Assembly: GCF_002159555.1 (NCBI RefSeq)
Contig: NZ_NFIV01000005.1
Span: forward strand, 1 to 64,000
Reading direction: 5' to 3'
DNA length: 64,000 bases
From: Muribaculum sp. An289
Lineage (GTDB): Bacteria; Bacteroidota; Bacteroidia; Bacteroidales; UBA932
How positions within the stretch are numbered: the first letter of the stretch is position 1; each line of letters begins with the position of its first letter. A program made the position numbers and the translations under genes. Shown in pieces: positions 1 through 64,000 of the stretch. The notes under the pieces are model-generated. The model did not search any database and was not told where the DNA came from. It saw nothing but the letters and a program-made list of their open reading frames with translations.

Positions 1-189
1 TCGTCCTTTCTTCGCTCTCATGCTCTTGCTTATCAGTCCAAAGTTCTCTGCCATCTCACCAAGCGGCAGCCTCTTCCTGATTTTTCCCAGCTCGCTAGTC
101 GCGAATGTCTGCCTATACAATTCATAAAAATCGAACTCCGTGAAAGGAAGATCGGGTGATATTCCAGAGAAATTTTGTACCTTTGCCAT
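1..189 (-). CDS. Transposase, N-terminal part only (runs off the window)
   Basis: An open frame runs from an ATG at 189 to base 1 without a stop (63 codons), so the C-terminus lies outside the window. The N-terminus reads MAKVQNFSGISPDLPF and continues with a charged helical stretch ending in SKSMRAKKGR. From memory this start resembles the first residues of Bacteroidales DDE-type insertion-sequence transposases; the catalytic domain is not visible. A well-spaced promoter and a 5'-leader inverted repeat lie just upstream, which supports a real expressed gene. IS family not assigned. Confidence 0.55.
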   Translation of the reverse strand, partial: MAKVQNFSGISPDLPFTEFDFYELYRQTFATSELGKIRKRLPLGEMAENFGLISKSMRAKKGR

Positions 190-206
190 GCAGATTAATT
201 TTTGCG

Positions 207-246
207 ATACCTCCAAATTTGGCTTTTTCAGGGCAATTGGAGGTAT
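207..246 (-). promoter_or_regulatory. Perfect 10-bp inverted repeat in the transposase leader
   Basis: ATACCTCCAA (207-216) and TTGGAGGTAT (237-246) are exact reverse complements with a 20-base loop. The repeat lies 18 bases upstream of the transposase ATG and inside its predicted transcript. One arm carries GGAGGT, a Shine-Dalgarno-like hexamer that would be paired in the hairpin. It could limit translation or act as a transposase-binding or attenuation element; the role is inferred. Confidence 0.5.
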
Positions 247-261
247 TCTTTTTATCTTTAG

Positions 262-291
262 CTAAGATACAAATTTTATATTACATTGACA
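262..291 (-). promoter_or_regulatory. Candidate promoter for the transposase
   Basis: On the minus strand a TTG (291-289) is followed after 20 bases by TATCTTAG (269-262), one mismatch from the Bacteroidota -7 box TAnnTTTG. The spacing fits the -33/-7 arrangement of this phylum. Transcription would begin near 257, just before the inverted repeat. Confidence 0.4.
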
Positions 292-300
292 ATTAATTCG

Positions 301-735
301 TTATGAAGTTTTATTCTTTTTACGACAGTCCCTAAAATACTGACCGATTGAAGAAAACGGGTAAGCATACGGATTGGCACATACTTCATGATGCAACGGA
401 TTCCGCACGACATAACTGATTGCCGTGGTCACATGACGCCTGCCTTCCAAGCTGTCACAGAAAAACGATTCCTCGCCAAGCGAGCCCCTGCGACAATACC
501 TGTAATTGAACATCTGCACATACGAGCTACGTATGCGCTTGACCAAATCCGAAGGGCTAAAACATTCGCATATAATATGGACATGAGTAGACATGATACT
601 GTAAGCAAGCAGGTTGCTTTGGGTCTTAAGCATTGCCTGCGCTATGCAGTTGAACATCATGCAATAATCTTTGTAACTCCGGCAAAACACCTCCAGATGA
701 GAGGTGTAACAGATATGGTACAATCTCCTTTTCAT
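301..735 (-). CDS. REP-associated tyrosine transposase (RAYT / IS200-like Y1 family)
   Basis: A small single-domain HUH endonuclease of about 144 residues. The metal-binding HUH motif is visible as STHVHIICE, and the catalytic tyrosine is most likely the Y of SYVVRNP, the usual Y-x-x-x-N-P context of RAYT proteins. Such enzymes nick single-stranded REP hairpins and are usually single-copy domesticated relatives of IS200/IS605 TnpA. I prefer the ATG at 735 (MKRRLYHICY); an in-frame GTG at 747 is possible but abuts the first unit of an 11-bp tandem repeat. Hairpins shaped like REP targets occur at 920-963, 22644-22687 and 22729-22773, consistent with this enzyme having spread them. Confidence 0.85.
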   Translation of the reverse strand: MKRRLYHICYTSHLEVFCRSYKDYCMMFNCIAQAMLKTQSNLLAYSIMSTHVHIICECFSPSDLVKRIRSSYVQMFNYRYCRRGSLGEESFFCDSLEGRRHVTTAISYVVRNPLHHEVCANPYAYPFSSIGQYFRDCRKKNKTS

Positions 736-746
736 AATCTCCCGCA

Positions 747-801
747 CATTACCATCACATTACCATCACATTACCATCACATTACCATCACATTACCATC
801 C
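747..801. repeat. Five 11-bp tandem repeats (CATTACCATCA)
   Basis: Four exact copies of CATTACCATCA plus a fifth with a final C run from 747 to 801, immediately upstream of the RAYT gene. The 11-bp period is close to one helical turn. Copy number could change by slippage and so alter spacing in the RAYT upstream region; that effect is inference. Confidence 0.85.
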
Positions 802-919
802 ATTGACCATTAAAATTCATTAAAATCAATGAATCACCGGCAAATGTACCATATTGTTTTAAAACGTCATTCCCAAAAAGGCGAAATGTTGCGCTTATTG
901 GGAAAAATTGGATAAAATT

Positions 920-963
920 GGGGAAAGTGCCACGGATTCGTGGTAAAACGGTTCACTTTCCCC
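920..963. repeat. REP-like hairpin, copy A
   Basis: GGGGAAAGTG (920-929) pairs perfectly with CACTTTCCCC (954-963). An inner palindrome CCACGGATTCGTGG sits in the loop. The same outer arms, with an internal GATTCG and GGTTCACTTTCCCC, recur at 22644-22687. It lies 173 bases upstream of the RAYT gene and 41 bases beyond the GH92 stop codon. Confidence 0.75.
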
Positions 964-1004
964 GATTAACCAGATTGATTGGAACAAAACGCTACGCAAT
1001 ACTA

Positions 1005-3338
1005 TTATTTCCCATATCGGGAAGACATCTCGAATTCGAGGACTCCGCCGGCAAGGATATCGGCATACGATATCGTCCGCCCTTCGTATTTTTCACCGTT
1101 CAGGCGCACGGACTTTACATAACGTTTCTTCGGACTGACTCCAGGGGCCTTGATTTCGAATGTCCTGCCGTTTTCAAGGTTCACCTTGATATAAGGCAAA
1201 TACGGCGCGCCCAGTACATACTCGCCGGAACCCGGGCACACCGGATAGAAGCCCATTGCCGAAAATATGTACCATGCCGACATCTGCCCGCAGTCGTCGT
1301 TTCCGCACAAACCGTCTATCTTGTTGACATACATCCTGTCCATTATCTCCCTCTGCCAATATTGTGTCTTCCACGGCTGGGAAGTCCACGTATAAAGGAA
1401 TGCCACATGGTGGCTCGGTTCATTGCCATGAACATAGCCTCCGAGTATGCCTTCGCGCGTAACATCCTCGGTCTCGGCAAAGAAACTGTCCGGCAGATGC
1501 ATCGTGAAAAGCGAATCGAGATTGGTTATGAACTGTTCCTCCCCTCCCATCAGCCTGATTAACTCGGGAACATCGTGAGGTACGAAGAACGAATAGTTAA
1601 GCGAATTGCCCTCTATGAAACCCTGGCCGTGGGTGCTCTGCAAATCGAAATCCTCCTTGAAGCGGCCGCCCCTGTAGCGGGGACGGGCATGGAGGGTCTG
1701 AGGATCGAAAATGTTTTTATAATTTTCAGACCTCTTCTTATACACGGAAGCCGTAGCCGAATCCCCCACCGCAAGGGCCGTCCTGTAAACGGTCCAGTCA
1801 TCGTATGCATATTCGAGGGTTACGGAAGCCGAGCTCGCCGAAGCCTCTATCGGCACATATCCGAGTTCAAGCATGTCGGCTATGCCTTCATAGTACGGAA
1901 TATTGGAACTGCGCACCATGGCATCCAGGGCCCTCCTGCCGTCCACCGGTATGCCGGTTGCTATCGCATCGGCGAGAATCGGCACGCTGTGATACCCTAT
2001 CATACACCAGTTTTCATTGGCAAAATGGCTCCACACAGGCAATGCCCCGTGTACGCTCTGCTCCGAATGGGCAAGCAGGGACTCCATTATGTCACGGCTG
2101 CGCTCCCTCTGGATAAGATTGTAAAGAGGATGCAGGGCGCGGAAAGTGTCCCAGGTAGAAAATATGGTATAATTCGTAAAACCGTCCGCCTGGTGGATAT
2201 TGCCGTCCACTCCTCTGTACCTGCCGTCCACATCCATGTATACGGAAGGATTTATCATGGTATGATACAGTGAAGTATAGAACATGGCCATGGCATCGTC
2301 GTCACCCTCGGCCTCCATGACAGACAGCGCACCGTTCCAGGCATCGTGCGCTTCGGCAGCCAACTGCCCGAAATCCTTTCCTGAAGTCTCCGCGCGGAGA
2401 TTTTTCAAGGCTCCGTCGGTCCCGGTAGCCGAAAGTGCCACCTTTATTTCAAGTTCCTGCGATTCGGAAGGGTCGAACTCGAACCAGGCCACTATTTTCC
2501 TCCCTCCGATTTCGGGAAAATTGTGTTTCGTATCGAAACGTCTGTAAAATCCGTTGTAAAGGACATCCGCGAATTCTTCATATCCGTAATTGCGTATAGG
2601 ACGTGAAAATTCGATTGCAAAATATACATAATTGGTGCGCGCCCAGCCGTTGGTAATGCGGTAACCTGTTATCAGAGTGTCGTTTTCAACCCTTATCTGC
2701 GCCCAGAGGGTTTTCCCGTCATAATTGTATATGCCGTGTATGAGGTCGAGGATTATCCGTTGCTCGGAAGCCCCATCCGGATAGGTATAACGGTGGACTC
2801 CGGTCCTCGGCGTAGCGGTAAGTTCCGCACGGATTCCGTAATCGTCGAGAAAGGCTTCATAATACCCTGGACGGGCGGTTTCGTTTTCATGAGAAAAACG
2901 CGATCTGTATCCGCTGTCAGGATCTTCCTTGGACCCCGGACGGAGTTTCAGCGGCCCTGTCGTCGGCATTATGAGCACATCGCCGAGGTCGGAATGCCCC
3001 GTGCCGCTGAAATGGGTGTGGCTGAAACCGACTATCGTATTGTCCGCGTATTGATAACCTGCACAGTACTCGTATGCTTTCGGCTGGTATACGCCGCCGA
3101 TATTGTGAGGTACGGTGTCCGTATCCGGACTCAGCTGCACGCCTCCGAAAGGATAGCAGGCCCCCGGGAAAACATGGCCCATCTTCGATGTCCCGATCAT
3201 GGGATTCACCCATTTTGTCAAATCCTTTTCTTCTTTCTGCCCTTTCATGTTCTTACTGTTCTGTCCCATTGCGTTATTCGGAAAAATAATGGTTGCCGCG
3301 GTCAAAGCCGCCAATAATGATATGATGCTGATTTTCAT
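1005..3338 (-). CDS. Glycoside hydrolase family 92, probable alpha-mannosidase
   Basis: A 777-residue secreted protein with a hydrophobic signal peptide (about residues 4-25). Family features are clear: VNPMIGTSKMGHVFPGA near the start, GFSHTHFSGTGHSD near 104-117, HGNEPSHH near 637-644 with E640 as the expected general acid, and GNDDCGQMSAWY near 680. GH92 enzymes are calcium-dependent, inverting exo-acting alpha-mannosidases acting on N-glycan or other mannose glycans. The start overlaps the end of the upstream sulfatase (ATGA), so the two are translated from one mRNA. Linkage specificity (1,2; 1,3; 1,4 or mannosyl-phosphate) cannot be read from sequence. No SusC/SusD pair is adjacent. Confidence 0.93.
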   Translation of the reverse strand: MKISIISLLAALTAATIIFPNNAMGQNSKNMKGQKEEKDLTKWVNPMIGTSKMGHVFPGACYPFGGVQLSPDTDTVPHNIGGVYQPKAYEYCAGYQYADNTIVGFSHTHFSGTGHSDLGDVLIMPTTGPLKLRPGSKEDPDSGYRSRFSHENETARPGYYEAFLDDYGIRAELTATPRTGVHRYTYPDGASEQRIILDLIHGIYNYDGKTLWAQIRVENDTLITGYRITNGWARTNYVYFAIEFSRPIRNYGYEEFADVLYNGFYRRFDTKHNFPEIGGRKIVAWFEFDPSESQELEIKVALSATGTDGALKNLRAETSGKDFGQLAAEAHDAWNGALSVMEAEGDDDAMAMFYTSLYHTMINPSVYMDVDGRYRGVDGNIHQADGFTNYTIFSTWDTFRALHPLYNLIQRERSRDIMESLLAHSEQSVHGALPVWSHFANENWCMIGYHSVPILADAIATGIPVDGRRALDAMVRSSNIPYYEGIADMLELGYVPIEASASSASVTLEYAYDDWTVYRTALAVGDSATASVYKKRSENYKNIFDPQTLHARPRYRGGRFKEDFDLQSTHGQGFIEGNSLNYSFFVPHDVPELIRLMGGEEQFITNLDSLFTMHLPDSFFAETEDVTREGILGGYVHGNEPSHHVAFLYTWTSQPWKTQYWQREIMDRMYVNKIDGLCGNDDCGQMSAWYIFSAMGFYPVCPGSGEYVLGAPYLPYIKVNLENGRTFEIKAPGVSPKKRYVKSVRLNGEKYEGRTISYADILAGGVLEFEMSSRYGK

Positions 3339-4933
3339 CGCGAATTTTCTTTTAAGGCCGTGGTGTCTTCATACAGTTTCTGCAATCCGACCAGTTTTTT
3401 ATACAGTTTTTTCTGAATCCGGTCATATCCGTCGTCACCGCAGAGGTTGTTCATTTCATGCGGATCCTCTTTCAAATCATAGAGTTCCCAGGAGTCTATA
3501 TCTCCATAAAAATGAATCAGTTTGTATCTGTCGGTGCGTATCCCATAATGACGGCGCACTGCATGTTCTCCGGGATATTCGTAATAATGATAGTACAGGG
3601 CCTCTCTCCAACGTCCGTCACGGGGTTCTTTCCCGTCCTTGAGGAAAGACAGGTACGATTCGCCCTGTATGTCTTCGGGAATTTCGGCTCCGGCAGCCTC
3701 AAGGAAGGTCGGAGCATGGTCTATATTCTGGACGAAGGCATCTATTTCCCCCTGATACCCTCCGGGATAATGCACGAGCATCGGGGTGCGGAAAGATTCC
3801 TCATACATAAAACGCTTGTCGAACCAGCCATGCTCGCCCATGTAGAAGCCCTGGTCAGAAGTATATACCACTATCGTGTTTTCCCAAAGACCGTTTTCCT
3901 GAAGATAGTCTATCACCCTGCCGACATTCCTGTCAACCGAACGGATAACGCTCATATAGTCCTGCATGTAACGGCGGTATTTCCATTCGGCGAGTTCCTT
4001 TCCACTCAGGCCGCTTTCCTTGAATTCCTCTATGATAGGGTCGTAATAGGTATCCCAGGCCTTCTTCTGTTCCGGGCTCATCCGGTTGTACATGGCGCGC
4101 CCATAGTCTTCAAGGCCCGTATCGGTATGGATTTCGCCTTCCTTGTCGGCCATCTTCAGGTCATAAACCAAATCCATGTGCCGGGCAATCTCCATTTCCT
4201 GTGCGGCAGCGGCCGGACGGCCTTCATAACCGTCATAGAAATTCACGGGTAAAGGGATGTCTGCATTATCGAAGGCGCCCAAATCGGCCGTATCCGGCAT
4301 CCAGGTACGGTGCGGAGCCTTGTGGTGGAGCAAAAGGCAGAAAGGCTTCGTCGTGTCCCTCCCGTTTTCAAGCCAGTCAAGTGCTATGTCCGTAGTCACC
4401 TCCGTAGCATATCCTTCTACCGTCTTTTTCACTCCGTTGTCTATAAAGACTGGATTGTAATACTCGCCTTGTCCGATAAGTATGTTCCAGTAATCGAAAC
4501 CGGTAGGTTCCGATACAAGGTGCCACTTGCCAACTATGGCAGTCTGGTATCCGGCCTGCCTGAGAAGCTTCGAGAAAGTCTGCTGTGAGCCGTCGAAGGT
4601 CTTCGTATTGTCTGTCATGCCGTTTTTGTGGCTGTGTTTCCCGGTAAGCAGGCAGGCCCGGCTCGGGGCGCTTACCGAATTGGCCACGAAGCTGTTTGTA
4701 AAGACTATTCCGGAGTCTCCTATTCTGTCGATATTCGGAGTGTCCATAAGTCCGCCTCCATACGCACTTATCGTCTGATAGGAATGGTCGTCGCACATTA
4801 TGTACAGGATATTCATCGGCCTGACTTCCTTTTTTCCTTTGTCCGCATCCGGGGAACACGCCACCGGAATAACAAGGATACCTGCGGCGATGCCGCTGCC
4901 GAGACCGATCAAATGTCTTGACTGGGTTTTCAT
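3335..4933 (-). CDS. Secreted lipoprotein sulfatase, serine-type (S1 family)
   Basis: 532 residues with a lipobox (VIPVACS, Cys26), so probably membrane-anchored. The formylglycine motif is S88-A-P-S-R followed by ACLLTGK; serine rather than cysteine means maturation by an anaerobic sulfatase-maturating enzyme. Metal ligands D48-D49 lie in the MCDDHSYQ segment. The overall pattern (SAYGGGLMDTPNIDRI, VGKWHL, YTSDQGFYMGEHGWFDKR) resembles the GlcNAc-6-O-sulfatase-like branch (S1_11) from memory, but substrate remains a guess. It is the first gene of a two-gene operon with the GH92 mannosidase, suggesting attack on a sulfated, mannose-containing glycan. Confidence 0.92.
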   Translation of the reverse strand: MKTQSRHLIGLGSGIAAGILVIPVACSPDADKGKKEVRPMNILYIMCDDHSYQTISAYGGGLMDTPNIDRIGDSGIVFTNSFVANSVSAPSRACLLTGKHSHKNGMTDNTKTFDGSQQTFSKLLRQAGYQTAIVGKWHLVSEPTGFDYWNILIGQGEYYNPVFIDNGVKKTVEGYATEVTTDIALDWLENGRDTTKPFCLLLHHKAPHRTWMPDTADLGAFDNADIPLPVNFYDGYEGRPAAAAQEMEIARHMDLVYDLKMADKEGEIHTDTGLEDYGRAMYNRMSPEQKKAWDTYYDPIIEEFKESGLSGKELAEWKYRRYMQDYMSVIRSVDRNVGRVIDYLQENGLWENTIVVYTSDQGFYMGEHGWFDKRFMYEESFRTPMLVHYPGGYQGEIDAFVQNIDHAPTFLEAAGAEIPEDIQGESYLSFLKDGKEPRDGRWREALYYHYYEYPGEHAVRRHYGIRTDRYKLIHFYGDIDSWELYDLKEDPHEMNNLCGDDGYDRIQKKLYKKLVGLQKLYEDTTALKENSR

Positions 4934-5094
4934 ATTTTATATTACATAAATATCAATTCTTCCGTAAAAATAAAAAAGGTTTTCACAACGGCAAACTCTT
5001 CAGATGATTTTTCACATAACTGCATAAAGGGATTAAGCTCGATAATCCGTGCCCGGCCACCCGTATTTCTTGCAAAACCGGGAACAGGACGATT

Positions 5095-5497
5095 TGTGAC
5101 GGGAAAAGGGATGGAACTGGAATGGAAGCGGAATGAGGAGGAAAAATAGGATTTTGTCGTGTCATTTTCCACCCCACAGCCATCTGGTCTCTTTTGGAAT
5201 AATTAGTAATCAATGACTTACAAAAACGCAAGATGCTTTTGGGTGCCTCAAAAAGTACCCAAAAGCAGGTGTGATTTTAATATGTTGTTCATTATCAGCG
5301 CCTTATAAAGATGCTACCTGGCTGTGGGGTGGAAAAATTGTCCCGTCCGTTCCCACTTCGCTGTACGTCCTTACTCATATTAAGAAGTTGTTCTCCCGAA
5401 AGGAGGGCAGTTGATTTTGTGCCGGGTCATGGGCAAGAAATAAGGCCACAGAAGATTCCGGACGGAATTATCCGCCGGCTTATTTTTTTTAGCAATA
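5095..5497 (-). repeat. Mosaic repeat unit (core copy 1 plus both flanks)
   Basis: A palindromic core at 5164-5338 is bounded by ATTTTCCACCCC and GGGGTGGAAAAAT, with a central hairpin GCTTTTGGGTGC / GTACCCAAAAGC at 5235-5266. The left flank (5095-5163) is the reverse complement of the sequence after core copy 2 (22135-22180), and the right flank (5339-5497) is the reverse complement of 22175-22326. The order here is the circularly permuted form of the 22-kb array. Bases 4934-5094, between the sulfatase start and this unit, hold no recognisable feature. The last bases overlap the 3' end of the broken ORF at 5489-5689. Confidence 0.75.
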
Positions 5498-5689
5498 TTC
5501 CATCGCCTTGTCCTTGTCATGGGCAAGATTGTCGTTATAAAGCGAATACAGGGTCATGTCCGCTCCTTTCAGAGCGGCAAGACCGGCAAGTGTATCCGCC
5601 GTTTCGGCGTTCAGGCGGAAAGAAAAACAAGGTCAGTATACGGACGACACGGCAAAAACAAGAAACAGGGAAAGGAAAATCTTCTTCAT
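5489..5689 (-). pseudogene. Small secreted-protein ORF broken by an in-frame TGA
   Basis: The ATG at 5689 overlaps the dnaE stop (ATGA). The first 18 codons give a signal peptide, MKKIFLSLFLVFAVSSVY, then a TGA at 5635-5633. The same frame then stays open for a further 48 codons, with plausible protein sequence (AETADTLAGLAALKGADM), to a TAA at 5489. Either the gene is dead, or only an 18-residue peptide is made, or there is a base error. I do not recognise the family. Confidence 0.4.
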
Positions 5690-8600
5690 TGGGTCACGAC
5701 TTTATATGGCACTTTCATCCCCCGCAGCTCGTCCAGAAGGGACATGTTCACCGAAACCGCATATTTTTTCGAAAAGAAATCCACCACATATTCGGACTCC
5801 CTGTCCACCAGTTTCAGTACAAACCTGTTTTTCCCCTTGTGTTTTTTCAGTACAGAAACGAGATTCTTTCTGAAATCGGGAGTAATCATGTCCGTGGCAA
5901 CCTCTATCGTAAGATTCTTGACACGTTCTTCGGAAACATTGCCGAGGAGAGATATCTTCTTAATCTTAAAGGTATTTTCAGGTTTTTTCGCTTTCGGGTC
6001 TTTTCTGTCCACATAATATCTCGGGGCTATTTCGCCCTCTATCAGCACGGTATGGTGGAGCTGCACCTTCGGGCCGAAAGTCTCATAGTCCTTGCCGAAA
6101 AGCGCAAACTCCTTCGAACCGTCGAAATCTTCGACGACGAATTTGCACCAAGGCTTGTTGCTTACCGAGGAGACCATACTGGTAAAACTCGTCACATAGC
6201 CTGCGACAGAAACGGCGCACCCCTCCAATTTTGGATTGGAATTGCTCTCTTCCACCAACGGGTCTATCTCGTCCAATCTATTTGTGGCAAAGGCATTTAC
6301 CTCGAAAGCATATCTGTCTAACGGATGGGAGGAAAGATACATCCCGACGAGCTCCTTCTCCATATTGCGGAAATAATCCTCGTTCTGCTCGTGCGGCATC
6401 GCCGGAACAGGCGGTTTCGGAGGTTTCATGGCATCGGAATCCCCGAAAAGCGAAACCGCACCCGCCTCTTCGCCCCGCTTGTAAAGGTCGGCGTATTTCA
6501 GAAGCGAATCGATAAAACATTCGTCTTTCCCGCTCGGAACATAATACTGTGCCCGTGTTATGCCGAGACTGTCGAAGGTTCCGGAAAGGAGGAGGTACTC
6601 GAAAGTCTTTCTGTTGAGAAGTCCCCGCGGAATCCTTTCCATGAAATCGTAAATATCCGCAAACGGCCCGTTTTCCCTCTCTTTCAGAATCATCTCCACG
6701 GCTTTTTCGCCGAAGCCCTTGACTCCGCCGAGGCCGAAACGCACTGCGCCGTCCTTGTTTACCGTAAAACGTGTTTCCGACTCGTTTATATCCGGTCCGA
6801 GAACCTGTATGCGCGAACGCTTGCAGTCCTCCATTATCTTCTTGATTTCATCGATATTCCCGAGCTGCTTGCTGAGGTTGGCCGCCTGGAACTCGGCCGG
6901 GTAATGGGCCTTGAGGTAGGCCGTCTGATAGCTTACCCAGGCATAGCATGTCGCATGGGATTTGTTGAAGGCATACTGGGCGAATTTTTCCCAGTCAGCC
7001 CAAATCTTTTTCAATATGTTTTCGGGATGTCCCTTCTCAATACCGCCCGATATGAACAGTCCGTAAAGCTTGTCCATCTCGTCTTTCTTCTTCTTTCCCA
7101 TTGCCTTACGCAGCCGGTCCGCCTGGCCTTTCGTAAAGCCTGCGAGCTTCTGGGACAGAAGCATGACCTGCTCCTGGTATACGGTAACGCCATAGGTGTC
7201 CTCAAGATATTCCTCCATATCGGGAAGATCGTATGAAATAGCCTCTTTGCCGTGTTTTCTGGCTACGAACGACGGAATATAGTCCATAGGCCCGGGACGG
7301 TACAGGGCATTCATCGCTATCAGGTCCTCGAAACGGTTTGGGACGAGTTCCTTCAGCCATTTTTTCATTCCCGGGGACTCGAACTGGAACACGCTCGTGG
7401 TATCTCCACGGCTATACAGCTTGTAGGTCTCTTCGTCATCGATAGGAATCTGCTCGATATCGAACTCCTCTCCCTTCGATTTCTTTATGTTTGAAAGACA
7501 TTCCTTTATGATACTCAACGTCTTCAGCCCGAGGAAGTCCATCTTCAGCATGCCCACTTCTTCGATAAAGCTCCCCTCGTACTGGGAAACCCAGACATCC
7601 TGCCCGGTATCCTTGTCCGGAGCAATGCTGATAGGTATGTATTTTGTCAAGTCGTCCCGGCCGATAATCATGGCGCAGGCATGAACCCCGGTCTGCCTGA
7701 CCGTACCTTCCAGCTGCACCGCATATTTCAACGTATCCCGTATCAAAGGGTCCGGACTCTCCATCTCGGCCTTGAATTCCGGAAGATATTTGACACAATT
7801 GGCGAGTGTCGGTTTTTTCGAATTGACTTCCTTTACCTTCTTGCGTATTTTCCTCTTTTCTCCCGGACGGTCCGGATCGTCCTCCTCGACATCCTTTTCC
7901 ACCATTTCCGTGACATCGAACGGCTTGTCCGGGACAAGTTTTGCAAGGCGGTTGGCCTCGGCAAGCGGCAACTGGTGGATACGTGCGACATCCTTAATGG
8001 CGCTTTTGGCCGCCATCGTTCCGAAAGTCACGACATGCGAAATATGGTCCTTGCCGTATTTTTCCTCGACATACCTGAACACCTTATAACGCCCGTCATC
8101 ATCGAAATCTATGTCGATATCCGGCATCGAGATACGGTCGGGATTGAGAAAACGCTCGAACAGCAACTGGTATTTTATCGGGTCCACATTGGTTATTCCC
8201 AGACAATATGCCACGGCCGAACCTGCCGCCGAACCCCTTCCCGGCCCAACCGACACGCCCCGGCGTTTCGCCTCCATGATGAAATCCTGCACTATCAGGA
8301 AGTAATCCGGAAAACCCATCCTCTTGATGGTCTCCAGCTCGAAATCGATTCTCTCCTTCGTCTCCACGGGCATGTCCGGATAACGTTTTTCCGCCCCCTT
8401 GTAAGTAAGGTGCTTCAGGTATTCGTCCGAATCCGGAAACTCTTCGGGTATCGGGAAAATAGGAAGGATATGGCCCGAGTCTATATCATAATATTCGACC
8501 TTTTCCGCCACATCCAGCGTATTCGATATGACTTCCGGATGTCCGGGGAACAGGGCGGCCATCTCCTCCTCGCTTTTAAAATACTCCTGCTGGGTATATC

Positions 8601-9360
8601 TGAGCCTGTCCTGCGCATTGTAGTCCGTATTGGTCGTCAGGCAGATGAGCCTGTCGTGCGCCGGCCCGTCCTCCCTGTCCGCGAAATGCACGTCATTTGT
8701 CGCCAACACCCTGATGCCGTATTTTTCCGCAATCCGGAAAATCTCCGCATTTACCTTCGACTGTTTTTCATACACCTCAAGGCTCTGTCCCGGCACCTCG
8801 GTCTTGTGCAGCTGTACTTCCAGATAATAGTCTTCCCCGAAAAGCTCCCTGTGCCAGAGCACGGCCTCCTCGGCCTTTTCAAGGTTGTCATCGAGTATCA
8901 GCCGCGGAATCTCGCCCGCTATGCACGCCGAACAGCAAATCAGCCCTTCGTGGTACATGGCCAGAATCTCGTGGTCTATCCTCGGCTTGTAATACATACC
9001 TTCTATATAACCCAAAGAAACGAGTTTCATGAGGTTGTGATAGCCTGTCATGTTCTTCGCCAGAAGTATCAGGTGATAATATCCCTTGTGCTCCTTATCC
9101 TTCAGCTTCCTGTCGGCCTTCGCCACATATACCTCGCAACCGATTATTGGCTTGATAGTCCCGGTCTCCTTGGCCTTGTCCGACTTGTTGTATTTTTTGA
9201 TATACGAAAAAAACTCCTTGACACCGAACATATTCCCGTGATCGGTGAGCGAAACGGCAGGATGGCCGTATGCTATGGCTTTGTCTACCAATTTCTGAAC
9301 GGAAGCCGCCCCATCCAGGATGGAATACTGCGAATGGACATGAAGATGAACGAATGACAT
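5686..9360 (-). CDS. dnaE: DNA polymerase III alpha subunit
   Basis: The 1224-residue replicative polymerase, of normal DnaE length. An N-terminal PHP domain starts at MSFVHLHVHSQYSILDG. The polymerase active site carries PDIDIDFDD at residues 413-421. The VGPGRGSAAGS motif (371-381), a thumb/fingers region with FAQYAFNKSHATCYA, helix-hairpin-helix sequence, and a C-terminal OB-fold region follow. It synthesises the leading and lagging strands at the replication fork. A -7 box at 9393-9386 places the transcription start about 20 bases before the ATG. It is divergent from the hydrolase gene at 9502. Confidence 0.97.
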   Translation of the reverse strand: MSFVHLHVHSQYSILDGAASVQKLVDKAIAYGHPAVSLTDHGNMFGVKEFFSYIKKYNKSDKAKETGTIKPIIGCEVYVAKADRKLKDKEHKGYYHLILLAKNMTGYHNLMKLVSLGYIEGMYYKPRIDHEILAMYHEGLICCSACIAGEIPRLILDDNLEKAEEAVLWHRELFGEDYYLEVQLHKTEVPGQSLEVYEKQSKVNAEIFRIAEKYGIRVLATNDVHFADREDGPAHDRLICLTTNTDYNAQDRLRYTQQEYFKSEEEMAALFPGHPEVISNTLDVAEKVEYYDIDSGHILPIFPIPEEFPDSDEYLKHLTYKGAEKRYPDMPVETKERIDFELETIKRMGFPDYFLIVQDFIMEAKRRGVSVGPGRGSAAGSAVAYCLGITNVDPIKYQLLFERFLNPDRISMPDIDIDFDDDGRYKVFRYVEEKYGKDHISHVVTFGTMAAKSAIKDVARIHQLPLAEANRLAKLVPDKPFDVTEMVEKDVEEDDPDRPGEKRKIRKKVKEVNSKKPTLANCVKYLPEFKAEMESPDPLIRDTLKYAVQLEGTVRQTGVHACAMIIGRDDLTKYIPISIAPDKDTGQDVWVSQYEGSFIEEVGMLKMDFLGLKTLSIIKECLSNIKKSKGEEFDIEQIPIDDEETYKLYSRGDTTSVFQFESPGMKKWLKELVPNRFEDLIAMNALYRPGPMDYIPSFVARKHGKEAISYDLPDMEEYLEDTYGVTVYQEQVMLLSQKLAGFTKGQADRLRKAMGKKKKDEMDKLYGLFISGGIEKGHPENILKKIWADWEKFAQYAFNKSHATCYAWVSYQTAYLKAHYPAEFQAANLSKQLGNIDEIKKIMEDCKRSRIQVLGPDINESETRFTVNKDGAVRFGLGGVKGFGEKAVEMILKERENGPFADIYDFMERIPRGLLNRKTFEYLLLSGTFDSLGITRAQYYVPSGKDECFIDSLLKYADLYKRGEEAGAVSLFGDSDAMKPPKPPVPAMPHEQNEDYFRNMEKELVGMYLSSHPLDRYAFEVNAFATNRLDEIDPLVEESNSNPKLEGCAVSVAGYVTSFTSMVSSVSNKPWCKFVVEDFDGSKEFALFGKDYETFGPKVQLHHTVLIEGEIAPRYYVDRKDPKAKKPENTFKIKKISLLGNVSEERVKNLTIEVATDMITPDFRKNLVSVLKKHKGKNRFVLKLVDRESEYVVDFFSKKYAVSVNMSLLDELRGMKVPYKVVTQ

Positions 9361-9385
9361 ATTTTCTCAAAAATTTTTCCGTCAG

Positions 9386-9393
9386 CAAAGATA
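9386..9393 (-). promoter_or_regulatory. -7 promoter box for dnaE
   Basis: TATCTTTG on the minus strand matches the Bacteroidota consensus TAnnTTTG exactly and sits 26 bases before the dnaE ATG. Confidence 0.6.
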
Positions 9394-9464
9394 ACAAGAA
9401 CTTGCGCAATAATATCGGGCGAGTGAAACGTTTTTTCAAGTATTTCCCTAAATAGGAAAAACGT

Positions 9465-9472
9465 TATATTTG
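9465..9472 (+). promoter_or_regulatory. -7 promoter box for the alpha/beta hydrolase
   Basis: TATATTTG matches TAnnTTTG, 29 bases upstream of the ATG at 9502. It is divergent from the dnaE promoter. Confidence 0.6.
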
Positions 9473-9501
9473 TAATTTACAATAACAAATACAGGAGCAA
9501 C

Positions 9502-10773
9502 ATGTTCAGACTCTTTTTAGCGACACTGATTATCGGAATATTCGGTTCCGCCCAGCCGGGAGCCGGAGACCGGGGACCGCAGATGGTACTAGACCTTCTC
9601 CGAAACGGAAACGGAAGCATGGTTTTTTTAATGTGCGACAATGCGGTACGTTCGGCCGTCAGCGTGGAGCAGTTGTCCTCGCTTTGGGGCGGGCTCGAAT
9701 CCCAAATGGGAAAATACTCCTCAAACGGCGGATGGCACGACCTTGACGGAGTTCCGGGAGGAAAATGGTGCAATCTCTCGTTTGAAAACGGCAAGGTTTC
9801 GCTCATGACGGTATTCGATTCAGACGGGAAAATCGCAGGGCTGCAAATCGCCCCTCCCCTGCCGGAACCGGCCCCGGATGAAGAATTTTCCGACATCCAT
9901 GAACTCGCCGAAGGATGGGAAGAGAAAGAACTGGCCGTCCATACCGGAAAATTCAAACTGCCTGCAAGGCTGACCGTACCGAGACAAAAAGCACCCGACT
10001 CCATCCCCGTGCTGATACTGGTACACGGGTCCGGCCCGAACGACATGGATGAAACCCTCGGCCCTAACAAACTGTTCAAAGAGATTGCTGCGGCCATGTC
10101 GCACAGAGGGATAGCCGTACTGCGCTACGACAAGCGTACTTACGTCTACGGCGAAAAGGCATTCGCAAACCCGGAAGAACCCACCATTGAAGAAGAGTGT
10201 ACCGACGACGCCCTGTCGGCGGCCTCCCTTGCCGATTCTTTGGGATTCGAAAGAATATTCATCATAGGGCATTCGCTCGGAGCCGGAATGGCTCCTTATA
10301 TCGCAGCCTCCGACACTGACGGGCTTCTCGACGGAATCATAATGCTGGCGGCACCGGCCTCGACAATGGCGGAAACGATAGAACACCAGATTGGGGTTCT
10401 CGGCAACGCTTATAACCGCGAAGAACTTGCCCGGATACGTAAAACTTTCATGGAACTTCCTCAAAAATACATAGAGGGAGTAGACTACGACAAAAAGGCT
10501 GTCATGGCAGGCCTCTGCGCAAAGGCTTTTCCGATGCTTTTCCTTCAGGGCGGAAGGGATTACCAGGTCCCGGCCGAAGAAATCCGGATATGGGAAGCAT
10601 GGGCGGATGAAGCGGGAGGGAATGCCGATGCACGGTTCATTTCATATCCCGGACTGAACCATATCTTCCACAAAGGCGAGGGAGAGCCGTCTCCGGCCGA
10701 ATATGCCGTACAAGGCAAAATACCCGGCGAAGTCCTCGATGACATCGCCGGGTTTCTGAAAATCCGATTATAG
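9502..10773 (+). CDS. Secreted alpha/beta hydrolase with N-terminal DUF3887-like domain
   Basis: 423 residues. A short signal peptide (MFRLFLATLIIGIFGSAQPG) is followed by a DUF3887-like module (about 25-120) and then an alpha/beta-hydrolase domain. The oxyanion segment is LVHGSGPNDMDETLGPN, the nucleophile is the Ser of GHSLGAG, the acid lies in LQGGRDYQVP and the histidine in GLNHIFHKGEGEPS. These proteins are periplasmic esterases or peptidase-like hydrolases with undefined substrates. It stands alone behind its own promoter and converges with the ThiL-like gene 14 bases downstream. Confidence 0.88.
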   Translation: MFRLFLATLIIGIFGSAQPGAGDRGPQMVLDLLRNGNGSMVFLMCDNAVRSAVSVEQLSSLWGGLESQMGKYSSNGGWHDLDGVPGGKWCNLSFENGKVSLMTVFDSDGKIAGLQIAPPLPEPAPDEEFSDIHELAEGWEEKELAVHTGKFKLPARLTVPRQKAPDSIPVLILVHGSGPNDMDETLGPNKLFKEIAAAMSHRGIAVLRYDKRTYVYGEKAFANPEEPTIEEECTDDALSAASLADSLGFERIFIIGHSLGAGMAPYIAASDTDGLLDGIIMLAAPASTMAETIEHQIGVLGNAYNREELARIRKTFMELPQKYIEGVDYDKKAVMAGLCAKAFPMLFLQGGRDYQVPAEEIRIWEAWADEAGGNADARFISYPGLNHIFHKGEGEPSPAEYAVQGKIPGEVLDDIAGFLKIRL

Positions 10774-10787
10774 GGCTTCCGACAGGC

Positions 10788-11813
10788 CTACCACCCTTGA
10801 GCCTTCAACGGCAATTCCGCCCCCTCGGGGGTGACAATGACAGCTCCGGCTTCCGGTCTGGCAAGATGGCCGATAATATCGAAAGTCTGGAAATCATGCC
10901 TCAACACATCATGCCTTGCTATCGGAACGACGAACAGATACCTGAAATCGTCTCCGCCGTTCAACGCAGCGGCAAGAGGATCCATGCCTATCTCCTCCGC
11001 CATTTCGAAGGCCTTGTCCGCAATCGGTATGCGGTCCAGATATATTTTCGCACCGAACCCGATATCCCGTGAAAGGCGTCTGACGGCATCCGCAAGACCG
11101 TTCCGCAAAAAATATCCGCAGGAAGGCACAAAGCCCGCCTTTTCGAAATCATCAATCACATGACCGTCGATTTCGGGACGGAGATAAGCCCTGAGCAGGT
11201 ATTCGTATTTCTTCAAATCCGGCTGTTTCTCCACGCCGACCGAAGCATTGAAAGCCGCTTTTTCCCTCTCGAGCACATGCAGACCCATGTAGGCGGAGCC
11301 GAGATTGTCGGATACGCAAATCAGGTCCATCGAATGAGGGGACTCGGGATTTTCAAGCGAAGCCGGCACGAATCCCGCAGCCGACAGCGAAATCAGCAGC
11401 CCATTACGAGACGGAAGCAAGTCCAAAGAAACGGCCGATACGCCATGCTCTTCGGCCGCCGCCGACATCCCGCTCCAGAGTTCGGATATTTGAGGAAATT
11501 CCGATTTGGAAGAAACCCCTATCCTTATCGAAAGTCCGTAAGGCCTGGCCATCCTGACATACAATTCCCCCAAAACTGACAGTACGCTCTTATAGCCCAA
11601 ATGTTTCAAAGGATTGTATGTCAGGTCGAAGTCAGTACCTTCCGACAGCAATGCCGACACATTTTCCACTTTTTTCCCTGCGTTCTCCGAAGGCAGGACA
11701 AGGCTGTCGCAACGCGAAAAAGGACTCGTCGCATACAACCTCCTTATCGCCTCCTGCTTCCCTATCGAAGAAAAGCGGTCATCCTGTACGGCCTTACTGT
11801 TTCCCATATCCAT
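10788..11813 (-). CDS. ThiL-like protein lacking the catalytic aspartates (probable pseudoenzyme)
   Basis: 341 residues that align by eye over their whole length with Bacteroidota thiamine-monophosphate kinase: EGTDFDLTYNPLKHLGYKS (58-76), DLICVSDNLGSAYMGL (163-178), LEREKAAF, LNGGDDFRYLF (284-294) and the terminal LKAQGW. The residues that bind Mg-ATP in ThiL are missing. The GDDAAV loop is SRCDSLVL (33-40), TTDLLLEG is NVSALLSEG, the SD of the next strand is GE, VGGDTT is VSLDLL (128-133), and DISDGL is FLRNGL (235-240). The scaffold is kept but the chemistry should be lost. It may be a regulator, a decaying gene or a divergent kinase; a second, normal ThiL elsewhere would settle thiamine supply. 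Confidence 0.75.
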   Translation of the reverse strand: MDMGNSKAVQDDRFSSIGKQEAIRRLYATSPFSRCDSLVLPSENAGKKVENVSALLSEGTDFDLTYNPLKHLGYKSVLSVLGELYVRMARPYGLSIRIGVSSKSEFPQISELWSGMSAAAEEHGVSAVSLDLLPSRNGLLISLSAAGFVPASLENPESPHSMDLICVSDNLGSAYMGLHVLEREKAAFNASVGVEKQPDLKKYEYLLRAYLRPEIDGHVIDDFEKAGFVPSCGYFLRNGLADAVRRLSRDIGFGAKIYLDRIPIADKAFEMAEEIGMDPLAAALNGGDDFRYLFVVPIARHDVLRHDFQTFDIIGHLARPEAGAVIVTPEGAELPLKAQGW

Positions 11814-11874
11814 GATTTATTTTCAATTTACAATACGCCAGGGACGGACATCTTCTTAAAAAGCATGGTCCGGC

Positions 11875-13659
11875 CTACCACGTCTCATACCAGAGATACA
11901 TCTCGGATGGGGCATAAAACGTCACATTATCCCCGTCCACTACCACTCCGGCAGCAATCAGTTTATAATACCAACAGTCGTCGCTCTGATAATAGTCAGA
12001 CAGTTCGTACGATTCTCCCGTCTTGCTGATGCTTTCCACATAAGCCGCGAAAGTGCCTTCGAATCCCGAGTTTTCGTACTGCTGATAGAAATAGCCGTAA
12101 ATATCGTCCGGGAGGAAATATTCATCGTATTCGATATCGGTCATCACCGCATAAACATAAGGGGCATTGTTATCCGAAGGTATTACGTCCACATAAAATC
12201 TGCCTATTTCCACGCCCATTATCTGCAATTCGAAAGTAAGATTCTCGACAGGGCCTTCTCCTCCTTCATCAGCCGGAGTATGAAAGTCTTCATACTGGGC
12301 CTCGAGCCAAATGACCTGATCGCCTTCGACATAATAGCCCATAGCGAACAGAACGTAGTCGCTGTCCGGAGAAAGATAAAAATCATCATAAGTATATGTC
12401 ACCGTACCTATGGAACCGAAAGCATCCAGATAGTCCAGAACATCGCGTCCCTGCGAATCTGCCATCTCCTCCACATACAGGGACGGCTCATTCTGATAAT
12501 ACTGGGTCCAGTCGGACAGGCTCACCACATCGTAAAAATATGAAGCAGCTTCGTCAGAAGGCCTGATCTCCACGTCCACTTCCCGCGGACCGACAGGCGT
12601 AATTTCGAACTCGAATGTAAGGTCCTCGACTACCACGGGATCCGGAGTCCTTATGTCCTTACGGTTTATTGCCGTAGTTATGACACCTTCTTCGTAACCG
12701 AACACTAAAATGGAATAGTCGTGGGACGGAACGATATTCTTGTTATATGTCATTGTAGTCTCATTGACACACAAGTTGTTATCATTTACCAGTGAAAGGA
12801 GGAGACTCTTGAGCTGTGTATCCGACAAGGCGTCCACGGTTTCCTTATCCTGAAGTATGAGCGCGTACTGGTCGCCGTTGGTAGGAGCCACCGTCACCCT
12901 TATCTCGGACTGCGTGCATACGTCCACGACAATGACGAACTTATTTTCCGAAACAGGAAGATCCAAGGAAACTTTCACAGACTCAACAGCCGTGGTTATA
13001 TTCATTTCCTCGTCTATTCCCGCCGCGAAAACGAAGAACTCCGGCTCGGCATATTTGGATATATTATAATCCTTGTCTTCATCTCCGGTCATTTTGAGGT
13101 TTTCGAACGCCATCGCACTATCATACTGATAATACTCCAGATATGTATTGATTATATCCATAAACATGGCTTCGGGATCATCATTGAAGCCTTCGTAAAT
13201 GGATCCCGGCACGGGCTCGAAATAATAAGGAGCTTCCTTATCGGTGGGCGATGTCTTTACATTAAGTACCATGTCCGGCTTCATTTCCGCTGTCAGATTG
13301 ATGACGTACTCAGGATCCGGAGATGTTCCAGAGGAAACGAGTTCCACGTTTATCTCCGACCATTCGGATTCAGCCTTGGCGACCGTAGACACGGCCTTGA
13401 CCTTGACCGTATACAATGTATCGGTCTTCAAATCTTCGAAAGACACGGAAAGTTTCTCGGTGCTTGCCTGATCTTCCATAAACTCATAAGTATACATGTC
13501 CGCACCTTCTACGGCATTCCATGCCACCGTAAACGATGTCGAAGATGTATCGGAAATCTCAAGAACAGGGGCATCGAGCACCAACCCATCCGTGTTCCTG
13601 TCGCACGACACGAAAGCCAAAACGGCGATTGCGCCGAAAATAAAGGATTTCAATTTCAT
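11875..13659 (-). CDS. FN3-containing lipoprotein with three repeated modules
   Basis: 594 residues. A lipobox (LAFVSCDRN, Cys19) predicts a lipidated protein. A fibronectin type III domain (about 28-112: LDAPVLEISDTSSTSFTVAWNAVEGADMYTYE region) is followed by three modules of about 120-150 residues. Each opens with a strand such as LTFEFEITPVGP or LTFELQIMG and contains a PSD or PTD turn (TSPTDKEAPYYF, RPSDEAASYFY, IPSDNNAPYVY), then a D/E/Y-rich stretch. The composition is very acidic and aromatic. No catalytic motif is visible; a binding or structural surface role is inferred. The gene downstream of 13724-15202 is its paralogue and the two are 64 bases apart in the same orientation. Confidence 0.7.
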   Translation of the reverse strand: MKLKSFIFGAIAVLAFVSCDRNTDGLVLDAPVLEISDTSSTSFTVAWNAVEGADMYTYEFMEDQASTEKLSVSFEDLKTDTLYTVKVKAVSTVAKAESEWSEINVELVSSGTSPDPEYVINLTAEMKPDMVLNVKTSPTDKEAPYYFEPVPGSIYEGFNDDPEAMFMDIINTYLEYYQYDSAMAFENLKMTGDEDKDYNISKYAEPEFFVFAAGIDEEMNITTAVESVKVSLDLPVSENKFVIVVDVCTQSEIRVTVAPTNGDQYALILQDKETVDALSDTQLKSLLLSLVNDNNLCVNETTMTYNKNIVPSHDYSILVFGYEEGVITTAINRKDIRTPDPVVVEDLTFEFEITPVGPREVDVEIRPSDEAASYFYDVVSLSDWTQYYQNEPSLYVEEMADSQGRDVLDYLDAFGSIGTVTYTYDDFYLSPDSDYVLFAMGYYVEGDQVIWLEAQYEDFHTPADEGGEGPVENLTFELQIMGVEIGRFYVDVIPSDNNAPYVYAVMTDIEYDEYFLPDDIYGYFYQQYENSGFEGTFAAYVESISKTGESYELSDYYQSDDCWYYKLIAAGVVVDGDNVTFYAPSEMYLWYETW

Positions 13660-13723
13660 AATAACTTCGTTTTAAAATTGTTCATAATAGTTTCAATCAT
13701 TCAAAATCATCCGGTCCCTTGAT

Positions 13724-15202
13724 TTATTCGGTCGGCGTGGTAACCATTTCGCCATAGAATTGCGGTTCATAGAATGAAACCGTTTCCGACTCGTTGTCCA
13801 AATCCAGTCCTACAGCGAAAAACATGTACGAACTTCCCGGATATATACCGTCGTCCCAATCATTGAACACCCTGTCCGTGGTCCCGGTATGCGCAAACAT
13901 CCTCGCATATTCATAAGGAGTTATCATGCCCATCGTCACATATTCCACGTATGCGTTTATATCGCTGCCGAACTCCTCGTAATCATAGTCGGGCATAGGA
14001 ACGACCATATACTGCGAAGCCGGATCGGAAGGAGTCACCACAACATGTATCTGTGTCGGACCGAGTATTTCCATCTCCCATTCGAAAGTAAGATCCGAAC
14101 TTCCCGAGGCCTTTTCAGTCCTGAATGAATACGTCGTCACATCAGTGCTCAAGGCCGTATTCCATCCGAAGACAAGAACCGTGTACTCGGTATCAGGCTC
14201 CAGTTGGCCTTCACGGTATGTCATGTTCATTTCGCCGCTGTATACATGTCCGTCATTGATATAATCGCCGTAGCTTATGCTGATCAAATCCTCAATATCC
14301 GCCTCCGAATAATCCTTGAGGGACACGCTTTCCACAAGCAGCATGGAATACGTGTCATCGTTGGACGGATACACCCATACCACAGCGCTGGATATTCCGA
14401 CATCCCTGGCCTCCACATCGAAAGTAATGTCCGAAGGAGGGACCGGTCCGGAATAAAACACCGTATCCACGACGGAAGTGATGCGGTTGCCAAGAGAATC
14501 TATACCGGCCACGAGTATGTATGTATGCTCGTCATAAACATAGTCGAAGAAAGACTCCACGAACCCGGTTTCGGCAACCATGTTCAGCCACGAACTTCCG
14601 AAGAAATCCATATATCCCTGCAACGCATTGGCCCACACATCCTCGGAATTGCCTCCCATTTCGCTCCATTGGACATCGGTAAAACAGTCCCTGTAAAAAA
14701 GCATCTGCGGATCTTCCGGCGTAATCGTATAGATCACTTCCATGCTGCTCGGATCATCATACATTTCTATGGTAAACATGTCGCCTTCAGGGTCGGGGTC
14801 AGGCTCCGGATCGGACCCGTTGCTTTCCAGGTAAACACTTACCTCCTCAGCAGGCGATTCTTTAAACATCACCGCATCGGAAGCAGGAACAGCCGACACC
14901 CTCACCCTATATGTGGAATCCGGCACGAGTCCGGAAAACGACAACAAAGTATCAGCGGTATTTTCGGTGCGGTACCCTGTCCAATCGCAACTGTAATTAT
15001 AGGATTCCGCACCGGCAACAGGACTCCATACTATGGAAAAAGAAGTCTCTCCGGCTTCACGTACCGACACTTCCGGGGAAGGGAGAGGCACCCTGTCTCC
15101 ATCTTCACCGGTATTGTGCGGCGTACATGACACAATCGCGGACATTGCCGCAATCGCAAAAAAAGCGAGTGTCATCAGGTAAAAACGTTTCTTCATCTGC
15201 AA
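13724..15202 (-). CDS. FN3-containing lipoprotein, paralogue of the next gene
   Basis: 492 residues. The signal peptide ends in a lipobox (AIVSCTPHN), so the mature protein is probably lipidated. A single FN3 domain (about 38-130) is followed by three repeated modules marked by TPEDPQMLFYRD, YPSNDDTYSMLL and TPSDPASQYMVV. The same architecture occurs in the 594-residue protein encoded just downstream, so the pair arose by tandem duplication with divergence. The module resembles cell-surface beta-sandwich repeats common in gut Bacteroidales, but I do not recognise a named family. No enzymatic motif is seen. Confidence 0.7.
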   Translation of the reverse strand: MQMKKRFYLMTLAFFAIAAMSAIVSCTPHNTGEDGDRVPLPSPEVSVREAGETSFSIVWSPVAGAESYNYSCDWTGYRTENTADTLLSFSGLVPDSTYRVRVSAVPASDAVMFKESPAEEVSVYLESNGSDPEPDPDPEGDMFTIEMYDDPSSMEVIYTITPEDPQMLFYRDCFTDVQWSEMGGNSEDVWANALQGYMDFFGSSWLNMVAETGFVESFFDYVYDEHTYILVAGIDSLGNRITSVVDTVFYSGPVPPSDITFDVEARDVGISSAVVWVYPSNDDTYSMLLVESVSLKDYSEADIEDLISISYGDYINDGHVYSGEMNMTYREGQLEPDTEYTVLVFGWNTALSTDVTTYSFRTEKASGSSDLTFEWEMEILGPTQIHVVVTPSDPASQYMVVPMPDYDYEEFGSDINAYVEYVTMGMITPYEYARMFAHTGTTDRVFNDWDDGIYPGSSYMFFAVGLDLDNESETVSFYEPQFYGEMVTTPTE

Positions 15203-15428
15203 TAGGTATTAAATTAAATATCAGTCCATAACAATCGGCCGGACTGTACAGGGATACAATCTGTCGCAGCCACAAAACCGCAAGTTACTGAAAATATTCA
15301 AAAAGCCAAAAATTATTTATGGCCGCAAGCCATGAAGCCCGTCATGACACCGGCAAACGGTCCGGGAAAGCCTTCCGTCCGGCTTCCGCTTTTCGCGGAA
15401 ATGTTTTCCAGGGTTTCGAAAAACTTCG

Positions 15429-15436
15429 TATTTTTG
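15429..15436 (+). promoter_or_regulatory. -7 promoter box for sufB, almost abutting the start codon
   Basis: TATTTTTG matches TAnnTTTG and ends seven bases before the sufB ATG at 15444, giving a predicted leader of only a few bases. The rest of 15203-15443, between the divergent lipoprotein and sufB, shows no gene. Confidence 0.55.
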
Positions 15437-15443
15437 CACCGTT

Positions 15444-16886
15444 ATGGAAAATACCGGAAACGATATAATAAAAAATATAACCGAGAACGAATACGAGCAC
15501 GGTTTTACCACCGACGTGGAGCAGGAATTCATCCCCAAAGGGCTGAACGAAGACATCATAAGGCTCATATCGGCAAAAAAGGGAGAGCCCGGATGGCTGC
15601 TTGAATTCCGTCTCGACGCATACAAAAGATGGTGCGGGATGAAAATGCCGGAATGGGCGCATCTCGACATACCTCCGATAGACTATCAGGACATAGTCTA
15701 TTATGCCGCCCCGAAGAAAGACAAGGACAGGCCTAAGGAAATAGACCCGGCGCTGGCCGAGACTTTCGAGAAACTCGGCATCCCCCTCCACGAAAGGGAG
15801 GCTCTGGCAGGAGTTGCGGTCGATGCGGTCTTCGACTCCGTATCGGTGACTACGACATACAGACAGGTCCTTTCCGAGAAAGGCATCATTTTCTGCTCTT
15901 TTTCCGAAGCCGTAAAAGAGCATCCGGAACTGGTAAGGAAATACCTTGCAAGTGTAGTTCCGGCCGGGGACAATTATTTTGCCGCCCTCAACTCGGCCGT
16001 ATTCAGCGACGGCTCGTTCGTTTACATACCGAAAGGGGTCAGATGCCCTATCGAATTGTCGAGCTATTTCAGAATCAACGCAAAAGGCACAGGACAGTTT
16101 GAAAGGACCCTCATCGTCGCCGATGAAGGCTCCTATGTAAGCTACCTCGAAGGCTGCACCGCCCCGATGAGGGACGAAAACCAGCTCCATGCCGCCGTAG
16201 TCGAAATAGTAGTACTGGACGATGCAGAAGTAAAATACTCTACCGTACAGAACTGGTATCCCGGCGACAAACAGGGGCGGGGAGGCATTTACAACTTCGT
16301 CACCAAGCGGGGAATATGCAAGGGGGAACGGAGCCGCCTCTTCTGGACACAGGTCGAAACCGGCTCCGCCATTACATGGAAATACCCGAGCACCATACTG
16401 AAAGGGAACGACTCCGTATCGGAGTTCTACTCGGTAGCGCTCACCAACAACTTCCAGCAGGCCGATACGGGTACAAAGATGATACACATAGGGAGGAACA
16501 CCCGGAGCAGGATTGTGAGCAAAGGCATTTCGGCCGGCCGGAGCCAGAACAGCTACCGCGGACTCGTAAGGTTTGCGAAAACCGCCGAAAACGCACGCAA
16601 CTTTTCCCAGTGCGACAGCCTTCTGATAGGGGACCGTTGCGGGGCGCATACCTTCCCGGTAATACAGAGCAGCTGCCCCAACGCCGTAGTGGAACACGAG
16701 GCCACGACATCGAAAATCAGCGAAGACCAGCTTTTCTATGCCCGCCAGAGAGGCATCTCGGAAGAAGACGCCGTAGGCCTGATAGTGAACGGCTATGCAA
16801 AGGAAGTCCTCGCCAAGCTGCCTATGGAGTTTGCGATGGAAGCCCAGAAGCTCCTGTCGGTTTCACTTGAAGGCAGCGTGGGATAA
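15444..16886 (+). CDS. sufB: Fe-S cluster assembly scaffold protein SufB
   Basis: 480 residues, full length for SufB. Typical segments are visible: [67 protein letters not shown], and [18 protein letters not shown], which carries the conserved cysteine and histidine used in cluster assembly. SufB forms the SufBC2D complex in the cytoplasm. It is the first gene of sufBCD; the cysteine desulfurase partner is encoded separately at 51665-52885. The promoter lies so close that the mRNA may be nearly leaderless. Confidence 0.97.
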
Positions 16887-16907
16887 ACCGAAAATTTTTA
16901 TAGAAAA

Positions 16908-17660
16908 ATGAATAAATTGCTTGAAATAAAGAATCTGCACGCCAGCATAGACGGCAAGGAAATACTCAAAGGCATAAACCTTACGATAAACGAAGGCGAA
17001 ATCCATGCCATCATGGGGCCGAACGGTGCCGGCAAAAGCACATTGTCGGCGGTGCTCACAGGCAGGGACCGCTATGAAGTGACCGAAGGCGAAATCACCT
17101 TCAGAGGCAGGGACCTCCTCGCAATGTCTCCGGAAGAAAGAAGCCGAGAAGGCATCTTCCTGAGTTTCCAATACCCGGTAGAGATACCGGGCGTATCCAA
17201 CGCCAACTTCATGAAAGCGGCAGTGAACGCACACCGTGAAGCTAAAGGGTTTCAGCCCCTTACGGGAAGCGAGTTCCTCAAACTCATGAAAGAGAAGATG
17301 CAGCTTGTACAGATGAAAAGCGACTTTGCGAAAAGGGATGTGAACGTAGGATTCTCCGGGGGAGAGAAAAAAAGGAACGAAGTTTTCCAGATGGCCATGC
17401 TCGAACCCGTACTTGCAATCCTTGACGAGACCGACAGCGGACTTGACGTGGATGCGATGAAAATAGTGGCCGCCGGGGTAAACAGCCTCAAGCGGGAAGA
17501 TACGTCAGCAATAGTCATCACTCACTACGAAAGGCTCCTTGACATGATAGTACCGGACAAGGTACACGTTCTCGCGGGCGGGCGCATTGTCTACGAGGCG
17601 GGAAAAGAGCTTGCGAAAGAAATCGAACAGCGCGGTTACGACTGGATTATCAACAAGTAA
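16908..17660 (+). CDS. sufC: Fe-S cluster assembly ATPase SufC
   Basis: 250 residues. Walker A is GPNGAGKST, the signature segment is VGFSGGEKKRNE (the KKRNE form diagnostic of SufC rather than transporters), and the Walker B region is LAILDETDSGLDVDA. SufC is the soluble ABC-type ATPase that drives SufBD rearrangement. It starts 21 bases after sufB and is followed six bases later by sufD. Confidence 0.97.
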   Translation: MNKLLEIKNLHASIDGKEILKGINLTINEGEIHAIMGPNGAGKSTLSAVLTGRDRYEVTEGEITFRGRDLLAMSPEERSREGIFLSFQYPVEIPGVSNANFMKAAVNAHREAKGFQPLTGSEFLKLMKEKMQLVQMKSDFAKRDVNVGFSGGEKKRNEVFQMAMLEPVLAILDETDSGLDVDAMKIVAAGVNSLKREDTSAIVITHYERLLDMIVPDKVHVLAGGRIVYEAGKELAKEIEQRGYDWIINK

Positions 17661-17665
17661 GAACC

Positions 17666-18367
17666 ATGGGTGACAACGGTACCGGCAACAAAAGGCTCGT
17701 CATAAGCCAGCAAGAGCGCATGGCGCTTACAATCGTACACGGGGCAGGCTGCACAAAAGAAGAAAGACTGCCCGCAGACATCGAGATACGGGAAGGAGGA
17801 AGCCTGGAAATCGTAATCGTCTCCCTCTCGGGCGGTGATTCGGCGGCTGATGGAGGATTTTCACTCGCCACGGATATCCGTCTCACGGGCGAAAACGCTT
17901 CATGCAGGATATACGGGGCCGCCATCTGCAAAGGGAATGACGGTACGGAGATGAAAATCAACGTAAGGCATCTCGCCGAAAACTGCACGAGCACGCAATC
18001 TTTCCGCACAATCGCTTCCGGAAACGCGAAATGCGGCTTCCACGGAAAAATCACGGTCGCCCCGGGAGCCCAGAGGACCGAGGCGTATCAGGAGAGCCAC
18101 GGAATCCTCCTGAGCGAAAACGCAAGAATCGAAACCCTCCCCCAGCTCGAAATCTACGCTGACGATGTAAAATGTTCCCATGGGGCCACTATCGGAAAAC
18201 TCGATGAGAACCAGATTTTCTATATGCGTTCCCGTGGAATATCCGAAAAAAACGCACGGGACATTCTGCTCCGCGCCTTCGTCTCACCGATTATCGGAAT
18301 GATACATGAAGATACTGACAAAGAGCGCATTGGCCTACATGTTGATAACCTATTGATAAGTATCTGA
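17666..18367 (+). CDS. sufD: SufD-like Fe-S assembly protein, unusually short
   Basis: 233 residues against the roughly 400-450 usual for SufD. The sequence contains the SufB/D beta-helix core and its hallmark C-terminal block: YQESHGILLSENARIETLPQLEIYADDVKCSHGATIGKLDENQIFYMRSRGIS. The N-terminal helical domain present in most SufD proteins is absent, and the gene begins directly after sufC, leaving no room for it. The histidine in KCSHGAT, which helps bind the nascent cluster with SufB, is kept. The reduced form probably still pairs with SufB. Confidence 0.88.
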   Translation: MGDNGTGNKRLVISQQERMALTIVHGAGCTKEERLPADIEIREGGSLEIVIVSLSGGDSAADGGFSLATDIRLTGENASCRIYGAAICKGNDGTEMKINVRHLAENCTSTQSFRTIASGNAKCGFHGKITVAPGAQRTEAYQESHGILLSENARIETLPQLEIYADDVKCSHGATIGKLDENQIFYMRSRGISEKNARDILLRAFVSPIIGMIHEDTDKERIGLHVDNLLISI

Positions 18368-18398
18368 ATTTTCTTTTCACACTTGCGCCTATATAGTA

Positions 18399-18406
18399 TA
18401 TCTTTG
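18399..18406 (+). promoter_or_regulatory. -7 promoter box for nrdJ
   Basis: TATCTTTG matches TAnnTTTG exactly, 28 bases before the ATG at 18435. Confidence 0.55.
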
Positions 18407-18434
18407 TATTCCTTATCATGTAAACAGCACTACA

Positions 18435-20963
18435 ATGGAAAAGACAGTTGCGTATGAAGAGGCCCTTGAAAGCAGTCGGGAATATTTCAAGGGCGATGAA
18501 TTGGCGGCTTCAGTATGGATTAACAAGTATGCGCAGAAGGATTCTTTCGGCCATATCTACGAGAAAAATCCGGAAGAAATGCATCACAGGCTTGCCCGTG
18601 AATTTGCCAGGATAGAAAGAAATTATCCTAATCCGCTCTCCGAAGAGGAAATCTTCGAACTGCTCGACCGTTTCAAATACATCATACCGCAGGGAGGCCC
18701 TATGGCAGGCATCGGAAACGACCATCAGGTAGCTTCACTCTCGAACTGTTTCGTAATAGGCTCCGACCATCCGGCCGATTCTTACGGCGGCATCATGAAG
18801 ATAGACGAAGAACAGGTGCAGCTGATGAAACGCCGCGGAGGTGTCGGACACGACCTTTCACACATAAGGCCTACAGGTTCTCCTGTGATGAACAGCGCCC
18901 TTACCTCGACCGGCATAGTGCCGTTCATGGAAAGGTACTCCAACTCCACCCGTGAAGTGGCGCAGGACGGCAGACGCGGGGCCCTCATGCTCACCCTGTC
19001 CATCAAACACCCTGATGCCGAAAGATTCATCGACGCAAAGATGCAGCCCGGGAAGATAACCGGCGCCAATGTTTCCATCAAAGTCGACGACGAATTCATG
19101 AGAGCGGCCCTCGACCACAAGGAATACCACCAGCGTTTCCCTATCGACCCTTCAGTTCCGGAAAAATACGGACAGGACATCGAAGCCGCAGCGCTTTGGG
19201 AGAAAATCATCCACAACGCCTGGAAATCGGCCGAACCCGGTGTGCTTTTCTGGGACACCGTGCTCCGCGAATCTGTTGCCGACTGTTATGCCGACCTCGG
19301 TTACAGGACGGTCAGCACCAACCCTTGCGGAGAGATTCCTCTCTGTCCTTACGACAGCTGCCGTCTCATAGCAATCAACCTGTATTCATACGTAACCGAC
19401 CCGTTCACGGACAAAGCGCGCTTCGATTTCGACCTTTTCAAGGCGCACGTAAGAAAGGCCATGCGCATGATGGACGATCTCCTCGATTTGGAAATTGAGA
19501 AAATCGACCTGATTATCAAGAAGATTACCGATGATCCGGAAGAGATGGACATCAAGCGCACCGAGCTTGAACTCTGGGAAAAAATCCGCAGGAAATCCCT
19601 TGGAGGCCGCCGTACAGGACTCGGCATTACGGCCGAAGGCGACATGCTTGCAGCCCTCGGGATGAGATACGGCAGCGATGAAGCCATAGACTTTGCCGTA
19701 AATGTACAGAAAACCCTTGCTGTCGAAGCCTACAGATGCTCCGTCGAAATGGCCAGAGAAAGGGGTGCCTTCCCTATATACGACCACCGCAGGGAAATGA
19801 ACAACCCTATGATTCTCCGAATCAAGGAAGCGGACGGAAAACTTTACGAAGACATGGTAAAATACGGCAGGCGCAACGTCTCGATGCTTACAATCGCACC
19901 TACCGGCACTACCAGCCTGATGAGCCAGACCACTTCCGGTATAGAACCGGTGTTCCTCCCGTTCTATACACGCCGCAAGAAAGTGAATCCTAATGACAAG
20001 AATGTCAGGATATCCTACAAGGACGAACAGGGAGACTGCTTCGAAGAATACTATGTCTTCCACCACAAATTCCTCACCTGGTGCGAAATTGCAGGATACA
20101 ACATCGAACAGGTGAAGCAGATGACCCCGGACGAGCTTGCTGAACTCGTACAGGAATCGCCTTACAACAAGGCCACGAGTGCGGACATAGACTGGGTAGC
20201 GAAAGTAAGGATGCAGGGAGAAATCCAGAAATGGGTGGACCATTCGATAAGCGTTACGGTAAACCTCCCGTCCGACATAACCGAAGAGATGGTGGCCAAA
20301 GTATACCGCACCGCATGGGAATCCGGATGCAAAGGCATCACCGTATACCGTGAAGGCTCACGCTCCGGCGTGCTTGTCTCCAACAAGGAGAAGGAGAAAG
20401 ACACCTACCGCCATCCGCGCAAGAGGCCAATATCCCTCGAAGCCGATGTCATAAGGTTCCGCAACGGCAAGGAAAACTGGATTGCCCTCGTGGGACTTAT
20501 GGAAGGCCGTCCATACGAAATCTTCACCGGTCTCGTGGACGATGACAGCCGCCATATCCCGGCAGCCATAGACCATGGCTGGATAGTCAAGAAGAAAAAT
20601 CCTAACGGAGGAAAATCCCGTTATGACTTCCACTACATGGACAAATACGGATATGAGAACGTCGTGGGAGGCATCTCGCACATGTTCAACAAAGAGTTCT
20701 GGAACTATGCGAAACTTATTTCCGGTGTCATTCGCAACGGAATGCCTATCGTTGACATCCTCAACCTCGTACAGGGCCTCGAACTCGATTCCGATTCAAT
20801 CAACACATGGAAGAACGGTGTGGAACGCGCCTTGAAGAGATACATCCCTAACGGTACCAAGGACGAAACCGGAAAGAAATGCGGTCAATGCGGTTCCAAC
20901 AACCTCGTCTACCAGGAAGGCTGCCTTGTCTGCATGGACTGCGGCTACTCCAAGTGCGGATAA
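18435..20963 (+). CDS. nrdJ: Adenosylcobalamin-dependent ribonucleotide reductase (class II)
   Basis: 842 residues. It makes deoxyribonucleotides using a cobalamin-generated thiyl radical and needs no oxygen. Visible motifs: SNCFVIG (first redox cysteine), NPCGEIPLCPYDSCR (radical cysteine and glutamate), APTGTTSLMSQTTSGIEP and a C-terminal zinc-ribbon-like segment with two CxxC pairs, CGQCG and CMDCGYSKCG, which also offers the terminal thiols for re-reduction. No N-terminal ATP cone is seen. The 67-base upstream gap is too short for a cobalamin riboswitch. ispE follows 93 bases later; that gap holds two copies of AGCGGAAATGCT. Confidence 0.95.
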   Translation: MEKTVAYEEALESSREYFKGDELAASVWINKYAQKDSFGHIYEKNPEEMHHRLAREFARIERNYPNPLSEEEIFELLDRFKYIIPQGGPMAGIGNDHQVASLSNCFVIGSDHPADSYGGIMKIDEEQVQLMKRRGGVGHDLSHIRPTGSPVMNSALTSTGIVPFMERYSNSTREVAQDGRRGALMLTLSIKHPDAERFIDAKMQPGKITGANVSIKVDDEFMRAALDHKEYHQRFPIDPSVPEKYGQDIEAAALWEKIIHNAWKSAEPGVLFWDTVLRESVADCYADLGYRTVSTNPCGEIPLCPYDSCRLIAINLYSYVTDPFTDKARFDFDLFKAHVRKAMRMMDDLLDLEIEKIDLIIKKITDDPEEMDIKRTELELWEKIRRKSLGGRRTGLGITAEGDMLAALGMRYGSDEAIDFAVNVQKTLAVEAYRCSVEMARERGAFPIYDHRREMNNPMILRIKEADGKLYEDMVKYGRRNVSMLTIAPTGTTSLMSQTTSGIEPVFLPFYTRRKKVNPNDKNVRISYKDEQGDCFEEYYVFHHKFLTWCEIAGYNIEQVKQMTPDELAELVQESPYNKATSADIDWVAKVRMQGEIQKWVDHSISVTVNLPSDITEEMVAKVYRTAWESGCKGITVYREGSRSGVLVSNKEKEKDTYRHPRKRPISLEADVIRFRNGKENWIALVGLMEGRPYEIFTGLVDDDSRHIPAAIDHGWIVKKKNPNGGKSRYDFHYMDKYGYENVVGGISHMFNKEFWNYAKLISGVIRNGMPIVDILNLVQGLELDSDSINTWKNGVERALKRYIPNGTKDETGKKCGQCGSNNLVYQEGCLVCMDCGYSKCG

Positions 20964-21056
20964 CCGCCGGAGCGGAAATGCTCGCACAAGTGAAACACTG
21001 CTCCGAGCGAGAATATTGCCACAAGCTGTAATGCTTTTACAAGCGGAAATGCTGAC

Positions 21057-21905
21057 ATGAAAAGTTTTCCTAATCCGAAAATCAACATAGGTCTCAATAT
21101 CCTGAAACGCCGCGATGACGGTTTTCATGATATCGAGACCGTTTTCATACCGCTTACTAAAGATTTCGGCTATGACGGCGACCTGTACGATACCCTCGAA
21201 ATCACCCCGCGCACGGACGGCCGGACAACACTGAAAATATCCTGGGCCGACAGCCTGCCCGGCACGGAAGGAACACCGGGCATGGACAAGCCGACCAATA
21301 ATGATGATTTTTCCGAAAACGGATGGCCGAAAGACAAGGATTTGTGCATCAAGGCCTACAATGAACTGGCCGCACACTATCCGCTTACCGGGGCCGACAT
21401 TTCCCTTACCAAAAGAATTCCTACCGGGGCCGGACTCGGAGGAGGTTCGGCAGATGCTGCCTTCACCCTGAAAATGCTGAACGAATTGTTTTCGCTCGGG
21501 CTTGACGATGAAAGGCTCGCAATCCATGCCTCCCACCTCGGAAGCGATGTGCCGTTCTTCATCTACAACAGACCGATGTTCGCTTCAGGCCGTGGCGAAA
21601 TCCTGACACCCATCTCCTGCCCCATCCTTTCGGGCCGCAAAATCGGGGTTGTGACACCGGGGATAGCCGTCTCTACCGCCGAGGCTTACTCGGGAGTAAA
21701 ACCAGCAATGCCCGAAACCGGGCTTCGTGAACTCATATCCTCCCTGCCCTTGGAGCAATGGAAAGGCCGTATCGTCAACGATTTCGAAAAAAGCATATTC
21801 AGAAAACACCCCGCCTTGGGAGCAATCAAAGCCTCCCTATACGAAGTCGGCGCGGTATACGCATCCATGTCAGGCTCCGGCTCAGCCCTCTACGGAATAT
21901 TCTAA
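21057..21905 (+). CDS. ispE: 4-diphosphocytidyl-2-C-methyl-D-erythritol kinase
   Basis: 282 residues of the GHMP kinase family. It phosphorylates CDP-methylerythritol in the MEP route to isoprenoids. The N-terminal PNPKINIGLNIL segment, the GHMP glycine-rich motif PTGAGLGGGSADAAF, and a C-terminal MSGSGSALYGIF match IspE. Between them, residues 60-95 contain a hydrophilic loop (GTEGTPGMDKPTNNDD) longer than usual. It may share the nrdJ transcript, although the 93-base gap leaves this open. Confidence 0.95.
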   Translation: MKSFPNPKINIGLNILKRRDDGFHDIETVFIPLTKDFGYDGDLYDTLEITPRTDGRTTLKISWADSLPGTEGTPGMDKPTNNDDFSENGWPKDKDLCIKAYNELAAHYPLTGADISLTKRIPTGAGLGGGSADAAFTLKMLNELFSLGLDDERLAIHASHLGSDVPFFIYNRPMFASGRGEILTPISCPILSGRKIGVVTPGIAVSTAEAYSGVKPAMPETGLRELISSLPLEQWKGRIVNDFEKSIFRKHPALGAIKASLYEVGAVYASMSGSGSALYGIF

Positions 21906-21962
21906 CACCGGGTAGGCGGCAGGCGGCAGGTGGACGGGACACATTTTTCCCCTCCTCATTCC

Positions 21963-22500
21963 ATTTTCCACCCCATGTCCATCCACTATTTTTATAACAC
22001 ATTAATAATCAATGTTTTACCAAAATTCATCCTGCGCTTGGGTACCTTGTGAAGTACCCAAATCCATCCCTGTTTTTGTAAACCATTGACTGTCAGCGGA
22101 TCCAGAAAAGAAGGCTGGCTGTGGGGTGGAAAATGACACGATAAATTCCTATTTTACCCCCTCATTCCGCTTCCATTCCTTTTCCGGACCAACGGATAAT
22201 TCCGGTCGGAATCTTCCGTGTCCTTATTTCTCTTCCATGACCCGAACAAAATCAACTGCCATCCTTTCGGGAGAACAGCTTCTTAATATGTAAGGCCGTA
22301 CAGCGAAGTATGAACGGACGGGACACTTTTTCTACCCCATAGCCAGCTGGTAGTTTTACAATATATTGACAATCAACATTTTACCAAAACTACCCCTGCG
22401 CTTGGGTACTTCAGAAAGTACCCAAAGCCAGCCCACGTTTTTACAACACACTGATTATCAACACTATCAACCTCAACAAGATGGCTATGTGGTGGAAAAT
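21963..22500 (+). repeat. Tandem mosaic repeat: core copies 2 and 3 with intervening A and B blocks
   Basis: Core copy 2 (21963-22134) and core copy 3 (22327-22500) start 364 bases apart, which defines the tandem unit. Each core has CCACCCC/GGGGTGGAAAA-type ends, an internal region like AACACATTAATAATCAA and a central hairpin TTGGGTAC...GTACCCAA (22038-22061 and 22402-22425). The block between them (22135-22326) is found inverted and permuted around the core at 5164-5338. No ORF with coding character is present. With the REP copies and tRNA this fills the long gap 21906-23105. Confidence 0.75.
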
Positions 22501-22643
22501 TTGCCGATAAAATACGGTTTTCCTTCCTTCATCATGGCCTTTGTCTTTTTTCTCCCGGGATGTTGCTTTATCTGTCACGAAATGGAACCGTGAAGTGTAG
22601 CCAACTTTATGGATGCGTTGACTATCGGCATTTAATAACCTCA

Positions 22644-22687
22644 GGGGAAAGTGCACCTGATTCGCGGGAAAGTGGTTCACTTTCCCC
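22644..22687. repeat. REP-like hairpin, copy B
   Basis: GGGGAAAGTG (22644-22653) pairs with CACTTTCCCC (22678-22687), with an internal GATTCGCGGG segment matching copy A (GATTCGTGG). The downstream AAAAGGCGAAATG also occurs upstream of copy A near 877-888. Confidence 0.75.
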
Positions 22688-22728
22688 GGGAAAAAAGGCG
22701 AAATGGCGGTAGAATCAACATTTCCAGC

Positions 22729-22773
22729 GGGAAAGTGCACCAAAAAAGCGGGAAAATGGTTCACTTCCCCCCC
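22729..22773. repeat. REP-like hairpin, degenerate copy C
   Basis: GGGAAAGTGCAC and GGTTCACTTCCCCCC repeat the arms of copy B 41 bases further on, with one lost T in the right arm. The B-C pair resembles the paired REPs typical of RAYT systems, although here both face the same way. Confidence 0.6.
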
Positions 22774-22868
22774 AAAAGACAGATGAAGAATACCGGACCG
22801 GCGGATAATGCCAATCATACCAAAACGAGAGACGGCCAGAATTGCTTCCAGCCGTCTTCTTCAATCTG

Positions 22869-22943
22869 TCGGGGTACTGTGACTCGAACACAGGACCCTC
22901 TGGTCCCAAACCAGATGCGCTAGCCAACTGCGCCACACCCCGA
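22869..22943 (-). tRNA. tRNA-Pro (anticodon UGG)
   Basis: 75 nt on the minus strand. The 7-bp acceptor TCGGGGT/ACCCCGA, D-stem GCGC/GCGC, anticodon stem TCTGG/CCAGA with loop TTTGGGA (anticodon TGG) and T-arm CTGTG-TTCGAGT-CACAG all fold. The CCA end is not encoded. It sits at the end of the repeat-rich gap, next to the REP-like hairpins. Confidence 0.95.
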
Positions 22944-23054
22944 AAGAACGTTTCTTCCGAAACGGACAGCAAAGGTAGGCTGTTTTTTTTACTTATCCAA
23001 ATTTTGAAATAAAATTCTCAAAATTTCTCATCTGGCATAGTCGAAAAATTGCAT

Positions 23055-23062
23055 TAACTTTG
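23055..23062 (+). promoter_or_regulatory. -7 promoter box for the lolD-like gene
   Basis: TAACTTTG matches TAnnTTTG, 43 bases before the ATG at 23106. Confidence 0.5.
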
Positions 23063-23105
23063 TCAAAATAATTTTTAGGGACTCATTCAATAGAGATTCT
23101 TCATT

Positions 23106-23873
23106 ATGACGGCACAAGCAGATAGCACGACATTGGCAGAAAGCATGGCACAGACAAATGGCACGGAACGGTCAGAAGGCATGATACGGAAAGCAAGCAT
23201 GATACGGGCAGAAGGGGTAGAAAAATCATTCGGACAGCTGAAGGTACTGAAAGGAGTGGACATTTCCGTGAGAAAAAGCGAAGTCGTGGCAATTGTCGGG
23301 GCAAGCGGGGCCGGTAAATCGACCTTCCTACAGATTTTAGGGACACTGATGACCCCGGACAAGGGGACGGTGGAAATAAACGGGAAAGAATTATCCGGAC
23401 TTACATCCGCAAAACTGGCCGATTTCCGTAACCGGGAAATAGGCTTCGTTTTCCAGGCACACCATCTGCTGCCGGAATTCACTGCCAAGGAAAATGTAAT
23501 GATGCCCGCCCTCATCGCCGGAGAAAGTTTTGCCTCCGCATCCAAACGCGCGCTGGAACTGCTTGAAGAAGTAGGACTTTCCGGAAGGGCCTCCCACAAA
23601 CCTTCCGAACTGTCAGGCGGAGAACAGCAGAGGGTGGCGGTAGCCCGCGCCATAATGAACAACCCTTCGGTACTGTTTGCGGACGAGCCGTCTGGAAACC
23701 TCGACAGCAAGACGAAAGAAGAGATACACGGGCTGTTCTTCAAGCTGCGCGAACACTTCGGGCAGACAATTCTGATAGTCACCCACGATACCGGACTCGC
23801 CGCCATGTGCGACAGGGCCCTGGAAATGAAGGACGGTAATTTCATAACGATTGATTCGTCCCTCGCTTTCTGA
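23106..23873 (+). CDS. lolD: ABC transporter ATPase, LolD-like (lipoprotein release)
   Basis: 255 residues. Walker A is GASGAGKST (65-73), the signature [15 protein letters not shown] and Walker [14 protein letters not shown], the latter typical of LolD/MacB-type ATPases that power extraction of lipoproteins from the inner membrane. The first 31 residues (to [12 protein letters not shown]) are an atypical, low-complexity extension built from degenerate DNA repeats such as AAGCATGATACGG, found twice. Translation may really start at Met26 or Met32. The stop overlaps the next start (TGATG). The permease is not in the window, so another substrate is possible. Confidence 0.85.
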
Positions 23874-24652
23874 TGCATTTGTTCCGGTTTAAAGAATTCT
23901 CGATACGCAACGAGGCAGCCCCGATGAAAATCAATACGGACTCCGTGCTGCTCGGTGTCTGTTGCAGCATCTTCCCTGAAGACAGGACAATCCTCGACAT
24001 CGGCACGGGCACAGGGGCGGTAGCCCTGATAGCCGCACAAAGGCTAAACAAGGCCCAGGGCGGCAGGCCGGGCCGGAACGGCCTGCTTCCCGGAACCGGA
24101 ATAACGGGAATCGACATCGACAACGCCGCCGCGCAGGAAGCCTCATACAACTTCGGCCTGTCGCCCTGGGCCGCCAACATGACAGCCGTACACACCTCGC
24201 TTGCGGATTTCCAAAGCGGCAATCCACAGGTTCGACAACCCGAAAACGCCGCCGGAGGGCCGTACGACCTTATCGTTTCCAACCCTCCGTACTACGACAA
24301 CCTTATCAAGTCACATGATGAACGGAAAAGGTACGCCCGCCATACAGACCGGCTGTCATACAGGGACATTCTCGAGTATGCCTGCGCCAATCTTTCGGAA
24401 AAAGGACGGGTGACGATGATACTTCCGGCAGCAGACAAAATAGCCGTGCTTGCAGAAGGCTCGGACAAAGGGCTGTACCTGAACCGCATAACCTACATAC
24501 ACCCGACAGAAGACCGCCCGGAAAGCCGCATCATAACCGAATTTTCGCGGAAAAGGCGGCCCTTGGAATCTGAAAGACTGACCGTTTACAGAGACGGAAA
24601 ATACAGCATCGAATACATAAAAAAGACCTCAGAACTGTATTGCAAGTTCTGA
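23873..24652 (+). CDS. trmN6: tRNA1(Val) (adenine37-N6)-methyltransferase
   Basis: 259 residues of the YfiC/TrmN6 class of SAM-dependent methyltransferases. Markers are FRFKEFSIRNEAAPMKINTDSVLLG at the start (read in parts), the SAM site LDIGTGTGAVALIAA, and the N6-adenine motif SNPPYYDN. It modifies A37 next to the anticodon of one valine tRNA. It overlaps the LolD-like gene by one to four bases, so both are co-translated. The internal stretch NKAQGGRPGRNGLLPGTG is a longer loop than usual. Confidence 0.9.
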   Translation: MHLFRFKEFSIRNEAAPMKINTDSVLLGVCCSIFPEDRTILDIGTGTGAVALIAAQRLNKAQGGRPGRNGLLPGTGITGIDIDNAAAQEASYNFGLSPWAANMTAVHTSLADFQSGNPQVRQPENAAGGPYDLIVSNPPYYDNLIKSHDERKRYARHTDRLSYRDILEYACANLSEKGRVTMILPAADKIAVLAEGSDKGLYLNRITYIHPTEDRPESRIITEFSRKRRPLESERLTVYRDGKYSIEYIKKTSELYCKF

Positions 24653-24654
24653 GG
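24619..24654 (-). terminator. Intrinsic terminator for the Spy-like/anti-sigma operon
   Basis: CCTCAGAACT (24627-24636) pairs exactly with AGTTCTGAGG (24645-24654). On the minus strand the stem is followed by TCTTTTTT. It lies inside the 3' end of trmN6, so the converging genes share it. Confidence 0.7.
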
Positions 24655-24741
24655 CCAAAAACTAACCACTAAAAAACCACTAACTATACTACAAAACGCC
24701 CATCATATTGCATGAATCATGCCGTAATGGGCTTTGGAGCT

Positions 24742-25224
24742 TTATTTTTTTCCTTTAAGATTTCTGAACTGCTTCATCATGAAGTGCTCCTCCGCGATGA
24801 ACAGCCTGGCCGTCTTCTCTTCGGAAAGCACCTTGCTTACCTCATCCCGTGTCTTTTCCCTCATGCCGTCACAATTTTCCGCAGCCTCTATATACCTGTC
24901 CAGAAGACGTGCTATCTCCTTTTCCGGCTGCCCTTCCCTTATCGCATCCTCGAGAAGCCTCATGCAATCACGCGATTCACGATGATATTTTTCCCGCTCG
25001 TCCTGCAACATATTGTAAACAGGCCAGAAGAGCTGTGCCTCCTCGGGAGTGAGATCGAGTTCGGAAGTAAAATAAGCTATTTTTTCAGCCATTATCTTCT
25101 CTTTCCAGCCCCTGTCATGACCGCATCCCGGCCCGGCAGGCCCAGAAGCGGCAAAGGATGAAACCGGCAAAAAGGAAAATGCGAAACAGCAGAAAATGAA
25201 AATAAACCAAAAATTTTTCTTCAT
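24742..25224 (-). CDS. Periplasmic Spy/CpxP-like helical protein
   Basis: 160 residues with a clear signal peptide (FWFIFIFCCFAFSFLPVSSFAA). The mature part is helical and charged and contains LDLTPEEAQLFWPVYN, the LTPEE-type motif seen in Spy/CpxP-like and zinc-sensor proteins of Bacteroidota. A periplasmic stress or metal-sensing role is inferred. It ends an ECF sigma / membrane protein / Spy-like gene set and starts 14 bases after the putative anti-sigma gene. Confidence 0.65.
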   Translation of the reverse strand: MKKNFWFIFIFCCFAFSFLPVSSFAASGPAGPGCGHDRGWKEKIMAEKIAYFTSELDLTPEEAQLFWPVYNMLQDEREKYHRESRDCMRLLEDAIREGQPEKEIARLLDRYIEAAENCDGMREKTRDEVSKVLSEEKTARLFIAEEHFMMKQFRNLKGKK

Positions 25225-25238
25225 ATCGTAAAAAATTA

Positions 25239-25658
25239 TTATTCGTCCTCGTCATAAGTGGCCGCGAGATACAGCATGACCCGGTCTTCGCACATAAGGT
25301 ACTCGACGACCTCGTCTTCAGTCAATGCATTATCGGATGTCGCGGACGAATCCTCATCGGAAACGTTGTAGACCACAGCCTTCATCATATCGTACTCGTC
25401 TAAGGACATGAAATCCGCCCCGTCTTCCCTGCCGGTAAGTTTCATTATCCCGAAACCTATGGCAAAGACAAGGGCAAAAGACAGGGCCATGCCCAAAGCC
25501 GGCTTGAAATATCTCTCCCATACACCGGAACCCTCCGTCCCGAGGCCTCCGATACGTCCCATTATCCTTGTGTCCAACGAGCCGAAATAGCCATCTGGAA
25601 CAGTGTACGGATTGATTTTCAAACTCTTGTCTTCTATGTCCTTTATCTTGTCTTCCAC
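25239..25658 (-). CDS. Single-pass membrane protein, putative anti-sigma factor
   Basis: 139 residues from a GTG at 25658 (VEDKIKDIEDKSLKINPYTVPDGYFGSL). An in-frame GTG at 25682 would add eight residues. The NPYTVPDGYF segment is characteristic of short Bacteroidota membrane proteins encoded beside ECF sigma factors. One membrane helix (PALGMALSFALVFAIGFGI, about 55-75 from this start) is followed by an acidic C-terminal tail. No zinc anti-sigma motif is visible. Its position downstream of an ECF sigma gene suggests control of that sigma factor, but a gap of about 390 bases separates them. Confidence 0.6.
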   Translation of the reverse strand: MEDKIKDIEDKSLKINPYTVPDGYFGSLDTRIMGRIGGLGTEGSGVWERYFKPALGMALSFALVFAIGFGIMKLTGREDGADFMSLDEYDMMKAVVYNVSDEDSSATSDNALTEDEVVEYLMCEDRVMLYLAATYDEDE

Positions 25659-25710
25659 GATATTATGATTAAAAACAAACACTTATTAGACAGGCTCCGA
25701 GGGCAAAGGT

Positions 25711-25878
25711 TTAGATGAAGCGGGAAATTTTCATTCCTGTCCCGTAATTTTCGTAAGGTCCGGTCTCATCGCTTACGACGATTTTCCCGCTCCACTCGCC
25801 CTCAAAGCTGTGTGGGGTTTCCGCATCGTCATAACACAGGAAAGAAACGGTATAAGTCCCTATGTATCTCGCAATTCA
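25711..25878 (-). pseudogene. Coding-like remnant between sigma and putative anti-sigma genes
   Basis: On the minus strand an open frame without a convincing start encodes about 55 residues (IGTYTVSFLCYDDAE, then FEGEWSGKIVVSDETGPYENY) ending at a TAA at 25711. A TGA precedes it at its 5' edge. The composition looks like the end of a real protein, so it may be the tail of a lost gene. Family not recognised. Confidence 0.3.
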
Positions 25879-25906
25879 GAAAAACAAACATCAGAAAAAC
25901 AAACAT
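25877..25906. repeat. Two exact 15-bp tandem repeats (CAGAAAAACAAACAT)
   Basis: Direct copies at 25877-25891 and 25892-25906, located in the gap 25659-26051. On the plus strand the following sequence (25907-26000) reads ELSIEEKTELAKSVYKKY, which resembles the C-terminal tail of some Y1 transposases; this is only a weak resemblance. Nothing else is recognised in the gap. Confidence 0.5.
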
Positions 25907-26051
25907 TTCCGAATTGTCAATAGAAGAAAAAACCGAGCTTGCCAAGTCGGTTTACAAAAAATACAGGGCAGATTCAAAGCAGATTTCCCGCCTGACAGGA
26001 CAGACCGGTTCTGCCGATACTTCGAACAGCCAATCCGATGCACTGAACAGA

Positions 26052-26588
26052 TTAGCCGATGCTTTCCTTCATGTCGGACACTATTTTCTTGTAGGCATGG
26101 TGGTACGAAGCTTTCAAGGCGCCTACAGATGTGCCGAGGATTTCCGACATATCCTCATATTTCATTTCTTCGAAATACCGCATGTTGAATACGAGACGTT
26201 GTTTCGGAGGCAGCGAGGCTATGGATTTATACAGTTTTTTCAGTATTTCATCCCCGTTGAACCACGGGTCCGTCTCGACCGAGTAGGGCGGAGAGACTTC
26301 ACCGAATGAAAGGAACGAACGAAGCCTCTTACGGTTGAGGAAAGTTACGGTCTCATTCGTAGCTATGCGGTATATCCAGGTAAAAAGACGGGATTCCCCG
26401 CGGAATGAAGGGAGTCCCGTCCATATTTTCATGAAAACGTTCTGAAGTATATCATCGGTGTCTTCGTGGGAGCCGGCCATCCGTCTGATGTGCCAGTACA
26501 GTTTTTCCTTGTAGGTGTCCACTATCGCCCCGAACGCCTCTTCAGTGCGCCCGTTTTCAAACATTTCTATGATTCTCCCGTCTTCCAA
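26052..26588 (-). CDS. ECF-type RNA polymerase sigma factor
   Basis: 178 residues. Region 2 includes YKEKLYWHIRRMAGSHEDTDDILQNVFMKIW and WIYRIATNETVTFL; region 4 includes ASLPPKQRLVFNMRYFEEMKYEDMSEILGTSVGALKASYHHAYKK, a typical sigma-70 HTH. The start is a TTG at 26588 (EDGRIIEMFENG), which matches the usual N-terminus of Bacteroides homologues; an ATG eight codons later is the alternative. It lies 32 bases after the transketolase C-subunit gene and could be co-transcribed with it. Confidence 0.88.
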   Translation of the reverse strand: MEDGRIIEMFENGRTEEAFGAIVDTYKEKLYWHIRRMAGSHEDTDDILQNVFMKIWTGLPSFRGESRLFTWIYRIATNETVTFLNRKRLRSFLSFGEVSPPYSVETDPWFNGDEILKKLYKSIASLPPKQRLVFNMRYFEEMKYEDMSEILGTSVGALKASYHHAYKKIVSDMKESIG

Positions 26589-26620
26589 CCGGATACTGTC
26601 GAGCCTTACTATGGCAGGTA

Positions 26621-27601
26621 TTACCTGTTTTTCCTGCCGACAGCCTTCCGGGCGGCTTCCACAATGTGGGCCGCATCAAGCCCGTAGGCTTTCATCAATT
26701 CGGAAGGGGAACCGCTCTGGCCGAACTTGTCATCCACCGCCACAAATTCGACAGGTGCAGGATAACGCCTTGCAAGAGTACCGGAGATGAGTTCTCCCAA
26801 ACCGCCTGCGATGAGATGCTCTTCAGCGCATACGGCCGCCCCGGTCTTCATGACCGAAGCGACGACAGCCTCGGTATCCAACGGTTTTATGGTATGTATG
26901 TCGATTACTTCCGCTGATATCCCCTCATTTTCAAGTTCTTTTGCAGCCTGCAAGGCTTCCCAGACAAGATGGCCGGTAGCAAACACGGACACATCCGAGC
27001 CCTCGACGAGTTTCAGGGCCTTTCCTATCTCGAAGACCTGGTCTTCCGGAGTAAAATTAGGCACGGACGGACGTCCGAAACGGAGATACACCGGCCCCTG
27101 GTATGCAGCGGCAGCAACAGTGGCAGCCTTTGTCTGGTTGTAGTCGCAAGGATTGAGCACCACCATGTTTGGAAGCACCCTCATAAGGGCTATGTCTTCC
27201 ATTGTCTGGTGGGTGGCACCGTCCTCACCGAGGGTAATGCCGGCATGGGAAGCTGCTATCTTGACATTGGTATTGCCGTAAGCCACTTCCTGGCGTATCT
27301 GGTCATAGACACGCCCGGTTATGAATTCGGCGAAAGACCCAGCAAAAGGAATCTTGCCGGTAAGGGCGGCACCGGCGGCCACTCCTATCATGTTCGCCTC
27401 GGCGATACCGCACTGGATGAACCTCTCGGGCCAGGCTTCGGCGAATTTTTCCATTTTCAGAGAACCTGCAAGGTCGGCACATAAAGCGATTATCTCGGGA
27501 TTGCGCGATGCGGCTTCATAAAGCCCGGCGCCGAAACCGCTGCGGGTATCCTTGTTTCCGGTATTTATATATTCTTCTTTCATATCTTCAAAAGTTTTCA
27601 A
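26621..27601 (-). CDS. Transketolase, C-terminal subunit
   Basis: 326 residues carrying the pyrimidine-binding and C-terminal domains. Visible are RFIQCGIAEANMIGVAAGAA (pyrimidine-binding glutamate region), the SHAGITLGEDGATHQ loop, and VFATGHLVWEAL in the C-terminal domain. With the adjacent 27605-28441 product it forms a two-chain transketolase of the non-oxidative pentose phosphate pathway. The N- and C-subunit genes are three bases apart. A two-chain 1-deoxyxylulose synthase is less likely given the N-subunit motifs. Confidence 0.92.
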   Translation of the reverse strand: MKTFEDMKEEYINTGNKDTRSGFGAGLYEAASRNPEIIALCADLAGSLKMEKFAEAWPERFIQCGIAEANMIGVAAGAALTGKIPFAGSFAEFITGRVYDQIRQEVAYGNTNVKIAASHAGITLGEDGATHQTMEDIALMRVLPNMVVLNPCDYNQTKAATVAAAAYQGPVYLRFGRPSVPNFTPEDQVFEIGKALKLVEGSDVSVFATGHLVWEALQAAKELENEGISAEVIDIHTIKPLDTEAVVASVMKTGAAVCAEEHLIAGGLGELISGTLARRYPAPVEFVAVDDKFGQSGSPSELMKAYGLDAAHIVEAARKAVGRKNR

Positions 27602-27604
27602 TGA

Positions 27605-28441
27605 TTAATAATCTCCTAAAGTTTCTTCGAGCTGCGCGAGGGCGGCTGCGGCCTGCTCATCCGAAGGTGCCTTGCCGTGCCATTTGTGCGTGCCGCACAT
27701 GAAATCCACACCCTGGCCCATGTTGCTCTTAGCCAGGATTATGGCCGGCTTTCCGGCGGCTTTTGCCTTGTCGAAAGCACCGAGGAGGGAATCGAAATCA
27801 TGGGCGTTGCAGACTATGGTTTCCCAGCCGAATGCCTTCCATATAGGTTCATAATCCTTCACGCCTGCAACATCGGAAACCTTGCCGTCAATCTGCTGGT
27901 TGTTCCAGTCCATTACGGCTATCAGGTTGTCGAGTCCGTGATTTGCGGCAAACATGGCCGCCTCCCAAATCTGGCCTTCCTCGCATTCTCCGTCTCCGAG
28001 AAGAACATATACGCGGTTGCCGTCCTTGTCCATCTTCTTGGCGAGAGCAATTCCGGCCGCTGCCGAAAGCCCCTGTCCGAGAGAGCCTGAAGGCTGGAAA
28101 ACTCCCGGAAGGCCTTTTTCCGTACAAGGATGCCCCTGGAGCCTGCTGCCGAACTGCCTCAACGTGCCGAGTTCCTTAATGTCGAAATACCCGCTCCGCG
28201 CAAGTACCGAATAATACACCGGAGCAAGGTGTCCGGCTGAAAGGATGAAGGCATCATAGCCCCTGGCATCCCTTCTCCAACCGGACGGATTGTGCTTCAT
28301 TACATTGAAATACAAGGCCGTCATTATCTCAGTGCTGCTGAGAGAGCCACCCGGATGCCCCGACTTTGCGGAATGCACCATGCGTATGATATCGCGCCTC
28401 ACCTGCGACGCGATGCGTCTTAGTTCTTCTGTTTTAGACAT
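27605..28441 (-). CDS. Transketolase, N-terminal (thiamine pyrophosphate-binding) subunit
   Basis: 278 residues. HSAKSGHPGGSLSSTEI, GSLGQGLSAAAGIA and the TPP motif GDGECEEGQIWEAAMFAANHG...NN are all present. It transfers two-carbon units between sugar phosphates in the cytoplasm. The promoter box lies at 28506-28499, giving a leader of about 50 bases, and it is divergent from lepA. Confidence 0.93.
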   Translation of the reverse strand: MSKTEELRRIASQVRRDIIRMVHSAKSGHPGGSLSSTEIMTALYFNVMKHNPSGWRRDARGYDAFILSAGHLAPVYYSVLARSGYFDIKELGTLRQFGSRLQGHPCTEKGLPGVFQPSGSLGQGLSAAAGIALAKKMDKDGNRVYVLLGDGECEEGQIWEAAMFAANHGLDNLIAVMDWNNQQIDGKVSDVAGVKDYEPIWKAFGWETIVCNAHDFDSLLGAFDKAKAAGKPAIILAKSNMGQGVDFMCGTHKWHGKAPSDEQAAAALAQLEETLGDY

Positions 28442-28498
28442 AAGCTTTAAAATTTAATGGCAAAACCGGAAACTGTCCCCCAGTTTCCAAACAGTAAG

Positions 28499-28506
28499 CA
28501 AATGTA
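28499..28506 (-). promoter_or_regulatory. -7 promoter box for the transketolase genes
   Basis: TACATTTG on the minus strand matches TAnnTTTG, 57 bases before the N-subunit start. Confidence 0.55.
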
Positions 28507-28527
28507 CGCCCTTTTTTCAATTTTCGC

Positions 28528-28535
28528 TATATTTG
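28528..28535 (+). promoter_or_regulatory. -7 promoter box for lepA
   Basis: TATATTTG matches TAnnTTTG, 19 bases before the lepA ATG. It faces away from the transketolase promoter, the two boxes being about 21 bases apart. Confidence 0.6.
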
Positions 28536-28554
28536 CACCATATATTTCTGTAAA

Positions 28555-30342
28555 ATGAAAAACATTAGGAATTTTTCAATCATAGCCCATATCGACCACG
28601 GGAAAAGCACACTGGCGGACAGACTGCTCGAAGCGACCCGCACCCTCAGTGAAAGAGACATGGAAAACCAGGTTCTCGACTCGATGGATCTCGAGCGCGA
28701 AAAAGGCATAACTATAAAGAGCCATGCAATACAGATGGAATATGCCAAAGACGGGCAGAACTATATCCTGAACCTGATTGACACCCCGGGACATGTGGAT
28801 TTCTCATACGAGGTGTCACGCGCCATAGCTTCCTGCGAAGGGGCGCTCCTTGTAGTGGATGCCACCCAGGGCATACAGGCCCAGACCATCTCGAACCTGT
28901 ATCTCGCAATCGAGCATGACCTGACCATAATACCGGTCCTGAACAAGATTGACATGGACTCGGCCATGGTGGATGTCGTAAAAGACCAGGTCGTGGAACT
29001 TCTCGGCTGCGACCCGGACGAAATCATCCTCGCCTCCGGGAAAACAGGCCAGGGAGTGGATGAAATCCTCGATGCGATAGTCGACCGCATTCCGGCCCCG
29101 GACGGAGATCCGGAAGCCCCTCTCCAGGCTCTTATTTTCGATTCCGTATTCAACTCTTTCCGCGGAATCATCGCCTACTTCAAGGTGGAAAACGGCTCCA
29201 TCCGTACCGGCGACAAAGTAAAATTCTTCAATACCGGAAGGGAGTACGAAGCCGACGAGGTCGGGGTTCTGAAAATGAAGCTCGAACCGCGGGACGAGAT
29301 ACCGTGCGGAAGCGTGGGCTATATCATTTCCGGAATAAAAACAGCCGCCGAAGTCAAGGTCGGCGATACCATAACCCATGTGGACAGGCCATGTACTTCC
29401 TCGATAGAGGGATTCGAAGAAGTAAAACCAATGCTTTTCGCCGGAGTCTACCCTGTCGAAGCGGATGAATACGAAGACCTGCGCGCCTCCCTCGAAAAAC
29501 TCCGCCTGAACGATGCTTCGCTCGTTTTCGAGCCGGAATCCTCGCTTGCCCTCGGCTTCGGATTCAGATGCGGTTTTCTCGGGCTTCTGCACCTCGAAAT
29601 AGTCCAGGAAAGGCTTTACAGGGAATTCGACATGGACGTAATCACCACCGTCCCGAATGTTTCGTACAAAGTCTACACCACCCAGCACGAAGTCCTCGAC
29701 GTACACAATCCTTCCGGACTTCCCGCACCTACGCTGATAGACTATATCGAAGAGCCCTACATCAAGGCCCAGATTATTTCGAAAAGCGAATTTTTCGGAG
29801 GCATAATGAAACTCTGCCTCGACAAGAGGGGAACGCTTACAGGACAGCATTTCCTTTCCTCGGACAGGGTCGAACTCAATTATGAAATGCCTTTGGCCGA
29901 GATTGTCTTTGATTTTTACGACAAACTCAAATCCATCTCAAAGGGTTACGCCTCCTTCGATTACCATGTCATCGGATTCAAGAAGGCGGACCTGGTAAAA
30001 CTCGACATCCTCCTCAACTCCGAGCCGGTTGACGCGCTTTCAAGCCTGATACACCGCGAGCACGCATACGATTTCGGAAGGAAAATGTGCGAAAAACTCA
30101 AAGAACTTATCCCGCGCCAGCAATTCGATATCGCCATACAGGCCGCCATCGGAGCGAAAATCATCGCCCGCGAGACCGTAAAGGCCGTGCGTAAGGACGT
30201 GACCGCAAAATGCTACGGAGGTGACATCACCCGTAAAAGAAAACTGCTTGAAAAACAGAAGAAAGGCAAGAAGCGCATGCGCCAGGTAGGCAATGTGGAA
30301 GTGCCTCAGAGCGCCTTCATGGCCGTATTGAAACTCGACTGA
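28555..30342 (+). CDS. lepA: Elongation factor 4 (back-translocating GTPase LepA)
   Basis: 595 residues, normal LepA length. G1 is [10 protein letters not shown]3 [12 protein letters not shown] and G4 NKIDMD; the EF4-specific C-terminal domain ends [20 protein letters not shown] (read in parts). It acts on stalled or mistranslocated ribosomes. The glycosyltransferase gene starts 12 bases downstream, implying one operon. Confidence 0.97.
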
Positions 30343-30353
30343 CATAAAACTTC

Positions 30354-31295
30354 ATGAAGATTTATGCGGTCATAGTGACATGCAATGCGATGAAATGGAT
30401 GGAAAAATCCCTTTCATCGCTTTTCTGCGATAACCGGCACAGCATCAGGCCGCATGTCATAGTTGCGGACAATGCTTCCACGGACGGGACTCTTGAATAC
30501 ATAAGCCGTACTTTCCCCGAAGCCGAGATAATCCGGACGGCAGAGAGCGACGTAAATCCAGACGTAAAGCATGGTTTTACAGCCGCGGCACAGGCCGGGA
30601 TAGACCGTGCCCTTGCATCCGGAGCCGAGGCCGTACTGCTCATGCACCATGATGTCTGGCTCGCTCCAGAGGCTCTGGAAGCTCTCGAAGCCTGCTGTAC
30701 GGACGATTCGCTTCTTGTCCCGGCATACCTGAACGGCCCGGGGACGGATTATGAAACTTCATTCTCATCCAAAACCGTCAGACACTCACGGGAACTCCGC
30801 AAGGCCTTGAAAAAAAACAGGGCAGATGCCGGCAAAATCCGTGTCGGAAACGTCCCGTCGGGCTGCTGGCTCATCCCGGCGGACCTGATTAAGGAAACCG
30901 GCCCGCTCAACCCGTTTTTCGACACGGCTTCAGGCGCGGCTTCCGAATATCTCGCACGTCTGAGATACCTCTCAAAAGGCATCTTCGTCGTTCCGCAAGC
31001 CAGGGTTTTCCACGACAGGGACAGCTACGGGGACAGGACACTTTATGACAAAAACGATATTTTCAAGGATTTGCTGCTCATCGGATGCGACCCGGGAAAA
31101 TGCGGCATCGCCCGCGCCGCCGCAAGGATTTCGCTGTTTTTCGGCCTCATACGCAAGACCGTCCATTACAGGGTGAACCTTTTCCCGACGTACTTCAATG
31201 ATTTACGGAGAATCAGGGCCATGCGGCCGGAATTGCGGAAACTAAGACGGCGATATGAGGATTTTTCCGTAAGTTTGCATTCGGATTCCATCTGA
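30354..31295 (+). CDS. Glycosyltransferase family 2
   Basis: 313 residues with a GT-A fold. It begins MKIYAVIVTCNAMKWMEKSL, followed by VADNASTDGTLEYI for nucleotide-sugar binding, and a metal-site segment LLMHHDVWL (HHD in place of DxD). GNVPSGCWLIP and YLSKGIFVVPQARVFHDRDS follow, as in rhamnosyl- or other surface-glycan transferases. Donor and acceptor are unknown. It follows lepA by 12 bases. The fossil methyltransferase begins six bases after its stop. Confidence 0.85.
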   Translation: MKIYAVIVTCNAMKWMEKSLSSLFCDNRHSIRPHVIVADNASTDGTLEYISRTFPEAEIIRTAESDVNPDVKHGFTAAAQAGIDRALASGAEAVLLMHHDVWLAPEALEALEACCTDDSLLVPAYLNGPGTDYETSFSSKTVRHSRELRKALKKNRADAGKIRVGNVPSGCWLIPADLIKETGPLNPFFDTASGAASEYLARLRYLSKGIFVVPQARVFHDRDSYGDRTLYDKNDIFKDLLLIGCDPGKCGIARAAARISLFFGLIRKTVHYRVNLFPTYFNDLRRIRAMRPELRKLRRRYEDFSVSLHSDSI

Positions 31296-31301
31296 CAGGC
31301 A

Positions 31302-33020
31302 ATGAAAGAAAAAATGTTGACAGGAGTATCTTTGTTTTCGGGAGCAGGCATTGATGAACAATATATTGAAGATGCCGGCGTAAAGATTATTGCCGCCAAC
31401 GAACTTCTTAAAGAAAGGGCCGACCTGTACAGCTCACTGTATCCCTAGTCCAAAATGATTTGCGGGGACATTCTGGATGAGGAAGTATATTCCTCCCTTG
31501 TCAGCGCGGTTCCGGAAAAGATAGACTTCCTTCTGGCCTCCCCTCCGTGTCAGGGGATGAGTGTCGCCGGGAAAAACAGGACCTTGGAACAAATGTGCCA
31601 GGACGAACGTAATTTTCTTATATTCAGGATTATCGACTTTATAAAACTGAAGAATCCGGACTACGTGATGATAGAAAACGTTCCCCGGTTTTTAAGAATG
31701 GAACTGCCTTTCATGGATAAAAAGATGAAAGTGACGGAAATCCTGGCAAACTCATTCCACGAAGATTTTGTTATCGATGCAAAAGTCTATGATGCAGCGG
31801 ATTACGGCGTTCCCCAGCACAGAAACAGGGCCATTATAAAAATGTACCGCAAAGGACTTGCATGGGGAGAACCGGAAAAAAGCCCATGGGTTACAGTCAG
31901 GGAGGCCATAGGACATCTGCCGAGCATAGAAGCCGGAGAATCATCCGACATCAAATGGCACTTCGCAAGAAAACACTCGGCACGTCAGGTCGAAGCCATG
32001 GCGCATACGCCCGAAGGACATTCGGCGTGGGAAAACAAAGACTATTATCCTCAAAAGGAAAACGGGGAAAGAATCAAGGCCTACAGCACCACTTACAGAA
32101 GGATTAAATGGGATGAACCTGCGCCTACAATCACAATGAGGAACGATGCGATAAGTTCCCAAATGAACGTACATCCGGGAAGGAAAAACGATGACGGCAC
32201 ATATTCGGACGCCCGTGTCCTGACTCCTCTGGAGCTGATGCTGCTGTCTTCTCTGCCTGCGGATTGGAACATTCCCGACGATACGCCCGAAATCCTGATA
32301 CGGGAATGTATCGGCGAAAGCATCCCTCCGCTGTTGGTAAAGAAAATAGTCGGACAGATTCAAAGCGACAGACAGACCGCCATGACGAGAATAGAACGCC
32401 CCAAATGGATACTATACAGGCACACAAGCTGTTTCGAATACCTGTGCACGGTCGCCGAGACTTTAAAGTCTTTCTCTAAAACCACCATAACCAACGAAGA
32501 GAAAGCGAGACTGAACCTCAAGCTGAAGGATATGGGACTGTACTCGGAAAGGAATCCGGGCCTGCCCTTGGATGCCATAAACCACAAGATAAACCAGTTG
32601 GCTTATTACATGTTCGGTTACAAGACCCAGATAAATGGCATCAATAGGTTTATGTTCAGCCCATTAGGCAATCTGCTGCTGAAATATGTCCATGACAGGG
32701 ACAAGGTATCGAAAATATTTCTCACAATGCTTTGGGCCCTCCAGTACAGGCATCCGTTCAGCGGAACGGCAAAAGAATTCCGATTGTACCCGTTCAGACT
32801 GACCTATCGGTTGCTTTCGGACGAAAGGCTCGATTATAAAGTGTATGCCTTCGAAGTCGCCTATCTGGTGATATTTACCAAAACGATGGATGAAGAGTCA
32901 TACGAGCGGCTGGTCCGGTCGATTCTGGAACTCCGCAGCCTGTCAGACACCGAATTGACCGACAGATTCCTCCAAGACAGGCATGCCTACGTAAATTCCG
33001 CCTACGAATGGGATTATTAG
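31302..33020 (+). pseudogene. DNA cytosine-5 methyltransferase fused to a restriction-type domain, inactivated
   Basis: The ATG at 31302 opens motif I (SLFSGAGID). After 48 codons an in-frame TAG (31446-31448) interrupts the reading frame, which then continues uninterrupted through motif IV (ASPPCQGMS), ENVPRF, QHRNRAI, a target-recognition region and motifs IX-X to about 32380. A further region of about 200 residues (LWALQYRHPFSGTAKEF, FRLTYRLLSDE) resembles the N-terminal part of AlwI-like type II endonucleases, by impression only. The current stop TAG (33018-33020) takes its last base from the MITE. Removing the MITE and one copy of the TTA duplication joins this frame to the one at 33180. 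Confidence 0.8.
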
Positions 33021-33179
33021 AAGCTGTTTAAAATTTTTTCTCAGAACATTTGAGGCAGGCTTTCGCACAGATTTTTGTCGTTTTTTGAGGAGAATAGCAG
33101 AGCTATTTAACGATAAAAATGGCGAAAATGTGCCGGAATGATGCCGTAAAGAACTTTTGAAAAAATTTTAAACAGCTTC
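33020..33179. mobile_element. 160-bp MITE, copy 1, inserted in the restriction-modification gene
   Basis: Ends are perfect 21-bp terminal inverted repeats beginning GAAGCTGTTTAAAATTTT, flanked by a TTA duplication (33017-33019 and 33180-33182). Inside are further nested palindromes: ATTTTTGTCGTT/AACGATAAAAAT and ATAGC-AGA-GCTAT. No ORF is present. A second copy of exactly the same length lies at 46627-46786. Confidence 0.85.
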
Positions 33180-33993
33180 TTACATCTCCGAATTTTTAAA
33201 AAGCGCAGGGGGCCTGAAGAAAACGAAAGGGGCAGTGATTTGCAAATTGCAGCAGGGAAATACGGCGACCTATAGGAAAATAACACGGAACGCCGTTTCG
33301 TTGCCGGAAAATCTCACCGGCCTTGCAGGCAAATTGCAGAACCGGTACTCATTTTTGGACAAACCCATCCCGATGGATGACAAGGGAAGGCTGCAAATCG
33401 ACATAATCAAGGAAATATACAGTTTTTATCCCGACATACTGCTTTCCGAAATAGGGGAAACGCAGGAAATCGGCAAATTGCTGGAACTGCCGAAACTGAT
33501 AGATCAATATTCCAACAATCCTGAAAACGAAACGGCGTACCTGTTCGAAAACGTCCTGATAGACGGTTTCAACATGTTCTACAACGTCGATGCGAAGGGA
33601 GTCGGCGGTTCAGGACACACAGACATCGAATGCCTGTACCTCGATAAAAAGAAAAAATTTGCGGTAGAATCCAAATCCACGGCAAACAAACTATTGGGAA
33701 TCAACGTAGGACGACTACGGGAACACTGTGAAGAAATCGGAGGCGAATACACGATAGTCGTAACGCCACGGTATGTCCCTGCCGCAAAACGCGACATATC
33801 GGGAACCCCCACGGTGATAATACTGGCAAGCACCTTCGCCGAATATCTTTACAACTGCATTGACAATGATATCCGGAAAATAGATTATGCCGATTTTGAT
33901 AAAATAATAACGGAAAATTTGGGCAAGGACGTAAGCGGCGACATTTCCGCCCTGACAGTTTCCAAGTTTTCAGCATCCGCGGCGGGAAAATGA
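33180..33993 (+). pseudogene. C-terminal part of the disrupted endonuclease (PD-(D/E)xK)
   Basis: From 33181 the frame reads YISEFLKSAGGLKK and continues without a stop to TGA at 33991-33993; the first possible start is a GTG at 33235 (252 codons). GHTDIECLYL followed by FAVESKST is a typical PD-(D/E)xK nuclease core (D...ExK). AKRDISGTPTVIILASTFAEYL near the end adds a restriction-type C-terminal helix. Frame analysis shows it was once continuous with 31302-33019. A truncated protein may still be translated, but without its N-terminal half it is unlikely to be a specific nuclease. Confidence 0.7.
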
Positions 33994-34295
33994 TAGTTAT
34001 TACGAATGAAGACAATATGCAGCTGATGTCGCGGTATCCCGACGGACACTTCGACCTGGCAATCGTAGACCCTCCCTACGGCGTACTCAACAAGACGTCG
34101 CGCGGAGGCGACCGCATACTGGATACGCATCTGGGCAGCGGAACGATAGCCATAGCATGTTACAATGCCGGAATCAGCCTTACAGCCTGCGAAATCAGCA
34201 GAACATATTACGAAAATGCCATAGCGAAAATATCGGAATATATTCCGGCGGACCGAATCGAACTTCTGGAAAACGAATGCAGAATAAGAGGGTGA
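33990..34295 (+). pseudogene. DNA adenine-N6 methyltransferase with its centre deleted
   Basis: 101 residues. The N-terminal part carries the catalytic motif IV, DPPYGVLNKTSRGG (near residues 27-40), and the C-terminal part carries motif I, LDTHLGSGTIAIACYNAG. In intact relatives (about 230-240 residues) these are separated by more than 100 residues, including a conserved W-D and HPTQKP segment, all missing here. The deletion is in frame. The ATG overlaps the nuclease stop (ATGA), so it was part of the same operon. Without its centre it should be inactive. Confidence 0.8.
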
Positions 34296-34360
34296 CCAAA
34301 AAGGAATTTTTTCCTCTTTGAGAATTGAATATTTGGAACCGGACTCCATCAGGAGTACGA

Positions 34361-34399
34361 ATAAAAAGAGAGCGAGTCCGACTTTTGACCCGCCCTCTC
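34361..34399 (-). terminator. Intrinsic terminator of the M6 protease/GH2 operon
   Basis: On the minus strand GAGAGGGCGGGTC pairs imperfectly with GACTCGCTCTC and is followed by TTTTTATTC. It lies 32 bases past the GH2 stop. Confidence 0.6.
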
Positions 34400-34430
34400 A
34401 GTTTCAACGGAAATCCGGACGATGATATTA

Positions 34431-39774
<5,344 letters not shown>

Positions 39775-39817
39775 CTTATAAAAATATTTGGATTAACTTA
39801 AATTTGTTTTAAAGAGG

Positions 39818-39825
39818 CAAATATA
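39818..39825 (-). promoter_or_regulatory. -7 promoter box for the M6 protease/GH2 operon
   Basis: TATATTTG on the minus strand, 43 bases before the protease ATG at 39774. Confidence 0.6.
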
Positions 39826-39845
39826 GGAAAAAACAGGAAGAAATA

Positions 39846-39888
39846 CTAAAAATGCGGGAGCGTGCCGATGCATGCCCCCGCGTTTTTT
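39846..39888 (-). terminator. Intrinsic terminator after the TPR/OmpA-like lipoprotein gene
   Basis: On the minus strand a GC-rich stem GCGGGGGCATG / CACGCTCCCGC is followed by ATTTTTAG. The opposite face also has a T-run (GTTTTTT), so it could work both ways. Confidence 0.65.
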
Positions 39889-39915
39889 AAATTATTTCTC
39901 AGACCTTCCCGAATC

Positions 39916-41559
39916 TTACCTGTACTGTGCGAATTCGATGTCCTTTGCGGCCCTTGCAGCGAGTTCGTCGTTGCTTTCAACCTTTGCAAGATTTGCCTTC
40001 ACAGCCTCTGCATCACCCTTGCGTGCGGCGATGATGGCTTTGAGATATGCCGAATAAGGGCATTCGCAGGTAATTGCCTTGGAAGCGTCGTCCAACCTGT
40101 CATTGAGGATGTAAACTATCTTCAGGTTGTGGTTGTCAGTGCCTTCGAGTTTTGCGAGAGCCGCTGCATAATCACCTGAATAGATGTCGATGATGGCAAG
40201 GTTCTCTTTGGAAGTCTGGTTGTTTGCAGCCTTGAACAGACCGGCAGCCTCTTCGCAGTTGCCGTCAGCAAGTGCAAGCGCGCCTTTGAAGTTCTTCACG
40301 AAGCAGCACTCCTGATTCCCGACTTTTGCAAGTTCCTTTCCGGCAGCCTTCATGTCGCCCTGATAGTACCTTACGACAGCAAGGTTGTACTGTGCACGCT
40401 CGCTGTTGTATTTCTCGATGGCCTGGCTGTATATGGTTGCTTTGCCGTCGAGCTCATCGGTAATCGAAGCAGCACGGAGAAGGGCTTCCTCGTCGAGGAT
40501 GTCGATATTGTCATTGATAAGGGCGATGAGTTCTTCGTTACTGTAGTTGGTGAACTCGATGTTGGCGATGAGCCTTGCACGACGGAGCTGAGGAAGGATG
40601 TCCTTTGCAAGAGTCTTGTAGACTGAAGACATGTTCTTGATTTCACGCTCGCGGACAGCAGGGTCGCTGTACATGGAGAGGACACGGAGGATAAGGTCCT
40701 TGTCTTCGATATTCGAAGCGGAAACGAGTTCCTGGAAGCCTTCCCAGTCTTCTGAAACGTTCTGTACATTGACAGGGGCGTCGATAGGGTTCTTCTTCGT
40801 AATCTTTTCGTATGCCTTGTCAGCTGTATTGGCACGTTTTTCAGCGAGGGTGGTGTTGAAATCCTCTGGTCCGTCAGGAGAAGCGTATGCTATGATGTCG
40901 GTACCGGTGATTTCCCTGCGCTCGTCTGATTTGATAGCCTCAAGAGCGGCATTCCAGTCCTTCACTTCCTGTTTCCTGAGCTCGGAGTTGCGTACTGTCG
41001 AATTGTTTATCGTGTACATAATCTGGGCCTCTTCGGTCTCTTCGATTATCTCCTTGTACGCATCAGGCATGTAGTCCACTTTCGCCAGCTTGCTTGCAAG
41101 CATGTAAGTGGTATTGGCACCGTCGGCAACCTTGATTACAGGAGTCTCGTAAGTCTTGTTCTTGAACTTAACAACACCCCTGAGTTCGAGATGGCTCTGC
41201 TCCATTCCCGGAACATAATCGAAAGATACGCGCTCCTTGACAGTGGCGCCGTCCTTTGCTATCACTTTATAGTTGTCCTGTACCTTCTCTCCCTGATACA
41301 TGAACGGCTCCATTGCGGACTCGCCGCCTTCATAGACAATGACAGGGGTTACTTCGAGAATCGCTTTAGGATGGAAATAGTCTGCCGGGCAGACAACCGT
41401 TACTTCAGCATCGATTTTACCGCCGACAACCTCAAGGATCTGAGGTTCGCAGGTAACAACAACGTTCGCAGCATCTTCAGCCATTTTTTTAGGAGAGCTG
41501 CAAGCCATGACAGACACTCCCGCGAGAGCGAATGCCAACATTTTAAAAACTCTGTTCAT
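39916..41559 (-). CDS. Lipoprotein with OmpA-like segment and TPR-like repeats
   Basis: 547 residues with a lipobox (GVSVMACSSPKK, Cys20). The N-terminal half is beta-rich. Residues around 245-275 (IIAYASPDGPEDFNTTLAEKRANTADK) resemble the peptidoglycan-binding OmpA C-terminal motif, with NTTLAEKRA matching the usual N..LS..RA pattern. The C-terminal 200 residues are alanine-rich TPR-like helices (YNLAVVRYYQGDMKAAGKELAKVG). It may tether the outer membrane to peptidoglycan or act as an envelope assembly factor; no enzyme motif is seen. Codon use is highly regular, suggesting strong expression. Confidence 0.65.
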   Translation of the reverse strand: MNRVFKMLAFALAGVSVMACSSPKKMAEDAANVVVTCEPQILEVVGGKIDAEVTVVCPADYFHPKAILEVTPVIVYEGGESAMEPFMYQGEKVQDNYKVIAKDGATVKERVSFDYVPGMEQSHLELRGVVKFKNKTYETPVIKVADGANTTYMLASKLAKVDYMPDAYKEIIEETEEAQIMYTINNSTVRNSELRKQEVKDWNAALEAIKSDERREITGTDIIAYASPDGPEDFNTTLAEKRANTADKAYEKITKKNPIDAPVNVQNVSEDWEGFQELVSASNIEDKDLILRVLSMYSDPAVREREIKNMSSVYKTLAKDILPQLRRARLIANIEFTNYSNEELIALINDNIDILDEEALLRAASITDELDGKATIYSQAIEKYNSERAQYNLAVVRYYQGDMKAAGKELAKVGNQECCFVKNFKGALALADGNCEEAAGLFKAANNQTSKENLAIIDIYSGDYAAALAKLEGTDNHNLKIVYILNDRLDDASKAITCECPYSAYLKAIIAARKGDAEAVKANLAKVESNDELAARAAKDIEFAQYR

Positions 41560-41640
41560 AATAAAATCCTATAGTTTAAAAATTATTATCATAATGTATT
41601 TTCACCGTAGCACCGGCAAAAGGATACAAAAATCAAGCTA

Positions 41641-41648
41641 CAAATATA
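41641..41648 (-). promoter_or_regulatory. -7 promoter box for the TPR/OmpA-like lipoprotein gene
   Basis: TATATTTG on the minus strand, 81 bases before the ATG at 41559. The sequence just upstream of the box (41651-41681) is a decayed MITE end. Confidence 0.6.
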
Positions 41649-41650
41649 AT

Positions 41651-41681
41651 AAGCTGTTTTTAATTTTTCAAAAAGTTCTTT
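41651..41681. mobile_element. Relic of a MITE end
   Basis: AAGCTGTTTTTAATTTTTC followed by AAAAAGTTCTTT matches, with few changes, the reverse complement of the right end of the 160-bp MITE (its last 31 bases). No second end is found nearby. It lies in the divergent promoter region between the lipoprotein gene and the sigma-54-type activator gene. Confidence 0.5.
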
Positions 41682-41704
41682 GGGAAACTTTCGGGTATAT
41701 TTTC

Positions 41705-41712
41705 TAACTTTG
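41705..41712 (+). promoter_or_regulatory. -7 promoter box abutting the activator start codon
   Basis: TAACTTTG matches TAnnTTTG and ends four bases before the ATG at 41717. Transcription would begin at or beside the A of the start codon, predicting a leaderless mRNA. Confidence 0.5.
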
Positions 41713-41716
41713 CACT

Positions 41717-42943
41717 ATGTTGAGTCAAGAAGAACTACAGAGAATCAAGAGCGGCTTCGACATCATCGGCAATGATGCGACCCTCAATTATGCCGTGGAA
41801 CTCGCATACAGGGCGGCTTTCACAGACCTGACCGTCCTCGTAACGGGCGAGAGCGGTGTCGGCAAGGAGTCCATACCGAAAATCGTACACCAGTACAGCG
41901 CACGCAAACATGCGAAATATTTTGCCGTCAATTGCGGAGGCATTCCTGAGGGCACGATAGATTCGGAGCTTTTCGGGCATGAAAAGGGAGCCTTTACCGG
42001 AGCTTCGGAAAAACGGAAGGGATATTTCGAAGAAGCCGACGGGGGAACCCTCTTCCTCGACGAGGTAGCCGAGCTTCCGCTTCCTTCCCAGGCCAAACTG
42101 CTGAGGGTGCTCCAGTCGGGAGAATTCATCCGTGTTGGTTCTTCCCAGGTATTGAAATGCGATGTCCGCGTAATAGCGGCCACCAACGTACACCTCGAAG
42201 AAGCCGTTTCGCGGGGAAAATTCAGGGCCGACCTCTATTACCGCTTAAACGCCATACCTATATATGTACCTGCCCTCAGGGAACGTCCGGGGGACATAGA
42301 ACTGCTGTTCAGAAAATTCCTTGCGGATTTTTCCGAAAAATACAGGACTTCCCGCCTGAGGCTTTCGGCAGAAGCGAAAAAACTGCTTACGGACTACCGC
42401 TGGCCGGGAAACATACGCCAGCTGAAAAACGTAGCCGAACAGCTTTCCGCCTTCGAATCGGTTTCCGACCCGCGGCAGAGCGTGGACATTTCCGGAGAGA
42501 TCATGGCGAGGTACATACCGAAAGAACAGGGAATCACACTGCCCGTAAAAAGCGGGAACGATGATGCAGGAGGATTGTCCTCAGCCGACAAGGAAATGAT
42601 TTTCAGGATATTGTACCAGCTGAAAGCCGATGTGGACCGCCTCAAGGCCATAGTCCTGCAAGGAGAGGGCGCCGAAAACCAGGCACCGAAAGTCCTGCCC
42701 GCCCCGCACAACGACTCCCCTATCATCACCCCGCATGCGGAACACTATACTGTCGATGACTACGACATGGGCGAGGAACATACGATAGTGGACAGGCCCC
42801 TGTCCATACAGGAAGTAAGCGAGGAGCTCATCAAGGCCGCACTGAAGCGCAACGGGGGAAAACGTAGCGCGGCGGCGGCAGAACTCGGCATTTCCGAAAG
42901 GACACTGTACAGGAAAATCAAGGAATACAATATAAAAATGTAA
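41717..42943 (+). CDS. Sigma-54-interacting AAA+ transcriptional activator
   Basis: 408 residues. Walker A is GESGVGKES (44-52), the sigma-54 contact loop GAFTGAS (91-97), Walker B TLFLDEVAEL (111-120) and the R-finger region LYYRLNAIPIYVPALRERPGDIELL. A Fis-type HTH ends the protein (GGKRSAAAAELGISERTLYRKIKEY). There is no N-terminal receiver or sensor domain, so control must be through partners, the linker or expression level. It heads an operon with lptE, a TPR gene and secG, with 13- to 14-base gaps, and should activate RpoN-dependent promoters elsewhere. Confidence 0.93.
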   Translation: MLSQEELQRIKSGFDIIGNDATLNYAVELAYRAAFTDLTVLVTGESGVGKESIPKIVHQYSARKHAKYFAVNCGGIPEGTIDSELFGHEKGAFTGASEKRKGYFEEADGGTLFLDEVAELPLPSQAKLLRVLQSGEFIRVGSSQVLKCDVRVIAATNVHLEEAVSRGKFRADLYYRLNAIPIYVPALRERPGDIELLFRKFLADFSEKYRTSRLRLSAEAKKLLTDYRWPGNIRQLKNVAEQLSAFESVSDPRQSVDISGEIMARYIPKEQGITLPVKSGNDDAGGLSSADKEMIFRILYQLKADVDRLKAIVLQGEGAENQAPKVLPAPHNDSPIITPHAEHYTVDDYDMGEEHTIVDRPLSIQEVSEELIKAALKRNGGKRSAAAAELGISERTLYRKIKEYNIKM

Positions 42944-42956
42944 AATATAATAGGAT

Positions 42957-43478
42957 ATGACGAAAATTTTCAAATATCTGTTGCGTGCCGGAGCCCTTGC
43001 CCTGCTGGGCCTGAGCGTATCGTCATGCGGGATTTACTCGTTTTCCGGTACTTCCATCCAGCCGGACGTCCATTCGATAACCGTGAATTTCATCGAAAAC
43101 AGGGCGTTGCTCGTGAATCCGGAACTGAGCAACCTGCTGACAGAGGAACTCATTGACAAATACCGCAAGCTCACCTCGCTCGACATACTGGACGAAGGGG
43201 GAGACTTAGAGGTAGGCGGCGAGATTACAGGCTACGATGTACGTCCGACGACGGTGACGGCCGATGAGGTAGCTGCACAGAACAGGCTGACCATCACTGT
43301 AAAAATGTACTATGTCAACAACAAGCATCCGGAAGAGAATTTCGAGTCGAAGTCATTCACCGCTTACGAAGACTATGACTCCACCCAATCGCTGGATGCC
43401 GTACAAAGTTCGCTGTGCCAGACTATCGTCGAAACCATAGTCGAGGATATCTTCAATGCGACAGTAGCCAACTGGTAA
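42957..43478 (+). CDS. lptE: LPS assembly lipoprotein LptE
   Basis: 173 residues. A signal peptide ends in a lipobox (LSVSSCGIYS), and the mature part has the LptE-type GIYSFSGTSIQPDVHSITVNF start and a long beta-rich body. LptE plugs the LptD barrel that inserts LPS in the outer membrane. LptC is encoded at 62637-63257 in the same window. Confidence 0.88.
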   Translation: MTKIFKYLLRAGALALLGLSVSSCGIYSFSGTSIQPDVHSITVNFIENRALLVNPELSNLLTEELIDKYRKLTSLDILDEGGDLEVGGEITGYDVRPTTVTADEVAAQNRLTITVKMYYVNNKHPEENFESKSFTAYEDYDSTQSLDAVQSSLCQTIVETIVEDIFNATVANW

Positions 43479-43491
43479 GGGAAACTCCATC

Positions 43492-44112
43492 ATGGATGCT
43501 CTGGAAAAAATGTCGTTGGCGGAACTGAGGGGCCAGTTATCCATGACCCCGTGGTTTGCCGCGGCCCATATCGAATTGGTCAGAAGGGTTTCCGCAATAG
43601 GCCCGGGGGTAGGAAGCGAATTCGAAAAGGCAGCCCTCAACGTATGGTCGCGGGCTACCCTGTACAGGATAGTCAATGAGGCTTCGGGAAAACGGGACTT
43701 TACTGATGCGGACATTACCGAAGCCATACGCGCTGGGCTGAATGCCGGGAAAGAAGACAACGGCACCGGCGAGGGCCGTACCGCCGGGCAATCCGAAAAC
43801 GCGGCACCGAGGGTAATCGTCCTCGGCGGAGATTATTTTTCCCGGGAGGATCTCGATTCGCTCAAGGCGGAAGACAGAATCTTTTCCCTTCTGGGAAGAA
43901 ACGCAGGAACCGAAGGGACGGCGGAAGAGCCGGAACCCGCATCTCCGGACAAACCATTCGACGACATGCGTTTTTATACCGAAACGCTGGCGGCAATTTA
44001 TGCCGAACAGGGATATTTTGATAAGGCTAAGGAAGTTTATGGCAAACTAATTTTGCTATATCCAGAAAAAAGTGCTTACTTTGCATCCCTTATTGAAAAA
44101 TTGAAACAATAA
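43492..44112 (+). CDS. Conserved protein with C-terminal TPR-like repeat
   Basis: 206 residues, no signal peptide. The N-terminus (MDALEKMSLAELRGQLSMTPWFAAAHIELVRR) is helical and hydrophobic in parts, the middle is acidic and disordered-looking (GNAGTEGTAEEPEPASPDK), and the end YTETLAAIYAEQGYFDKAKEVYGKLILLYPEKS forms a TPR. It starts 14 bases after lptE and precedes secG by 14 bases. The function is not known. Confidence 0.65.
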   Translation: MDALEKMSLAELRGQLSMTPWFAAAHIELVRRVSAIGPGVGSEFEKAALNVWSRATLYRIVNEASGKRDFTDADITEAIRAGLNAGKEDNGTGEGRTAGQSENAAPRVIVLGGDYFSREDLDSLKAEDRIFSLLGRNAGTEGTAEEPEPASPDKPFDDMRFYTETLAAIYAEQGYFDKAKEVYGKLILLYPEKSAYFASLIEKLKQ

Positions 44113-44125
44113 AAATCAAAATATT

Positions 44126-44482
44126 ATGTACATAGCTTTATCAATCATCATTGTTATCGCGTGCGTGCTGCTTACCCTCGTAGTGCTGGCCCAGAACAGC
44201 AAAGGCGGCGGACTTGCAGCCAATTTCGGAGCAGGAAACCAGACTTTCGGTGTCCGCCAGACTGCCGATTTGCTGGAAAAACTCACTTGGATACTTGCAG
44301 CCGTAATCCTGGTATTGTCCATCCTTTGCTCGTTCTTCACAGCCGAAAGGAATGCAACCACAATCGACGTTACCAAGCAGATAGAGGCCACAACGACAGA
44401 AATACCTGCTTTCCCGGCCAACACTTTCAACGCCGGCGGAGAGGCTCCTGCCACCAATGCGGCAGACTCGACTGCAAACTAA
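44126..44482 (+). CDS. secG: Preprotein translocase subunit SecG
   Basis: 118 residues. Two membrane helices (ALSIIIVIACVLLTLVVLAQ and LTWILAAVILVLSILCSFF) flank the conserved loop NSKGGGLAANFGAGNQTFGVRQTADLLEKL (read in parts). The C-terminal tail is disordered. It is the auxiliary subunit of the SecYEG channel and the last gene of the activator-lptE operon; a terminator follows 55 bases later. Confidence 0.93.
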   Translation: MYIALSIIIVIACVLLTLVVLAQNSKGGGLAANFGAGNQTFGVRQTADLLEKLTWILAAVILVLSILCSFFTAERNATTIDVTKQIEATTTEIPAFPANTFNAGGEAPATNAADSTAN

Positions 44483-44536
44483 CCTACTGCACGACAACAC
44501 GATAAGAAGGATTTTCACAATCCTTGCGACATTATA

Positions 44537-44575
44537 AGAGGGCGACCGGAATCCGGCTGCCCTCAATTTTTTTTT
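44537..44575 (+). terminator. Intrinsic terminator after secG
   Basis: GAGGGC (44538-44543) pairs with GCCCTC (44559-44564), with an inner CCGGAATCCGG stem, followed by a run of nine or more T. Confidence 0.85.
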
Positions 44576-44618
44576 AAAATTTTACTACTTTGTGATACAA
44601 GGTATTTAAAATTATTCA

Positions 44619-44626
44619 TATATTTG
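44619..44626 (+). promoter_or_regulatory. -7 promoter box for the PspC/PadR operon
   Basis: TATATTTG, 20 bases before the ATG at 44647. Confidence 0.6.
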
Positions 44627-44646
44627 CAGCACCAAATATTTTAAAA

Positions 44647-45237
44647 ATGAAAAGAACATTGAACATTGGAATCGGTAAGCGAAACTTCATCATAGACGAA
44701 GACGCCTACCATAAGTTGAACGGATACCTGAGCGCGTTCAGAAAAGAACTGGGCGGGGCTTACGGCTCGGACGAAGTAATGGACGACCTTGAAATGCGCA
44801 TTGCCGACATATTCACCGAAAACCTTGCGGGCAGCGGCAACGTAGTGGACATAAGGCTTGTCGAAGCCGTCATACTCCAGCTCGGGATGCCGAACGGGCC
44901 GTACCGCGAAAACAGCACTTCCGAAGAGAACAACGGAAGGGATTGGGAATGGGGATACCGGGCTGACGAGCCGAGAAGGAAACTCTACAGAAACCCCGAT
45001 GACAGATTCCTTTTCGGAGTATGCGGTGGGCTCGGCGCGTTCCTCAACATCGATTCGGCCATCGTAAGGCTGATTTTCGTAATCCTCCTGTTCTGCGGCT
45101 CGGCAGGATTCTGGATTTATCTCGTGCTGTTGCTCATAGCCCCTATGGCAAAGACCCCTTTCCAGAAATGCGAAATGAGAGGTATCGCCCCTACGGCTGA
45201 AAACATGAACAGGTTCAGGACTAATAAAAACTATTGA
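44647..45237 (+). CDS. PspC-domain envelope protein (short form)
   Basis: 196 residues. The N-terminal half is a soluble helical region (KRNFIIDEDAYHKLNGYLSAFRKELG, then EVMDDLEMRIADIF) shared with the 335-residue PspC gene two genes downstream. The PspC core RNPDDRFLFGVCGGLGAFLNIDSAIVRLIFVILLF is followed by a second membrane helix. PspC family proteins take part in the membrane-stress response. It is followed by a PadR regulator whose ATG begins three bases after the stop codon. Confidence 0.85.
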   Translation: MKRTLNIGIGKRNFIIDEDAYHKLNGYLSAFRKELGGAYGSDEVMDDLEMRIADIFTENLAGSGNVVDIRLVEAVILQLGMPNGPYRENSTSEENNGRDWEWGYRADEPRRKLYRNPDDRFLFGVCGGLGAFLNIDSAIVRLIFVILLFCGSAGFWIYLVLLLIAPMAKTPFQKCEMRGIAPTAENMNRFRTNKNY

Positions 45238-45239
45238 TT

Positions 45240-45572
45240 ATGAACATTAACAGCGAAAACACCAAAATACAGATGCGCAGAGGGGTTTTGGAATATTGCA
45301 TACTCCTGATACTGAGCAAGGGGGACGAATATGCCTCATCGATTATAAATGAACTGAGAAATGCGGACATGATCGTGGTCGAGGGTACGCTTTACCCGCT
45401 GCTGATACGGCAGAAGAACCTGGGACTCCTTTCCTACAGATGGGAAGAGTCCCCGCAGGGCCCGCCGAGAAAATATTACAGCATTACGGACAAAGGACGG
45501 GAATACCTTGATGAACTGGACACCGCCTGGAACGGAATAGTGGCATCGATAGATTCGATAAAAAGGAAATAA
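45240..45572 (+). CDS. PadR-family transcriptional regulator
   Basis: 110 residues. The winged helix is recognisable in RRGVLEYCILLILSKGDEYASSIINELRN (read in parts), VVEGTLYPLLIRQKNLGLLSYRW and GPPRKYYSITDKGREYL, the classic PadR pattern. The ATG at 45240 is chosen; the frame also opens two codons earlier without a standard start. It sits between two PspC genes and probably represses this operon. Confidence 0.92.
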   Translation: MNINSENTKIQMRRGVLEYCILLILSKGDEYASSIINELRNADMIVVEGTLYPLLIRQKNLGLLSYRWEESPQGPPRKYYSITDKGREYLDELDTAWNGIVASIDSIKRK

Positions 45573-45596
45573 AACGACTGGTAAAAGACAAAAACT

Positions 45597-46604
45597 ATGA
45601 AACAGGTTGAAAAAATAAGTCTTTCAAGTGTCCCGTTTTCAATAGAAAAGGACGCTTACGACAAATTGTGCACATATCTCGCCGACATAAACGCCCATTA
45701 CAAGGACTCGCAGGGAGGGGACGAAGTCGTGGACGGCATTGAAGAAAGGATGGCCGAGCTCTTCAAGGAAAAGACGGCTGCCGACGGGGTCGTTACGATG
45801 GAACTCGTGGATGAAGTGATAGGCCGCCTTGGAAGGCCGGCAGACATCGACTGCGACCCTTCGGAAGAAAGGCCCCGCCGCAACAGAATCTCCAAAAGGC
45901 TGTACCGCGACAAGGACAACGGCATGATTTTCGGCGTTTGCAGCGGACTTGGCGCATATTTCAACATAGACAAGGCTGTCATCAGGCTGATTTTCTTCAT
46001 ATTGTTCTTTATCGGATTTTTCACGGAAGGAATATTTTTCGGAATAGTCCTGTTTTCATACATAGCCTTGGCGGTCTGCATGCCGCCGGCAGTGACAGTT
46101 GAAGACAGATGCCGCATGTACGGAAACGGGACCGACATTTCGGGAATAGAAGAACAGATAAGATACCGTCCGGACAGCAAACCCGGCCAATACAGGCGCG
46201 AGCGCGGCAGGTCAACGACCGAATCCGTCATAATCAAGATAATCGGAATCCTCGCCCTTATCATCGGTGTCGGCGGACTGATATCCGGCTCCCTCACGGC
46301 ATTGTGGATGAAAATGCTCAATGACTTCGTTGCCTTCGAAGCCGAAAGCGAGATGATGCGCCTGTACGGCCTGTACATAACACCGCTGACACAGAATGTC
46401 TGGTTCATCATACTCATTTACACAGTGGTTCTGCTGCCTTTCATCTGGCTGATTTACGAAGGGCTCAAGCTGATATTCGGTTTCAGACCGCCAAAATGGC
46501 ATCCCGGCCTTGTAATCATGTTCGTCTGGATGGCCGCCATCATTGCCGCACTGGTCATCGTTTCGTGGAATTTCTACGACTTATGGTACGTATATAACAT
46601 GTAG
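45597..46604 (+). CDS. PspC-domain membrane protein (long form)
   Basis: 335 residues. It shares the N-terminal soluble domain (VPFSIEKDAYDKLCTYLADIN) and PspC core (RDKDNGMIFGVCSGLGAYFNIDKAVIRLIFFILFF) with the short form, but adds about 150 residues with four further membrane helices. A paralogous pair flanks the PadR regulator. The extra helices suggest a sensor or scaffold role. Confidence 0.85.
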   Translation: MKQVEKISLSSVPFSIEKDAYDKLCTYLADINAHYKDSQGGDEVVDGIEERMAELFKEKTAADGVVTMELVDEVIGRLGRPADIDCDPSEERPRRNRISKRLYRDKDNGMIFGVCSGLGAYFNIDKAVIRLIFFILFFIGFFTEGIFFGIVLFSYIALAVCMPPAVTVEDRCRMYGNGTDISGIEEQIRYRPDSKPGQYRRERGRSTTESVIIKIIGILALIIGVGGLISGSLTALWMKMLNDFVAFEAESEMMRLYGLYITPLTQNVWFIILIYTVVLLPFIWLIYEGLKLIFGFRPPKWHPGLVIMFVWMAAIIAALVIVSWNFYDLWYVYNM

Positions 46605-46626
46605 ACAATATATTACGGTAAAATGA

Positions 46627-46786
46627 GAAGCTATTTAAAATTTTTTCTCAGAAAATTTGAGACATGTTTCCGTGCAGATTTTTGCCGTTTTTTGAGGAGA
46701 ATAGCAGCGCTATTTTTCGATAAAAATGGCGGAAAGATGCCGGAATGGTGTCACAAAGAACTTTTGAAAAAATTTTAAACAGCTTC
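46627..46786. mobile_element. 160-bp MITE, copy 2
   Basis: Starts GAAGCTATTTAAAATTTT and ends AAATTTTAAACAGCTTC, i.e. the same inverted ends as copy 1 with one mismatch, and the same length. Internal palindromes are kept. The flanks (TGA left, AGA right) give no exact duplication. It inserted 22 bases after the PspC stop. Confidence 0.8.
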
Positions 46787-46793
46787 AGAGAAC

Positions 46794-46822
46794 AGGCCGG
46801 AGGGGGAATCCCTTTCCGGCCT
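46794..46822. terminator. GC-rich hairpin after the second MITE
   Basis: AGGCCGGA pairs with TCCGGCCT across a loop that also pairs in part (GGGG/CCCT). There is no T-run, so termination is only possible, perhaps as the former end of the PspC operon displaced by the MITE. Confidence 0.35.
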
Positions 46823-46954
46823 GAATGCTGTACAGTCTCAAAAAATAGAATGTCTTATCATAGATTCAGTTACTTTTCCGCTCAAATATTTTTGCTCCGA
46901 TATCTTTGTCCAATAAGATGCAGAAAAACAGGTATACGTTGCACGGATTTTGCA

Positions 46955-46962
46955 TAACTTTG
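46955..46962 (+). promoter_or_regulatory. -7 promoter box for mdh
   Basis: TAACTTTG matches TAnnTTTG, 45 bases before the ATG at 47008. Confidence 0.55.
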
Positions 46963-47007
46963 GGCGAAATTTGAAAAATTTTTAATTAACACATAAAAAA
47001 ACGAGCT

Positions 47008-48003
47008 ATGAGCTATTTGACTAATGAAAAACTGACCATCGTCGGTGCTGCCGGCATGATCGGATCGAACATGGCACAGACTGCCTTGATGATGAGACTG
47101 ACCCCTAACATCTGCCTTTACGACCCGTTTGCAACCGGTCTTGAAGGAGTTGCGGAAGAAATGTTCCACTGTGCCTTTGAAGGTGCCAACATCACTTTCA
47201 CAACGGATATGAAAGAAGCCCTCACGGGTGCGAAATATGTCGTATCGTCAGGCGGAGCCCCTCGTAAGGCCGGCATGACACGCGAAGACCTTCTTAAAGG
47301 CAATTGCGAAATAGCGGAACAACTCGGTAAGGACATCAAGGCATACTGCCCGGATGTCAAACATGTTGTCATCATATTCAACCCTGCCGATTTGACAGGT
47401 CTTGTAACCCTTCTTCACTCTGGTCTGAAACCAAGCCAGGTAACTACTCTTGCCGCTCTGGATTCCACCCGTCTGCAAAGCGCTCTCGCAAAAGAATTCG
47501 GCGTACAGCAGAGCAAGGTGACCAACTGCCACACTTTCGGCGGCCACGGCGAGCAGATGGCGGTATTCGCATCAAGGGTTCTCGTTGACGGCGTTCCTTT
47601 CAGCGAACTTCTCGGAACCAAACTTTCGGCTGCACGCTGGGAAGAAATCAAAGGCAACGTCATCCAGGGCGGAAAGAAAATCATCGACCTCAGAGGACGT
47701 TCTTCATTCCAGAGCCCGGCATACGTATCCATCGAAATGATTGCTGCTGCAATGGGCGGCAAGAAATTCGAATGGCCGGCAGGCTGCTACGTGAACAACG
47801 AGAAATACCACCATGTAATGATGGCGATGAACAGCGTTATCGACGCAAACGGCGTTTCATTCAAGGTTCCTGAAGGAACTGCCGAAGAAATGGCAGCCCT
47901 CGAAGCTTCTTACGAGCACCTCTGCAAGATGCGTGACGAAATCATCGAACTCGGCATCATCCCGGCAGTGGAAGACTGGAAGAAAGTCAATCCGAACCTG
48001 TAA
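47008..48003 (+). CDS. mdh: Malate dehydrogenase
   Basis: 331 residues. The Rossmann start is LTIVGAAGMIGSNMA. Substrate-binding residues are in GAPRKAGMTREDLL and STRLQSALAKEFG, and the catalytic histidine in NCHTFGGHGEQMAVF. It interconverts malate and oxaloacetate with NAD(H), part of the branch to succinate and propionate in anaerobic Bacteroidales. It stands alone between a promoter and a strong terminator. Confidence 0.93.
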   Translation: MSYLTNEKLTIVGAAGMIGSNMAQTALMMRLTPNICLYDPFATGLEGVAEEMFHCAFEGANITFTTDMKEALTGAKYVVSSGGAPRKAGMTREDLLKGNCEIAEQLGKDIKAYCPDVKHVVIIFNPADLTGLVTLLHSGLKPSQVTTLAALDSTRLQSALAKEFGVQQSKVTNCHTFGGHGEQMAVFASRVLVDGVPFSELLGTKLSAARWEEIKGNVIQGGKKIIDLRGRSSFQSPAYVSIEMIAAAMGGKKFEWPAGCYVNNEKYHHVMMAMNSVIDANGVSFKVPEGTAEEMAALEASYEHLCKMRDEIIELGIIPAVEDWKKVNPNL

Positions 48004-48098
48004 TCCTGCCTGCGGGAATCGGAAGTCCTTTTCCCGCCACGGTACAAGCGCATAATTACACAACCGATTGAATCCAATCGGCGGATTAAGATAAGCGC

Positions 48099-48132
48099 AG
48101 CCCCGGCAAGTACCGGGGCTGTTTGTTTTTTT
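48099..48132 (+). terminator. Intrinsic terminator after mdh
   Basis: AGCCCCGG (48099-48106) pairs with CCGGGGCT (48113-48120) and is followed by GTTTGTTTTTTT. Confidence 0.85.
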
Positions 48133-48190
48133 ACAAAAAGGCGAGCTTGTAATAGGCATTCCTCCGCAGCGACTTTCCGCCACTGCTTGA

Positions 48191-48335
48191 AGCGAGTATT
48201 ATTTTGCTAAAATTCTGATTATCAACTATTTAAGAAAACACAACTCGCTTTCAGCCATGTCCGCATACCCCTCAAAAGCGAGTTGATTTTTAGTAAAATA
48301 CTGATTTTTAACGATTTAGCAAAATTCAACTCGCT
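48191..48335. repeat. Two 59-bp palindromic repeats (GCGAGTTG family)
   Basis: Copy 1 (48191-48249) and copy 2 (48277-48335) are direct repeats of each other. In copy 2 the outer arms AGCGAGTTGA and TCAACTCGCT are inverted complements. Inside is a shared ATTCTGATT/TACTGATTTTTAAC segment. They lie in the mdh-glyS gap. Confidence 0.7.
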
Positions 48336-48360
48336 CCAGACGGAGACGGGTAGGAATCGG

Positions 48361-48411
48361 ATTTTTCCGACAGATTTTTCCGACAGATTTTTCCGACAGA
48401 TTTGCCGGCAG
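48361..48411. repeat. 13-bp tandem repeat (ATTTTTCCGACAG)
   Basis: Three exact copies run from 48361 to 48399, followed by a shortened, diverged fourth. Confidence 0.8.
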
Positions 48412-48575
48412 ATTTTTCACCCTACGTCCATCTGCCATTTCTACAACACACTAATAATCAAAGCTTTGCCAAAACCACTCCTGCTTTTGGGTACCTCAGA
48501 AAGTACCCAAAGACAGCCCCTGCTTTCATAAATTATTAACAATCAACCACTTATATTAACATAGGGTGGCTTTGA
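48412..48575. repeat. Mosaic repeat core, copy 4
   Basis: Begins ATTTTTCACCC and ends AGGGTGGC, with the AACACACTAATAATCAA segment and the hairpin CTTTTGGGTAC / GTACCCAAAG (48484-48512), as in copies 1-3. Blocks A and B are absent. From here to the glyS stop at 48742 only a short hairpin CCGGC-CAAAATA-GCCGG (48661-48677) is visible. Confidence 0.65.
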
Positions 48576-48741
48576 GGTGAGTTTCGTCGCCTCTCCGCGC
48601 TGATAAACTCACCCTTCTTGTCCTGAAAAAACTCGCCTCCCCCGTGCTGAAAAAGGTTTACCGGCCAAAATAGCCGGCAAAGGGTCTCGTTCCGGCAAAT
48701 CCGTCCTTTACACTGCCCCGCAACAGTACGCCATCGGCCCG

Positions 48742-50286
48742 CTACAGTCCTATTTTCCTGTAAAGTTCCCTGAAACCGGCTTCTTTCTCGACTAAGGAGC
48801 GTACTTCGGAAACCGGAACCCTGTCCTGGCGCATGCTGTCCCTGTAACGGACCGTAACGCACCCGTCCTGAAGGCTGTCGTGGTCCACCGTTATGCACAA
48901 TGGGGTGCCGATTGCATCCTGACGGCGGTACCTCTTGCCTATCGAGTCCTTTTCGTCGTAAACGACATTGAAGTCGTATTTGAGTTCATCGACGATTTTC
49001 TGGGCCAGTTCAGGAAGTCCGTCTTTCTTGATAAGCGGAAGAATGGCTGCCTTGACAGGGGCAAGGGCGGCCGGGATGCGGAGCACGTCGCGCATTTCCC
49101 CGTTTTCCAACTGTTCCTCGCAATACGCGGCGGAAAGCACCTGGAGCACCATGCGGTCAACGCCTATCGAGGTTTCCACAACGTATGGCACGTAACTTTC
49201 GTTTGTCTCCGGGTCAAAATACTGGAGTTTCTTGCCCGAAACCCTCTGATGGTTGCTCAAATCGAAATCGGTACGCGAATGTATTCCCTCCACTTCCTTG
49301 AAGCCGAACGGGAAATTGAATTCGATATCGGTTGCCGCATTGGCATAGTGCGCGAGTTTTTCATGGTCGTGGAAACGGTAGTTGTCATCGCCGAAACCGA
49401 GGGCACGGTGCCACTTCATCCTCATCTCCTTCCAATAGGAGAACCATTTCATCTCGTCTCCGGGACGGACGAAAAACTGCATCTCCATCTGCTCGAACTC
49501 CCTCATGCGGAAGATGAACTGCCTTGCAACTATCTCATTGCGGAAAGCCTTGCCTATCTGTGCGATACCGAAAGGGAGCTTCATGCGGCCCGTCTTGTAA
49601 ACATTCAGGAAATTGACGAAAATACCCTGTGCGGTTTCGGGACGGAGGTATATCGTGCTCGCCCCCTCGGCCACCGAGCCTATCTGAGTGGAGAACATAA
49701 GGTTGAACTGCCGCACCTCGGTCCAGTTCTTGGTACCGGAAACAGGGCATGCTATGTCGCAGTCGAGAATCAGCTGCCTCAAGCCTTCGAGGTCGTTCGC
49801 ATTCAGAGCGGCAGCGAGACGTTCGCGTACGGAGTCGATTTTCGCCTGATTGCGCAGGACATTCGGATTCGTCGCACGGAACTGTTCCTCGTTGAAGGCA
49901 TCGCCGAATTTTTTCCGGCCCTTCTCCACGTCCTTCGCGATTTTTTCCTCCAGTTTTCCAATATAATCCTCCACAAGGACGTCGGCACGGTACCTTTTCT
50001 TTGAGTCCTTGTTGTCGATAAGCGGGTCGTTGAACGCTCCGAGATGTCCGGAAGCCTCCCATGTCTTAGGATGCATGAAGATTGCGGCATCGATCCCGAC
50101 AATGTTTTCATGCAGTTTTACCATGAAATCCCACCAATACCTTTTTATATTGTTTTTCAGCTCCACGCCGTTCTGACCGTAATCGTATACGGCGCCGAGT
50201 CCGTCATAAATCTCGCTCGAAGGGAAAATGAACCCATATTCCTTGCAATGTGCGACAAGTTTCTTGAAAAGCTCTTCCTGTGTCAT
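48742..50286 (-). CDS. glyS: Glycyl-tRNA synthetase (alpha2 type)
   Basis: 514 residues of the class II homodimeric glycyl-tRNA synthetase. Visible are YGFIFPSSEIYDGLGAVYDYG near the start, the RPETAQGIFVNF motif 2 region, FRNEIVARQFIFRMREFEQMEM and the anticodon-binding end DGLPELAQKIVDELKYDF. It charges tRNA-Gly in the cytoplasm. It is the last gene of a five-gene operon starting at sufS, 22 bases after folK. Confidence 0.96.
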   Translation of the reverse strand: MTQEELFKKLVAHCKEYGFIFPSSEIYDGLGAVYDYGQNGVELKNNIKRYWWDFMVKLHENIVGIDAAIFMHPKTWEASGHLGAFNDPLIDNKDSKKRYRADVLVEDYIGKLEEKIAKDVEKGRKKFGDAFNEEQFRATNPNVLRNQAKIDSVRERLAAALNANDLEGLRQLILDCDIACPVSGTKNWTEVRQFNLMFSTQIGSVAEGASTIYLRPETAQGIFVNFLNVYKTGRMKLPFGIAQIGKAFRNEIVARQFIFRMREFEQMEMQFFVRPGDEMKWFSYWKEMRMKWHRALGFGDDNYRFHDHEKLAHYANAATDIEFNFPFGFKEVEGIHSRTDFDLSNHQRVSGKKLQYFDPETNESYVPYVVETSIGVDRMVLQVLSAAYCEEQLENGEMRDVLRIPAALAPVKAAILPLIKKDGLPELAQKIVDELKYDFNVVYDEKDSIGKRYRRQDAIGTPLCITVDHDSLQDGCVTVRYRDSMRQDRVPVSEVRSLVEKEAGFRELYRKIGL

Positions 50287-50308
50287 ATCTCAATCGTTTT
50301 TTTATATT

Positions 50309-50890
50309 TCAAACAGTTTTATCCAATTCTTTCAACAGCTCCGCGACGGTCTTGCCGGTCAGAGGATCGATATACTCCGGGACTGCTTCGGCTATCGGTT
50401 CGAGGACGAAAATCCTTTCACGGTAAAACGGGTGCGGAATGACCAAATCATCGCTACGGTATATCAGGCCGCCGTAAAAAATAATGTCTATGTCAATCGT
50501 GCGCGGACGGTATATCCTCCTGCCCGACTCATCCGACAAGGGCAGCGAAAGGTCGCGCCCGAGCTGCTGCTCGATTGCCTTCGCTATCGTAAGCAATTCT
50601 TCGGGCTCCTTATCCGTCAGCAACACCAGGGCCATGTTGAGGAAATCCGGCAAATCCGAGCCTGCCGGCCAGGCCTTGTACTCATGCAGCCCAGACTTCC
50701 ATACAGGCGGCCTGTCCACATATATGCCCATGTCAAAGGGTACGTTTTCAGCCCACTTCTGCTCTATGATGGCCGAATAATAAATCTCCTTTTCAAGCAT
50801 GCGGCAGGCGGAAGCAAGGTTCTCCTCCCTGTTTCCCATGTTGCTTCCGAGAAGGAATACAACCGGATTGCGATTGTCGTTTTCCAACAT
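50309..50890 (-). CDS. folK: 2-amino-4-hydroxy-6-hydroxymethyldihydropteridine pyrophosphokinase (HPPK)
   Basis: 193 residues. The LLGSNMGNREENL start, ALVLLTDKEPEELL and the signature YRPRTIDIDIIFYGG (with DxD for magnesium) and LVIPHPFYRERIFVLEPI match FolK. It makes the pterin pyrophosphate for folate. The C-terminal part is longer than the E. coli enzyme. It starts 20 bases after sufT. Confidence 0.93.
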   Translation of the reverse strand: MLENDNRNPVVFLLGSNMGNREENLASACRMLEKEIYYSAIIEQKWAENVPFDMGIYVDRPPVWKSGLHEYKAWPAGSDLPDFLNMALVLLTDKEPEELLTIAKAIEQQLGRDLSLPLSDESGRRIYRPRTIDIDIIFYGGLIYRSDDLVIPHPFYRERIFVLEPIAEAVPEYIDPLTGKTVAELLKELDKTV

Positions 50891-50910
50891 AACCTAACGG
50901 CAAAATCGTT

Positions 50911-51213
50911 TTACAACAGCCCAAGTTCCGACAGGGCCTCGTCGCTCATCATCTCCTTGCCCCACTGAGGCTCGAAAACAAGGTCGATTTTCACGTCAAC
51001 CACTCCCGGGACATCCCTCACCGCGGATTCGACTTCGGCTATGATGGTGTCCGCTATGGGGCAGGTCGGTGAAGTAAGTGTCATCTTGATATAAACATTG
51101 TGGTCATCGTCCACCTTGATTTCGTAAATCAGGCCAAGGTCATAAACATTTACCGGAATATCCGGATCATACACCTGCCTCAGGGCCCTCACTATGTCTC
51201 TTTCCAAATTCAT
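50911..51213 (-). CDS. sufT: MIP18/DUF59-family Fe-S assembly factor, SufT-like
   Basis: 100 residues. The family signature VYDPDIPVNVYDLGLIYEIKV and the cysteine motif LTSPTCPIADTI are both present. SufT-type proteins help maturation of Fe-S proteins, particularly when demand is high. The start overlaps the sufE stop by four bases, so translation is coupled. Confidence 0.87.
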   Translation of the reverse strand: MNLERDIVRALRQVYDPDIPVNVYDLGLIYEIKVDDDHNVYIKMTLTSPTCPIADTIIAEVESAVRDVPGVVDVKIDLVFEPQWGKEMMSDEALSELGLL

Positions 51214-51650
51214 TTTCCATTCTCCGTTTTAGAGGCTACGGCTTCCAAAGCCATTTCCTTGATACGGGCAATCATCGATACAAGACCGTTGGCCCGCGTA
51301 GGCGACAGATTGTCCTTCAAACCTATTTTTTCGATAAAACCGAAATCGTACATGGACAGGTCCTCGGGGGTCTCGCCGGAACATACCTTGATGAGAAGCG
51401 ATATTATCCCTTTGGTTATTATTGCGTCGCTGTCCGCTGAAAAATAAAGCTTCCCGTCCTCCACGTGACAGTCGAGCCAGACCCTTGACTGGCAGCCCTT
51501 GATCAGCCTGTCGTCGGTCTTGGAAGATTCCGGCATGGAAGGAAGCGATTTTCCGAGTTCTATCAGGTATTCGTATTTGTCCAGCCATTCGTCAAAATAG
51601 CCGAACTCCTCCACTATTTCGTTTTCTGTTTTCTTCGAATTTTCAGACAT
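51210..51650 (-). CDS. sufE: SufE-type sulfur acceptor
   Basis: 146 residues. The conserved site reads DDRLIKGCQSRVWLDCHVE, whose first cysteine accepts persulfide from SufS; the ILIELGKSLP-like start (YEYLIELGKSLPSMPE) also fits. It passes sulfur to SufB. It lies between sufS and sufT in one operon. Confidence 0.92.
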   Translation of the reverse strand: MSENSKKTENEIVEEFGYFDEWLDKYEYLIELGKSLPSMPESSKTDDRLIKGCQSRVWLDCHVEDGKLYFSADSDAIITKGIISLLIKVCSGETPEDLSMYDFGFIEKIGLKDNLSPTRANGLVSMIARIKEMALEAVASKTENGK

Positions 51651-51664
51651 TTTCCATCTCCGAT

Positions 51665-52885
51665 TTATTTCAACATTCTTACGGCCCTGTCCAGGGATTC
51701 CATAAAATAATCTATTTCCTCTTTCGTATTATATGGCAGAAGCGAGGCCCTGACCATGCCGGTAACCCCGAAACGGTCCATCAGAGGCTCGGCGCAAAGC
51801 TGTCCCGACCGGACCGCTATCCCCATCTTGTCCAAGACAAGGGCGAGGTCTTCATGATGGACTCCCCCGATATTGAACGAGAAAAGCGGAATCCTGCCGG
51901 TCCTGCATTCGCCGAACAATTTCAGGCCAGGGTAGCATGCAAGCCTGTCGTACATATAGGCTGTAAGGCCGTCGGTATATTCCACCGCATCGTCGGCAAA
52001 CAGCTTCCCGGCGAAACCGAGGGCCTGCGTGAATGTCGCCTGGCCGATGAAATTAGGTGTCCCGGCCTCGAACTTCAATGGCAGAGGGGCGTAGGTCGTC
52101 TTATCGAAAGTGACATGCCCGACCATCTCTCCTCCTCCCATGTACGGTGGCATCTCTTCCAGAAGTTCCCTGCGCCCGTAAAGGACACCGGTCCCTGTCG
52201 CTGCAAATATCTTATGCCCTGAAAATGCGTAGAAATCACAGCCGAGCCTCTTCACATCCGTTCTCTCGTGGACTATGCCCTGGGCCCCGTCTACAAGCAC
52301 CGGGATGGAACGGGCGTGAGCGGCTTCAATGATTTTCTCCACCGGATTCCTGATGCCGAGCACATTGGAAATCTGCGCGACGGCCACGATGCGGACCGGA
52401 CCGTCAAGAATCCTGTCCAGCCCCGAAAGGTCCAAAGTCCCGTCCTCATTGACCGGAATCACACGAAGGGAAGCCCCTTTGCGGAGGGCTGCCAGTTGCC
52501 ACGGCACTATGTCGGAATGATGCTCGACGGCAGACACGACTATGACATCCCCTTCGGAAACGAATCTTTCGCAAAACGAAAAGGCTGCAAGGTTCATTGC
52601 GGCCGTAGCACCGGAAGTGAAGATTATCTCCTCGGCCGAATCCGCCCCGATAAAGGCGCGGACAGCCTCACGGGCCGCCTCGTATGCCTGGGTGGCATCA
52701 TCAGCCATGCGGTGTACCGCCCTGTGTATGTTGGCATTGGATACTACGGAAAACCTATCTGCGGCTTCCAGTACGCAACGCGGTCTCTGCGAAGTCGCGG
52801 CATTGTCGAAATATACTATCGGCTTCCCGTAAACCTTCCCGGACAAAGCCGGAAACTCGGCCCTTATGGCATTTACATCGAACAT
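51665..52885 (-). CDS. sufS: Cysteine desulfurase SufS
   Basis: About 406 residues. The PLP lysine is in SGHKIFAATGTGVLYG, the catalytic cysteine in RSGQLCAEPLM; EIIFTSGATAAMNLAA and VSAVEHHSDIVPW are also typical of SufS rather than IscS. It supplies sulfur for SufBCD (15444-18367). I choose the ATG at 52885 (MFDVNAIRAEFPALSG). A longer frame starts at 52924, but that would put the start codon inside the promoter box at 52929-52922. It leads the sufS-sufE-sufT-folK-glyS operon. Confidence 0.93.
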   Translation of the reverse strand: MFDVNAIRAEFPALSGKVYGKPIVYFDNAATSQRPRCVLEAADRFSVVSNANIHRAVHRMADDATQAYEAAREAVRAFIGADSAEEIIFTSGATAAMNLAAFSFCERFVSEGDVIVVSAVEHHSDIVPWQLAALRKGASLRVIPVNEDGTLDLSGLDRILDGPVRIVAVAQISNVLGIRNPVEKIIEAAHARSIPVLVDGAQGIVHERTDVKRLGCDFYAFSGHKIFAATGTGVLYGRRELLEEMPPYMGGGEMVGHVTFDKTTYAPLPLKFEAGTPNFIGQATFTQALGFAGKLFADDAVEYTDGLTAYMYDRLACYPGLKLFGECRTGRIPLFSFNIGGVHHEDLALVLDKMGIAVRSGQLCAEPLMDRFGVTGMVRASLLPYNTKEEIDYFMESLDRAVRMLK

Positions 52886-52921
52886 ATCGAACAAACTCAC
52901 CTCCTTGTACGAATCAAGGTG

Positions 52922-52929
52922 CAAAAATA
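52922..52929 (-). promoter_or_regulatory. -7 promoter box for the sufS operon
   Basis: TATTTTTG on the minus strand, about 37 bases before the ATG at 52885. Its position makes the upstream ATG at 52924 unlikely as a start. Confidence 0.6.
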
Positions 52930-52942
52930 CAAATAAAAAACA

Positions 52943-52950
52943 TAATTTTG
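52943..52950 (+). promoter_or_regulatory. -7 promoter box for ruvA
   Basis: TAATTTTG on the plus strand, 25 bases before the ruvA ATG, divergent from the sufS promoter 13 bases away. Confidence 0.6.
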
Positions 52951-52975
52951 CACCTTATATCAACGAGACGGGAAT

Positions 52976-53566
52976 ATGATAGACTACATCAAAGGCGAAT
53001 TAACGGAACTCACTCCTACAGAAGCGGTTATCGAAACAGGAGGGATTGGTTACAGCATACTCATATCCTTGCAGAGCTTCTCTTCGCTCCAGCAGGTACA
53101 GAATCCGGCAATCCTCTACATACACCATTATATACGTGAAGACGAGGAACTTTATTACGGTTTCGCCACCAAGGACGAAAGGGCCCTGTTCAGGCTGCTC
53201 ATAAGCGTTTCCGGAATAGGTGCGGGGACCGCAAGGATGATGCTCTCTTCCATGACAAGCGATGAAGTACGCGATGCCATAATAGCCTCCGATGTCAATA
53301 AAATAAAGAGTATCAAAGGCATAGGACTGAAGACGGCACAAAGGCTGATACTTGAACTGAAAGACAAGATAGTCAAGGGAAGCGGGGAAAGCATATCGGT
53401 TATAACTTCAAAACCTGGCTCCGAAGTAATCGAAGAGGCAGCCACGGCCCTGGTAATGCTCGGCTTCGCGAAGGCCAGCGTATCAAAAGTCCTCAGTGCG
53501 ATAACGAAGGAGCATCCGGGCGCATCCATAGAAGAACTTATCAAATACGCACTCAAACGGTTATAA
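52976..53566 (+). CDS. ruvA: Holliday junction DNA helicase subunit RuvA
   Basis: 196 residues, normal length. The N-terminal OB fold begins MIDYIKGELTELTPTEAVIETGGIGYSI (read in parts); two helix-hairpin-helix motifs follow (VSGIGAGTARMML and IKGIGLKTAQRLILELKDK) and domain III ends SIEELIKYALKRL. It binds four-way junctions with RuvB during recombination. It stands alone, with gcvH 102 bases downstream behind its own promoter. Confidence 0.96.
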   Translation: MIDYIKGELTELTPTEAVIETGGIGYSILISLQSFSSLQQVQNPAILYIHHYIREDEELYYGFATKDERALFRLLISVSGIGAGTARMMLSSMTSDEVRDAIIASDVNKIKSIKGIGLKTAQRLILELKDKIVKGSGESISVITSKPGSEVIEEAATALVMLGFAKASVSKVLSAITKEHPGASIEELIKYALKRL

Positions 53567-53593
53567 AAAAGGAAGATTTTACAAAAATTCCCG

Positions 53594-53601
53594 TATATTT
53601 G
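53594..53601 (+). promoter_or_regulatory. -7 promoter box for gcvH
   Basis: TATATTTG, 67 bases before the ATG at 53669. Confidence 0.6.
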
Positions 53602-53668
53602 CACGCGAATGGAAAATAGCATTCAAAAATCAAAAAGATAACATTAACAAAAATTAAAAAATAAGATT

Positions 53669-54043
53669 ATGAACGTTCCTAAGGATTTAAAATTCACCAA
53701 AGACCACGAATGGGTCAAAGTAGACGGCAACATCGCAACAATCGGCATTACTGACTATGCCCAGGGCGAATTGGGAGAAATCGTTTTCGTCGACGTACAG
53801 ACTGAAGGCGAGGAACTCGGTAAAGAAGAGAGCCTCGGCGCCATCGAAGCCGTAAAGACTGTAGCCGATGTCTTCATGCCTGTTTCAGGGAAAGTTATCG
53901 AATTCAACAAAGAACTTGAAGGCGCACCTCAGCTTGTAAACCAGGATCCTTACGGAAAAGGCTGGATTGTAAAGGTTGAAATGTCTGATCCTTCAGAGGT
54001 TGACGGACTTCTGGATGCAGAAGCATACGCTGCGCTCATCTAA
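53669..54043 (+). CDS. gcvH: Glycine cleavage system H protein
   Basis: 124 residues. The lipoyl-lysine is K63 in [16 protein letters not shown]. The [14 protein letters not shown] start and [19 protein letters not shown] end are standard. It shuttles the aminomethyl group among the P, T and L proteins of the glycine cleavage system; no other gcv gene is in the window. A terminator follows at 54084. Confidence 0.96.
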
Positions 54044-54083
54044 GAAGTTTCTAAGAGACAGGATATATTTTCATATAATCCAC

Positions 54084-54118
54084 GAAGACGACCAGCAGTG
54101 GCCGTCTTCTTTTTTTTC
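54084..54118 (+). terminator. Intrinsic terminator after gcvH
   Basis: GAAGACG (54084-54090) pairs with CGTCTTC (54103-54109) and is followed by a T-run (54110-54118). Confidence 0.8.
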
Positions 54119-54129
54119 TGAAAAATTTT

Positions 54130-54137
54130 TATATTTG
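54130..54137 (+). promoter_or_regulatory. -7 promoter box for the acyl-CoA synthetase gene
   Basis: TATATTTG, 24 bases before the ATG at 54162. It follows the gcvH terminator directly and rules out the upstream in-frame starts near 53976. Confidence 0.6.
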
Positions 54138-54161
54138 TTCCCGGACATAACCATTAAAGCC

Positions 54162-55952
54162 ATGGAAATTACACGCATTTTCGATTTGTTGACAAATCTC
54201 GAAGAAAAATTCCCGGACAAGCAGGACATCCTTGCAAAGAAAAAACACGGACAATGGATTAAATACAGCGTAAAGGACTACGCCGGTTTTTCCTACAAGG
54301 TTGCATATTCACTGCTGAAGGAGGGTTTCAAGCCCGGGGACAAAATCGCAACCATCTGCATCAACACCCCTGAATGGAACTTTGTGGACATGGGAACCGC
54401 CCTTGCGGGAATGGTGCATGTGCCCGTATATCCAACGCTCGGCAAGGATGAATACCAGTACATCCTCACCCACTCTGATGCAAAGGCTGTTTTCATCGGC
54501 AACATGCAGCTGTACAAAAAGATTGAACCCATAATAAGGGAAAGCGGGCTCGACATCCGCATAATCCTCTTCGAAGACAACGAACAGGGAATCGAATCGT
54601 TCAATGATTTTGTCAAACTGTCTGAAAATGTTGATAATGAGATAGTTCAACAAATTGAAAGGAACAAGCGCGAGATTTCGCCGGACTCGCTTGCGACCAT
54701 CATATACACATCGGGGACGACCGGAACACCGAAGGGCGTGATGCTTTCGCACCGCAACCTCACATTCGATGCGCACGCACATGCCGTAAAACAGTGTAAA
54801 ACACACGAGCACAAGATGTTAAGCGTACTTCCAATCTGCCATGCTTACGAAAGAAGCATGAACTATGAGTACCAGGAACTCGGCATCAGCATCTATTACG
54901 CCGAAAATGTTGGAACTTTCGCCGCCGACCTTGCGAGCTGCCATGCCGACGGATTCTGCGGAGTGCCGAGAATGTTGGAAATGATGTACGGCAAACTTGA
55001 ATCTGCCGGAAAATCCTTCAGCGGAATCAAGAAAAAGATTTACTCGAAAGCATGGGACTTCGGAAACAATTTCGACAACTATAACCACTCGCCTTTTTAT
55101 CTGTTGAAGCGGAGCATCTATGACAGGCTCGTTTATTCGAAATGGCGTGAAAAACTCGGAGGCCACGAAATGCTTGTCGTTTCCGGAGGCTCATCCATAC
55201 AGCCCAAAATCATACGGCTGTTCAATGCCGCCAAACTTCACATATTCGAAGGATACGGCATGACCGAGGCTTCACCTGTAATCGCGGTGAACAGCCCGAG
55301 ACAAGGGTTCAATGTCATCGGCACGGTCGGAAAACCCATAGAAGGCACGGAACTCAAGTTTGCCGAAGACGGGGAAATCCTTACCCGCGGCCCGCATGTC
55401 ATGCTCGGTTATTACAAAGACCCGGAAGCCACGAAGGCCGTAATCGACGAAGACGGCTGGCTCCATACCGGAGACATAGGCTGTCTTGTAGATAACACTT
55501 ATCTCAAAATAACCGACAGAAAAAAGGAAATCTTCAAACTCTCGTCCGGAAAATATGTCGCTCCGCAGGTAATAGAGAACAAACTGAAAGAGTCGCCATA
55601 CATAGACAATTGCATAGTTGTCGGCGAAAATGAAAAATTCGCTTCCGCGATAATCATTCCGGACAAGGAAAAAATAACAGAAACTGCCAGATTGCAGGGC
55701 ATCGCCTTCGACAATGCCGACGACCTGCTGAAAGACAAACGTATCCTCTCCATACTGCACGGCGAAGTCCATAATGTAAATGGAGGCTTCTCCCCTCACG
55801 AACACATCAAACGTGAAAAATACATTTTAGACGAATGGTCGCCTGCAAACAATATGCTTTCCCAGACACTGAAACTGAAAAGGGCCAATATACACAAACG
55901 GTATGCAGACCTGATAAAAAGCATTTATTCGGAACAGGGCGGCGACGCTTAG
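54162..55952 (+). CDS. Long-chain fatty-acid-CoA ligase (AMP-forming)
   Basis: 596 residues from MEITRIFDLLTNLEEKFPDK. The AMP-binding signature is TIIYTSGTTGTPKGVMLSH; later come FEGYGMTEASPVIAVN, HTGDIGCLVDNTYLKITDRKKEIFKLSSGKYVAPQVIE and the C-terminal lysine region. It activates fatty acids for phospholipid use or recycling; chain-length preference is not readable. The frame extends further upstream but the promoter and terminator fix the start here. It converges with mnmG, 23 bases apart. Confidence 0.93.
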   Translation: MEITRIFDLLTNLEEKFPDKQDILAKKKHGQWIKYSVKDYAGFSYKVAYSLLKEGFKPGDKIATICINTPEWNFVDMGTALAGMVHVPVYPTLGKDEYQYILTHSDAKAVFIGNMQLYKKIEPIIRESGLDIRIILFEDNEQGIESFNDFVKLSENVDNEIVQQIERNKREISPDSLATIIYTSGTTGTPKGVMLSHRNLTFDAHAHAVKQCKTHEHKMLSVLPICHAYERSMNYEYQELGISIYYAENVGTFAADLASCHADGFCGVPRMLEMMYGKLESAGKSFSGIKKKIYSKAWDFGNNFDNYNHSPFYLLKRSIYDRLVYSKWREKLGGHEMLVVSGGSSIQPKIIRLFNAAKLHIFEGYGMTEASPVIAVNSPRQGFNVIGTVGKPIEGTELKFAEDGEILTRGPHVMLGYYKDPEATKAVIDEDGWLHTGDIGCLVDNTYLKITDRKKEIFKLSSGKYVAPQVIENKLKESPYIDNCIVVGENEKFASAIIIPDKEKITETARLQGIAFDNADDLLKDKRILSILHGEVHNVNGGFSPHEHIKREKYILDEWSPANNMLSQTLKLKRANIHKRYADLIKSIYSEQGGDA

Positions 55953-55975
55953 GAAACCACGCCAACAACTGCCCG

Positions 55976-57871
55976 CTATCTTCCGAAATAAACCAACAGG
56001 ACGGAAATATCTGCCGGGGAGACCCCGGAAATCCGCGACGCCTGCGCAATCGTGCGCGGGCGATATTTTTCCAATTTCTGCCTGCATTCAATGGACAGGG
56101 ATGATATACGCGAATAATCGAACTTCTCGGGAATCTCCAATTCTTCAAGCCTGGAAATTTTCTCGGCTATCCTTTTCTCACGGTCAATATACCCCTTGTA
56201 TTTTTCATTAATCTCTACCGCTTCTATTATTTCGTTCCGTAGGAACGGGTCCATATCGGAAAGAAAAGCCAATGTTCCACGTGGAACATTATGCAATAGG
56301 GCCTGCAAACCGGCTTGCGGGCGTGAAAGCACATCCGCTATGCTTTTCTTCCCTGTTACCGGTGAGGAACCGACCGATTGAAGATACGGATTCAGAACCT
56401 CCGGCTTAACCGTATAATTCCTTATAAAGTCCGTAAGCTCTTCGACACATTCGTATTTTTTATAAAAAGCAGAAAATCTTTCATCGCTGACAAGTCCGAG
56501 GGCACGTCCTACAGGAGTCAACCGGTAATCGGCATTGTCCTGCCTTAACAAAATCCTGTATTCCGCGCGCGACGTAAACATCCTGTAAGGCTCATCCACC
56601 CCTTTCGTTATCAAATCGTCTATGAGAACACCGATATAGGCTTCATCGCGGCGGAGTATGAAAGGCTGCCGGCCGTTGAGCTTCAAATGGGCATTGATTC
56701 CTGCAACAAGACCCTGTGCCGCCGCTTCCTCATAACCGGTAGTCCCATTGACCTGGCCAGCAAGATAAAGATTCGGAACGACCCGGGACTCCAAAGTAGC
56801 ATTGAGCTGTGTCGGATCGAAGAAATCATATTCGACAGCATAAGCCGGCCTGAATATTTTTGCGGTTTCGAGTCCGGGTATTTTGTGCAAAGCTTCAATC
56901 TGCACATCTATCGGCAGCGAAGATGAAAAGCCTTGAAGATAGTATTCATTCGTTTCCGCACCCTCCGGTTCAAGGAAAAGCTGGTGCGAATCCTTATCGG
57001 CGAATGTCCTCAGTTTGTCCTCTATGCTCGGGCAATAACGCGGTCCGATACCGGTAATCTTACCCGAGAAAAGGGGAGAACGGTCAAATCCGCTACGGAG
57101 CACATCGTGTACCTCCGTATTCGTATGGAGGATGAAACAGTCCATCTGAGGATGCCCGCCCCTTATCCTTGACGGACAAGGAAGGTAGGAAAACTGTTGC
57201 GGTTCACTATCACCCGCCTGTCTTGTCAGGGCGGATGTGTCCACAGAAGATATGTCGATGCGCGGAGGCGTTCCTGTCTTCATCCTTGCCGTATTGATTC
57301 CGAGAGAAAGCAGCTGCCCGGTCAAATGGTAGGAAGCCATATCTCCCATCCTGCCTCCTTCGAAAGAAACATCTCCGATGAAAAGTTTCCCGTTAAGGAA
57401 GGTTCCGGCCGTTATGATAACCGCCCGAGATTCGAATGCCGCGCCCGTAGCCACGGAGACTCCGCTTATAACGGAATCTGAGAAGGTCAAAGAGACCGCC
57501 GACTCCTGGTAAAGGTCTATGTTACAATGATTTTCGAGTTTACTTCGCATTATCTGCGAATACTGTGTTTTGTCGCACTGGGCACGGGGACTCCACATGG
57601 CCGGCCCTTTAGAGCGGTTCAACATCCGGAACTGAAGGGTGGAGCCGTCGGTCACTTCCCCCATTGCACCGCCAAGGGCATCAATCTCACGTACTATCTG
57701 CCCTTTAGCTATACCCCCGATTGCCGGGTTGCAGGACATGGAGGCTATCTTGGTCAGATCCATCGTAATGAGCAAAACCTTGGAACCGAGTCCGGCAGCA
57801 GCCAAAGCGGCTTCACAGCCCGCATGCCCCGCTCCCACCACGATGATGTCATATCGGCCTAAAACGTACAT
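55976..57871 (-). CDS. mnmG: tRNA uridine 5-carboxymethylaminomethyl modification enzyme MnmG
   Basis: 631 residues, normal length. The FAD site is [48 protein letters not shown] and [17 protein letters not shown] follow, as does the C-terminal helical domain. With MnmE it modifies wobble U34 of several tRNAs. It begins 30 bases after ybeY, probably on the same transcript. Confidence 0.97.
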
Positions 57872-57901
57872 ACCTCCTATAATGTGTTATTATTCAACAA
57901 A

Positions 57902-58321
57902 TTACAACACTTCGCGCAGTGAAAGGTAATAATTCTCCTTCTCTCGCATAAGTTTCTTGTCAGCTGAAGAATGGTCATCATAACCGATAAGATGCAGGAC
58001 TCCGTGGACCATGACCCTATTCAGCTCGGTCTCGAAATCCGAACCGTATTCGTCCGCATTGGCCCTGACGGTATCAAGGCTTATGAAAAGGTCTCCGGAA
58101 AGCCTGTCGCCCTCGGTATAGTCGAAAGTGATGATATCTGTAAAATAATCGTGGTGGAGATACCTGATATTTATATCGAGGATGTAGGGATCAGAACAGA
58201 ATATTATGGAAATGTCCCCTATCCTCTTCACCTCGCTTTCCGCCACCAGGGTAAGCCACTTATTATTCAGCCTTTTATTCTTGAATTTGAATACAACGTC
58301 CTCTGTAAAATATGAAATCAT
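57902..58321 (-). CDS. ybeY: Endoribonuclease YbeY
   Basis: 139 residues from the ATG at 58321 (MISYFTEDVVFKFKNK). An upstream in-frame start at 58456 would cross the promoter box and encode an atypical cysteine-rich extension. The zinc site is HGVLHLIGYDDHS, with an additional aspartate compared with the usual GYDH. It acts in 16S rRNA 3'-end maturation. The preceding ITFDYTEGDRLSGDLFIS is also characteristic. Confidence 0.92.
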   Translation of the reverse strand: MISYFTEDVVFKFKNKRLNNKWLTLVAESEVKRIGDISIIFCSDPYILDINIRYLHHDYFTDIITFDYTEGDRLSGDLFISLDTVRANADEYGSDFETELNRVMVHGVLHLIGYDDHSSADKKLMREKENYYLSLREVL

Positions 58322-58344
58322 CGCTCGTTTTTTGAAATTCTTCG

Positions 58345-58352
58345 CAAAACTA
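58345..58352 (-). promoter_or_regulatory. -7 promoter box for ybeY-mnmG
   Basis: TAGTTTTG on the minus strand, 24 bases before the ybeY ATG. Confidence 0.55.
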
Positions 58353-58434
58353 CAACAAATTCGATTTTTTTTGTGGAAAAAAGATAAATAATTAATACCT
58401 TTACGGCCAAAATTGAAAATAAGGTAATAAAGAT

Positions 58435-59124
58435 ATGGAACTAAAAAAATCACCAAAAGCCAATTTGGAGAACAAAAAGACCCTTTTTACTGAAATCGGT
58501 CTTATTGTCGCACTCGCCGTTGTGCTCGTAGCTTTTGAACACAAGACAAGGGAAAAGGCTGTCAGCACCCTCGAAGAGGAAGTTTACATTCCTGTAGAAG
58601 AAGAGATTATCCCTATTACACAGGAAACCCCTCCGCCAAAGCCTGACATGCCTAAGATTCCTCAGCTTTCGGACGAAATCGATATCGTCAGCGATGATAT
58701 CCAGGTTGAAGACATCATCATCAACACCGAAGACATAGCCGACATGGGTGTCCAGGTGATGGACTATGTCGCCGAAGTCGAAGAAGAGGAGATTGAAGAA
58801 GAAATCATAATGTCAGCAGCAGTCGAAGAAGAGCCTTCATTCAACGGAGGCGACAAGAACGACTTCAGCAGGTGGGTACAGCAGAGGCTCGTATATCCGC
58901 AGATAGCTTTGGAAAACGGTATCCAGGGAACAGTGATGCTTCAATTCGATATCGACAAAAACGGCAACCTCGTGAACATAGTTGTCCTCAGGGGCATAGA
59001 CAAGACTATCGATGAAGAAGCCGTAAGGGTCGTTTCAAGCTCGCCGAAATGGTCTCCGGGAAGAAACAACGACCTCCCTGTAAAGGTAAGGTACATATTC
59101 CCAGTACAGTTCCAATTGCGATAA
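58435..59124 (+). CDS. tonB: TonB energy-transducing protein
   Basis: 229 residues. One membrane helix (GLIVALAVVLVAFE, about 22-35) is followed by an acidic/proline linker (QETPPPKPDMPKIPQ) and the TonB C-terminal domain (FSRWVQQRLVYPQIALENGIQGTVMLQFDI). It couples the ExbBD proton motor to outer-membrane receptors. No exbB or exbD is adjacent. Several TonB paralogues are usual in this phylum. Confidence 0.93.
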   Translation: MELKKSPKANLENKKTLFTEIGLIVALAVVLVAFEHKTREKAVSTLEEEVYIPVEEEIIPITQETPPPKPDMPKIPQLSDEIDIVSDDIQVEDIIINTEDIADMGVQVMDYVAEVEEEEIEEEIIMSAAVEEEPSFNGGDKNDFSRWVQQRLVYPQIALENGIQGTVMLQFDIDKNGNLVNIVVLRGIDKTIDEEAVRVVSSSPKWSPGRNNDLPVKVRYIFPVQFQLR

Positions 59125-59157
59125 GCACGGAAATAGATAAGAATATTAATATTTAAA

Positions 59158-59197
59158 GGAAGCTGTGTCGAAATGAAAATTTCCGGCACAGTTTCTT
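59158..59197 (+). terminator. Hairpin terminator after tonB
   Basis: AGCTGTGTCGAAAT and ATTTCCGGCACAGTT form an imperfect stem around GAAA, then TTTCTTG. It lies just upstream of hflX, so it could also be a leader hairpin of that gene. Confidence 0.5.
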
Positions 59198-59209
59198 GTA
59201 TTGACAAAG

Positions 59210-60373
59210 ATGGAAAAGGCAATATTCGTAGCCGTAATGAAACAGGGGGACGACCCCGGAAAAATAAAGGAATACCTCGATGAACTGGAGTTCCTTGCAG
59301 AAACGGCCGGAGCAAAGGGCGAAAAACGCTTCGTACAAAGACTCGAAAAGGCTAACAGCAGTACTTACATAGGCAGAGGGAAATTAGAGGAAATAAAGGC
59401 GTTTATCGAGGAAAACAGCATAGATTTGGTAATATTCGATGACGAACTGACACCTTCCCAGCTCAGGAACATCGAAAGGGAGCTCCAGTGCAGGATACTC
59501 GACAGGACCAACCTGATACTCGACATCTTCGCCCAGAGGGCAAAGACCGCATACGCAAAGACCCAGGTCGAACTGGCCCAATACCAGTACCTGCTCCCGA
59601 GATTGACGAGAATGTGGACACACCTGGAAAGACAGAGGGGAGGTATCGGAATGAGGGGCCCGGGAGAGTCCCAGATAGAGACAGACCGCCGAATCATCCT
59701 TGAAAAGATATCCAAACTAAAGGAACAGCTGAAGAAAATAGACAGGCAGATGGCCTCTCAAAGGGGAAACAGGGGCTCGCTTGTCAGAATCTCCCTCGTA
59801 GGCTACACAAACGTAGGGAAAAGCACTATAATGAACCTTCTCGCCAAAAGCGATGTCTTTGCCGAGAACAAACTCTTCGCCACCCTCGACACGACGGTCA
59901 GGAAAGTAGTCATAGAAAACGTCCCCTTCCTGCTCAGCGACACAGTCGGATTCATAAGGAAACTCCCGACACAGCTTGTCGAATCCTTCAAAAGCACGCT
60001 CGACGAGGTACGCGAAGCCGACATACTTATGCATGTAGTAGACATCTCCCACCCCAATTTCGAAGAACAGATAAGGGTCGTGGAAGAAACACTGAAGGAC
60101 ATAGGTGCGAATGAAAAACCTGTTTTCATGGTTTTCAATAAAATAGACCAGTACAGATACGAGGAATACGATGAGTTCTCGCTCGAACCTAAAAAACCAG
60201 AAAACTACTCATTGGACGAACTGAAAAGGATGTGGATTGCAAAGGACCACACGCCGAGCATCTTCATATCCGCAAAGGAAAAGACCGGGATAGACAAGCT
60301 CCGCAACGACCTCTACAAAATGGTTGCTGAAATACATGCGGGCCGTTACCCTTTCAACAACTTCCTTTGGTAG
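59210..60373 (+). CDS. hflX: Ribosome-associated GTPase HflX
   Basis: 387 residues from the ATG at 59210 (MEKAIFVAVMKQGDDPGK); a TTG three codons earlier is possible. The HflX N-terminal domain has VIFDDELTPSQLRNIE and DRTNLILDIFAQRA; then RQRGGIGMRGPGESQIETDRR (read in parts) and the G domain GYTNVGKST, DTVGFIRKLP and NKIDQ. It splits stalled ribosomes under stress. It is the last gene before the convergent PpiD-like gene. Confidence 0.95.
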   Translation: MEKAIFVAVMKQGDDPGKIKEYLDELEFLAETAGAKGEKRFVQRLEKANSSTYIGRGKLEEIKAFIEENSIDLVIFDDELTPSQLRNIERELQCRILDRTNLILDIFAQRAKTAYAKTQVELAQYQYLLPRLTRMWTHLERQRGGIGMRGPGESQIETDRRIILEKISKLKEQLKKIDRQMASQRGNRGSLVRISLVGYTNVGKSTIMNLLAKSDVFAENKLFATLDTTVRKVVIENVPFLLSDTVGFIRKLPTQLVESFKSTLDEVREADILMHVVDISHPNFEEQIRVVEETLKDIGANEKPVFMVFNKIDQYRYEEYDEFSLEPKKPENYSLDELKRMWIAKDHTPSIFISAKEKTGIDKLRNDLYKMVAEIHAGRYPFNNFLW

Positions 60374-60384
60374 TCCCGTTCATG

Positions 60385-60425
60385 AAAAACAGATGCGTCG
60401 GGAAAACCGGCGCATCTGCATTTAA
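60385..60425. terminator. Bidirectional terminator between hflX and the PpiD-like gene
   Basis: CAGATGCG (60390-60397) pairs with CGCATCTG (60411-60418), with an inner CGGG/CCGG. On the minus strand it is followed by TTTTTCATG; on the plus strand by CATTTAAAA, so it serves the minus strand better. Confidence 0.7.
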
Positions 60426-60478
60426 AATCAATTAATTATGAAAAGTCTGTCTTTGTATCCAAATATCTTCTTTATATC

Positions 60479-62572
60479 CTAATAGAAGCGTGCCCTGTTG
60501 TCCTTGACATCCGCATCCTGCATCATGACAGGAAGAACGGCGTTCAATGCATACTGGGCAATCATCTGCTCCCTCGACCTTGCATCGTCTTCCGTGTAGA
60601 AAGCACCTGTTTCACGGCTTTTCACAACGAAAACATATACGCCGAGATTACCTTTGACCGGACCGGTCAGAACACCCTCGGAAGCACCCGAAACCGCACC
60701 TATGAAGGACGGGTCGAAGCCCTGCTGGCGTGAAACCGAAGAGAAGGCAATGCCGTCGCGGGAACTTACGGTCGTTCCCAAAGCCTCGGCCACAGCCTCT
60801 ATGGTAGTGCAACCTTCAATGGTCTTTGCCACTTCGGCAGTCCTTGCCTCGGCAAGTTTCCTGTTCTTGAGGTACATCTCGATTGAAGGACGTACATCCT
60901 CCAGAGGTGCATAACCCTCCTTGTGTATCTTGGTCACAGCGGCAACGAAGAAGTATTCGTTGTTAACAGTAATGATAGGCGAAACTTCGCCGGCCTTGGC
61001 CTCGAAGGCCCAACGTGTCACTTCCTTGGTATCCTGATAAGTTCCGAGAGTCCTCGATGACTCCTCTACCCTCTTTGCAGACAACGGGAACAGATTCGCT
61101 TCCCTGCAAGCCTGGGTGAAAAGCTCGTATTTGCCTTCGCTCTTGGCTGCAATCTCGTTCGCCTTTGAATAGAACGAGTTGAAAGTCTCCTTGCTTGCAA
61201 CAGCTTCCTTAACAAGGATTGCCACCTGTTTTTTCAGCTTGGAAGGAGTGCGCTCCTTCACATTTACTATATGGGTACCGTAATCGGTCTTGAGAATGAA
61301 CGGTTTTCCTGTCTTTGCGGAAAGCACGCCCTCAAAGCCCGGAATCATCATATACTGGGTCATCCAGCCTATATCGCCGCTAACGCCGTTATTCATGCTC
61401 TGGTCGGCCGAATAAGTCATTGCAACGTTTGCCAGGGTATTCTTACCGGTCGAAATCACATTGAGCAGACTGTCAGCAAGAGACTCGGATTCGCCCTGGA
61501 GCAGAACATGCTGCACATAGGCGGAATCAGACATGTTTTTCTGATCCATGACCCTTGCAGCCATGAACTTGTTATCCACATTGACTATCTCTGAAACTCC
61601 CGAAACCCTTTTTGCGAAAGCATAGTCATCAAATACCGGCGATATGGAAGCAAGCTCCCCTTCCTCGAAGTAATAAGGATTGAAAGGCTCGTCGGAATTC
61701 CTCATGAGGAAATTCTTCATGTTGTCGGTAGTTGCGAAGTCAGCATACACGGCCTGTATGGCATCGCTTGCGAAATTGATGTCATCGTCGGAAGGTACGA
61801 CCTCGAAAACGACATACTCCAGATCCCTGCTGGCATTCTGCTCGTAATCCTTCTTATGGGACGAATAATACGAGCTTATTTCGGATTCGCTCACCTTTAT
61901 TGTCGAATCTGCGATGCCGAAAGGAACCATTACGAAATCCACATCGGAAGTCACGTTGTTTTCCTCAACGGCCTTGGCAAGCATCAGAGGATTCATGTAA
62001 TCAGATGCAGTGAACAGCGAATTGTATTTCGTATAATATTGCTGGTCAAGTATTACGCTCTGGAGATAATCCCAGTAAAGTTTGAGGTTGCCGCTCTGGT
62101 CCTGAGACATGGCGCTAACGAAATCCCTTACCATCTGAGGGGAGAACACGCCGGCAGCATCCATGAACACCCTGTTGCCGGAAACAAGCGGAGACACCAT
62201 GTCGCCTATTGTCAGATCGAGGACCTCGTCCCCTCCTACCGATATGCCGGCAAGCTCTGCATTCTTAATGAAAAGCATCTGGTCGAGGAACCACTGCCAT
62301 GCCATGTTCTGGATAGCAGTATTCTGCTCTTCAGAGATTGCCGAAGAACCGGTGGACATCTGCGTAATAGCCGTATAGTAATCCACTCTCTTCTGGAAAT
62401 CGGTATAATCCACACCTTTCCCGTCTATTTCCCCCACTTTATTTTTAGAAGACATAAAAGAAAATGCCGTTTCCAATGTTGCCGGATCAATTATGAATGA
62501 CAACAGGGCAATGGCAATAAGTACGGTGATAAGGACACCCAACTTAACGCGAATTTTTTCAATAACCGCCAT
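60479..62572 (-). CDS. PpiD/SurA-type peptidyl-prolyl cis-trans isomerase
   Basis: 697 residues. A membrane anchor (GVLITVLIAIALLSFII, about 12-28) is followed by the SurA-like N-domain and a parvulin domain around residues 345-450 (YVQHVLLQGESESLADSLLN, then DIGWMTQYMMIPGFEGVLSAKTGKPF). A chaperone-like C-terminal extension contains a second degenerate PPIase-like region. It assists folding of exported proteins at the periplasmic face. It has its own promoter at 62614-62607, separate from lptC. Confidence 0.9.
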   Translation of the reverse strand: MAVIEKIRVKLGVLITVLIAIALLSFIIDPATLETAFSFMSSKNKVGEIDGKGVDYTDFQKRVDYYTAITQMSTGSSAISEEQNTAIQNMAWQWFLDQMLFIKNAELAGISVGGDEVLDLTIGDMVSPLVSGNRVFMDAAGVFSPQMVRDFVSAMSQDQSGNLKLYWDYLQSVILDQQYYTKYNSLFTASDYMNPLMLAKAVEENNVTSDVDFVMVPFGIADSTIKVSESEISSYYSSHKKDYEQNASRDLEYVVFEVVPSDDDINFASDAIQAVYADFATTDNMKNFLMRNSDEPFNPYYFEEGELASISPVFDDYAFAKRVSGVSEIVNVDNKFMAARVMDQKNMSDSAYVQHVLLQGESESLADSLLNVISTGKNTLANVAMTYSADQSMNNGVSGDIGWMTQYMMIPGFEGVLSAKTGKPFILKTDYGTHIVNVKERTPSKLKKQVAILVKEAVASKETFNSFYSKANEIAAKSEGKYELFTQACREANLFPLSAKRVEESSRTLGTYQDTKEVTRWAFEAKAGEVSPIITVNNEYFFVAAVTKIHKEGYAPLEDVRPSIEMYLKNRKLAEARTAEVAKTIEGCTTIEAVAEALGTTVSSRDGIAFSSVSRQQGFDPSFIGAVSGASEGVLTGPVKGNLGVYVFVVKSRETGAFYTEDDARSREQMIAQYALNAVLPVMMQDADVKDNRARFY

Positions 62573-62606
62573 GTTTTAAATATTTTTAGTTTCTTAATTT
62601 TCTGGC

Positions 62607-62614
62607 CAAATTTA
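62607..62614 (-). promoter_or_regulatory. -7 promoter box for the PpiD-like gene
   Basis: TAAATTTG on the minus strand, 34 bases before the ATG at 62572. Confidence 0.55.
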
Positions 62615-62636
62615 AGACTGCGAAGATAGTAATTTT

Positions 62637-63257
62637 TTATAACAATGGACCAATAAAATTGACAGAATCGACATAAGTCTTGGTAGAATCATTATTTATG
62701 ATGAAAAAATTGTCGAAAGGACGGAGGATTTTCGAATGCCTCGCCCTCTGGTCCGACTCGATGCCATAGCCCTGCATGAAACCGCTCGGGGAAAACATTT
62801 TTACATAACAGTCGGTAAAAATCCTTTCGTTTTCCTTGTCCCAGTACAGGGTATCGGTCTCCAGGCGTTCGCCCTTGATGATATTGCTGACTACTACATC
62901 CCCGAAAGCCTCCCAGGTCTCCCCTTCCTCCTTCGAATCGACATGGCGGGCCTTCTGCGAATTTATTTCCGTTTCCAAAAGCCCTTCTTCATTATAAATG
63001 AACACATTGAAACCGTCCGGAAAAATTTCGTAGGAAACAGTGTCCTTCACATACCTTTCCATTTTCCGGGCCTCTACCCTCAACTGCATCACACCGTTTT
63101 CGGACTGTATGTGGAAAATCCCTTCGACTACCTGCATCGGAGTCTCGTCGAGGTCGATTTTTTCAGCTTCGCCCAATTCGCTTTTGCAGGAATATAGAAC
63201 AGTAGCAGCCGTGGCCACGACTGCTACTGTCAGTGATGCTATGAATCTTCTCTTCAA
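62637..63257 (-). CDS. lptC: LPS export protein LptC
   Basis: About 206 residues from a TTG at 63257 (KRRFIASLTVAVVATAATVLYSCKSE), seven bases past the upstream stop; no ATG is available without overlapping the neighbour. The lipobox-like LYSCKSE suggests lipid anchoring. The LptC-type body includes EDTPMQ-like DLDETPMQVVEGI, SQKARHVDSKEEGETWEAFGDVVV and a long beta strand series to the end. LptC links the LptB2FG extractor to LptA. Length and context match Bacteroidota LptC. Confidence 0.82.
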   Translation of the reverse strand: MKRRFIASLTVAVVATAATVLYSCKSELGEAEKIDLDETPMQVVEGIFHIQSENGVMQLRVEARKMERYVKDTVSYEIFPDGFNVFIYNEEGLLETEINSQKARHVDSKEEGETWEAFGDVVVSNIIKGERLETDTLYWDKENERIFTDCYVKMFSPSGFMQGYGIESDQRARHSKILRPFDNFFIINNDSTKTYVDSVNFIGPLL

Positions 63258-63264
63258 AGCTCCA

Positions 63265-64000
63265 TTATTTTTGTGTACGGACTTTCGTAGTCTCGGTAAG
63301 ACCGCCGCAGGATACGGTGTAGGAATCCCCGTCGAGAACATTGAACATGAACGCCTCGGCCTGGTCAGGGAAGTATTTCGAATACTGTGCTATAAGCGGA
63401 TTGACCGTATCGGCAAGAGTAGGGTCGGCATTCTTGGCCTTTACGAGATAGTCGACAGCCACCCAAAGCGGAGCCCTCCGGTCTATTTCATTGCCAGGGC
63501 AATCGAGGCTCGCCCATACATTTGCCATGATGACATAGGATTTTCCGGCGAGTGAAGGGTCAAGCTCCATGGCTTTCTTTGCAGACTGCACAGCCTTCAC
63601 ATCCATATTGTTATTCGAACATACCGAACTCATTTCATAGTAATACAGGGCATCCTGGGCCTCGTCCGAATCTGGCCTGTCGATAGCTTCCTGAAGATAC
63701 TGCAAAGCAAGGTCTATTTCGTTGTTGGACTGATAAATCTGATAAAGGAAATGAGCGGATATGTGGGTAGGCTCCAATTCGTCCAAAGACTTGGCGGCAC
63801 GGAAGAACAGGTCGTTGTCAGTACAGTTCTCGGCAGATGAAAGCATCATTATTATGTTGGAAACCAACGCCTTGTCATTAGGAGTAGCATCGAAGCGAGG
63901 AGTAAAGAGCTCGATAAGCCTGTCACAGCTTGCCACATTGCTTGCAATGAAGAGGCTCTCCACGTCCTTAAGCACAGCTTCCAGAGAAGCCGTAGACTTG
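63265..64000 (-). CDS. TPR-repeat protein (N-terminus outside the window)
   Basis: The frame is open to base 64000, so the start is missing; at least 245 codons are visible. Several TPR units are recognisable (FFRAAKSLDELEPTHISAHFLYQIYQSNNEIDLALQYLQEAI, read in parts; MSSVCSNNNMDVKAVQSAKKAMELDPSLAGKSYVIMANVW). The gene directly precedes lptC (7 bases), an arrangement common in Bacteroidota envelope clusters. Probably a periplasmic or outer-membrane assembly helper. Confidence 0.75.
   Translation of the reverse strand, partial: KSTASLEAVLKDVESLFIASNVASCDRLIELFTPRFDATPNDKALVSNIIMMLSSAENCTDNDLFFRAAKSLDELEPTHISAHFLYQIYQSNNEIDLALQYLQEAIDRPDSDEAQDALYYYEMSSVCSNNNMDVKAVQSAKKAMELDPSLAGKSYVIMANVWASLDCPGNEIDRRAPLWVAVDYLVKAKNADPTLADTVNPLIAQYSKYFPDQAEAFMFNVLDGDSYTVSCGGLTETTKVRTQK

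Follow-up and report, generated by a model that had tools for sequence, protein, structure and literature searches.

What do the three gene remnants at positions 31302-34295 of the 64,000-nt window (the whole stretch of DNA analysed here) represent, and can the way in which they decayed be read? All three lie in the same direction on C32, one contig of a draft genome that totals 2.32 Mb and whose relatives are Bacteroidales. Upstream are a gene that we take from its sequence to be lepA and then a family-2 glycosyltransferase gene; downstream is a convergent gene that we likewise take to encode a beta-galactosidase. Our analysis indicates that the locus is very probably what is left of a Type II, Type IIS-like restriction-modification (R-M) operon that lost its function recently; its three genes are those for a C5-cytosine methyltransferase, a restriction endonuclease and an N6-adenine methyltransferase. 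Methyltransferase and endonuclease genes adjoin, as in Type II systems, and are recognized by PF00145, PF01555 and the PADLOC MTase_II and REase_II models. The reading frames are not intact, and four changes account for this: a nonsense codon (TAG, 31446), a derived fusion of methyltransferase and nuclease, a MITE insertion (33020-33179) and a central deletion of 115 codons.

Three genes and four changes

The C5 methyltransferase starts at ATG 31302. Its N-terminal 48 codons (31302..31445, + strand) contain motif I (SLFSGAG), match PADLOC model PDLC03384 (2e-14) and are mostly 60-69% identical to the main-clade relatives. The rest of the enzyme (31449..32381, +; Pfam PF00145, 1.6e-42) retains the PPCQG, ENV and QHRNR motifs, is 74-75% identical to the relative L015, and runs in frame into the nuclease. 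Between the two pieces stands the TAG (31446..31448, +), seen by direct reading and in the alignment to relatives; it is read in the frame set by ATG 31302, which is also that of the remaining part of the gene, and both PF00145 and PDLC03384 match the enzyme on either side of it. A sequence-only reading of this DNA had claimed a nonsense codon here, and the relatives bear it out, as they carry an amino acid in this column (Q in the closest intact relative; Q, N, K or others elsewhere). Translation of TAG as a sense codon was considered and ruled out: among the other 39 long ORFs of the window, 9 end in TAG, which is therefore an ordinary stop in this organism. The genome is a draft in 36 contigs and the remaining C5 methyltransferase frame is open and conserved, so that the TAG might be taken for an assembly or sequencing error in a methyltransferase still active as a solitary enzyme. 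We regard this as highly improbable, given that several independent changes in a single operon fit real decay. Whatever the status of the TAG, the operon is broken, since neither a MITE with a target duplication nor a clean in-frame deletion can come from faulty base calls.

The passage from methyltransferase into nuclease is also a change from the ancestral state. No methyltransferase-nuclease fusion was seen among about 40 relatives; where both genes are present, the methyltransferase frame is closed by a stop and the nuclease begins at a start codon of its own, and the in-frame fusion is therefore derived. The earlier description of the nuclease as the fused half of the methyltransferase does not hold as a statement of ancestry. 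That reading would have been contradicted by intact relatives in which the two halves were always separate genes, and the outcome depends on which halves are meant: methyltransferase and nuclease are indeed separate in the intact relatives, but the nuclease itself is one gene. A GACAGACAGACC tandem repeat lies at the junction (32367..32378, +), with the GACAGACA tandem repeat immediately before the nuclease ATG, and a 4-bp duplication at GACAGACAGACC would be sufficient to explain both the lost methyltransferase stop and the fusion. The in-frame junction, well conserved on both sides, could instead mean that the fused protein once worked in this lineage as a bifunctional, Type IIC-like enzyme and decayed only later; we find this unlikely, because 0 of the approximately 40 relatives are fused and the tandem repeat offers a simple mutational route to the fusion. 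The fused frame is still translatable from ATG 31455, but without motif I.

The split of the nuclease by a MITE, also claimed from the sequence, proved correct. The nuclease was a single gene, and both flanking frames match the PADLOC REase model PDLC03533 (473 positions): the N-terminal half, with a putative DNA-recognition role, at 32382..33019 (+; 1.7e-55, model positions 5-210), and the C-terminal half at 33183..33993 (+; 1.5e-90, positions 214-466). YEWD on the left of the MITE and ISEFLKSAG on its right align with the continuous YEWDYYVTEFLKSAG of L015. The C-terminal half is 74% identical to L014 and L015 and carries PD-(D/E)XK-like residues (TDIEC...VESKS), which from motif and fold probably form a PD-(D/E)XK site. 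The nuclease matches no Pfam or NCBIfam family, a search of solved-structure sequences for its specificity gave no convincing match, and no second copy of it was found in this genome.

The MITE itself (33020..33179, +) is 160 bp long, as delimited by its multiple aligned copies in the genome, and is flanked by a TTA target site duplication (left copy 33017..33019, right copy 33180..33182, both +) of the TNA type seen at most other copies. The upstream ORF stops at a TAG that is completed by the first base of the MITE, whose terminal inverted repeats are GAAGCTGTTTAAA. The genome contains about nine other near-full copies, and the family also occurs in both congeners examined, again with TNA duplications at most copies. 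Aligned with 23 other copies, the one in the nuclease shows 3 private differences in 160 positions. An old insertion had been considered from 16 differences to an 8-copy consensus; this was overturned once copies from the congener G394 revealed a shared subfamily, leaving the 3 private changes. Short, gene-free and multicopy, with terminal inverted repeats and a target duplication of fixed size, the element has the properties of an IS5-derived MITE. An IS5-family transposase (PF01609, PF13340) is encoded in the same genome at C8:1-732, and the element to which it belongs (C8:1-743) ends in GAATCTGTTTAAATTTT, a terminal repeat nearly identical to that of the MITE, which makes an IS5-type source likely. 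The MITE thus shares the TNA target duplication and the terminal repeat with IS5-family elements, but carries no gene.

Further members of the family were observed. The window holds a second full copy at 46627-46786 and a fragment at 41651-41704. Elsewhere in this genome (G000), palindromes of about 43 bp consist of a pair of MITE terminal repeats that face each other nearly without a spacer (C32:190161-190203, C36:95217-95259, C13:6925-6967 and C23:11774-11815), and are possibly minimal derivatives of the family. The family is abundant in G394, where many contigs end inside MITE copies.

The third gene is represented by a 101-aa remnant of the N6-adenine methyltransferase (33990..34295, +), recognized by a C-terminal match to PF01555 and by alignment to 37 relatives. 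It retains motif IV (DPPYG) and motif I (DTHLGSGT), and between them about 115 central codons (345 bp) that the intact relatives possess are absent, the gap falling between GGDR-like direct repeats at about 34104-34116; the loss of the centre of this enzyme had been recognized in the sequence-only reading. Both edges of the gap fall in GGDR-like repeats of the intact L015, which fits the loss of a stretch lying between two short repeats.

Is the operon a fossil, or could it have been switched off reversibly through phase variation or excision of the MITE? The clean TTA duplication would allow the MITE to leave precisely, GACAGACA is a plausible slippage site at which a 4-bp repeat might slip back, and Helicobacter pylori is known to have methyltransferases whose phase variation involves frameshifts (PMC3936762). 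However, the adenine methyltransferase gene cannot regain its missing 345 bp, a nonsense codon is no switch, the junction repeat has just two to three units, and a nuclease restored without both methyltransferases would harm the cell. A reversible state is thus most unlikely. With permanent decay as the preferred reading, all three activities would have been lost, and the locus is a decayed, non-working member of an ordinary R-M kind.

Relatives, descent and the order of loss

Relatives were collected by scanning a single genome from each species, which gave 32 loci, nearly all in Bacteroidota; IMG/VR contributed 8 viral contigs, mostly short. The annotated plasmid and phage collections yielded no relatives, nor any match to the locus that would point to a plasmid or phage origin. 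Where complete, the relatives from the species genomes and viral contigs carry three intact genes. Main-clade operons begin with the C5 methyltransferase (~350-360 aa), which is followed by the nuclease (~482 aa) and the N6-adenine methyltransferase (206-268 aa). Prevotella pallens ATCC 700821 (L014) and the uncultured Bacteroidales contig CALUPD010000037.1 (L015) have the same three genes in the same order and on the same strand, with 65-77% protein identity; unlike the locus studied here, their operons are intact, with separate methyltransferase and nuclease genes and a full-length adenine methyltransferase.

In a tree built on methyltransferase and nuclease, the closest sister is the operon L015/L070 of genome G403 (74-77% identical; support 100/99), which belongs to another genus within the family and carries the intact operon directly downstream of lepA. 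The congener G393 has lepA, glycosyltransferase and beta-galactosidase genes with 58 bp in place of the operon. In the other congener, G394, the contig (L067, at the end of C63) stops in a MITE just past the glycosyltransferase gene, next to the expected place of the operon, and no nuclease was found in this genome. This distribution is compatible either with vertical inheritance at the lepA position followed by loss or with repeated insertion at a single site. The operon follows lepA in two genera (L070 of G403; window 28555-31302), but a glycosyltransferase gene separates them only in this genus.

The sequence-only reading went further and proposed that restriction was lost before modification, and that the locus records this order. 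Loss of either methyltransferase while the nuclease is active should be lethal, and restriction presumably failed first or together with modification for that reason. This part of the proposal stands as a logical inference, but the sequence itself does not show the order. Erosion was counted for each gene as deviations at columns invariant in the relatives, with one sequence left out. The locus fared no worse than the intact sister L015: 6/160 against 8/170 in the nuclease, 4/132 against 5/137 in the C5 methyltransferase and 0/37 against 2/106 in the adenine methyltransferase. Without measurable erosion, every lesion is recent and no ranking among them is possible; with no gene more eroded than in the intact sister, and a MITE bearing only 3 private changes, the claim of a recorded order finds no support. 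The ranking of lesions by erosion was accordingly abandoned, and the order of loss is not readable from the sequence alone. What the locus offers is a young and clean case of defence-system decay, for which an intact sister operon is known along with a congener that lacks the operon at the same place. As a decayed operon it is real but unsurprising, and intact versions persist in many related bacteria.

Putative Type IIS-like architecture and comparison with known systems

A nuclease accompanied by two methyltransferases of different chemistry had been taken to call for an asymmetric target, and this view gains support from the two methyltransferases of the complete relatives and from the fold of the nuclease. 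An AlphaFold model of an intact relative (mean pLDDT 83, pTM 0.70) is closest to the Type IIS-related nucleases Nt.BspD6I (1.7e-10) and FokI (1.2e-6), in which a recognition part is followed by a C-terminal PD-(D/E)XK domain, an arrangement that the nuclease of the relative may share; identity in the structural alignment is only about 11%, with no match at the sequence level. The full-length TM-score is low (0.37), and the Type IIS reading therefore rests on the predicted two-domain architecture together with the two methyltransferases. Two distinct methyltransferases are one solution for Type IIS sites (review, PMC12707154), and the family has two for the two strands: C5 plus N6-adenine in the main clade, two C5 enzymes in others. 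The model and the gene content support a Type IIS-like system with a putative asymmetric target. The intact nuclease would recognize its asymmetric site via the N-terminal half and cut through the C-terminal PD-(D/E)XK domain, with one strand protected by the C5 enzyme and the other by the N6-adenine enzyme.

In L024, L026, L036, L041 and L069, two C5 methyltransferases (~350-360 aa) precede a nuclease of 480-510 aa, and no N6-adenine methyltransferase gene was detected at these loci. Compared with L024, L026, L036 and L041, the C5 enzyme of the present locus shows 56-60% identity to their first C5 enzyme and 45-49% to their second; for L069 the value is about 46% with both. The second-strand methyltransferase may have been exchanged between chemistries within this nuclease family, an unrelated N6-adenine enzyme replacing the second C5 enzyme, with the C5 enzyme of the locus closest to the first; we put this forward tentatively, as a possibility that falls somewhat short of an even chance. 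If it were true and the target had stayed the same, that strand would have to hold a methylatable A, and the nuclease would have to be blocked by either mark. A nuclease family with interchangeable second methyltransferases would be a more useful lead for restriction-enzyme biochemists than the decay.

Among known systems, those of the HgaI type (HgaI; RM.MhoVI) combine two C5 methyltransferases with a nuclease of ~480-520 aa and an asymmetric site (PMC12376442). The loci with two C5 enzymes resemble them in gene organisation; no HgaI sequence turned up in the collections searched. The locus described here departs from the HgaI type in having one C5 methyltransferase: a DPPY-type N6-adenine methyltransferase, placed after the nuclease, stands in for the second.
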